NCBI RefSeq assembly: GCF_963675165.1
Contig: NC_087379.1
Coordinates: 3,845,442-3,909,441, forward strand
Direction: 5' to 3'
DNA length: 64,000 bases
Origin: Halichondria panicea
Taxonomy: Eukaryota > Porifera > Demospongiae > Suberitida > Halichondriidae
Under the pieces are notes generated by a model that saw only the letters and a list, made by a program, of their open reading frames with translations, did no database searches and was not told where the DNA came from. This document shows, one piece after another, positions 1 through 64,000 of this stretch. A program made the position numbers and the translations under genes. How positions within the stretch are numbered: position 1 is the stretch's first letter; each line of letters begins with the position of its first letter.

Positions 1-205
1 ATATCATACTTCTCTGAGACTCCAGGCATCTTTGCTGTGATCCTGGACCTAGTCCACTGTGCATGCCTCATGTACCACTAACTCTGTTCTCACAGCATGC
101 CTCTGTCTGGTTTAGTCCTGAGACAGATCAGCACTGCATTATATCACTCTTCTGGTTTCTTTATAATCATGTCACCAGCCGAGGGTTTGCACTTCAGTGC
201 TCTAG
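1..205 (+). repeat. Partial copy of repeat family R5, 3' part
   Basis: This stretch matches 7468-7745 closely in the same order: a 'cttctctgagactccaggc' block, then 'cataatcatgtcaccagccgag' -like sequence, and a terminal 'cttcagtgctctag' or variant. The same terminal block ends the three units at 34246-35380. It lies downstream of the V-ATPase C stop codon and holds no supported gene. Confidence 0.7.
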
Positions 206-527
206 TTATAATCCTTTGTAGTGTTAGCCATTTTTGTTTCCAATCCCCTTCCTTTTCGGATACAAATAATATTATTTTGACAGACATTAATTAAATAATA
301 TTATTGTCAGTCAAATTAATGGGTTCCTATATATAGATTGCCTGTATACTGTTAGCCTCGAGACCAGCCGTTCGTTATCTGAAAGAAGTTCTTTCATACA
401 CTACCGTATACCTCGCTTGCGATTGCACACCATGGGGATCTTGGACAAAAATTAATAATGCCATACAAACAAACTAAGGTCAACCGACTGCAACAATAAA
501 GGGGTCTACATTAATAATTATTGTTCC

Positions 528-3500
528 CTACTTAGCAAGCAAGTTTAAGTCTATCTCGAAGAACACATAAGGATGGTAGTCTTGCTGCCCAAAAGAGAGT
601 CCTTGCATGTCAAGCATCTAAAAAATGTTATAATTATTAAGAACATGCACACCTTTCTGATTAATACCTCAGCCTCTGACGCGATGTAATTTGAGTCAAG
701 ATGACCATATAGACCGTTAAGAATTTCTGTCAATTTCTTTTGCGATTTTCTATGTGGCTTCATTATCACTGCTTGAAAATTCACAGGCAAGCTGTACCTA
801 TACATGGGAACGAATCAATAATACCAAAAAAACATATAAACACAGAAAATGTACCTCAAAACAGATTCAGTAAATACACGCAGTGCTTTGAGATGAACCC
901 AAGCTGAAAACACCTGGTTGAAATTAACTTTCAGCCAGTTCATCAGTGGTCCCTGCATTTACAATAACACAACATTTAATTTGATGCATGCACGAGGCAC
1001 TTATAATTATTACACCAGGGAGCGCGACTTTATTCCATAATAATGTATATACCCGTATAGCGCAAAATTTTCAAGGGGCTTAATTTTCGCGGATTTCGTG
1101 GGGTTAGCAATCTTACACGAAAATTAAGTCCACGAAAATTGTTCAGAATTATCTGCTATAACGATTTAAAGGCGTGGCTTCCGGTAAGCAGTCATTCCGC
1201 GAACATTGTGCAACGAAATGCTTTTGGAGGCCAATCCATGAAATATAAGTACCTCAAAAATTTCGTGCTATACGGTATTAACATTGTAGGTCCAGTCAGG
1301 CACACACACATGCATCAAGCGTTGCATTACAACTCACAAACTGCTTCTTCAGTTGAAGCTCAAGCTTCCCCTTTTCATCTCGCTCCTTTTGCACGGTCTT
1401 AGCATCGAAGTCAAACTCACGAACGATAAATCTGTTAAAGATTGACAAGTGAATAGTGTCGTTTTCACACACCAAAACTCAACTTTTTCTCTCGAGCATG
1501 ATGCTTGTATTCATCGGCTACTTTTCTAAACACAGTGACAGTGTATAGCCCATATTCAGAATCGTCCGCTACCTTTTTGGTTGACCTAGGTACTACCATC
1601 TGTGTAATTTTCTCATAAGAGTTTTCCCATTCCTTATAGAGAGACCTGGAGACGATGTGACAAATAAACTGCAGTACATTCACTCCAGCGTATCAAAAGT
1701 ACGCCGGGTTTCTATGACTCCACAGCAGAGAAGGCATGTACAGAATTATGGAACATCTATCAACTCCGAAGTGCATGTGTACGTCATAGAGAAAAAAATA
1801 AAGATGCTACATGTACAGTCAGGGATATATTGGCTCAGTGGTGACATAAGGGCAAGGCACTACTGGTACACATCACTCCAACTAGTGGGCAACTACTAGC
1901 TGGCTGTGGAATGCACCAGTCGCATGAAATACATTTTTTGCTTACCAACAAGTAACTTCAACGGTGCTATAGTATTACAAAAGGGACCGTTTCAGGATAT
2001 TGGGTAACTTCAGCCATATACTGTGCTGAACTGTGCCATATGGCATCAATAAAAAGCTGTTTGCATTTGCAAAACGCATCGTTCCTGTTTAAACGCACAA
2101 TGAACGCATTGTATTATGCAAAAACATTTTCATGGATGCAGGAAAATTACTGAGTAAGCAGATTTGAGAACGACTGGGGAAACGGTGCATTTTTCCTCAG
2201 TCGTTCTCGATCTTGCAACAGCCCCAAGACTAAGTTGCCTTCCTCTGTGACCTGGAATTACCGTTTTTGAAGACCATCATCTTTTCTCCAGTGCTGTATC
2301 AGTATGTCTGACTGTCTGCATACACTGTAATAGCTAGCTAGCTGCTCATTGTATGACGGTAAGAGTAGATAAGGTGTTTAACTCCTATAGTAAACGTGAA
2401 ACCGCTAAATTGCGTCATCACTGTCGTCACTATTCAACTAATTAGGCCTGTTGAGTAAACTGTGGTCTGTGGTTCGTAGCACTGCCTGTAGAACTGCGCT
2501 AGCCTCCTTCACAAGGCCTCAAAAAGGAGGCCTGCTACTACTGACTGCAATTATTGGATAATTTGCCCGTAATGTTTCCCATTAAACTGAAATTTTTCCA
2601 GAAAAATATCCTGAATAATATAATATACAAAGAATTACAAATGTTCAAGTGCCTCTACCGCATCAGCACCAGCAGTGCTTTCATTATTATGCCTCGGTGC
2701 ACATGCGCAAGCGAGATATACGGTAGTGTGTTTGTGTGTGTATCTGTGTGTCAGTCTGTCTGTGCGTCTGTGTAGAGTGCTACAGCTGCTCAAGGATCAA
2801 TGAAGTGTAACTATAGGCTTCTAGTCATGATTTTAATTCGTGGATTTGCAAAATAATGCTTCGTTCTCGAGTTATGCCTAGTTTAGCTTACTTGGAATGC
2901 CATTGCAGCCTTTTCAGAAGAGTACGTAAACAACTTGTCCATAGAGTGTTGCTACTCTACTTAGTAGTTATCTCTGCACTAGAACGCTGGCTATTGGTAG
3001 CTGTAAGAGTGAGAATAGAGCTGCCAGGCTCTGCTGATGCAGCCATTAATTTTAGACCAACTCACTTTCTTTAAACTGTACAGAGGGTTTTTTATCTCAA
3101 AAGTTCCAGTTAGTAGATCCCTGCTACATGTACCTGCCTCTGAACAAGGCCGGCTTTCAATACATGTAGATGCCCTCGGGACATCGTAGCAGAGCGGTCT
3201 GGGGTTATCGTACAAGAAGCTCAATGTACTCTTGGGCGTATCTGACACCACTTGGAACTTTTAGCATGATCGCTTTAACAACCAGCATGGTCAATCATTA
3301 CCCACTATTAATTTGAGTTTCCCTGGATTCTGGCCTGAAATAATGCAAGAATTATGTTCATCTGATATAACGTGTATATAGTAAATTTATGTTATGTAGC
3401 TTTGGCCTCCACCGAGGCATCATAAATATAAGATTTCATTGATCCATTATATTTAGTCTACTGTAGTGCAATAACTGATTTGTTGCGTCGGAGAAATATG

Positions 3501-6500
3501 CCATTAATAAAGATTTCATTGATCTATTTATTAATGACATCATTGCATATTTCTCCTACGCAACAAATCAGTTATTGCACTACAGTAGACTTTTGCTCTG
3601 AGTTATGCATGGCCACCACGATATACCTATACCGCCCATTTGGTTTGGCACGGATTGCTAGCTAGATGTTTACTGCACAAAACTCACCCTGAACTGCGGC
3701 CACTCGCTATTTCGTATACTGGCCAGTACTGGCTGCCCCAACCTAGGTTTTCGTGATTATGACGGATATCACGTTTGGGGTGTGGTTTGGCAGATTACAC
3801 TTAAATAGAGAGCAAAACGATTCATTATCCTCAAGACAGAACCGCAAAATTAGATTCGAGGTAAGGTCGTTTTTAGCCGCGGCTATTTTTTGAAATACAG
3901 CCACCTCCCTATTCCAGCCAAGTGACAGAGTCTGCTGTTACTATCACTCGTGCAATATGCCAGATATTGTGCTCAGTACTTCTGAAATGGCTGCAATGGC
4001 ATTCCAAGTAGGCATAACTCGAGAACAAAGCATTATTTTGCAAATCCACGAAGCTTAATTTTAATACAGTGTTTCTCATCCCTCTTCTCGAATCTACGCT
4101 AATACGAAGTGATACTGCATATGTACATGTAGCTTCATTGCCTACACTGAGGCATCAGCACCCGCAGTGTAATCATTAACACGGCTGTCATTTTCTGACT
4201 CACGAATTTAACGTACACATCAGCATATTAATGTCCAGTCCTATCTACTTTTCACAGGACTGCATGGACATACACATTTTTCGGTTTCGTTTCAATAACA
4301 GTAAGAAGCATATAGAAGTTCAAGAAGACGTGAATGACATTGTAACGGATTAGAGTTATGCTCTCGCCGGATTCCTTGTTATATTTCCCCCTAGCAACTT
4401 TTTACATTGCAAATGTTTTCTAGTCGATATACTCAACTATCTATGTAGACACTCTCAAATAACCTGCTGTTTTACTGATTGAAGAGGGGCACTAACTACT
4501 GCTGCTACATCTGGCTGTGCACTACAAATTGTATTTCACCCACTAGTCAAATTGTATTTCACTCACTAGTCACTGCTACTCCAGATTATTTTAACGTACT
4601 AGTTACCATGGGTTGGAGGACATAGAAAAGAAATCATGACCGGAAGGGCGATTGTCAATGCTCTAATCCCCTCCGGTCTTCTTATAATTGAACTCACTTG
4701 GGGACAACAACAATAAGAGTCTGCAGGTACTCTGAATCCAAAACAAAATCTTCTTTCTTTACAAGATCAACTAGAGATCGAGTCATCAAGTTCCCTCTAA
4801 AGAAAACCACAACTAATTAGTGATACCAGCTATAATTATGAGCTTACGTATTTTTTCTTTCAATTATTTGAAGATTCTGACGTAGTGCATTGTAACTCTG
4901 TGACTTGGTCTTCAGGTCTGTGTCCACTTGTGAGACCAGCTATGCAGATGAATAAATGTAATTACTGATGCCTTGACATAACGTACATGTACGTACACTC
5001 AAAAAGTTATGTCAAATTAATCGGTACGAGAATAGAGATAATAGCTGGCTGGGCATATTTTATGTCCAATATATGGTAGAGGTCGTTTATAATTATTGCT
5101 AATCGCATGTTGTCCTATTATACTGTGATCATGCCTCGGTGCGCATGCGCAAGCGAGGTATACGGTAGTGTGTGCGTGTGTATGTGTGTGTGTCTGTGTG
5201 TGTATGTGTGTGTGCGTGTGTAGACTGCTACAGCTGCTCAAGGATGAATCAAGTGCAAGTAAGAGTTTCTATAGGCTTCTAGTCATGTTTACTTGGATTT
5301 TAATTCGTGGATTTGCAAAATAATGCTTCGTTCTCGAGTTATGCCTAGTTTTGCTTACTTGGAATGCCATTGCAGCCTTTTCAGAAGAGCACGTAGCCAA
5401 ACTTGTTTACCGAGTGTTGCTACTCTACTTAGTAGTTAGCTCTGCACTAGAACGCTAGCTATTGGTAGCTAGCTGCAAGAGTGAGAAGAGAGCTGCAAGG
5501 CTCTGCTAATGCAGCCATTAATTTTAGAATTATCATGTGTATAAGTAGCTTTATGTTATGTAGCTTTGCCATTGGCATCTCCACCGAGGCATCAGCACCT
5601 GCGGTGCTTTCATTCGTACAGTGATTAATCGTGTATCAATAATTGCACGTCGTCAAGGCAGTAATTGCACCATAGATTGAGTAGAGAGGGATTGGAAACG
5701 AGATACCCTCGAAGTACCATCCGTGTTTCCCCGCGGTTTTAATCGAGGCTTACTTCCAACGTGGGGTCTAAACATGAATAATTCATGAGAATTGTTTTTG
5801 CTGTCTGTAAAAAGTCCACGAGCAGTTCTGCTGCTAAACATCAACTTCATCAAATACTTGTGGCTATTTGGGACACAGCATACTACTTAGTGACACAACC
5901 TTAGCTATATCATAGTAGCTAAACTAACACAAGCAAGAAAAATAGCTCTGTGTTAGCTACTTCACGACAATCAAGATTGTATTTTTTTCGTTTCCAAATG
6001 ATACTCACTATCAGGGGGCATTTGTTTAAGTGTTAGAGGGGTCTTTGAGACGCATGCATAGACTATGATTAGACTCAATAAGTTTCCCGGTAAACTTACC
6101 CGGGGTAGAAAGCGAAACACGGATTGTTTCTGAGCTCTACATAGACTTCATTGTAAAACATCACGTGAACCACTTCCGTTGCCAATCCCCTTCTACTCTA
6201 TCTATGATTGCACGTCGTCATTAATGACGTGCAATTACTGCCTTGACGACCGCACTTTCGAATAACGGCCGCGGCTAATATTTTTACTGAAACTGCAGCT
6301 AAAAATGTCCTTAAAACTGCATCACAAACGATTAACAATCAATAGTATGGCTACTCGTGCAATAAGGGATTAATATAGCACTCATAACAAGGTTAACAGC
6401 AATTAGTATCCTTGCCATTGCTTGTTACTCATGCTATTAATCCCATATTGCACTCTTAGCCATACTATTAATTATACTAATCATACTACCAGAGTAGAAC

Positions 6501-9427
6501 CCTCACTACGTTTGAGATACTACAACCAGTCTGCCCTCCTTCCCTCAGATGCTGGACCTCTGGTCACTATAAAGAAGAGCGTCACAGCACTGCGTTTACA
6601 GCATGGATAGCCTCCACACAACAAGTTATTAGTGTTAACAATAGCAGATTTCGATGTTAAAGGTCCGTTGTCATAATTATAAAAGCGAGCAAAAGCTAAG
6701 AAGCTTGAACTTGCACGTTGGCAGCTAGCTAACTACACGCGGCCTTTACTCTATGTATTAGCCTCGATTCCAGGCCGCTCTCAATTGATAAAGACGGCCT
6801 GGTATACACTGTCTGCGCATGCGTCAATTGCCCCAAGATTCTTGGGGATCGAGATATCTTAGTAAATTAGTCAGTATTATTGTATATTTTACAATGATGT
6901 CATTGCACAAATCACAGCAGTTTTAATAAAATAACACAGCTACTTACATCATTTATGACCACCTAGACTAGTGACTACTTTTGTTGTGATGGCTTCTACT
7001 TCTGTTCTGCTCTTGCTCAAGCTCTCTCCAGTGTAGAAAAGTCAGGTTTTGTCTTCTTTTGTACTGTGGTAGAGTGGTGGGCGTTTTTCTGTCAGTACCT
7101 ACCGACTCTGGAAAGTCCAGACGCTTGTTTGATGCCATCTCAGTAAGATCAGTGCTCCTTGTATGAGCCTAGAGTTGTGATGGCGATTTCTCTCTCTTCA
7201 CACTAATACCACGTGGGTGACCATAGTACAAAAGGTTAATTGACAAAGAGTTTTACTAACAAATTTACTATTGAATCCACCCACGCGCAAACGGTGGTTA
7301 CCAGGCTCTCTAGTGAGAGGGGCTGGGATCGAGGCTATCTATGTATTTACAGCTGAAGTGATCCCGTACCAAGAACAATAGAAAAGGGTCATAGAAAGCT
7401 AAAAAATTGTGACTGGTTTGTTGTCTCTGTTAGTAGCTGACTCTGGGATCCTACTCCAGGAACCATACATATACTTCTCTGAGACTCCAGGCTTCTTAGC
7501 TGTAATCCTAGTACAGTGCATACTATTATACCTATACCACTAAAACCCTGTTCTTAAATGTTCAGCTTGCCTCCAGTCTGGTATAGTTTTATTGCTCCTG
7601 AGTTGCTGTGCTACACAGTTAAGTTATACTAGGAGACTGGTCATACATCATAACATCACTATACATGCACTGCATTATATACCACTCTTCTAGTTTCTTT
7701 ATAATCATGTCACCAGCCGAGGGTTTGCACTTTGGTGCTCTAGTGTTTTTGCGAGCATCAAACATTTGCAAATTTTGGAGTTTTCTTTCAATTTTCTGCT
7801 CATTTGCAAAGGTTTTTCACCCGCAAAATATTCTAGTAATACGGTATGTAGCTTTGGCACCTCTACCAAGGCATCAGCACCTGCGGTGCTTTCATTATCA
7901 TTCTATTCCTAAGGGCTAAGTGTTTTACCATGCGTATGAGTTCTTCTCCAATTTAATTCACCTGACTGGATTTCTTCAATCTGATTGGTCAACAATTATC
8001 TTCCCTAAAGCCTCTTAGAGATTATACTAAGGACATTGCATGGGTAATTTGGTGTCTGATAGCAGAACAAAATGCTAGGACAACTTGTCAGGACAATCAA
8101 GATGTGTTATTTATACCTCTGCACCTGGGTGTGCGAAATCAACCCTCACCTTACTAATGCCTTCGACTATGTTAGGCAGGGGCTGTCTCAATGGGAACTT
8201 GGCGGAGTCCCACTGGAAACGAGTCAGGAAGGTTTCCATCGGTACCTAGCACAATTGAAAAGCACCACTATAAAATAAATCCAAGTGAGCAACAAACAGC
8301 TTCATAAACTGACACTACAGTTCCTTCTGCTGTGGGTAACAATCGAAAGTGCCTGCGTTCTTTAATTATTAAATTATTAATTGCTTATCATTCTGTGTCT
8401 GTGTGGTAACCTACAATCTCCGCATTGAAACTACCTTAGCTGGGCCAACCAGAAGGTTCTCTTGTAGCTTTTCCTTGTCTTCAGGCTCTAGTATGTCACC
8501 CATATACTGGGCCATCTTCCTGACAACGCTGAGGAAATGAACAAAATGTCAATTGCGTACAAGACTTCATCAATGGTATGAATGAGGTGGTTAAAGTGGT
8601 GCATTGTAAATTCGTGTTTCAACCAACTTTTCAACGAATGGGTCAAGCTTTTGTAGCTTATCTCCCAGATCAACAAGTGTGTCCAGGGTGCCAACCTACA
8701 TGAAGGTATAGAGAATGTCCTTCGAAAGTCAAACTGAGTTCCCTATAATTATATGCACCAATGAAATGGGGATAACTTGACACATACACATTATATAATT
8801 CACAGATCCCTATCGAAAAACATATGTATATATACGTACCGTAAGATCTCGATTTAAAGCGACACTTTTTAATAATTACAAAGCCAGAGGTCGCATCTTT
8901 TGAAGGTTGAAAAATTATATTGAAGTCCTGTTGTCGCATATTTAGAGGGTCGCATCTAATTGGAGGTAACTTTACAGAGTCTACTTGCCTCGATTTCAGG
9001 CCGCTTAAAAACACTGATTTCCAGTGGGCTACAATCGAGGCTAGGGAGTGGCTACATTTACCTCTATTTAGAACGCGACATTAAAAAATAATTGTCAACG
9101 CAGCTGTCGCTACTTTTAGAGGTCAGAAAATTGCTGAAGCTCCTGGGTGTCGCATATTTGGAGGGTCGCCTTAAATCGAGGTCTTACGGTACTCCACGGT
9201 AGTTTCACTTAAACACACAATATTATTTCTGGCCAAAATACCTAGAGCATAATAATTAGATCTATAAACTTTATAGATATTCCGTAGCTAGATTTAGAGC
9301 TCACCTTTAGATCAGGAATGTTGAATTTGTGATTGACTGACACACCACCGGTTTTTTCTTTGATGAGCCCCCACGTATTCTCTGGTTTTGGGTCACCAGG
9401 AGCAGAAACTAACCAGTATGCAGCCAT
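528..9427 (-). CDS. ATP6V1C: V-type proton ATPase subunit C, complete, 11 exons
   Basis: Exons (minus): 9427-9305, 8695-8628, 8528-8435, 8245-8150, 4939-4848, 4796-4698, 1645-1484, 1431-1338, 952-855, 797-668, 617-528. All phases join and give 381 aa; animal subunit C is about 382 aa. The product starts [12 protein letters not shown] and runs through [73 protein letters not shown] and LPVNFQAV to a C-terminus ending in DLNLLAK, all matching the family in order. Subunit C is part of the cytosolic V1 sector; in the family it links the peripheral stalks to the membrane V0 sector and its release accompanies reversible V1-V0 disassembly. The start was chosen because the first Met precedes the family's conserved YWLVSAPG. 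Introns of 3.2 kb (4940-8149 and 1646-4697 region) are packed with repeats. It shares a promoter region with the F-BAR/RhoGAP gene. Confidence 0.96.
1049..1278. repeat. MITE R7 with 'taccgtatagcg' termini
   Basis: The element begins near 'acccgtatagcgc' and ends with the inverted 'gctatacggtat'. Inside are two 'cacgaaaatt'-type inverted blocks. It sits wholly inside a V-ATPase C intron (953-1337). Related copies with the same ends occur at 30312-30513 and, in weaker form, at 35834-36015 and 36417-36600. Confidence 0.65.
2494..2655 (+). repeat. Partial R4 element, left end
   Basis: It contains 'tagcctccttcacaaggcct', then 'aaaaaggaggcctgctact', 'ttattggataattt' and 'aaatatcctgaata', matching the left 170 bp of the full R4 copy at 32444-33019. 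It ends abruptly in an R1-like tail. No coding sequence is visible. Confidence 0.7.
2656..3430 (+). repeat. R1 repeat, tail joined to a head, body interrupted
   Basis: At 2656-2687 there is an R1 right end ('gcatcagcacc...gtgctttcatt'), followed at once by an R1 left end ('atgcctcggtgcacatgcgc') and a body with 'cttctagtcatg', 'gcttcgttctcgagttatgcc' and 'ggaatgccattgcagccttt'. After extra sequence it ends near 3417 with 'ctccaccgaggcatcata'. Both ends can fold into short hairpins. R1 copies recur at 5132-5615, 17778-18085, 28780-29110, 45990-46255 and 52913-53377. Confidence 0.7.
3456..3591. repeat. Long inverted repeat (hairpin), arms about 55-60 bp
   Basis: The left arm begins 'agtctactgtagtgcaataa' and the right arm ends in its reverse complement. 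Arms continue through 'gatttgttgcg' and 'ggagaaatatgc' with a few mismatches, around a short AT-rich loop. It lies in a V-ATPase C intron and directly abuts an R3 repeat at 3587-3745. Confidence 0.85.
3587..3745 (+). repeat. R3 repeat
   Basis: It shares 'cagtagact', 'ggcacggattgctagctaga', 'gtttactgcacaaaactcac' and 'actggctgcccc' with copies at 16902-17060 and 29128-29300. No coding content is seen. Its class is not identified. Confidence 0.65.
3970..4165 (-). repeat. R1 fragments, reverse orientation
   Basis: The stretch 'ggcattccaagtaggcataa' followed by 'ctcgagaacaaagcattatt' is the reverse complement of the R1 core. A short 'gaggcatcagcaccc' R1 end lies near 4150. It is intronic in V-ATPase C. 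Confidence 0.6.
5132..5615 (+). repeat. R1 repeat, near full length
   Basis: It starts 'atgcctcggtgcgcatgcgc', passes a 60-bp GT-rich tract (5168-5222), the conserved core 'gcttcgttctcgagttatgc' and 'gaatgccattgcagcctttt', and ends 'ccgaggcatcagcacctgcg' followed by 'gtgctttcatt'. The left end can pair 'cctcg' with 'cgagg' around gcgcatgcgc; the right end can pair 'agcacc' with 'ggtgct'. No ORF of note. Confidence 0.75.
5671..6206. mobile_element. Non-autonomous DNA transposon, 536 bp, 7-bp target duplication (MITE R8)
   Basis: The ends are inverted repeats of about 29 bp: left begins 'catagattgagtagagaggg' then 'attggaaac'; the right end is its near reverse complement, finishing 'ctctatctatg'. 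It is flanked by direct repeats 'attgcac' at 5664-5670 and 6207-6213. A second member at 48001-48840 has the same ends and its own 7-bp duplication. A terminal CA and 7-8 bp duplications are features of the P superfamily, so that is the suggested class (inference). It has inserted into an older palindromic repeat with 'gtcgtcaaggcagtaattgc' arms. Confidence 0.85.
6563..6762 (+). repeat. R5 fragment, 5' part
   Basis: It contains 'agcactgcgtttacagcatg', 'gatttcgatgttaaa', 'gcaaaagctaagaagcttga' and 'acacgcggcct', the same order as the units of the 34246-35380 array. The rest of the element resumes near 7340, after sequence with R4-type ends ('tagcctcgattccaggccg'). Confidence 0.7.
7340..7760 (+). 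repeat. R5 fragment, 3' part
   Basis: It resumes with 'tgtatttacagctgaagtga' and ends with 'catgtcaccagccgagggtt' and 'ggtgctctagt', matching R5 units elsewhere and 1-205. Together with 6563-6762 it reads as one R5 copy split by a later insertion. An R1 tail ('gaggcatcagcacc'-type) follows at 7850-7893. Confidence 0.65.
8837..9191 (+). repeat. MITE R6, copy 1, in V-ATPase C intron 1
   Basis: The ends are 'gtaccgtaagatctcgattt' and the inverted 'aaatcgaggtcttacggtac'. Internal landmarks are 'gccagaggtcgcatctttt', 'tagagggtcgcatctaattg' and 'ttttagaggtcagaaaattg'. It contains a smaller insert with 'cctcgatttcaggccgctta' and 'cagtgggctacaatcgaggc' ends. Copy 2 at 9831-10157 is inverted relative to it. 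Confidence 0.8.
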
Positions 9428-9666
9428 TATATATTTAGCAGTCTGACACTGCACTGTTGCCTCTAGCTCTGTTGTAGCCCCACGTACGTAAGTAAATACT
9501 TACTTGCAAAGCACAGTACTTGTACATGCACTTACAATGTTTGGCCAGTCATATGACTAGTTGGGCGGAGCCCAACACCCCAATTCTGAAAAGGGGAGTG
9601 GTTTTACAGTGCCGTAAACCAGAGGCTGTAAACTACTTCTCAAAGAAATTGTGTTTTGTTTTTGCA
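9428..9666. promoter_or_regulatory. Shared promoter region between V-ATPase C and the F-BAR/RhoGAP gene
   Basis: The two start codons point away from each other with 239 bp between them, leaving no room for separate distal promoters. A TATA-like 'tatatatt' lies close to the V-ATPase side, but no core element is certain. The sequence shows the spacing; bidirectional promoter activity is inferred. Confidence 0.6.
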
Positions 9667-12600
9667 ATGTCTAAAGCTACTAGGAGGCAAAGTTATGTGT
9701 CAGTTGAAGATGAAAAGCAAAATTTGGTGGTGAGTTGTAGATAGGGTTCCAGTATAATCATTGATACTCTATAGCTATGGAGGCATATTAAAGTAGAAGG
9801 GCATGCAAGAGAAAGGGAGTATTGTATTTACCGTAATACCTAGATTTAAGGCGACCCTAAAAATAATTATGCGACACCCAGGAGCTTCAGCAATTTTCTG
9901 ACCTCTAAAAATAGCGACAGCTGCGTTGACAATTATTTTTTAATGTCGCGTTCTGTAAATGTAGCCACTCCCTAGCCTCGATTGTAGCCCACTGGAAAAT
10001 CTGTGTTTTAATTAAGTAGACTATATAAATTTACCTCCAATTAGATGCGACCTCTAAATATGCGACACCAGGTCTTCAATATAATGTTTTAACCTCCAAA
10101 AGAAGCGACCTCTGGCTTCGAAAAAGTGTCGCTTTAAATCGAGGTCTTACAGTACTCGTTTTGGCGATAAGTATTTAATACGAAGCCAGAGGTCGCTTCT
10201 TTTAGAGATCGATTGAAGCCCTGGTGTCGCATATTTAGAGGGTCGCATCTAATTGGAGGGTACGTGTAGCTCTACACTACTACAGAGTCTACTTGCCTCG
10301 ATTTCAGGCCGCTTAATTTTCCAGTGGGCTACAGTCGAGGGGCAAGGGAGTGGCTACATTTACCTCTATTTAGGACGTGACATTAAAAAATAATTGCAAA
10401 CGGAGCTGTCGCTACTTCTAGAGGTCAGAAAATTGCCTGAGCTCGAAGGTACTAGGTGTGGCATATTTAGAGGGTCACCTTAAATCGATGTCTTACGGTA
10501 CTAGTCACACGTGAATGTCTGGAGCTAAGAGAGATTCTTCTGTCTATGCCTCTCATCAGCTTGCAGCATCACAAAACAAGCAGGCCAGTCGGGGCAAGGT
10601 ACTTCAAATAGTTCTTTATAGTACTAGGAAGCTATACACAGACTTCTCTGAATAACAAGTAACGAGTAATTTAGTCTAAATTTGCCTGATTCAGTAATAT
10701 TTGTGCTTGCGTGATGTTGTCCGCCCCCCATTGGAATTAAGGCTACATGTATGTCAATTTACATGTACATGTAGAATGTGGTCAATAAAACAATTGTCAA
10801 CTTCGGCAATCACTACTTTTTAGAGGCCAGAAAATTGCCTAAGATCGAAGGTGTCGATAATTTGAGTACCGTATAACTGGAAAATTTATAAACACCAACC
10901 AAATTTTCCAGTTATACGTACATGTATAATTTTTTTATGCTGGCCAAGAAAAGTAATCAAATTCCTACAAAGCCACTTCCTCTCCTTGTTCATTGCTTGA
11001 AGCCTCTGTAGGAGGCGCTAACCCTACGTGAGCGTCAATGTTTTGGCTCCCCCCTAACTATAAATTATAGTCTGCTCTATTGGTGTAGGGTCGATCGATC
11101 TTGATAGCTTAATCTCAAGACATGCCTATTATTAGCCTGTTATTCAACCTTTGTTGATATCCAGCATTAAACAGCATAATGCTAAACTTCGCTATGCCCC
11201 CACCACGAGCACAACATGCACATCCCTTTGACGTCACATTGTAATGGCCACATGAACTTAACACTTATATAGTCTAGAATCCATCCTTGTCAAGGAGATG
11301 ATTAAGGATATCCCCTAATTCGTATGAGAAAGTACCCATAAGGCTTACTGATGTCTAACTCTGTATTACTATACTGACGTGTACATGTACATTATTACAA
11401 AAGCCATATACCTACCCTGAATAGTCCAATGCTCAAATTGAAAAGAAAAGAGAGAAGAGAAAGAAACTGAAGAGCTACATGTAGCTACCAGCTTCAGATA
11501 CAAAAGGCACTGCGAAATCACAGATCACAGCTAGCCAACACAAAGATGTACATGTATTACATAATGATGTATGTATGTGTATATGTACATATAACAGTCG
11601 CACTTATCCTGTACTCGTCCCACACCAGGGTACATGAAGGTACTCCTGCCCATGCCTATGTCCAAATGCACCATGCAGCACGCAAGCAGCACACATGCAA
11701 GCAGCAAATTAATGCCAGATATGTGCAAGATGCGAGTGATACATGTGCTGCATGCGTGCTGCATTTTTGTAAGGGTGTACATTTGTATAATTGTAGGTGC
11801 TCATTATGTCAGAAAAATCGCTATTATGCTCGAAATTATGCCAAGTTCTATCTCAATGAAAATAATATGTACATGTTAGTCTTGTGCAGCTACAGCTGGG
11901 CTAATAGTCATGTGAACATAATTATAGGAACATTTTGAGAAAGTACAAGGAAGGATTGATGATTTTCTGAAGCAAGGAAAGGTATAAGTACATACGTAAT
12001 AGAGTGTGTGTGTTGTTTACAATGGATGTGATTTTAATGTAGAGCTTAGTTCTAGTACTGAAGAAACGTGTGACTGTGGACAAGGATCATGTGAAGAATG
12101 TTCAGAAAATGGTGCAATCAATCCATGATGATGGGCAAACAAAACACATGAAATTTCAGGGGTAAATACATGTATGATGTTATATAATCTGTTTTTCAGC
12201 TGCTTTTTACAGTTCCTTAGATTCTTCATGGAATGGAATAAAAGAGCAACTAACATCAGAAGCAATGCAAACTTCCCGTATTGCCTCTACTTTAGAGTTG
12301 CAGGCACTACAGCCCCTGCAAACCTTTCTGATCAACGATCTTGAGAAGAGGTTTAGAGTCACAGTCAGTGATAGTAGGAAACTTCTTAAGGACTACTTCA
12401 CAGCAAAAGCAGCACTGCAGAAGAGTAGAGATAAGTACTTTAGGTATTCAGGGCAAAAACTACCGCGTACATGTTAACTTTTGCGAATGTGCCAAATCAG
12501 GCAAATTTGTGTGGCATGTTTAATTATGTTTGATGCGTGCAAAGCAGTGTAATATAATACTGTAGCTGTTGTGTATAATACATTATTATATACTTGTAAT

Positions 12601-15600
12601 GCACTGGTGCTCATGTGTACAGTGTAGTTGGAGACTGGGAGGTTGTGATGTTAGAGCTGTACCATGAGCAAGGGGATTCTTGGAATCCTGCCCCAGGCAA
12701 TAAACTTCACGATCGTGAAGCGCAGCTTAGTCGCAAAGTACAAGAGAGCAAAGAGGACTATGAAACAGCTGTGCAATACCTCAACCAATTACAGCAAGAT
12801 GTTTTTACCAGTCAACTCCCTGGGGTAACTTATGTTCATAGGCAAACAGGCAGTAATGTTTAGCCATGCAACCATTGGGTTTGTTTTCAGTATAATAATT
12901 GTGTTATTTCTAAGTGCCTATATATACATGTACAGTATGCTTGTGTAGGTACTGGACATCCTTCGGACAACTGCTCAAAACATGGTGGCCGTAGTAAACA
13001 ATGCACTTAAGTGTTTTACAGATATGCAATCACAGTTAATGCTTGGGAATGGATTGAAGGTGGGTATAAGTACATTGACCTTATTTGCTATAGACGTTTT
13101 TAATGAGCTATATCCGTGTCTCCGTGGTACTCACTAGCTATGACTGGAATTGTTATGTTCTCTGTAACTAGATGTATTAATCCTAACCCTGTGCCATATC
13201 ACACATAGTTACAATTATCATTAACCGAGATGCGCCACAGTGCCACTAGTTATAATAGTCGCTCAATTAGGTAGACCATGCATGTGTAGTAAGTTTCTCG
13301 GTTGTATAATAGAGTGTATAGTGACTGAGGCATACATGTATCACTAATAGTAATACCCATGCAGGCACAGACCCACAGGTCAGTAACCCAGTTAGCAACC
13401 AGTGGGGAGGTTATTTCATTGGGTACACAACTCATTTACTAGTGTCCACACCAGAGCCTGAGTACGCAAATTCCTTTTAAAGAATGGATAGCTTCAACAC
13501 AACAAGTTAGTTATTATAGTGCAAAGAAAACAAGCACGCAAAAGCTAACATGTAGCTAAATGCTGCTTTTATTTGAGGCACGACAGTACACATTTTTGAT
13601 GGGCCTCGACTCCAGTCGTCTTAACTGACTCCACTGTGCTCCTAGTCCCAGTGTGTGTGCACTGGACCACTGCCGTTTTCAAAGCCTTATTTTCATTTTT
13701 ACTTATAAGTAAATGGAAACTAAACTACATAAAATTAGTGTAGTTTAGTTTCATGCCGCTAGGTCTCCATGTTCATACATACTACTGCTGTACTTGTACA
13801 ACACTAGTTGTGACAATAATACGACGGCATAACACCGCCGAGTGTTTAGCACTTCAGTGCTCTACTTATTATTCATATCTACATGTATTCAGGGTGCACA
13901 GAGTCATGATCAATTCAATGCTGCTGATTATTGTCAAACAGTGATCTTTTGTAATGTTGAGTATGGCTCCATTCCCTTGCCGACATGTCACGAGTTTCAG
14001 GAATACCTCTACAAGGTAGGCACCTCTACTAGGGCTTATGGTATGCAAATTACCTATTATTTGTGTTCAGGATGAGACGCTAATGATTCAAGCTCGGAAA
14101 GTTCAGTACATGTGCATGAGCAAGTTGAGCCCAAAAGAGTTAGCCAGCAGAGCACATCAGTTCTTAGCAGATGGGGACAAGAAAAAACAGCATTCCAACA
14201 ACAAAGGGCTCTCTTCCACTCAAGAAGGTGTGTGAAGCAATTAAGAACGTGCAGTGTTTGTATCCAGGTTTCACACAGAGGGGGGGGGGGGGAGGATTCT
14301 CCTCCGGATTAGTAGCTTACTCAATTTTAATCTCATGCTCACCTGCAGGTTATAATTATGTACTCCGAAATTATGCTTTCCAGGTCTGTTGTATTAACAA
14401 TTGAGAATGTATTTGGGTCTCCCAAAAAGCCACCCTCCCCCCCGTGTGCTTCCTAGGCATGTTTTGCTTCAGTCAATAAGTATTGAAAGATATGCATAGA
14501 TTGATTTTGATTGATTGATGCATAGATTGATTCTACTTACATGTACTTTATTACATAATTATGCCTCGGTGTGCACATGCGCAAGCAAGGTATATGATAG
14601 TGTGTTTGTCCATATACATGTAGATATTACAGTAATGGTAAGAGGGATTGGAATTGGAAACACTCCTCGTTATAGGGTGTGGCTTGTTAGTGCTTTTGAA
14701 AGACTTTCTTGTGACAGAGTTCGAGTTTGTGCAAGTGAAAAGAACTTTTCACTACCAACTACAATGAACTACATGTAAAAGTTGTTGAATTACATAGCTG
14801 GGGCTAATAAACGCCTATGCAGCACAATGAAACATGTAGTAGCCGCGGCAAGCATACCGTATATACATGATCAGAGGCCACTTTTGTATAAAGGCTGCAC
14901 TGAAGTAGTAGCCTCCATACAGCTCATCTTCAGTGAAATAGAAGCCGCTCCAAATAGTAGCGTCAGTGAACTTTAAGGCTATAATTATGTCTCTGCACGT
15001 GGCAGCTATATTGATACTGATATCTACGGTAGCAACTAGCTAGGTATAGCAGCTTGTTAGTGCTCTTTCACTCATGGCAGAGTTCGAGTTTGTGCACATA
15101 AAAATAAATTTTGATGACAAACTGAAGGTTGTTGAATTAGCTTTCAAGATTCACAGTTAAAAAATGAGGTATTGGGTTTAGGCATCCATTTCGCTAGGGT
15201 GACCAGATTAACGAGTTTCTGATTTGTGGCAAGAATTCCCATGTAATAACTCTTTGTTGCCTGGAAAGCAGACAGTTTTACTTTCAGCTTTGATCGACTC
15301 ACACGTACTCAACTCTTACAGTGCCAGTACGCCATTAGGTCACCGTCTACAGTGCCATAATTATGCACATCAAATACTGGCATCTGAAGAGCCTTGAGGC
15401 TAAATGCAACAAAGGCTTGCAATAACTCACTATCTACCCTAGTACTCAAAATTCGTATCAGAGGCCAGATACATGTATGCTACATGACTGACACAATAGA
15501 ATCCAGTTTGTGCAGAAGTCAACACTTTTGCGTCTAAAACAGCACTTTCGTTTGCTAAGTGCAAGCATTAATTAGTTTTGAGTTACAGGGTGTCGATGTG

Positions 15601-18600
15601 CCCTCCTTGGTGCATGTACGTTTCTACTGATATTATATGTATATGTACAGATCAGGGATATTCTGCACCCATGTTCAGTTTCTTTTTGGGTCCTTCTCAA
15701 ATCCATTCTTGACTGCTTGGGCTCCTTTCTGCTGCTGCCAGTACGTATATGGCGCTAGTTTGATTCCTGGTATATACATGTAGCGAGCCATCATTAATTT
15801 TATATATACATGCATGTATGTACTTATAATTATGCTTCATAATTTGTGCACTTTTAGAATAATTAATGTTAGGTACATGTACATGTATAGCTATAAACAC
15901 AAACGTTCGGTATATCTTTTATGTAACTTAATTTGTTTCTTCAGTAGGGAGCAGGCTGCTGATCGAACTCTGCCTTGAGTATCTAATGCGACCCGTTGCT
16001 CTTAAAGAGGAGGGTCTATTTAGAGTGTCTGGTGATTCTGCTGTTATGAAGTCTCTCCATGCTGATTTCATGTCAGGAAGAGCCACAGGAGAGTTTCTAA
16101 AGTGAGTCACAATAGTGGAAACCATGGAAGGGTATAACTGGAGCCCAAGAACGTGTTGTTATAATAATTTTTACTGATACCTGTCCGCCTTGAACCAGCA
16201 GCAAATGTAGCTGGCCGATGCACTCTATACAGTAGAAACATGCATCAATTTACGTGACCTTGTGACGTCCTCGCACAGGTTTTCACCACAATTGTTAACT
16301 GATTTTGCATGACGCCCTTTACAAAATTGTCAGTAGCACTTAATGATCGATATACGTAAGTAATCAGTTTGTCCTTATATGAAAAGATCGAAGGCTGAAA
16401 TTTCTTGTACATGCATGTATAGCCATGCAGGAATCGTTTACGGTTGTTTATTGTTATGAATATGAATGTTCATGCCCATATACAATGCATACTCTAGCCT
16501 CCTGCAGAGGCCTCTTGAGAAGAAGGCCTGCTACTGAACAGAAAAAATATCCTGAATCGATATGTACATGCAGACAAAGATTACAATTCATAATATTGAG
16601 TTGATACACAGAGCTGTATATAGCTATAGCTAAAATGTATATAGCTAGCTAGCGACAGAGTTGTAGGTGTGTAGCTCTTTTCTTTCTGGTGGATCAAGTC
16701 TACATGTAGACTTTCACCAAGGTTACTGTTACGTGTAGATGAGCTTGGCCCGTCCATCTAGGCTAGTTCACTCTGTTCGGATGATGGTCATCCACACTGT
16801 TTTCAAGCTGCGGTATACGCATGCGCAAGCGAGGTATACTGTAGTGTGTGTGCGTGTGTGTCTGTCTAGGTTGCTACAGCTGCTCAGGGATCAATGAACA
16901 ACAGTAGACTCTTGCTATTTCGGCTCTCTGAAGTATGGTCACCTCGATATACCGGCCATTTGGCTTGGCACGGAATGCTAGCTATAATTATGTTTACTGC
17001 ACAAAACTCACTCTGAAGTACGGCTACTCACTATTCCGTATACGAGCCAGTGCTATAAGGATACTATTTTTGGCTGTAAGATCTCTATAAACAAGATCTC
17101 TTCGAGTCGCCCTCCATTAAGTCTTCAGGCAGTCAAATACTGGTCAGAAAGACGACCTGGAAGCTATTCAGTCAACAAAACTTGACGCCAAAATCTTCAG
17201 TTTTTTCCAGCTGATCTTAGACCACTTCATTGGATAACAAGACACATAAATAAACTCCGAATTATTATTGTAGCTAGCATTGTTTCATTATTCTCTTTTC
17301 ATTAAAATCATTGCAAGTTACAAAAATAATGTTAGTGAATAAATCTTATGAATTATTCATGACCGATTAACCTTACCGTGATTGTGTTTGATCCACCTTC
17401 AATTATTTAGGGCTGCACTGATGGATCAGCGTGACCCTAATACTATCAGTGGATTACTAAAGCTTCATCTCAGGGAACACCCATTCTTGTGTCCGGCTAG
17501 TGTGTCTGCATTGGATAAGGTCCTGGAAGAAGCAAATAGAGTAAGTTATTATTATACTGTGACTCTTTCAGTTACTATACGTGTGAGTGCGGCACGCATG
17601 CTGCATATGGAATGCCAAAACCGCCTAGCAATAAAGAGTGTAGTACCGCATGCAAAGGATACGTGCCATAGGAGATCTGATTCCTCATTACGTCTGACTT
17701 GCGTCTTTCACGCAGGAAACAACATGTATGTAAATTACGCGCATTAGGCCCACATCAAACTGTTCAGCAACTTGTATAAATGAAAGCACCGCGGGTGCTG
17801 ATGCCTCAGTGGAGGTGTTAAAGCTAAAGCTACTAGCCGTTATAGCAATAGCCTATACACACATTATCATCGGATGCATATAAATTTTGCAGCATGCAGG
17901 CAGAATCCAGAATCACAGAGAGTGGGTAATGATCGACCATGATTGTTGTTAAAAACGATTGATGCCAAAAGTCCAAGTCTTAAATCAATGGCTGCATCAG
18001 CAGAGCCTTGCAGCTCTCTTCTCACTCTTGCAGCTACCAATAGCTAGCGTTCTAGTGTAGAGCTAACTACTAAACTAACTACTAAGAGAGCTCACAAGAC
18101 TCACTCTATTGGAGAGGAAGTTGAGATAAAAGACTATTCGATCTGGCTATAGCAGCTTCTCTTCTGGCCACAGTAATAGCATAATTATTATTCATAATGC
18201 ATGTACACACGTGTCTTCACTTAATGACATCCGGAATTTGGATGGAGTCTGGTCCCGCTCTATTCATGAGCAATTAACCTTAACGTTGCTATACCACCTA
18301 CATAGTGTATTGGGATACTTCGTACAGTCATGTACATCGATACTAAAATACTAAAACAGCCGTGTATAGATGTACCATAGAAACTGAATCATTAGCGCTT
18401 ACTCAGACTATAAGCGTATCTTTATTTTAAACGCAAGCTCAACTGCAGGTTTTTTGTACTCGAATTGAAGCGCTTTTCCGATCATGCGAAGGATATTAGT
18501 GAAAATGTTGATTGATTCAGCTAACTTTGTTTATCTATTTTTATGAGCTAGCTAGCTTGTACAGTGCATGGTAGCTACATGCTGAGAGAATGTGAGGTCC

Positions 18601-19747
18601 TTTTGTTCCAGCTCCTGGTCAATATGAATGTTAATGGAACTGTAGTATGATATACATGTAGATCCATTAGGTTGCCTGCTTGCCTTGCCTGCTCACTTTC
18701 TAGCTAGCTTACGAATCTGCCCTCATCACAGAGACAGAGACATCCAGTTTCTGGGTGGGGCTTGAAAATGACTGCATTATAGGTGCATTCTCGAATATAA
18801 GCATATAGAGCTCTGCTATTGACCCTGCGATTATGTGGTTTGCATGTACACACAATTATACCCTTCGATCCCTAAGTGTGCGAATAACATTAACCCTTTA
18901 GCCTAACAAGACGAAAACTCACCAATGTCAACAAACAAGCTCTTGTTTGTATCTACACTGTCCACTCTAAAAGAGTGCCTAATGTGGGCAACTTACACAT
19001 GTATGCAAGTCTCTGATAAGACAGTTTATGTGCGCCTAATGTGATACAGTACGTAGAACCTCTATTATCCGGCCCTCCATTCTCCATTATCCGGAACCTC
19101 CATTATCCAGCTTGGCAATTTCTAATTCAGAATGGGTGTGTCCCTTAAATGCGCATGTGCATTGCAGTTGTTACTATGTTTGTCATTTAAGTGGGTGGAT
19201 CAAGGCGTGGTTTATCGATTCAATTATCCGGTTATCCGGCTTGGCTCTGGAACCAAGGTGTCCAGACAATCGAGGTTTGTACATGTAAAAATGCAGTTTT
19301 AGTTGCATGTAGCACGCATGCCGAAATCAGAAATCGTGCTGCACTTAAACTGCATTTAAATGTGTTCGCAAACATAATAATTGCACTATTATATGTGTGC
19401 ATATGCGTGCCACACTTAACATTTGTGTACACACGTACATGTACGTGCAAGCACACAATTCTTAACTTTAAATTTATGTCTTCCTTTCCTCGCAGGAAGA
19501 AATTGTACCTACTGTTCTAGGCGAGCTGTCATCCCGAGAGCTCAATGTACTAACTAACATCATGCTGCTGTTGAACACTATTACACAGACCCCATGGAAA
19601 GAGCAAAACAAAATGAGTGCTCACACATTGGGCATAGCTTGCGGACTCTCAGTGTTCCCTGATCTGAATCCTTCCAAAGCCACCCTGCTTACTGAATTCC
19701 TCACCATTAAGTATGATGACTTGGCAGGCTCACACACTCTGCTTTAA
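9667..19747 (+). CDS. F-BAR and RhoGAP domain protein, 12 exons
   Basis: Exons: 9667-9729, 10530-10598, 11928-11981, 12043-12161, 12213-12443, 12623-12824, 12949-13059, 13893-14015, 14071-14227, 15945-16101, 17411-17540, 19496-19747. Phases all join, giving 555 aa. After a short Ser/Gln N-terminus, residues ~45-260 form an F-BAR domain (HFEKVQGRIDDFLKQGK, then the Ala/Gln/Leu-rich coiled coil with a KSRDKYF-type segment). Residues ~377-545 are RhoGAP: EEGLFRVSG with the arginine finger Arg403, DPNTISGLLKLHLRE, and NKMSAHTLG. Role known for the family: membrane-bending F-BAR plus GTP hydrolysis on Rho-type GTPases at the plasma membrane. Odd points: the usual FGVPL entry motif of RhoGAP is not seen, the last conserved 'P' of the NK..LA....P motif is replaced, and no SH3 or C1 domain follows. 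Exons 1 and 2 are supported mainly by phase and splice sites. Confidence 0.85.
9831..10157 (-). repeat. MITE R6, copy 2, inverted relative to copy 1
   Basis: It begins 'taccgtaatacctagattta' and ends 'aaatcgaggtcttacagtac'. Its inner landmarks run in reverse order to copy 1 ('ctgacctctaaaaatagcga' first, 'cctccaaaagaagcgacctc' last). It lies in intron 1 of the F-BAR/RhoGAP gene. Confidence 0.8.
10170..10503 (+). repeat. MITE R6, copy 3, adjacent to copy 2
   Basis: It has copy-1 order: 'cgaagccagaggtcgcttct', 'tagagggtcgcatctaattg', 'ttctagaggtcagaaaattg', ending in 'tcttacggtac'. Its left terminus overlaps or abuts the end of copy 2, so copies 2 and 3 form a tail-to-tail pair. It ends 27 bp before exon 2 of the F-BAR/RhoGAP gene. 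A further scrap lies near 10800-10862. Confidence 0.7.
13488..13860 (+). repeat. R5 remnants plus a short hairpin, intronic
   Basis: R5 words occur at 13488-13600 (including 'gcaaaagctaa') and at 13836-13861 ('ttagcacttcagtgctctac'). Between them, 13712-13752 is a hairpin with 'aaactaaactac' arms. All lie in the intron before exon 8 of the F-BAR/RhoGAP gene. Confidence 0.5.
16496..16810 (+). repeat. Partial R4 element
   Basis: It starts 'tagcctcctgcagaggcct' and contains 'aaaatatcctgaatcga', 'ctacatgtagactttcacca' and 'tcatccacactgtttt', matching the left and middle of the 32444-33019 copy. The right end is missing, and R1 sequence follows at 16813. Confidence 0.7.
16811..17060 (+). repeat. 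R1 head joined to an R3 repeat
   Basis: An R1 left end ('gcatgcgcaagcgaggtata', GT-rich tract, 'ctacagctgctcagggatca') stops at about 16895 and an R3 copy ('cagtagactcttgct' onward to 'gagccagtgc') follows. The same R1-near-R3 arrangement is seen at 28974-29300. Confidence 0.65.
17778..18085 (-). repeat. R1 repeat, reverse orientation, truncated
   Basis: It starts with the reverse complement of the R1 tail ('aaagcaccgcgggtgctgat') and carries 'ggctgcatcagcagagcctt' and 'ctaccaatagctagcgttct'. The R1 core and left end are missing. It lies in the last intron of the F-BAR/RhoGAP gene. Confidence 0.7.
19050..19280. repeat. MITE-like element with repeated 'attatccgg'
   Basis: The left side has 'aacctctattatccggccct' and two more 'attatccgg/attatccag' words; the right side has 'caattatccggttatccggc' and ends 'cagacaatcgaggttt'. 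Opposed 'acctc-tatt' and 'aatcgaggt' ends suggest an inverted-repeat element. The superfamily is not established. Confidence 0.5.
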
Positions 19748-19862
19748 ACAGTGAATGCATGCTCGTTAATTTATGCGTGTGTTAGTTTTCAATATAATTA
19801 CATCACATTTCTGGAATATTGTTTGCTCAGTAAAAATGTTATACTTTCACATAATTGTTAGT

Positions 19863-21122
19863 CTAATGGGCAATTCTCTTTTCAGAAGGAAGCTCAGGAT
19901 GCCATATGTCCATTATAAGTACTGCTCTGATTTTAGTACCACTATGAATAACTTCATGTTCCCATGAGTCGTCAAACATAATTATTTCCCCTTCCTTCCA
20001 TGTATGCCAGTCAGTTCCGACTCTTATACGTGCTCCACCGCTATGTAATAATGTTAGGTGTAATCTCAACCTCTCGTTTGATGGCCCTGTGTGAGTTCGA
20101 ATGTGTGTGCCTGGTTGAATAGCAGAAAACTTTATACTTGTGAAATCTTGCCCACACCCTCGTATGTGAGACATAGTTTTTTGAAAGTACTGTGTATACT
20201 CAGTAAACCCATAGCCTGAAGATTTAAGCCGCAGCTCAGTCCAATCACCGCCAACGTGTAAATTTTCTGTTTCTTCTGTGAACATGTATGAGCGCTCTTT
20301 TAAATTGTATAGTAACTCTTCTTTTATATCGCTGTATCCAGCTTCAAGTCGGGCTATGAATGGATATTCGGCTGTATTGTACCATGGCCTTGAAGTGAGT
20401 CCCTTGACATAACGTGACACTGGACGCTGCAATGGGTTTCCCCATAATTCTCTGTTTACTGCGTTGGCCCATAATTTTCTTGCTGCAAGCTCTTGGTTTA
20501 GAAACAACAGTGCCAATCCCAGCTGATCCACAATGAATAGATTGTTGGGTAGCAGCATAATCGCTTCCCTATATAATTCAAGCTTCTCAGTGTCTGAAAG
20601 CTTTAATTCATTTCGTTTCGTGTTGAATGTTGCTAATGCCTCTTTGTCTCTCTGCATGGCTCGCTGTAGTAACCTCAACATATCTTGTACTGTATCAGTT
20701 TTATTTGCTTCATATCCCAGATTTTCTGTATCCATAGTAATCACCTCCGGTGTTTTGAGCACCTTATTGTTGCAATTGATAAAGAAACTTGCATCTATAC
20801 GCAGTTTTTGTTTGAAATTAGACCAGGTATGCGTCATTTGTGGGAGTACTGCTGAATGCAGTTGATCAAAGCACGTTTCTTCGGAACCCCGTTTTGAAAT
20901 CTTCTTGCAGTACTTCGTTATTACCTTACATGGATTGTCTCCTTCGTTGAACACTAGGTCATTTTGTCCAGTCACAGGAACACTCAGCACTTTGTTAGTA
21001 GTCTTGTTTTGCACACAGACATAGCAGTAGCTCAATATTAGTGCTATATTACCTAGATGTAGTAGTCTAAGATGCATCTTCACTTTCTCAGCACTAGCTA
21101 TAGGTGGTACTCTTGCATCCAC
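19863..21122 (-). CDS. Aspartyl/asparaginyl beta-hydroxylase-like, intronless, membrane-anchored
   Basis: Single 419-aa ORF. Residues ~18-37 are a hydrophobic segment near the N-terminus, predicting a type II membrane protein with the catalytic part in the ER or Golgi lumen. The C-terminal ~120 residues are the AspH fold: the family's iron-binding His is seen in THTGPSNERLRLHL (His344) and in FDDSWEHEV (His389), the 2-oxoglutarate-binding Arg at 399, and the family's closing IWHPEL. By family knowledge it is a Fe(II)/2-oxoglutarate dioxygenase that hydroxylates Asp/Asn side chains. The middle (about 165-250) looks helical, like the TPR-type region of ASPH. A later Met (residue 16) is a possible start but would leave the anchor intact. 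Neighbouring genes have many introns and this has none. Its stop lies 115 bp from the stop of the convergent F-BAR/RhoGAP gene. Confidence 0.9.
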   Translation of the reverse strand: MDARVPPIASAEKVKMHLRLLHLGNIALILSYCYVCVQNKTTNKVLSVPVTGQNDLVFNEGDNPCKVITKYCKKISKRGSEETCFDQLHSAVLPQMTHTWSNFKQKLRIDASFFINCNNKVLKTPEVITMDTENLGYEANKTDTVQDMLRLLQRAMQRDKEALATFNTKRNELKLSDTEKLELYREAIMLLPNNLFIVDQLGLALLFLNQELAARKLWANAVNRELWGNPLQRPVSRYVKGLTSRPWYNTAEYPFIARLEAGYSDIKEELLYNLKERSYMFTEETENLHVGGDWTELRLKSSGYGFTEYTQYFQKTMSHIRGCGQDFTSIKFSAIQPGTHIRTHTGPSNERLRLHLTLLHSGGARIRVGTDWHTWKEGEIIMFDDSWEHEVIHSGTKIRAVLIMDIWHPELPSEKRIAH

Positions 21123-21315
21123 CTCAACAGGTGTGTATGTTTTGAGGGGTGTAACTGATAAAATCAGGATCTGTAATTATACAGATTGGATTCATTTGTT
21201 GACAGCCTCTCTATCACACTCAGCACTTCCTCTTGCAGTCTATGAATTTAGTTTGTGCTGGACTCTAGTCTAGAGCTTAAGAAAATAGCTAAGTATAGGT
21301 AGCCATTCTACCAAA
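21123..21315. promoter_or_regulatory. Shared promoter region, beta-hydroxylase and unknown gene
   Basis: The start codons of the minus-strand hydroxylase and the plus-strand Ser-rich gene are 193 bp apart and diverge. This is the second head-to-head gene pair in the window. No certain core promoter motif was found. Confidence 0.55.
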
Positions 21316-23692
21316 ATGGAACCGAGTAGATCTAGTCCGTCTTTAACCAAAACCAGCAGCTTTTTTGATAGCCATAATCATTCCAGGCGTCTGGTTAGTA
21401 GTAGCAGCTCTAGGACCAAGGTAGAACTGCACCAGGTGGATGTTTTGCTGCAGAAAGAAATAGGTCGTCTTGAGCGCCAACAAAATGCTGCTGTAAGTAA
21501 CATTGCCAACCATCAGCAAGCAATGAAGATGTCCTGGCGAAAGCTAGAACAGAAACGTTCACTTGAAAGTCCACTTCTGTCCAGTTCCAGAGAAAAAATT
21601 GCCTCGTCTCCCTCTCCAAGGAGAGGAATTTTTTATTCTAACACCAAGCTTCACGTTGGAGATAATGTGTGGAAGTCTGAACCATTCCCGCTCTATTCTA
21701 CCACAAGCAGCAGTCCCGTGTCTCAAGCTGTCAAAGGTATCCTTGATGGAAATGTCAGCTGTATATGTATACATGTCCTACTTCTTTAGTAGAAAAGACA
21801 ATCGTTACCTATAGGTGTTCAGTAAGCTTTAATTCATGTGCTACAGGCAATTAACCTTGCATGGTCTGTTATTACCTTATGGCTTTAGTGATTAGAATAC
21901 ATGCTAGACTAAGCTATAGATCTACCTTTTATTTGCTAAACATTCCTGGGACCAAGCCTGTATCTATATAGCTTTCTTTCACTAAAATGTGATGATAAAA
22001 AGGCAATTCATCACATACAGTCGCTGGTGACATCCACCATAGACGTGTCAATCAGTGTCCTCTACCTGCTTTACACGGGAAAATTTCATCCCCATACGTA
22101 TCAAGTCCTTACAACTTGAGGTGTGATTAGAAAGTGTGTGTGCGTGCGTGTGTCCTTGTGTTTTATTGTTTCCAAGTTTATGTCTTTGGATTATGGGGTG
22201 CCGTTTGTGTCAAAATCCAAAAACAGTCGATTTTATCAAATGGAGTGTCTACGTTATAACAGAGTCGATGTTATAAAGGTCAATGTTTAAAAAGGATACG
22301 AAGTTATGAGGCCTCGGTGCCATTTGTCATCATGCAGTTTTAAAAATTGGTCGATGTTTACACAGTCTACCTCATTATTATTGCCTTAAAACAGTCGGTC
22401 TTTTATAAACAGCAGTCGATAATTATCGGTTATAAAAGAGTCGATTTTATAAAAAGAATGGGATCGACGTTACAAAAGTGATGTTAACCATAATTATTAG
22501 TGTGCATGTACAATTATATAACTGTATAGTTTTTACTAGGATTAAGTCTAGCTAGACTAGAATTGACATTCAATGAACACGACACATGCAATTAACAACA
22601 GCATGACTTTGTACATAAGTCAGTTTCCTACGATAGCTATAAGTAAGTTTAGTACTAATTTAAGCTCTTGTATATATTTTCAATTGTTATAGGCGACAGG
22701 AACCCTTGCAACCAATTCGTACAAAGAGCATGGGCAGTCAATTTGGAGTCCCAAAACTGAGCTCTAGCCCTGTAAGTGACAACATTTTGAGTGGGCCTTT
22801 TGCCTACTACTACTATGATAAAAGCATTCCGAATGTCGACACTTGTATCAAATGCAAGGGCTTAGAGAAGAGGGCATGCAACTCACTATCAATCCTAATA
22901 GGTATACTCAGCAAAATTCATATCAGAGAGGCATGCAGGATATAATACTATATGTATCCAGTATACTGGGCAAGTGCATTTTTCGCATGCATGCAGGCAG
23001 AAGGCCTAAAATGGTAACCACAAGAAATTTGCTGAGTCTAGAATGGTCTACCCTCTTAATTCTCTTTATAGGCTTTTAGTATAATTCACTATGGTGAGGA
23101 CGCATGTATACGTTCTTTGTGTAGGGAATCAGTGTGAACGTTGCTGGTGTACATGCATGTACGTACGTACAGCTGTATGTACCTAGACATTATAATTTAC
23201 ACATTTCAGATGCTCGACCGTATACATGTAGACTATAGTTTTCAATTCTACGTATATAATAATACTGTTCATGGTTAGCCTGTCGCTGGAAGCAGCTCTG
23301 ATACCAGTGACAAAGACACACTTTTAATGGCATCCAAACTGATGGGTGTGGAAACCTCCAGCAACCGGTCGCAAAGCTTCAAGGAATTCTACTCTGCTGG
23401 AGGTACAGTACAGAGGTCTGCATCTGAAGCTACAATTCTTGTGTCTTCTGCTCTTGATCAGAGTATGAACGCTTCCAGGAAGACAGCACGAGATACAAAC
23501 ATGTGAGTTCATGGGATATATTTTTAACCTCACCTGTTACATCATTATAATTATAGTGATGAGGAGTCCACTGCTGATCAGATTCCCGCCGAGGGTGAGC
23601 TCACAATGGCCCAGATGTTCGATCAGATCAAGCACTGCAGATACATCAGACGTTATCACCCTGACGGAACTGCCCTTGAAGAATATTTCTAG
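21316..23692 (+). CDS. Ser-rich protein of unknown function, 5 exons
   Basis: Exons: 21316-21736, 22021-22120, 22693-22771, 23279-23502, 23557-23692. All splice phases join (1, 2, 0, 2) and give 319 aa with one stop, which strongly supports the model even though I do not recognise the family. The N-terminal third is Ser-rich with a short coiled-coil-like part (VDVLLQKEIGRLERQQNAAV, ~44-63). The middle is disordered and basic, with SSP and SPSPRR motifs that could be phosphorylation sites. The C-terminus is better ordered: ELTMAQMFDQIKHCRYIRRYHPDG (~290-313), ending in EEYF. No signal peptide or membrane segment is visible. The second exon is short and was found only because phase demanded it. 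Confidence 0.8.
22225..22475. repeat. Intronic repeat of 'gtcgatgttataaa' words
   Basis: Variants of 'gtcgat/gtcggt' followed by 'ttataaa' occur at least seven times in both orientations ('cagtcgattttatc', 'gagtcgatgttataaaggtc', 'gagtcgattttataaaaaga'). It lies in the second intron of the Ser-rich gene. It looks like a decayed inverted-repeat element; its class is unknown. Confidence 0.5.
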
Positions 23693-24028
23693 ATTGGACA
23701 TGTCCGTAAAATTAATACATGCATGGAAAAAGTTAGGAACTGTATACTTAATTCTCCATAATTATTATAATTAACGAGTAGTCGTCCTACATATGCAACA
23801 CTGACTTAATTGCATGTGTTAGGCTGTGTGTGCAACTGCGCATCATGACTGCATGCATACATGCGTGCATTGCATGTGCAGCTAGTGTTTGCATATGTAT
23901 GGAAAGTGTTAAAAAATTAGGCGTTAGTGCATAAAATAATTAAAAATATAACGAGTTGATAAATGCAGCTAAGACCATAGATAAACGAACAGAACTGTTT
24001 GTTTATCTATGCTAAGACAGAGTAATAA
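23693..24028 (+). other. Downstream region of the Ser-rich gene with a 17-bp hairpin
   Basis: No gene is seen. At 23976-24011 there is a hairpin: 'catagataaacgaacag', a 2-base loop, then 'ctgtttgtttatctatg', with one mismatch. It directly precedes the R2 repeat. Confidence 0.6.
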
Positions 24029-24429
24029 TTATGCCTCGAGGGGTAGCCGCACGAGGGACACGGTGTCACAGGAAATAAAGTCCGGCCAGAATTCGATCGG
24101 GGAGACTAATTGCGCGCGCAGAAACGGTCCGTGCCGGACAGCGTTCGCGTCGCATTTTCTGTCTGGTGCCGCGTATATTGTCTGGGGGAGCAAAATGCAA
24201 GTGAAGGGGCCAGAGAAGCGTAAGGAGAAGTTCAGAATTCATGATGGCCCTCTTTACTACACGTACTCATGGTGGCAGAGAGAGGTATAGTGGATCAGAG
24301 ATGAGGGTACAAAGAAGAGGATCATAACTGCTTGTCATTCAGACAAGCTAGCTGGGCATTTAAAACCAGGGAGAAGATAAGCTGATTAATTAAGGTTGTA
24401 CACTCAGTTGTATGAAAAAGCTCATAATG

Positions 24430-24785
24430 AAATGCATGCATGTTATACAGGTATACTGGAATGAAATGATCAATGATGTCAAGACAACTATGTCAAGAAT
24501 TGTGATAGCTGCCAACAAGCCAATCTCACTCTTAAAAAAACGGTGTGCCTGTCAGCAGTGTCTGGCACAGGATTGTTAATGATTTGATTAGCCCACTAGA
24601 TCTAAAAGAGACACCGGACCTCGTGGGAATAAGTACATCATTACATGTACCAATGGGCAGAAGCTCTTCCACTCAAGACCAAAGAAGCAGGGAGTGTAGA
24701 TGATAGAATGTGCAAAATGCGAAGAGTGGTACCACAAGACCTGTATCACAGATCCTAGAGTGATGTGTTGTCTTCCCTCTGACTA
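24430..24785 (+). pseudogene. Ginger transposase remnant of the outer element
   Basis: In one frame after another the stretch reads a zinc-binding piece (NCDSCQQAN), an integrase-core start (WHRI..DLISPL, then QWAEALPLKTKEAGSV), and directly after that a PHD-finger-like piece (ECAKCEEWYHKTCI). The catalytic centre between them is missing, as is the rest of the protein. This shows an internal deletion joining the integrase start to the PHD region. The order integrase then PHD matches the inner element. Confidence 0.65.
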
Positions 24786-25071
24786 GACTGATGATAACAA
24801 GTTATTAAGTATTCATGTATCTGTAATCTTCATGATTAATTTTGTAGCTAGATTTTTATTTTTAATATTCAGACTGAGAACTTCTATTGCTATTTTAATA
24901 TCTTACTCTGACTCTGTCTTTTCACTTCCTTGCTGTAAAATGAAGTTAGCCAATGGGTGGTTTGGCAGTGAATTACTTCCTATTGATAGACGGACAGTTT
25001 CTGCTAAAAGTAATCAGTTCCGACCATTTTCGCTAGTGTTTAGTGTCCGGCCGGACACATTTTTGGCCCGG

Positions 25072-27414
25072 TGTCATAGGATAGAACCTCCGGGCGACAG
25101 TTTCTCCCCCGGAGCCTGCGGTCTTAGGACAATGCCTCCCCCCCCCCCCGGTGGTTTCGTCCTAGGACAGAATCCCCGCCCCCAGGATATATCATCCGGG
25201 TACATGTACCCTGTCAAGGCTATAGTATAAGCGTATGTACGTGCGAGTGCATGAGAAATGTATAGACTGTTAGCAATCAGAATGCCTACTCAACAAGAGT
25301 ATGAGGACATACTGCTGTACAAGACTGCTGCCAGCAATGCTGGCCAGAAGAAATACAGAGACGGGCTTTCCACTAATGACAAGAGAAGTATAAGAGACAA
25401 AGTTCAAAGATATGCTCTGCAGCAACAATGCTTATACCTGCCTGAGAAGGACAGCACTGGCATGCATAGAATGAGAAGAGTTGTGGTGAAGCAAGAGGAG
25501 AAAAGCAGGATACTAAACATGTGCCACGATGAACTGGATGGAATGCATTTTTGGAGAGACAAGACCTATGGAAAGGTATATTTATCATCATATCTTATAA
25601 AGTATAATTATATCTGTTTCATGCATGTAGGTTGCTCAGGATTTCTACTGGAAAGGCCTACATGCTGACGTCATACAGCTCTGCAAGCACTGCGACAAAT
25701 GCCAACGAACGAATCACCAACTGCAGAAGCCCAGAGCAGAACTACATCCCATCCCTGTGACAAAGGTCTGGTACAGAGTTGGTATTGACTTAGTAGGACC
25801 TCTACCTGAAACAAGCTCTGGAAACAAGTACATTATCACGCTCTCAGACTATTTCTAAGTGGCCTGAGGCTGCCCCACTCCCATCAAAATCAGCAGAAGG
25901 TGTAGCAAAATTTCTGTTTGACACATTTTGCAGGCATGGGTGGCCAAAAGTGATTCAAGACCAAGGAAGAGAGTTTGTCAACGAAATCAACACCCGACTT
26001 TTTCAGTTGACTGACATACAGCACTGCGTATCAAGTGCTTACCACCCACAAACAAATGGCCTTGATGAACGCTTCAACCAGACTCTAGTGAACACTCTCA
26101 AGAAGGTAATCGATTCTAGTACTGATGACTGGGATCAGCATCTCTCTGCTGCTCTTTATGCCTATCACATATCAAAACATGTAAAATTTTAATTATTATA
26201 TCATGCATGCTTTTATTTTTTGATTGTAGGCGTCATCAAAGTACACACCCTTTTTCTTAATGTTCAATCGCCACCCGCGGAAAGCTGTTACTTTTGATAT
26301 GGATCAACGAGATGGTGCCGACGCTATAGAAGATAGAGGAGATGCTGACCAATTGAGTGGAGAGGAGACTGAAAATGAAGAAGACGGAGAAGACATGGAT
26401 GGAATTCTCCGAAGGTTGATGGAAATTCGTGATCGCTGTCACCTCAATGCCAAGGAGAACATTGCTGCTGCACAGCAAAAACAGAAGCAGCAGTATGACA
26501 ACAAGCATAACTCTTTGAAGGTATTATTTTATATAGCAAACTTTAGCTTAATTTTTGCCATTTTTGTCGTAGAGTTATCCAGTTGGCAGCAGTGTCATGC
26601 TAAAGAATATGGCCAATTCTCATCGAATGGGAGGGAAAATGGACTGCACCTGGAAAGGTCCATATAACGCTTTCCCCAAGTACTGAGCTCCAGATAGCAC
26701 AAGTGTATAGCCCATTAATTCAATGCAATGGGCTCTGTGGTGGCTCTCCAGCAGCAAGAGGGTGCTAACAACTGCGGACTATTTAGCATTGCTGCTGCAA
26801 TCACGCTGCTATGAACGATAATGTGGATTCTCTAGTGTTTAATGAGGCCAAAATGAGAGCACATCTCATTAAGTGCTTTGAGAAGGGCAAACTCTCACGG
26901 TTCCCTCGCACAAAGAAAGCGATGCCCAAAAGACCAACACCACAAACCATTGCCATTACAATATACTGCATGTGCGAGAGACCGGACTCTTTTGAGGATA
27001 TGGTCATGTGTGACAAATTTAGTGAGTAGTATCACTATCGCTGTGCCAAAATTCGCAATGAACCAGTAGGTAATTGGTTTTGTTCTGGTTGTATCACTTT
27101 ATGATTTGTGCACTTTTGGTTATATTTATTGTACTTCTTTCTCTTGCATTGTTGTATTTATTGAGTATTGAGATCTATAACATAATAGATACAGCATCTA
27201 TTGCATCTAGTCTATGGCTGTTTACTTCGTAGCCTAGACTAGTCTTCTCAGATTACCTGTGGACTGACTTTCACCTGCACCGCAGAATGGGGGAGCTCTG
27301 GTCCTGGGGTAGGAGCTTTTGTCCTAGGACAGAAACTCCGGGGGGATGAAATATCCTAAGGACGGAACCCCCCCCCCGGAGCTACTGTCCTGGGGGAGGC
27401 CGTGTCCTGTGACA
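25072..27414 (+). mobile_element. Inner Ginger transposon, nested, 2343 bp, CCGG target duplication
   Basis: The left end is 'tgtcataggatagaacctcc' and the right end, read in reverse complement, 'tgtcacaggacacggcctcc'. Both ends continue into GC-rich subterminal sequence with repeated 'gtcctaggaca' words. The 4-bp direct repeat 'ccgg' flanks it at 25068-25071 and 27415-27418. It landed in the right inverted repeat of the outer element. The coding part is described in the next entry. Confidence 0.85.
25258..27100 (+). pseudogene. Ginger transposase: integrase core, Ulp1-like and PHD-like remnants
   Basis: Exons 25258-25575, 25631-26180, 26230-26520 and from 26573, joined by short GT-AG introns (49-55 bp). 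Order: N-terminal helical part; H2C2 zinc-binding integrase motif (ending CKHCDKCQR); rve core with the three acidic residues in VGIDLVGPLPE, VIQDQGREF and NGLDERFNQ; acidic linker; SYPVGSSVMLK chromo/SH3-like barrel; then QQQEGANNCGLFSIAAA, which resembles the Gln-Cys end of Ulp1-type cysteine proteases; then YCMCERPD...WFCSGC, a PHD-like finger. Breaks: a 2-bp loss after the DYF triplet near 25856, a stop after SEN.. the barrel region near 26684, a frameshift near 26811 and a stop at 27027. So it is no longer active. Family knowledge: Ginger transposases derive from or share ancestry with gypsy integrases. Confidence 0.85.
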
Positions 27415-28497
27415 CCGGACTGTATCTGCTGTGACAACGGTAAAGCTGACTGTGTGTCTGTGTCTGTGTGTCTGTTCCAGCTGTAACTGCTCAACGGTTG
27501 CAATGCGACGAAAACTAACAGCTTCTATAGGCTTCTAGCCACGTTCTCTTGGATTTTGATTGGATTTGCAAACTAAAGCTTTTTTCTCGAGTTATGGCTA
27601 GTTTGACTCACATTGAAGGCTGTTGCAGTCTCTTCAGAATCTTTCATAGCATCATCTGTCCGCACAAACTTTCTATTCAACATATGAGTTAGCCTTGCAC
27701 TAAAGCGCTAGCTTTTTGTTAGCTACAATACTCAGAAAATATCTGTTAAAACAGCTAGCTAGCTAGCAGTAGCCATTTGTGAAATTGGACACACCCTTTA
27801 ATTATTCCTGTGGATGTAATGCGCATGCGCGCTCATTCCACATGTGTGAGAAATAATATCCAAGATCCAGATCCAGATCCTCCTGGCAGAATCATCTTTG
27901 TCTTGAAGGCCTGGTAAGCCACAAAACACTATACCATAATTATAACAATAATTATAGATAACAATAATTATGCATGTACACAGGTCTTTTCTTCTTAGAT
28001 ATTATTATACACTGAACTACAGATCCTGGAAGAATCAATTTTCTTCTTTCTTGAGGTCCTAGTAAGCCACATAATACAACAATAGATGCATGTAAATATA
28101 TCTTTTCTTCTCAGTGACTTTATATAGATAAGCTAACTTTAATATTATAGAAACTAATAATTATAACACTCTAATACTTTTCAGCGAAAGCAAAAACATG
28201 GCGAGAGGCATTAGCACATGCAGCGCCAGCTTGAACACTAGTTTAATTATGAACGATCATTCGCTCTACGTGCAGAGTATAATTATAATAAAAATTATAT
28301 TACATTTTAATTAGACTATTACTACATAGCTCCTGCTCCTCTGCATGCAAGTCATCGATCTATAATAATTTTGTCTTTTTAATTACAAAATTGATATAAA
28401 ATTAATTAATGCAGAAGACGGTTGTAATAATAAGGTACTGGTGATGAATGAATGAATACAAAGTGTGAACACGAGGCTACGATTATAATTACATAGT

Positions 28498-39920
<11,423 letters not shown>

Positions 39921-40155
39921 TATAATTTCAGTCAATTAGAAGACAATACATAGTCCACGAAACTTGTGATTTCTAAAAAAATGAACATTCTGCTTGTGTT
40001 CTTGACCTTTGCACTGTCAGTAAAATAATACCTCGAAAACCACAAACTACCTGCTATAAAGGTACAAGCGCATGCGCAGCAGGTGGTACATAGGTACGTG
40101 AGTGCACCGCCACTAAATATAATGGGCATGCATATCATGCATATTATGCATGCAC
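39921..40155. other. Region upstream of IRE1
   Basis: 235 bp from the IRE1 start codon into repeat-rich DNA. It contains 'ggtacaagcgcatgcgcag' and 'acctcgaaaaccacaa'. No gene and no confident ER-stress element was seen; it presumably holds the IRE1 promoter. Confidence 0.4.
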
Positions 40156-40575
40156 AGAGCTCGAGTTGTATGTGGTGGTCGGGTAGACCGGGAAAGCCTG
40201 TTAGTGGCCATTGTATGTGTAGCATGGTAGTTGCGTTGATAAATGTGTGTGTAGGACGGAGGGTTGGCCCAGTGTAAGTGTATGTGTGGTGGTCATGTCA
40301 TTGTGGGACCTGGAGAGCGGCTGTGGAGGAGAAGGGAACTGGGTCGAGGTTGGCCTGGTGAATTGTATGTGTGGTGGTCGTGTAGACCAGGAGAGCCTGT
40401 TAGTGGTTGTTGTGTAAGAGGAGGAGAAGGGAGCTGTTGGCTCAGTATCATTATATTATATGTGGTAGTCGTCTGGATGTTAGAGACGGCCCACTGCCAG
40501 AATATATGTGGTGGTCATAGGCCAGGATGACAGTCTGACAGACATGGTTATAACGAGTGTGTGGTGGTCTATTTT
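40155..40575 (+). repeat. Irregular repeats of 'tatgtgtggtggtc'
   Basis: The word 'tatgtgtggtggtc' or a close variant occurs at about 40160, 40271, 40366, 40462, 40505 and 40559, and a longer unit ('agaccaggagagcctgttag') occurs twice, near 40183 and 40384. Spacing is about 45-110 bp. The tract leads directly into the gag-like ORF. Confidence 0.65.
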
Positions 40576-41265
40576 TGGTGCAGATTCAGCTCCGGCGGGA
40601 GCAATTTCATGGTTGATGGCTAACCATCCCAAGGTGGAAGCAGGAGTCTCTCTGCCAGGCCCGTCTGGTTTGTTGTCGGGGAGCTTGGTTGAGGAAACAA
40701 AGGTCCCGTCCATAGGGGAAAGTAGGAATAGCCTCCTACCCCTGCCAGACAAGCTCTGAAGAAAAATGTTGAAGGTAAACTTTGTAGACATGACGGAATT
40801 GTTGCAGGAGGTATGGATGTCGGGCGAGGAGGAACTTCCGATGTTTCGGAATGTACTTAATGATGCCCAAAAAGAGGGCCGGTCCGACGTCATGTTGTGG
40901 TTCCAGTGTTTCGCCAGCTACGTGGCCATACTCTCATCAAAGTTCCCCTCAGCGACACCAGAGTTGTTGTCGTACATGGCAATGATCATTAAGTGTGCCC
41001 GGGATTATGAGGGAATTGCCTGGGCACAATATGATAGGAACTTCAGGAAGGCCAGCGGAAGGCCTTGTGCTGGTCACGCGTTGATCAGACCATATACACA
41101 GTGTGTTTTAATAGCAGGTGCATGGTGTGTGCCCACTGCTTGTCTGATACTCACGTGTCAACTCAGTACCCAGAAATACAAAATCAGCCATCTGGATCGG
41201 GCGGAAAAACATTCGATCGGTCCGAGCCCAGGTGCATGGTCAGTTTGAGAAAAAACTGAGAAAGT
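40508..41265 (+). pseudogene. Gag-like ORF of a retroelement, broken
   Basis: One reading frame runs through LPLPDKL, an in-frame stop at 40757-40759, then NFVDMTELLQEVW, MLWFQCFASYVAILSSKFPSATPELLSYM and EGIAWAQYDRNFRKASG. After a frameshift near 41060 it continues in the next frame with a Cys/His-type end (CMVCAHCLSDTHVS). I recognise this pattern from the first ORF of invertebrate retroelements, often ones with tyrosine recombinases (DIRS-like), but no recombinase or RT is present here, so the class is uncertain. Two disruptions mark it as dead. Confidence 0.6.
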
Positions 41266-42866
41266 TTGAGGGGGGACCACTCCCAAGTACTGCTGGGTCA
41301 TACAATGCGGGAGCGACGTGCAAATAATTATGATAGTTGCAAGTTTGCACACGTGTTGGAGTGCAATGGGGAGCACACAAAGGTGTCAAACTATCGTGTA
41401 TTATAATTATCATGGTGTTTATGGCCTGAACGAACAAGGAATGTGTATTAGCATAGCATCAGACCAGATGGTGGTTGTAATTATCTGCGTGTAAAAAAAA
41501 AGTTATCGGTGGATGTTATTGTTGTCTGGTCAGTTCAATGTTATTCCTGAATCGATCACATATATCCATGCATGTGATTTAAAACAGGTGCACTCGCATG
41601 AGGTATAGCCTATAGTCAGGTATAATATATATATCTGGCCGACATCAGCTGTGCTGGTCCAGCTGTCTTACCATAACTGGAGTGTAAACATGCATGGGCA
41701 GTATAGCTATAGCAGGTATTATTACCTGGCCGAGATCACGCAGTTTTGCTGGTCTCACCTAACTGGAGTTGGGGTGTCAAATTAAGTAGTAGGAATCAGA
41801 GCTGTTGTTCATTGTGGATGAACACACATATGGCTCACGTTGTTTTCATTGTACAGGTGGCTAACAGGAATGTAAGGAGTTCTCTTTAGCATATCGGCGT
41901 GGCCTACTATTTGGTAAGAAACAGGGCAGGCCTGAGGGGGCCCGCGCTCTTGCGGCTGCTAATTGTACATTATGTGCATGGCAAACAATAATTATTGGGG
42001 TTGAAATAACTGGTTGTGTCACACCAAAAGTGCCATGGAGACATCTGTCAGTGATTAATAGCCTTAATTGGCGTAATTTAAAGTAATTGGCTAGTATTTT
42101 CATCAGTCTCATTGGGAGCTCGAGTTGAAAAGTGTGAATGATAAATTATACAGTGCATCCAGCTTTGAGAGTAGATTACCACAACTGCGTGAGTAGTTGT
42201 ACTTAAATGTTAATATCTTTTGATTGGAACGAAATGGTGCTGATACCATCGTGTAGGTGAATGAATATAAGCTATACAAAAAATTCACATGAGTAGTTGG
42301 CTATCCTTAACCTGTGTGTTCACAGTGTATATAATTCATGATTTACTGGTTTTCAGGTATACTTTTGGTTAGAGTGAAGCTTAGCTTTCTAATGTTTGTA
42401 GTAAGTTTACAGGCTACATAATTTTGATACCAAGAACATCCTCTACAGTATATGCTTCATACATTCCATCATAATTATGATTCCATTGCTGAGCCTTAGT
42501 CTCATGAATCAGCCGCACCTTTGGTGTCCAAAGGTGCGGCTAATTCATGAGACTATGCTGAGCCTAAGTAACTATTTTCTATGACAGCAGTCATTTTAAT
42601 TAACCACATACGTGGGCGTACATAACCGCCCAATAACGCCCACTCATAAGTAAGCCTCGAGGCTAGATCTCGACATGAAGATATTTTTCTTTCCTTGAAC
42701 ACGTGGATGTGAAGTGTGTGAAGTGTGTTAGGTAAGCTATCTTTTTTAATCCTTACTTTCTGCCGTAGTGTAGTGAAATTTGTTGATAGCTACGCCTTGC
42801 AGAGCAAAGTAGAAGTGCAACATATCACATTTGTGGTATTTGGTAGGGTCGAATGACTCATCCACA
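41266..42866. other. Intergenic DNA with one strong palindrome
   Basis: No gene is supported between the gag-like remnant and RPL12. The only clear structure is the hairpin at 42498-42555. The rest is AT-rich, with no repeat family of this window recognised. Confidence 0.6.
42498..42555. repeat. Near-perfect palindrome, 27-bp arms, loop 'tgt'
   Basis: The left arm 'agtctcatgaatcagccgca' cctttgg pairs with the right arm with a single c/t mismatch around a 3-base loop. Related 'ggtgcggctgattc' and 'tagtctcatgatcag' words occur at 44113 and 44376, inside the RPL12 intron, so it belongs to a local repeat family. It is 350 bp upstream of the RPL12 start. Confidence 0.9.
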
Positions 42867-42879
42867 CTCTCTTCTTCTG
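42866..42879 (+). promoter_or_regulatory. Candidate 5' TOP pyrimidine tract of RPL12
   Basis: A 'ctctcttcttct' pyrimidine run lies about 30-44 bp upstream of the RPL12 ATG. Ribosomal protein mRNAs of animals usually start at a C in such a tract (5' TOP). The transcription start is inferred, not shown. Confidence 0.5.
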
Positions 42880-42909
42880 TTGTGTAGTATAGTGACCAAG
42901 TAAAGCAAA

Positions 42910-45900
42910 ATGCCTCCAAAATTTGACCCAAACGCGATATCTATCGGTAAGCAAAGTATTTGTATGCACTGAGTACTGTTTTAATACTGTGGATTGTTCA
43001 TCCTATATTATAGTTTGCCTGAGGGCTGTAGGCGGAGAAGTAGGTGCTACATCATCACTTGCTCCTAAACTAGGTCCTCTCGGTCTAGTAAGTATTAGTT
43101 ACTTGTAATGATAATTATAAAGGCAAACCATCGTATTGTGTTCGTTTTTATAGTTGCACAGTATAATAGCTATTACTTTCTTTCTCCTTTTTAGTCTCCC
43201 AAGAAAGTAGGTGATGACATTGCCAAAGCAACTGGGGACTGGAAGGGTCTAAAAGTTACAGTTAAGTTGACTGTACAGAACCGGCAGGCCAAGATAGAGG
43301 TAGTACCCAGTGCTGCTTCTCTAGTCATCAAAGCACTGAAAGAGCCAGCAAGAGATAGGAAAAAGCAGAAAAATAGTGAGTCACCGAGCACGCAATTTAT
43401 TAGGAAATTACTAATTGTTAGATAGGATCTGTCGTTCCTAGAGATAGTTGGGCAAAGTCCAACCAACCCACACTCATGATTGGGTATCAGTAGTCTCACG
43501 AGCAGGCGTGGGAGGGAGAGAACGTCTGGTCACTATCGCAGCAATTCCGTGGACCCAGAATGTTGGCAGTGCCAATCAGATTTGTCCACACATAGTGGGC
43601 GGTAACACCCCGTGTATTTTCCTATTATAGCATAAAATGAACGTGAAAAGAAGGATTATTGACTCTAGCAAAGGCTAATTTTAGTGTTGAACCATACCTG
43701 GCTGCGAAGGAACTCGGTTACAAGAAGCTCGAGACCAAGCAAGAGCTAGCTAGCTGCGAATGAAAATATTTGTCTACATGTGAATTTGGGTAATTAACAA
43801 ATACCTTGCACGTGAATACATTACTCAGTGCCATGGAATTGCTGCAATAGTGACCAGACGTTCCCTCTAGGACTAGGGTATCAGTACTAGTAGCAGTTTT
43901 GTTTCACTGGTACTTGAGGCAGAGTATTATTTGACAACGCATGGCTCAAGGATGGCTTAAGGGTATAACTATTTGACTGGATCTAGCTATAATTCAAGAA
44001 ATACCTCAGAGCTCTCTTAGAGAAAGTAGAAGAATACTGTAGCCTGTAATGCAAGATTTTAGTACAGGCGGAAATAAACTTTTTCAGACATCTAGAACAC
44101 ATCTAGAACATTAGTCTCATGATCAGCTGTCTTTCTTTTGGAAAGATCGTCGAGCACTCTTTACATGGGCTACGGTGGATTCCAACGTGACCAGTGAGAT
44201 TGCTCATAAGTGACTTGAATAGGAGGCAACAAATATGAAACTTTACATGCGGTTGAGCAGCAAGCTGTGATGTGGTTACATTTTTGTGGTTTTGTTAGCT
44301 TGTACAGTGATGCAATACATCCCATTGTGCTATGACTTCACATAAAGAGTGGTCAGATGTTCCTCCCTGAGAGGTGCGGCTGATTCCTAGAGCACAAGGA
44401 GAGGCACAACCAGCTACCCCAAGCTTAAGGATTCTGGAGAAGGCACACGTAACACGTTTTGTCCTTATTGGTAGCACAACAAAACCTAAAACAAAGACAA
44501 TTAAGTTCAATTAATACAAGGATACTACTGTTTAAGCTTCATTCATAGACGCTAAGATAGGCTATGCTTCTTTTCTAGTAGCAACATATCTGGCAGGAGC
44601 TGTTTCTGCATATCTGGAGAAACACAGTGACCCAACTTGTAGTCAGCTAAATTGAGCTATAAGGTTTCTCTGATTGGGGTGCAAATTTTTTGCAGTGGAA
44701 CTGTTACAAGTACTGATACTCAACCATGAGCGCGCGTTGGTTGGACGCCACCCAACTAGAGATAACGCGATACAGTAGTGCTAGAAATTGTTGTACGTAT
44801 AGCAGGGCTCGCACTAAAATAATTAGCATGGCTGTTTTAATCTGACAACATGTAATTTTGCTCTGACATGCAAAGTTGGCTATACAAATCAGATAATTAC
44901 AGGTACACAAATGTTCTTGTGCATGAGGCTGGCAGCATGATCTGCGAAGTTGGACGCTCGGAATATTCCTTGAGCCATCAATAAACTCTTTCAAGTTTCT
45001 TAAGCCTAATAGCGAAACTTTGTAGAAAGAGACCCACCAGCCAATGAGAGAGAGAGAATAGACTAAGAACTTCAGACAGTTAGCTTGCTCTCAGCTAGCT
45101 AACTACATTCAATGTACAGCCACGAGGTAATTTTTAATTCGTGGTCGTTTTTCAATGATCCATTTATCCACACTTCTTGTTCTGAGCTACTAGAACTCCG
45201 ACAAGGGCTCTTACTAGTGCTAGAATAGCTAACCCGTATAGCGATCTCTGGCTAGCTCTATATATTAATTATGCTCCGACAAAATGTCTGACTAACACGT
45301 GCAATGATCAGTCACGTGCACATAATGACCTAGCTGGTGTAGACTGTAATTTCGAGCCCCGGTTATAGTGAGGTAATAAGATTTTAGGGTAGTGTTCGTG
45401 GCCTTTTTTATTTTTTCGTGAGCAAGTGCTGAGTCTATAGCTGACCTCTAGGAAAGTTTCCTTGCAAAAATCTAGAAGTGCAGTAACAAATATTACTCGC
45501 CAAAATTACGCATTTAGCTAAACAATTTTTACGAAAAGTACCTGCTTTAATACGGTGTTACGTAGCAAGCAGTTAGGAATCCAATCCGTGGCATTGCATA
45601 GATAGTGTAAAGAACTGGCCTGCACAGGGGTGGATTCTTGTCTTGAGAGCATCGTAGTGTCCTTTGTTGCCCTTGTTGCACAAGGAACCATACTATTGAT
45701 TTCTAATCGTTTATGTAATTCTCTGCCATTTTAATCTCTTTGTAGTGAATTGGTGATATAGCTTGTGCCCATTATAGACAGGTTTTCCTGTTTACGAGTG
45801 TCGTTTGTCTTAGTACGTCTATTATCTGGACCCCTTTATTCCAGAGTCATATCAGATATAAAATATAAAGTTTCTGTTCAACGGTGTAAATACCTGTTGG

Positions 45901-46855
45901 TATTACTTTAATTTGACGTAATGTTTCAATAATGATACATGGCATGGTAAGATGGTGTGATTAATTATTTATGATGAAATGTGCAACAAAATTGAAAGCA
46001 CCGCAGGAACTAGCACGAGTCTGTAATTATCAATGGCTGCAAGCTCATTGAACAGTGGCTGCTACCAATAGCTAGCGTTCTAGTGCAGAGCTAACGACAT
46101 AATATGTTGCTACACACGAGCCTTCAAAACCATAATTCGAGAACGAAGCATTGTTTTGCTCCAAGAATAGAAACTCTTACTTGCACTTCATTCATCACTG
46201 AACAGTTGTAGCACTCTACACACACAGACGCATTACCGTATACCTCGCTGCGCATGCACTAACTAACATGTACTGCGTTTTGCTACTGCCAGCCTTGCAT
46301 TATTGAACTAGAGTGAATTAATGACAGGTTCCTTCAATTATTGCTGATTCGGCTAGTGCATTCTGTATCAATTGTGAAGTAAAAATGAATCACAACTGCT
46401 TTATTCTCTAGCTGTAATTCCAGAGTCCTAAACACTCATTTTAGTACTTACTTACCGCGTAGCTGCACAAGGAGAAGATCTACGGAAACTATTTACACTC
46501 GCCAGTAGTGTCTACATAACTTCATGTGTAAAATAAAATAATGGGTTTGGTGTATACTAGAGAACAGTAAATACGGGGAGAGCTAAAGCATATTATTTTA
46601 TAGTGTATAATAATAAAATTATGACTTTCCTCTCAAAACACACGCACAGTTAAGCACAGTGGAAATATCACAATGGAACAGGTGTATGAGATAGCCAGGA
46701 TTATGCGTGTGAGATCAATGGCCCGCTTGTTCTCGGGAACTGTGAAAGAAATTCTGGGCACTGCTCAGTCTGTTGGCTGCACTGTAGAAAGTGTTAATCC
46801 TCACGACAAAATTGATGAAATAAATGATGGCACTCTGGAATGTCCTGTAAGTTAG
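42910..46855 (+). CDS. RPL12: 60S ribosomal protein L12 (uL11), complete, 4 exons
   Basis: Exons: 42910-42946, 43014-43087, 43195-43375, 46650-46855. They give 165 aa, exactly the animal RPL12 length. It starts [10 protein letters not shown], contains the family's [23 protein letters not shown] and [13 protein letters not shown], and ends GTLECPVS. Role: component of the GTPase-associated stalk base of the large subunit, binding 28S rRNA helices and acting in factor binding. The 'gtaagt' at the very end (46850) looks like a splice donor but reading through gives the conserved C-terminus and a stop, so no splice is used there. The third intron is 3.3 kb and holds an R1 copy; the first two are about 70-110 bp. 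The gene converges on the MINDY gene, with stops 171 bp apart. Confidence 0.98.
45990..46255 (-). repeat. R1 repeat, reverse, shortened, in RPL12 intron 3
   Basis: It starts near 'gaaagcaccgcagg', contains 'ctaccaatagctagcgttct' 'agtgcagagctaac' and 'ttcgagaacgaagcatt', and ends 'accgtatacctcgctgcgca'. Middle parts are deleted relative to 5132-5615. Confidence 0.7.
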
Positions 46856-47026
46856 TTTCTGTGCATTCTTATATTGTTTTAACTCTGCTGTTTGCAGGAT
46901 GAGTGATGAGAACAATTTCAAAAGGAACTGTAATAACTATTATACTGGACACAAAAATGTTTTGATACAGTGTTGGTTGGTAATAGATGTTTGGTGTATT
47001 ATCATAATATCTGACATTGGTCACTA

Positions 47027-50000
47027 CTACGATGTCTTTGAGAGTTTGACGTTTCTGTCCTTGGAACTTCCCAGTCTGAAAGGGAACTATAGAAACATAA
47101 TCCACTGGTTGCATGTGAGTATTCACCTACCTGGTGTCATTAGCCACAGCTGCTGGCTCTGAGAGATGTAGTACTTGTTCTTCCTCAATTTCTTTTTTTA
47201 TTGGAAGTTGCTCTCTGTTGCCTTGAGGTATGGAGTGAGTTGAGTACTTAAACTGTGCATCTAAGAAATCACCACTTCCATCGATATCAGTGACCGTCTT
47301 CCACACATGCCCAAGTTCATTGACAAAACCACTGTCTGTAACCAATAGCAGTAGTTGACCCTGTATATACAGATGCATGTGACTAAAACTATGAAGGATT
47401 ATATTTACAGTCAGCGTACTCTAGCAGGTAGCCGTGGGTGCTTAAGGGGGGAATAAAGCCAAAAAATAGACGCGGGCTAGAAAAATCATAACTCCACCCT
47501 ACTACCTCCTATGAACTCTATGTTGGTCTTAATCTTTGTTTAAAGATGTATTTACATCATGTATAGGTACCGATAACTGAGATAGTACGTATACAGTGCA
47601 ACAACCAAAGAGTAGATTTTTTTTGGTACACATTTTTTACATTTTGTGATATAAAATATAAATAAAAGTGATATGATCTATTTGAGTGCAGGTACTGAAA
47701 GTTCAACTATTGGCGATTCCATTGGACCACCACCTGTTACATCACATGACATCATCAGTATAAAATGGCTGTCTGAAGATGTGTACTTCCGAAAATATGT
47801 TAGGAATAGAAGTAGCTTATTTGTTTGAGTTAAGATCTGAAATTTGTTGTGTATGTACCTGAGTATATTCCTAATCTTTTGAGCTTCAACAGAAGTCTGG
47901 GCTACTAGTAAGTTCAGAGAAATGTATATATTCGATTTTATATTAGTTAAGGTCTGGTTTTTGAGGAGCATGTACTACAATAGTGTACTTTTCATCTGTA
48001 CATAGATAGTAGAGGAGAGGGATTGGAAACGCATGCGTGGGACTCAGTACAATTTCGGCCCATCCGTGTCTCGCCTACGCCCACGCAATGCTGTAGCGGT
48101 AACTGAAGCAAGGCATCTTTTTAGAAGGACAGAGAAGTGCCTTGGCCTCAGGGATATCGCACAGGGCTATGCCAGTTAGTACTATGCTCTTAGTACCTAG
48201 TATAGTTGTAACCTTAACCTAGAAGTGTCTACTAAAGGAGTTTCATGAGTTTTTTTAAGCTTTCCTTGACTGGCTGAGGATTGTGGGATTTTTTTATCTC
48301 TCCAAAAAGAAGTACAACCTGTTTGAGATTGAAGACAAGTACAGTGGTATGTTAAGTGTTTTTTAAATGTAGCAACTTTGTGATTGACTCTCCATGGTAG
48401 TATTTGCTGACAAATTTATTATCACACTCATGACTTTCACTTGTGGGATTTTGTGGAAGTGTAGGTGTTGAAGTAGCAAATGTATATAGGCTAGAAGTGA
48501 CCCTTTAATGTTACTACATGCTATTGTACACTTTATTTGTAGTTATACGAATGGATCGGCAGGCGAAAACTCCTCTAATACTAACTTCTGAAACACGAAT
48601 GGAAGCTAGTAGCCTAACTTGATCCTAGTAGCCTTCCTGCCTGTCTCATGTCTCTTTCTGGCTAGTCAGTAGTAGCCTTCCTGCCTGTCTTTTGGCTGTT
48701 AAAGATTAAAATACTAAAATTATCATAGGACAAAGGTCAATTTCTAGTGACGGAGGCAGGAAAGGAAGAAATTTAACCGTGACACGCATGGGCCGGGCAT
48801 TTACGTATGCGTTTCCAATCCCTCTCCTCTACTATCTATGATCTGTACTAACTTACAGGAGTTAGGCTAGCCTCTTCTTTGCTATTGTCAAAAACAGTGC
48901 TTTTTATGACTTTTGGGTCGATTTGGCTACGTAGTAAGCTCAATTGCCACGCCCCTATGACACAGAATGACCAACACCAACTGTGTATTTGCAGGTAGAC
49001 ATCACATGACCTTTGGATGTAGCAAATAACAACAAGATGATTTGTGATGTCACAAATCAATGAATATCATTGCATACGTCATCCAACTGGTTATGGCAAG
49101 TCCTTTTGCTTTGCCCTATTGATTGCCAGCAATATTTGATGTGATTAGCTATTTACACTGTAAATTGCAATGATCATGCTGCTGTAAATTACAGCGGTAT
49201 ATCATTACCACAGGCTGAGTCATTCCAGGCTCTTAACGATTATTGGTGCACGTACAGTCTTCCCTAAGACCCCACAGGAGGTACAACAGGCGCAATGTAG
49301 CTTTAGTAATAATATTAGTCCGCTAATTATACGCCCACGTGTTACTGCGGAGTGTATTCACAGTACCGCGCCTGTCGTACCTCCTCAGCTAAGACCCCAA
49401 ATGTTGTAAGACAGGAAGTGCTACAAGTAGCCTCATCATAATAAGAGAAAATTTTTAGAGCTAGCGAAAACTTTTCACTTTTTGAGCAAGCTTTTCACAC
49501 CATCAACGTAGCAATGTCAATACGGAGCCAATGTCTGTCTTGTAATGTGTGCATGAGTAAAGCCAGGTAATAACAGAGATTGAAGAGAAGGGGATATGAA
49601 ACTAGATCACGTGAGCTTATGTGCTTAATGTAAAACAGAGTAAAAAGTTTAGGCACTCTGCCTTGAATAGCGGTTTAATTTGTAAATAAAACAAAACAGC
49701 CCCATGGGAAGCTGGATGACTCACTTGAAGGATTATGATCATATAATTGACTAGCCACAGATTGTTCTAAAATATATTTGGTGGCAATAAAATCCAAAAT
49801 CCCAGATTCCCTGGTTTATTGGCCTTTGTGGGACTGTAGCAGAAAGCAAGTTGGTTTTCATAAGATGGTTCAGTGATGGGTTTTAATGTTAGCTATGTAT
49901 TCTATGGTATGGTGCCTGTCTCAAAGGCTAGGTCGCTCTGATGCTGAAAGTAAATCAATTTTTAGTGTACAATTTTGCAACATTTTGCTCCAGGACAAGC

Positions 50001-53000
50001 ACAAGAGGTCAAAAAAGTTGAAGTGATCGAACAAGCTGTCTCTTGGCTTTTAGCTGAGGAAACAGTCCACTCTTGCATTTAACATCAACTTTGTTCTATA
50101 TGTAGCAGCAAGTCCAGAGATACAGTCCCACAAAGTATTTTACATGATTTTACATAGAACTTGCAGTAAAGACAACGGTGTCACGCCCATTTTGGGCAAC
50201 ACGGATTGTATGTACACGCCATCAAGTTTCATATCCCTCTCTTTTCAATCTCTGGTAATAATAGCTGCATTTTTCAATAGACTCATCCTGGGGCCATACT
50301 ATCAAATCTCTAAACATGCTCACGGTACTATGGCTCATACTTTACGCTAGTAAAACATAATTCTGTTTATTACGTCATATCATAAAGCAGTACGCAATAT
50401 CATGTTTCCATTTAATCCGCCCACACAAGACATACATACATACATACATCACACAAGCGTTACCCAATCTTGGTCTGTGTATCAACACGTATGTGAAACA
50501 CGTGATGCGTTGTTCACGGTAAAATCTCATAGATTGAAAGCATAAACTCAACCGCTTTTTCCGAGGAGGGGCCTAATTAACAACTTATAATTGAAGTGTA
50601 TGACAGTATGAGATCATGATGTACCTGGCGTTTGAAAATAGTGTTGAAGTGATTGTTTCTGAAGAAGACACACATATCTCCTTCTTTAATTACTCTGTTA
50701 AGCTCACAAAGACCATGATGAGTTAGCTGGCTGGAGTTGATTTCTAAGAATTCCTCACAAATCAAAGCTGTTGATACATGAAACAGACATAAAATAACAA
50801 TGTAACAAGTGGGCAACCCACGAACCATTTTGAATGTTGATCGGATCAGCAGAGTTTTGATTATTGATGATCATTTCCACCAGCTGGTTGTACGACAGCG
50901 TACACACCACATCATAAGTGTGCCGATCCTGAGGGTCTACTAACCAGCCATGATATAGCGGAACTTGAAACAAATCAAATATTCCAGACTCACTTGTGAA
51001 CTCAAAAGACTGCACACTGAAATAAACTTTTGTTATGAAACTACATGTATGATACTGCACTAGCTTATCAATATTCTAATACAGTTTGCATCACAATAAA
51101 TGCCTGCACTTGTCTTACAGCTCCACCAAATTTGAGGCAGCAGAGATACAGTTTCATAATTAAAATCTGCTTCCGGAGGCGGAGGACATCACTCTTTCTT
51201 TATTACCTCCAACCACAGTTTACAAGATGATTGGAATGCAATTAAAATGTCCTCCGGAAGCAGATTTTAATTGACCATGACTATCCTCAGGTCTGGGGCC
51301 ACTAGACCACTCCCTTGCACGTGATCATCATGATACATGTAGGTGCCAGGGAGAGGGTCTGGCATTTAGAATCACTTTCCTTGGTTGAGATGTCCAAAAT
51401 TGACATATCTAATCGGATTCGCAAGAATCCAATTAACTGACACATGACTCCCACTCACGGAAGAGGTTGGTAGTACTTGACCTTTGTCGTTTTTGTAACT
51501 CTCAGTAGGCAATGGCTAACTTAAATTCCGATATCAACTAAAAGCCTCGTTACCACGCCCATTTGTTGACATCTGAGAACCAAGAAAAGTGACTGTTGTC
51601 CAGACTAGCTATCCTCCTCTGGTCTGTACGGGTATAGTATCTACATAGACCATAGCCTTTCTAGCAGTAGCATGCTTCGCCGTACGAATCTCCTAAAGTG
51701 GGGTTGAAGGCATAGTGGTCACGTTATTGATGTTTGACCATCTTTGTTGCAAATATGGCTACAACCACACGTTTAAAGGGCTAGGGTATCTAGATCACCC
51801 AGCTGTAAGACAGGTGCAAGCCTTTATTGTGATGCATAAAAGTTCAGAAGTCTGCAGTGCAGATTTTTTTGTGAGCGTCTGATTTTTAGAGACGGCAGAA
51901 TAAAGTGTCAGTGTAACCTGTTAAACTTGACGTTGACATCAAGACCAGTTTGCAGCCTAGGAAAAGCTGCCATAGCATCTTGCATGTTCTGTTGGTAATT
52001 TGCAGAATGATAATCAGCTAGTGGATTCTCCAACAGACAGCTACCAAGTAAATCCATGAGGTGAGAGGACGACACCAGAGTTTCTCCACCGCCGATTTTG
52101 ATACGATGTGACAGTAGCAGAACATTGGCCAATGCGATGAGAGGACAGGGGCCGTTTTCATTCTGCAGAGGGTATTATTATAATTATGTAACATTAGCCT
52201 CGATCCCAGGCCGCAATTTATCAGGGAAGTGGGCCTGGTATCGACTACTTGTGCATGTGCTAATATCCCCCGGTATCTGGGGGCTTTGGATAACATCGTA
52301 TATGCTCAGTAAAATAATGACATCACAACAAACGGAAGTGGATTGGATAGAAAGTTCGATTGAAGGTTTCTAGCCCATCAGATAGCATTCTCTGATAGCT
52401 ACCCTTAGCCTGCTATATTAACAAAAGACTTATAGCCTGCAACTGTGGATGACAATCGTCTGAACGAAGTGGCCTGTCCATATAGGTATGGACTGGCCAC
52501 GCCCATCTAACACTAAGTTTGGTGAAAGTCTACTATAGTACTGCTACTGAAAGTTAATAGCTGTACAACAAACCTACACAGCTCTGTCTCTAGCTAGCTA
52601 GCTATTATAATAATATAGCTCTGTGTATATGACTTTAAGGATATTATCTCTGATGAGTTCAGTATTATAGGAAATTTTACGGGGAAAAATATCCGATAAT
52701 TTTGCGCATGCCCAAGCAGTCAGTAGCAGGCCTTCTTTTCTCTTCGAAGGCCAGTGAAGGAGGCTAATAATTATAACATGAGCCATGAGCTGCATAACAC
52801 AAGGGACACATTACAATATCTAGATCTAGATCTAAGGTAGTTAAATTAATACAGAGTGTACTAGTGTATGCACGTTCGACAAACCATGCAGCTGTGGATC
52901 CAGGGCTTATTATGCCTCGGTGCGCATGCGCATGGGAGGTATACGGTAGTGTGTTTGTGTGTGTGTCTGCTACAGCTGCTCAAGGATCAACGAAGTGTAA

Positions 53001-53934
53001 GTAACAGTTTCTATAGGCTTTTAGTCATGTTTTCGATTTTAATTCGCAAAATAATGTTTGGTTCTCGAGTTTGGAATGCCATTGCAGCCTTTTCAGAACA
53101 GTGCGTAGAATAACTTGTGTTGCTTCTACTTAGTAGTTAGCTCTGCACTAGAACGCTAGCTATTGGTAGCTGCAAGAGTGAGAAGAGAGCTGCTGATGCA
53201 GCCATTATAATGTTCAGACTTGAACTTTTGGCATAGATAGTTTTTAACAACAATCATGGTCGATCATTACCCGAGTTTCCCTGGCCTGTGACCAGTGCAA
53301 AACTCATGATTAGTAGCTTTATGTTATATAGCTTTGGCACCTCCACCAAGGCACCAGCACCCGCGGTGCTTTCATTTATCAGTAAATAGTGAACTAGTTA
53401 TAAAGCAAGAGCAAGATGGGGGAGATCCTAGGATTAGATGACGGAGGTGCTCATGGCGCCACCACCCCCACTTTTGGTTACGCCCTTTTGTCGGCCACGC
53501 CTACCAGTTTATCTTCAGTTACCATGGTTATCCATGGACGAAGAAAAGTGTAAGAAATGGCTGGTTTTTTAGGCGTTGTAACTATCACTATTAAGCTATA
53601 GAATAGTTGCAGTAAGTGTAGCTTCCTCTCTGGCTAGCAGTTCAAGAGCAGTGTTGGTTGAACTACTGAGCTACTCGAGTCTGGATGGGGGTTAAGCACC
53701 ACCCAGTGTACGCCACCGCATTACTTTACTAAGATTACGCACACTTACCTGGGTAACGATTGGAACAAACTCATCATCGCCCGGACCCCACGGTATCCAC
53801 TTCAATTGGTAATAGATTTGATTATTGACTACATCTGAAGTTCTTTCAGGTTGGTCCTGCACATAAAAAATAGATACCTTGTAGTTGGCAGATTCTTAGC
53901 CATGTACAAAAGTAAATACCTGAGCCATAGCCAT
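47027..53934 (-). CDS. MINDY1: MINDY-1/2 type Lys48-chain deubiquitinase
   Basis: Exons (minus): 53934-53920, 53856-53749, 52162-51918, 51016-50826, 50767-50625, 47360-47131, 47075-47027. Phases join to 326 aa with the start used here. Residues 16-41 match the family's entry strand (YYQLKWIPWG...IVTQ), followed by NENGPCPLIALANVLLL with oxyanion Gln41 and catalytic Cys47. Then YHGWLVDPQ, LSYNQLVE, and CVFFRNNHFNTIF with the catalytic His226, then LLLLVTDSGF. Family knowledge: MINDY enzymes trim Lys48-linked ubiquitin chains from the end and carry a MIU ubiquitin-binding helix near the C-terminus; the tail here (EIEEEQVLHLSEPAAVAND) is acidic and short. The human N-terminal extension is missing, so an upstream first exon may exist; the frame is open upstream of 53934. 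The last small exon is the least certain. MINDY1 and MINDY2 cannot be told apart. Confidence 0.9.
48001..48840. mobile_element. Non-autonomous DNA transposon R8, 840 bp, 7-bp target duplication
   Basis: It begins 'catagatagtagaggagagg' g and ends with the exact inverse 'ccctctcctctactatctat' g. Flanking direct repeats 'atctgta' are at 47994-48000 and 48841-48847. The termini match those of 5671-6206. No transposase ORF remains. Inside there is a repeated 'cttcctgcctgtct' block (near 48630 and 48670). It sits in a MINDY intron. Confidence 0.88.
51158..51271. repeat. Inverted repeat, 22-25 bp arms, in a MINDY intron
   Basis: The left arm 'aattaaaatctgcttccgga' gg and right arm 'cctccggaagcagattttaa' tt are perfect inverses around about 65 bp. 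The whole may be a small transposon remnant. Confidence 0.8.
52195..52766 (-). mobile_element. R4 element, reverse copy, in the first large MINDY intron
   Basis: It starts 'tagcctcgatcccaggccg' and ends 'agtgaaggaggcta'. It carries all R4 landmarks in reverse order ('ggatgacaatcgtctgaacg', 'ctaacactaagtttggtgaa', 'aaaatatccgataattt'). Compared with 32444-33019 it is diverged by many substitutions, and no clean 9-bp duplication is left. Confidence 0.8.
52913..53377 (+). repeat. R1 repeat, near full length
   Basis: It starts 'atgcctcggtgcgcatgcgc' and ends 'gcacccgcggtgctttcatt'. It has the conserved core ('ttggaatgccattgcagcct', 'ctctgcactagaacgctagc'). Its GT-rich tract is shorter than in 5132-5615. 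Confidence 0.75.
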
Positions 53935-54247
53935 ATAGAATTGTCGCACTGCACTGAGATCGAAGCAGCTACTGTACAGGTACGTAGCTGGGTACGTACA
54001 GGTATAATGTAATTGTTTGACAGATTTCACGGGGTGTAGATAAGCTCAACAGCTGTATTGATTTTTCTAATTACAGCACAGTTGCTTTGAATTCAGCCGC
54101 CCTCCTAGTGCATTTTGCATTCTTGCGACTTTATTTTGTTTACTATAGAGCTCAAGCCACTAAGTTTAACCACAACTTCAAAAGGCGTTATGATTTTGAA
54201 ATAATTATTGTTGATGAGTGATGACCAGTACAGTGCAGCTAGCTCTA

Positions 54248-54325
54248 GCCTCGATCCCAGGCCGAGTTTTCGCTTTTATAATGTAGGCAACCGTTATAAA
54301 AGCGAAAACTCGGCCTGGGATTAAG
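54248..54325. repeat. Perfect hairpin with R4-type ends, 27-bp arms
   Basis: Arms 'tcccaggccgagttttcgct' tttataa are perfectly inverted around a 12-base loop. The outer sequence 'tagcctcgatccc' is the R4 terminus, so this looks like an R4 end pair with the interior lost. Same type as 58858-58902. Confidence 0.85.
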
Positions 54326-54597
54326 CTAGCTCATGACAGCTATGGTATAGTGTTTCACCCACGCATCCAAACCTTGTATGAATATCATTATAATGTACAT
54401 TCCTGTGGCATATAATCACGTGTATGGCCCTTGTGGTCTTGTAGTATTGTACACAACACAAGCAACACACAAAACTATCACAAGCTGGAAGATACTATGC
54501 TATAGCAGCAGCTACTGCACTGTAGTACTAGGTAAGTAGGTATTATTTGATTACCATGTTCAGTGATAGGTGAATTATGATGATTTTATGATGATGA

Positions 54598-57320
54598 TTA
54601 TGATGATGTGTTGGTTGAGGTAGGCTCCCTGATACCACCATTACGGAATCTGGGGCAAGCTAACTCTGACAAAAGTGCAGTATAATAAAAGTTCCTTAAT
54701 TTTGATAGTTGTAGTTCCCACCACCTATTGTCTCTGTTGATACGCTCGATGTGAATGTCTTTGTTTGTTCGTAGTACGAAATCACACCATTGTGTGTCAG
54801 TACAGTACATTTGACATTGTATTTGATAATAGTAGTCATCTTCGTTTCAGTTGTATGTTATTTGTCTTCTTATCAACTTGCAGGCAGAAACTTGACTTCG
54901 TACATGCTTCTGTTAGCATTTTATCCTTAGCAGAAAAAGGATTTTTAATCTCAACTAGTCCTTGAGGATGGGATGTTTCACTTGGGTTGTTAACTAAACC
55001 AGCCAGCCAATTGTTGTGCTCTGAAATGAACAAGCCACATGTCTTAACTTCTAAATCTGGATGACCATTCCTTCGTTGGTAAGCAATATATTGATGTGTT
55101 GTTTGTTCTTCCTTTTCTGAGCCATAACGTGTAGCTTCGTTGCCTCTAAATGTGCTGTACAGTAGATCTTTGACTTTATTACTCTTTTTTGTCGTCTCTT
55201 TCATTTTCGCTATTCCTCCCACTCTTGATGCTGTAATTCTCTTCCTTCTCTCATACTTCCACTCATCATTCTCTGCCTGTTGTCTTGTTTTCTTCTCAAT
55301 TGTTTGTGCTTCTTCGCAAGTGACGACCACTTTTGTCTGGTAAAAGCTTGTTTTCAACTCTTCAAGTCTCTGCGAGGAAATGTCTTCAGTTATTTCATCC
55401 GGAGAAACTCCTTCGTCATGCCTAGTGTAAGCTTTGCGAGCTGCAATTGAGTTATCTATTTTAGTGTACTTGCTTTTTCGTCTTTGTTCTTTTGCTTCAT
55501 TTGTTCCTTTTCTCTTTCTGTCATTAGAGACTGTCTTAGCAGAACGTTCTGCTGCGTCAGAGAATACTTTATTTGGCATCGATCCTGCCATCTGTTCCCA
55601 GGTCTGTGGTCCCCATTTTCTTCCAAGGTTCTGCCTAAGCCCTGCTCCCATGCATCTGTGTTCCCAAGAGCCACTCTGTGATCGATTGATGACCTTCCCA
55701 CGACCTTCCCACCGTCAAATTTAGCACGAATATGCATCCAACATTCTGCCAGATTTGTTGTCTCGTTTCCTATCAGCTGAGATGCTTTGCTCACAAGTCG
55801 ATTTAGTTGTACCTGAATGTCATGGTAAAGTCGTGGGTCCACGTTTGTTGGTGTGTGTCCACCTTGTCGAGCTTCCAATCGTACCATCGGATCGTCATCA
55901 ACAGTTTCACTCCACAAAGCCTCTTGTGTAGTAACAATACCTGTGATTAATATCAATACATATTTACACTTGCCTCAATTAACGTTATGTTTTTATTCTG
56001 TAGGTCTGAACTCACCATCAAGCACGTCATCATTGTCTTCGCTGTTTTCACTGGAAGTTGACGGTTGAGATGTGGACTGAGTGAGCGAGGGAGATATTGT
56101 TGCGGATGAGAGCTTGTCTTACAAAAGTCAGGGCTGCAGTCATCGTGAAAGCCAAAACAATGACGTGGTCCATTCTGCAAGTCACGTTTGAGTGATATCA
56201 GGGCCTTCTTCGGGTCGCTCCTCATCCTGATTGCAGCTCGAGCAGCAGAAACCAGTCGCTTTCTTGTTTTCAGCGTAAGTCCACCAGTTCCCTTGTAGGA
56301 TGGGTTATCCTGAACAAGCCTCTCAAGAGCACCTCGGTAACACTTGCAAGCGTGATTCGCACATTCCAGCTTCTTGATGGCATGTCCCCACCCTGGAACA
56401 TTCTGTATGAGCGTAGGATGCACAGAACCATCTCCGTCTCCTATGAAGTGTATGTACCGCACACCATGGACCTGCTCAGCTTCAAGGAACCCTTCCAGGA
56501 TAATGTCTGTCTCCATTTCAGAAGATGACTTGTTCCAGTTGCGGAAACAAGCATGCTTGTCAGGCGAGATGTTTCGTGCACAGGCATGGCAGTACTTATT
56601 TCGCACACCTATGTAGAGAAGCTTGCCGGTCTCCTTGCCAATAATGATGGCAACACCTGAGTTTGCATTGTAGGAGTGCTTGTGTGACCGCTTGCTCCAT
56701 CCTCCGTCTACAATAACTGTGATAGCTGGAACGCCTTCATTATAGCTCCCCATTTCCTCTGCTATTCTTTTCTCCTCCCGTCCTGCTTTGGCCATTGACT
56801 CGATTAAATTTTGCTTCCAAATCTCTTCGATATTTCTCTCAGTTGAGATGAAGCTCACTTTCGTCATGGTGGGAATTCCCAGAACACTCATTTGCTCCTC
56901 CAGCTGAGAATGACCACCCCGTAGCCATCTGCCCCCACACCGCAGCAAGATTGCACTCCCACCTAAACACAGAGAGTTTTGTTTGTAAACGATTTGTGTG
57001 CATGTTTACCTGGAATAGGCTCGAGGACCCTTAACTTTCTTTGATGTGTCCAGGTTGAAGTACATTTCGCAATTGTTACATTCGGCCTTCAAGATTGAAG
57101 CCAGTCCATCTCTACTCTCTCCACACAAAGAAATGGAGCCGTTACAGCTACTCGAGTGTTGTGTCAGCCTGTCAGTATACTGTTGAAGTTTATCTAAATT
57201 CACAATTCTGTTTCCTTCTAGACATTTGTTTTTTGTTCCACTGTTTTTGTCAGCACCGGTACCGGTCATGGAGGTATGAATCCTCTTCGCCTTTGCTGGC
57301 CACTTCTTCACATACACATG
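54598..57320 (-). pseudogene. Mutator-like transposase fused to YqaJ-type exonuclease, decayed
   Basis: Read on the minus strand: segment 57320-57010, a GT-AG intron to 56955, then to 56016, an intron to 55940, then on to a stop at 54598. The N-terminal half is a Mutator-like transposase domain: a Cys pair region, TVIVDGGWSKRSHKHSYNA, NKYCHACAR, HFIGDGDGSVH, KKLECANHACKCYRG, and TTNLAECWMHIRAKFDGG. The C-terminal ~250 residues match YqaJ/RecE-type nucleases: ERRKRITASRVG, GLVEIKNPF, then in another frame WCDFVLRTNKDIHIERI and ELACPRFR. Breaks: an exact 11-bp tandem duplication (55691-55701 and 55702-55712) shifts the frame; another shift near 54843; a probable one between 56040 and 56110. The usual S-P-D-G before LV of the nuclease is absent, so a catalytic Asp seems lost. 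The 5' end is cut off by the R2 repeat at 57336. Confidence 0.85.
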
Positions 57321-57335
57321 CCTGTAACTATTTTT

Positions 57336-58185
57336 ATGCCTCGAGGCGTAGCCGCATGAGGGATACGGTAAAGCTGACCGTGTGTGTCTGTCTGTCTGTC
57401 TGTGTGTGTATTCCAGCTATAACTGCTCAACGGTTGCAATGCGACGAAAACTAACAGCTTCTATAGGCTTCTAGCCAAGTTCTCTTGGATTTTGATTCGT
57501 GGATTAGCAAACTAAAGCTTCTTTCTCGAGTTATGGCTAGTTTAACTCACATTGAAGGCTGTTGCAGTCTCTTCAGAATCTTTCATAGCGTCCATCTGTC
57601 CGCACAAACTTTCTATTCAACATATGAGTTAGCCTTGCACTAAAGCGCTAGCTTTTTGTTAGCTACAATACTCAGAAAATATCTGTTAAAACAGCTAGCT
57701 AGCTAGCAGTAGCCATTTGTGAAATTGATCTCTTTGGACACACCCTTTAATTATTCCTGTGGATGTAATGCGCATGCGCGCTCAATCCCCACGTGTGAGA
57801 AATAATATCCAAGATCCAGATCCAGATCCTCCTGGCAGAATCATCTTTGTCTTGAAGGCCTGGTAAGCCACAAAACACTACCATATAACAATATACTAAT
57901 TAGATAACAATATGCATGTACACAGGTCTTTTCTTCTTAGATATTATATACACTGAACTACAGATCCTGGAAGAATCAATTTTCTTCTTTCTTGAGGTCC
58001 TAGTAAGCCACATAATACAACAATAGATGCATGTAAATAAGTCTTTTCTTCTCAGTGACTTTATATAGATAAGCTAACTTTAATATAAAATTCATTATAG
58101 AAACTAATATAACACTCTAATACTTTTCAGCGAAAGCAAAACCATGGCGAGAGGCATTAGCACAGCGCCAGCTTGAACACTAGTT
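57336..58185 (+). repeat. R2 repeat, copy B, uninterrupted
   Basis: It starts 'atgcctcgaggcgtagccgc' and ends 'cttgaacactagtt', and is nearly identical to the parts of copy A (24029-28242) around the Ginger insertion. Internal landmarks shared with R1: 'cttctataggcttctagcca', 'tctcgagttatggctag' and 'ctgttgcagtctcttcagaa'. It contains 'gatccagatccagatcctcc'. It abuts the broken transposase gene on its left. Confidence 0.85.
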
Positions 58186-61100
58186 GATTTTGTTTTCCTT
58201 ACTTCCCATCTCATAGATCTCATAGAAAAGCTCTCTTTTGTATGCATCTTATGTTTTCAATGTACCCGCTCGAAAAACCTGTAATTGCGTGGGTGTCTAT
58301 TGTTTGCGGTACAGGCATTACCAGCTTAGAGCTGCAACTTACTTTGTTGTCAAAATTTAGACTGGGTAGACTGAGAAATCTTGAACTATAGCTTCTATCT
58401 ATTTATATGAAGGAAGGGGCAGGGCAACACAAAGAGAAATGTTGAAAATTGTTAAGCCAGCCGTAGCTAGCCTTCTGTTTATAAAGAAATCGAACGTAGT
58501 TTTCGATACTTACCACCTACTCGTGGCTATAACTCTTCCGTACGAACGTTTACTGCTCGGATCTCTTTGTGTCGCCCTCTGAAAGGTATCTATCTACATA
58601 TATTTGTCAAGAAACCTTGCTTGAAGTGCCTATTGTTCACATAAAATGACGACAAAAATTGTGTTTATACTTGTAGACTAGATATCCTCTTGTCTCATTC
58701 ATGTATCTTCATAATCATGGAATTCTTACACACAACAATAGCAATAGAATTGATAATCATACAAAACACGTTCTGTAGACTTCATTGATCCTGCAAAAAG
58801 AGAAAAGCTGCCAAAAAAACTCATGAATATTCATGAGCAATCACTATACCGTAACCTAGCCTCGAGACCAGGCCGATTACGTAGGCCTGGATTCGAGGCT
58901 AGAGTACAAAACCACAACACATGCACTTGCTCTGGTGAGGTTTTGCTTGCTGTAAAACAGTACTAGTTGGCAACTTAGCGGTGAGCACTGACCTAGCTAA
59001 GTTATGACAGACGTGCTCCATTGTACTTTCAAATTACAATGTCATGATGAGCTTGTAGCTGCCTGCGCGTGTATATATGGTAGACTAATGGTGCATGTGG
59101 AGAGGACCCTAGGCTGCATATGTATAGCTCTAAACAATAACTTCATTACTGCTATAGTGCAACCACAAAGATCAGTCGACCAAACTTTTCAGAAGGGGCC
59201 ATATTTTTCAGTCCCCATGGACTGAAATTTTCATTGAAAAATTGGTCCCCAGACTATTATTTCTTTTTTCAGTGACAGGCCTACCTCAGGGTCAACTATT
59301 GAAGGCTTTTCCTATGAACTGAAAAGTCAGTGTGATATATAGGTGTCAACTAAGACCTACAACAGCTAGCTCACATACTATAAGTATAGTTGCACAAAAG
59401 CACTCAACCAATAAGGTATACACCTGGTGACATGATTCAGTTTTTGAAGGGCTTGTGTATAGTCTACTGAAGAGTCTTTTGGTATACCATCAGATGATTC
59501 ACCTCAAGCTACAATACCATCCTCGTAATCGTCACTATATCTCCTTATATTCTGATGGGAATAAAACTGTTAGAAGCTAACAGTTCCAAACAATACACTA
59601 TAGAACAGGCGAACAAATTAAGCATTAACTGCTTTTCCCCTGAAAACGCGCAATTTTTGCACCTCAAGAAAATTTCTTTATAATTATGGTATGTATACGG
59701 TATACCCAAGAAATTAGAGAGCACCTGTTCTCATATCAACATGTCACACTTTATGCTTTGCACAACTGTACTATTACTATACTGTGTACAGTAGTCTATG
59801 GAGTACACGAAACATTTATCTGTCAATGCATAATTATGTGTCCCTATAGATTATAGTTATTACATGGCTATCATAATAATTAACTACTTTGTTGCCTTGA
59901 AGCCATTTGCTACATGACAGAAGTGAGTGTATTAATTCATATATACTCCTGTCCCACAAATAACGAGAATGAGTCTCTAGTGATTTGACAGTTTTTGTGG
60001 TTTAGGTTTAATTATACAGAACTGACCATGCACAGTGCAATACTGCATTTCCTTTGATATCAGATCAAAAGGCAGCAATATACACTTTACGCAGAGAGAA
60101 TAATTAAGAGAGAGAATAGCTCCATAAAACATTTATATCCATGAATTATATGTATAGTACGTTATGGCCCACAAATATTTCCGAACGTTCATTCCCTCAA
60201 AATAATATACACGGCCGGTAAGAAGCCGTATAGCGGGTTATAATTATTGTGGAAATTTTTCTTATTTAGAGCATCCGAAAATTATAACTATTGTGTGCAA
60301 TAGGTTCTATGTCACTATTCTGAGCTGTACGATCGATCAAATTACTACCAATTAAAATCAGTTCGATCTATAATTATGTATATACCTGTTTTTTGGGGGA
60401 TCGTTTGGCTCCTCGGGTGGAGCAGGGTCACCATTTCTGCTGTTATAGTTTCTGGTTCAATACAAGTTGGCAGCTGATTCCAAAAGTTATCTCACTGATC
60501 TACATGTGTATGTCATTATGTCGCCTCCAAAGTGCACCTGACTTCGTTTGAACTACGGCGGTCCCTTTCTTTCAACAGCTACTCCTGGGACTAGTTAATT
60601 GGATGTTAAAAATTAAGGTCCTATTGCTGAAGTGACTAGCGCTGTCTTTCCCACTACCCTCCACTCTTTTCTAAGTTACACACTAGCTGTTTTGGAGGTG
60701 TCTATGGGATTTAGAAACCCAAAGGCACTGCATGTAAGCTATGATGTAAGTACCCTTAAACGTAGTGAGGGTACTACAAGTGCCTGAGGGCTTCTAAATC
60801 CTATGGAGACTGACAAATCCTCTACTCTAGCTCCCATTCTTCCCCACTACCCCCCGGCCTCCTCGATCCCCTCTTCTTCATCAATGCAGTACACCATGCA
60901 GTCTTTCCCCCAATTTGTTTACCTTTCTTCCCCACTTTCTCGCACTCTTTTCCCAATACCTACCCCCCCCCCCCACCCTATCCCCTTTTATTCCAATATC
61001 CCAATATTCCTCACACTCCCTCACGGGCCCATTCGTTCTGGTACTGACCACCTCCTTGGGCTTAATTGTGTGGTTTAATGAATTAATAGGCTCTGAATTG

Positions 61101-61250
61101 CTGTCTCCTGGACATAATTATGTCAAATGCATGTGGCCAAGTTGATGCCCAGATTTTTGTGATAATAAGTAATTTATTTTTTGTCATCAATAAAATCATG
61201 TGTCCATTAAAATTGTTATGTCTAATCCATCCATATTCATAGCAACAGTG
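58186..61250. other. Gene-poor 3-kb interval
   Basis: No supported gene. 58858-58902 is a compact hairpin ('tagcctcgagaccaggcc' and its inverse around 'gattacgta'). A Pro-rich open frame at 60803-61078 and a C-rich tract at 60960-60985 are low-complexity and not accepted as a gene. An R7-like end ('ccgtatagcgggttata') lies at 60228. Confidence 0.6.
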
Positions 61251-64000
61251 TTACGCTACTGTTACACCAGTACTTGCACTTGCAGAGCTTCCATCAATGG
61301 ACATGGCCTGACACTGATACTCACCAGAGTTTTCAACATTCGCAGCCAAAATAACTATAGCTGACCTCCTCTCTGAAACCAATATTGCAACAACATTGGG
61401 TGCAGCAGCACTTTCTAACAAAGGCTCCCCTTGTATCTGCATGGGGCATAATAATAATTATACCTTAAGGTGACATATTTTCATAGGTAGATTTGTTTGC
61501 GTTTTCACTGTTTAGCTAGTATTAAATTCTGCTAAAATCCTGATGAAGTTGTGTTATTCATAGCATTTCTAATTACTCGCAAGTGGTTTAACGAGTTTAT
61601 TGATTATCTGCGAGTACACATTTTTGCGATTTTACTCTCATTCGCAGAAATAGCAGAAATTAATACTCGCGAAAATATGTCACCTTAAGGAAAGAGCTCG
61701 CTTATTATACACGTTACCAAGAGTTCATTAGGAAGAGTACGAAAAGAGTACGCAACTCCAATAGACTGACACAAAAGGCATTCCTCCATACCACATCACA
61801 GATACTAGCTGTTGTAATCGCAACTAGCAGGAAAGGCAATGAATAAAATCATCACTCATTGCAAATTTGATTTCACAGTTTATACAACAGCATGTGGTAG
61901 GTTAGAAGAAACACCTACTAGGTTTTAAGTGGAGTTGCGTACTCTTCCTAATGAACTCTTGACGTTACCTGTATTAGTAAGCCATTGAATGACCATATGA
62001 AACTCCTTGTATATCTGTTTGCATCACAAAAGACTGATTGATTGGATCCAACCCCGACGAAAATATTTTCCATAGGGCTGAGAAACACTTCATATTCAGC
62101 TTCTGTAAAGAGATCGAGTGATCTACTGTGAGTTACAACTTTGATTAGGAACTCACCCCGTGCCTTGATAGTAACATAAGCAGATCTTTGGGTTATCTCG
62201 TCTCCAGCTTGCCCTGTGCAAACGTACCTTCCACTATCATCGTCAGAAATGTTTGGTATTAGCAGTCTAATATCAGATGAGGACTGAAGAACCTAAAACC
62301 AAACAATAAATAATCTGTACCTGCATGTTAATAATTATTATGTGTACCTCAGCTTGTTGTGGTAGCTTTAAATTATCGGCGCGTCTCCATTGGAATATTG
62401 CACTGGGAAAATCACTGGAATACCTACAAACTATTTCCACAGATGAATTTAGTGCAACCTCAAAAAAATCCTGTTCAATGTCCACCCTGACAGCAGGGTC
62501 TATAGTTAAAAATAAGACATACATTTTATTAATAATTATTATAATTATATAACACGTACCAACAATGTCAACATAAGACGTGTCTCTGTTAATAACTCCA
62601 CGATCTGTATCGTTCACTGTACAGGTATAAGCCCCTCTGTTTAGGTTATTTGTTTCCATTATAGACAGAATAGAAACTGTCACCGAGTCCATGACAAAAG
62701 TATTCAAAGGTAGTGGGCCATCATTAAAAGTCCACCTGAACAAACAAAATCTTAATCAGATTTCCCAAATGAAAATTCAACAACGTACTCAATAATAGCA
62801 GGGTTCTCGGCAGAGCAAATAAGGTCATTGTTACTGCCTCTGGGAAATTTTGCTTCTAGAGGTGTCAATTTGAGCATCAAGTCTTGCGTGGGATCTATAT
62901 AATTATTTAGATAGAAATGACAACAACGTGTAGCCCAGAAAACTCACCATAAAACTCTATTTTCACATTGGTTACAGCACTATACCTCTCGCTAGGAGTT
63001 TGTGCCAGGCAAGTGTACACACCAGCATTTCCCTCTAGTCCATCCACTACTGTGAGTACAGAGCTAAAAGCAGAGATTTCAGTTACAGCAGCATTAGCTG
63101 GTAGATCAGCCCCATTGAAAGTCCAGTGAATTGTAGCAGAGCAATTGACTGTACAGTACAAAGTGAGTTCAAGACCTGGAGATATACTTGTAGCACCGTG
63201 TTCAATTTGGATGCGCAGCGGACTCTCTCCAGGCAAAGCAGGTGCTACAGAGTAAGAAACCAGTCTGCAGACAGCATGTATAAAATTAATGCGTAACATA
63301 CCAACAACACTTTGGCAAGTTATGTTCCTTGTGGCTGGAGCCTCACATTTAATCCCGCCTGCAGTACACATGCACCTCAAACATTTTTCCATCTGTGCTC
63401 TAGTCTCAATTACTTTGTTTAACACAAATGCATTAGTAAATGCTTCAGCAACACTTCCACCTAGGGGCAAATATTATAGTAATCAATGGTTAGTAAATTA
63501 AAAGTCGTATCTTCCAAAATCTTCACGTGACATTCATAAATGCACTTACCCTGTCGCAACTGCCCAATATCCCAAACTGCTCCACTGAGCTCCAAGGCAA
63601 GGTCAGTGTAATCAGTGTTGGTGCTTCCATGAGCACTGTCTGGTATTGGTGATCCTACTCCAGTAATTACTCTAAAGAGAGACCGAGCTGAAGGATCGTA
63701 GATAAATACATTTGCTTTACTGTCAATCCCTAGTCCTCTGTATTCGTTGCCAGAAAATTCTTGATTTACAACAGCGTTTAGAACAATGCCTTCATTTCGC
63801 ATTGCTCTTAGGAGACTGCTTCGTGTAATGTTGGCATTAAGGACATCTCTATCCTCATCAGTAATTAGAATAAATAGCCTGGCACCATCTCGAAAGTGGT
63901 ACGAGTCAATAGCAACTTGCAATGCACTGTAACCATCCTCTTGTCTGCCTCCGACCGATAGATTCATTGTGAATTCCGAAATGTTGTCTGCTGTTACAAA
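61251..64000 (-). CDS. Secreted VWA plus four Ig-like domains, 5' end outside the window
   Basis: Exons (minus): beyond 64000 to 63550, 63460-63302, 63244-62948, 62894-62789, 62735-62560, 62499-62348, 62292-62157, 62102-61969, 61436-61251. All phases join; 598 residues are visible. The N-terminal visible part is a von Willebrand A-type domain (GGRQEDGYSALQVAID, LFILITDEDRD). A Cys-rich stretch follows (KCLRCMCTAGGIKC), then four Ig-like domains recognised by paired Cys and Trp: LYCTVNC..HWTFNG..GVYTC; LICSAEN..EWTFNDG..GAYTC; IVCRYS..FQWRRAD..GRYVC; VFCDAN..FIWSFNG..GEYQC. Ig1 is one exon; Ig2-4 are each split by one intron near the Trp region. It ends in ASASTGVTVA with no membrane segment or GPI-like tail, so this part is extracellular and soluble. 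Likely adhesion or matrix function; ligand unknown. Introns are 53-89 bp except the last (532 bp). Confidence 0.9.

Follow-up and report, generated by a model that had tools for sequence, protein, structure and literature searches.

KolobokE was described within the Kolobok superfamily by Kojima & Bao (2022; PMC9587614), and that paper also describes other Kolobok elements that carry an accessory nuclease or helicase. KolobokP, KolobokD, and KolobokH differ in that the accessory protein is a His-Me finger endonuclease, DEDDh exonuclease, or RecQ helicase and not a lambda-exonuclease-like nuclease. ISL2EU elements (Harbinger-like; PMC4482050, PMC9179366) are also DDE transposons that carry a YqaJ nuclease, but there YqaJ is in a separate gene and the transposase is a DDE_Tnp_4 protein with HTH and THAP domains. 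Lambda exonuclease, LHK-Exo, and the YqaJ family are stand-alone phage or prophage proteins, whereas at the locus described here a nuclease with the same predicted fold and D...ExK motif (the Asp is missing from this copy) is fused behind a transposase.

The locus lies in a 64,000-nucleotide stretch of the genome of the sponge Halichondria panicea (hereafter the window) and is very probably a KolobokE-type DNA transposon that has decayed. It is filed there because of a TTAA target-site duplication, GG...CC ends, a CxxH motif, a CCHC finger, and a lambda-exo-like nuclease further downstream. The likeness is to the features described in PMC9587614, and in these no difference was seen. The preliminary description of this DNA had presented the fusion as a candidate undescribed system. 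The fusion is real and well supported, but its kind already has a name. No literature tying YqaJ to Kolobok was found in a search outside which most subscription journals lay.

Domains and decay of the window copy

Both domains are on the minus strand in the order originally claimed, and their Pfam matches are far above chance (table 1). The core of the transposase matches PF20700 ("Mutator") with an E value of 1.4e-64. The nuclease assignment survived profile searches (PF09588 YqaJ, E 2.3e-7; PF01771 Viral_alk_exo, E 3e-7), and the predicted fold is lambda-exo-like. The motifs VDGGW, GDGD, CANH, and then TTNLAE follow each other in the window copy and in L055, a copy elsewhere in the genome, and their catalytic roles are assigned from the position of each motif. 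A CCHC finger that follows the first D reads YCHACARNISPDKHAC in the window copy and is equally spaced in L055 and L013 (alignment). The frame of the core reads through intron-like ends, the candidate introns being predicted from GT...AG in the sequence. Neither the TTNLAECWMH piece nor the piece at the end of the nuclease has a Pfam match of its own. The interval first assigned to the gene, 54598..57320, does contain both domains, but the element is larger, with termini at 54338 and 58856. It spans 4519 bp, of which 574 bp are a foreign repeat, and ∼3.95 kb remain without that repeat; the L055 copy (2096-6056) is 3961 bp.

The window copy is dead, a fossil, because its frame is broken, a foreign repeat lies within it, and residues that include the predicted catalytic Asp have been lost. 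The coding pieces do not share one reading frame, which breaks near 56915, 55700, and 54845; the break near 55700 is an 11-base near-exact tandem duplication, as read from the sequence. Where L055, L080, and L081 have the PDG aspartate, the alignment shows residues missing from the window nuclease. The foreign repeat is present at at least 38 other near-full-length places with 95–97% identity, 40 of 2901 candidates having been scored.

Table 1. Features of the transposon copy in the window (positions are those of the window)
Feature	Position	Strand	Basis
Whole decayed element, minus-strand gene	54338..58856	-	Fuzzy match to ends of other copies
Gene 3'-side terminus, diverged, AGCTATGGTATAGTG...CACCCACGC	54338..54370	+	Fuzzy match to L070-L072-type right end
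Nuclease end (YYYQIQCQMY...GGIREP), different frame	54598..54846	-	76% identity over 71 aa to L055
Linker and YqaJ/lambda-exo-like nuclease; ExK present, PDG aspartate missing	54836..55714	-	Pfam, alignment
TTNLAECWMH piece, taken as catalytic Glu region	55456..55974	-	Same segment in L055, L081
DDE transposase core: VDGGW, GDGD, CANH (CxxH), CCHC finger and second finger	55953..57005	-	Pfam, alignment
First coding piece, start of PF20700 (profile 1-70)	57006..57329	-	Pfam E 5.1e-8
Foreign interspersed repeat inside element	57322..57895		High-copy, 574 bp
Gene 5'-side terminus, GGTTACGGTATAGTGATTGCTCATGAATATTC	58825..58856	-	Terminus repeated genome-wide

Related copies in the same genome

Across the genome searched (131 Mb in 39 contigs), there are at least 26 PF20700 places and 15 YqaJ places. 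Seven copies of the fused element were examined and fall into three near-saturated subfamilies, with none of the seven intact. The first subfamily comprises the window copy and L036, which are 90% identical, and L036 stops shortly past the first nuclease motif. In the second, L055 and L080 are 96% identical over 1503 bp, and L080 has lost sequence at its 5' side. In the third, L056 has the 5' terminus and the transposase with no nuclease match within the 9 kb examined, L081 (97% identical to L056 over 306 bp) has the end of the transposase and the nuclease, and L082 has only the 5' terminus and the end of the nuclease.

The fusion of a DDE transposase to a lambda-exo/YqaJ nuclease is borne out by Pfam and by its presence in the two other subfamilies. 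In L055, the DDE core, the linker, and the start of the nuclease as far as the first YqaJ motif share a single open frame of 618 codons, so both domains belong to one gene, the only one recognized in the family. The two domains are thus not always in separate genes. The claim that one gene joins them holds for that single frame; in the window copy, the gene is no longer intact. Of the four copies that span the nuclease site, three retain the Asp (all but the window copy) and three retain ExK (all but L080, which is without the Lys); L055 and L081 have both. Of the survey of homologues proposed in the preliminary description, ends and a TTAA duplication could be mapped, but intact copies were not found among the seven and the full D-ExK set is not in every copy.

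Transposase-core relatives were absent from viral_contigs and genome_contigs in single-protein pattern scans, which reach close relatives only, and a phmmer search of the transposase against the PDB gave one weak unrelated match (E 0.027). Three further loci (L017, L019, and L021; G000 C4, C2, and C11) have open frames of 939–1210 aa with a weak PF20700 match. The part scanned in L019 has no YqaJ match, and that in L021 has no Pfam match. These three loci may represent further Kolobok-like lineages that are less decayed than the fused family.

Constraint on the nuclease and its possible role

The fused nuclease is predicted to have a lambda-exonuclease fold, with a D...ExK motif at the level of the family; the model was built on L080, which is without the Lys of ExK. 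Fused nucleases are ∼25–30% identical to phage proteins. A phmmer search of the window nuclease against the PDB returned no matches, and scans with a 4-row YqaJ alignment picked up a single viral locus (27% identity) and nothing in genome_contigs.

Ungapped in-frame blocks compared between subfamilies have pS of 0.75–0.91 and pN of 0.12–0.30 (nine Nei-Gojobori comparisons, dS being computable in only one). The ratio pN/pS is 0.17–0.20 in the DDE domain (four comparisons), 0.33 in the linker, and 0.16–0.27 and 0.38 in two YqaJ blocks. These low ratios in DDE and YqaJ blocks indicate that both domains were long kept by purifying selection in the past. We consider it likely that the predicted nuclease is active in living relatives.

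We tentatively suggest that its main role is resection of donor ends, while holding this at somewhat below even confidence. The DDE transposase would cut the element out and paste it into TTAA. At the DNA ends that the transposase generates, most likely those of the donor site, the fused exonuclease would digest the 5' strands, and this would tip repair toward homologous copying with the sister or homologue as template. Such copying would refill the donor and raise copy number. If the idea holds, some transposases carry their own repair-pathway switch.

The chief competing explanation keeps the KolobokE-type assignment but has the nuclease act on transposition intermediates, such as excised ends, target gaps, or by-products, and not on the donor break. 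Kojima & Bao (PMC9587614) propose that the DEDDh exonuclease of KolobokD degrades intermediates from the 3' end, and fusion would be expected to put the nuclease at the synaptic complex. A processive 5'-3' exonuclease would, however, endanger the ends of the element itself unless these were protected. We regard action on intermediates as somewhat less likely than donor-end resection. More doubtful still is that the lambda-exo-like domain serves as a non-catalytic module for DNA binding or oligomerization. Loss of the Asp in the window copy and of the Lys in L080, together with the toroidal trimer formed by lambda exonuclease (title of 1avq), would fit such a module, but each motif is retained in three of four copies, both in L055 and L081, and the nuclease domain is about as constrained as the DDE blocks.

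Termini, target site, and classification

The ends of the window copy were located by comparison with other copies. The terminus at 54338 differs from the right end of L070-L072-type miniatures by six mismatches and one insertion; it is the sole match in 14 kb on both strands, and four simple shuffles had none. The terminus upstream of the gene, GGTTACGGTA...TTGCTCATGAATA, is common to three copies. With up to two mismatches, this gene 5'-side terminus occurs 84 + 71 times genome-wide, and a reversed control occurs 0 times. Both window ends carry the variant GGTATAGTG. Ends of the family are GG...CC, in agreement with the 5'-RR...YY-3' termini of Kolobok, and the 3'-side end in the window reads AG.

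Among the matches listed, TTAA precedes 47 of 54 exact copies of the terminus. At ten terminus loci that were fetched, the gene-5'-side end is flanked by TTAA in nine and by ATAA in one. The second end was found in six, all with TTAA on both sides and nothing longer shared; the search pattern for this end itself included TTAA and allowed six errors, so the four misses could hide exceptions. The window copy is flanked by TGAC and TAGC, and its own target duplication is therefore not preserved.

An empty site was obtained from L055, which lies inside a member of a separate high-copy MITE family, marked by TACAGTAGACTCTCG, that the element had split. The flanks of L055 match nine fetched MITE copies to the same point, and in eight of these the insertion site is unoccupied (CTTAAATAG, with TTAA). 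In the ninth (L065; G000:C1:453860-455190), the same TTAA that L055 used holds a different 0.8-kb element, TTAA-flanked with CCC...GGG ends (CCCTTTCCCGGC...GCCGGGAAAGGG). The left tip and left TTAA of L055 are lost, and L080 keeps the corresponding end, flanked by TTAA. We rejected TACAGTAGACTCTCG as a terminus of L055, as it belongs to the MITE and has 443 + 464 exact sites; we take this MITE to be pogo-like. In the window, the MITE terminus CAGTAGACTCTCG is found at 16902 and 29130 (one with 1 mismatch; shuffles expect a mean of 0.35).

The target site bears directly on the label "Mutator-like" used in the preliminary description, which is a Pfam name only. Membership among Mutator-like (MULE) elements would agree with the name of PF20700 and with the C/DxxH motif, which PMC9587614 gives as common to Kolobok and MuDR. 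Against it, all six two-ended miniatures share TTAA and nothing longer between their flanks. MULE target-site duplications are 8–10 bp. We therefore rejected a Mutator assignment and consider it very improbable. Likewise, piggyBac elements duplicate TTAA but have termini other than RR...YY (PMC9587614) and were rejected on the GG...CC ends of the family. Proteins that Pfam labels "Mutator" and "YqaJ" are now tied by ends, target site, and empty site to a named transposon lineage, a link that lets such annotations be read correctly.

Three ∼615-bp miniatures with fused-family termini (L070, L071, and L072) are 97–98% identical to each other, which suggests fairly recent mobilization of fused-family miniatures, even though the coding copies examined are broken. 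Just outside the 54338 end, a perfect 28-nt inverted repeat with a 12-nt loop occupies 54254-54321, and a similar foldback begins right at the 58856 end (58858-58903; sequence and self-match).

Relationship to ISL2EU nucleases

Fused YqaJs form a clade of their own with support of 99/99 in a tree that has just four phage outgroups and no eukaryotic viruses. Support for the branch that surrounds the ISL2EU rows is low (60/47), so the fused form may have arisen either within ISL2EU or next to it. That a transposase came to lie beside the YqaJ gene of another transposon by chance or local rearrangement, as ISL2EU-type elements with a separate YqaJ gene in the same genome might suggest, is extremely improbable and was rejected, since the order is common to three near-saturated subfamilies, the frame of L055 is unbroken, and the fused YqaJs group at 99/99. 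Membership in ISL2EU was rejected because DDE and YqaJ lie in the same open frame in L055. None of the 14 THAP places in the genome falls at the seven fused copies.

A nuclease clade is apparently common to two unrelated transposon superfamilies. It is conceivable, though we would not expect it, that two unrelated DDE superfamilies each took up a nuclease from one eukaryotic lambda-exo-like clade, ISL2EU as a gene of its own and KolobokE as a domain joined to the transposase. If true, dual recruitment would imply that selection generally favors 5'-3' resection as an aid to cut-and-paste transposition, with excision leading to homologous repair and a gain in copies. Elements of the ISL2EU type, in which a separate YqaJ gene lies beside a DDE_Tnp_4/HTH/THAP transposase, are present in this genome at L001, L002, L005, L007, and L008 (G000 C1, C3, C2, C13, and C3, respectively).
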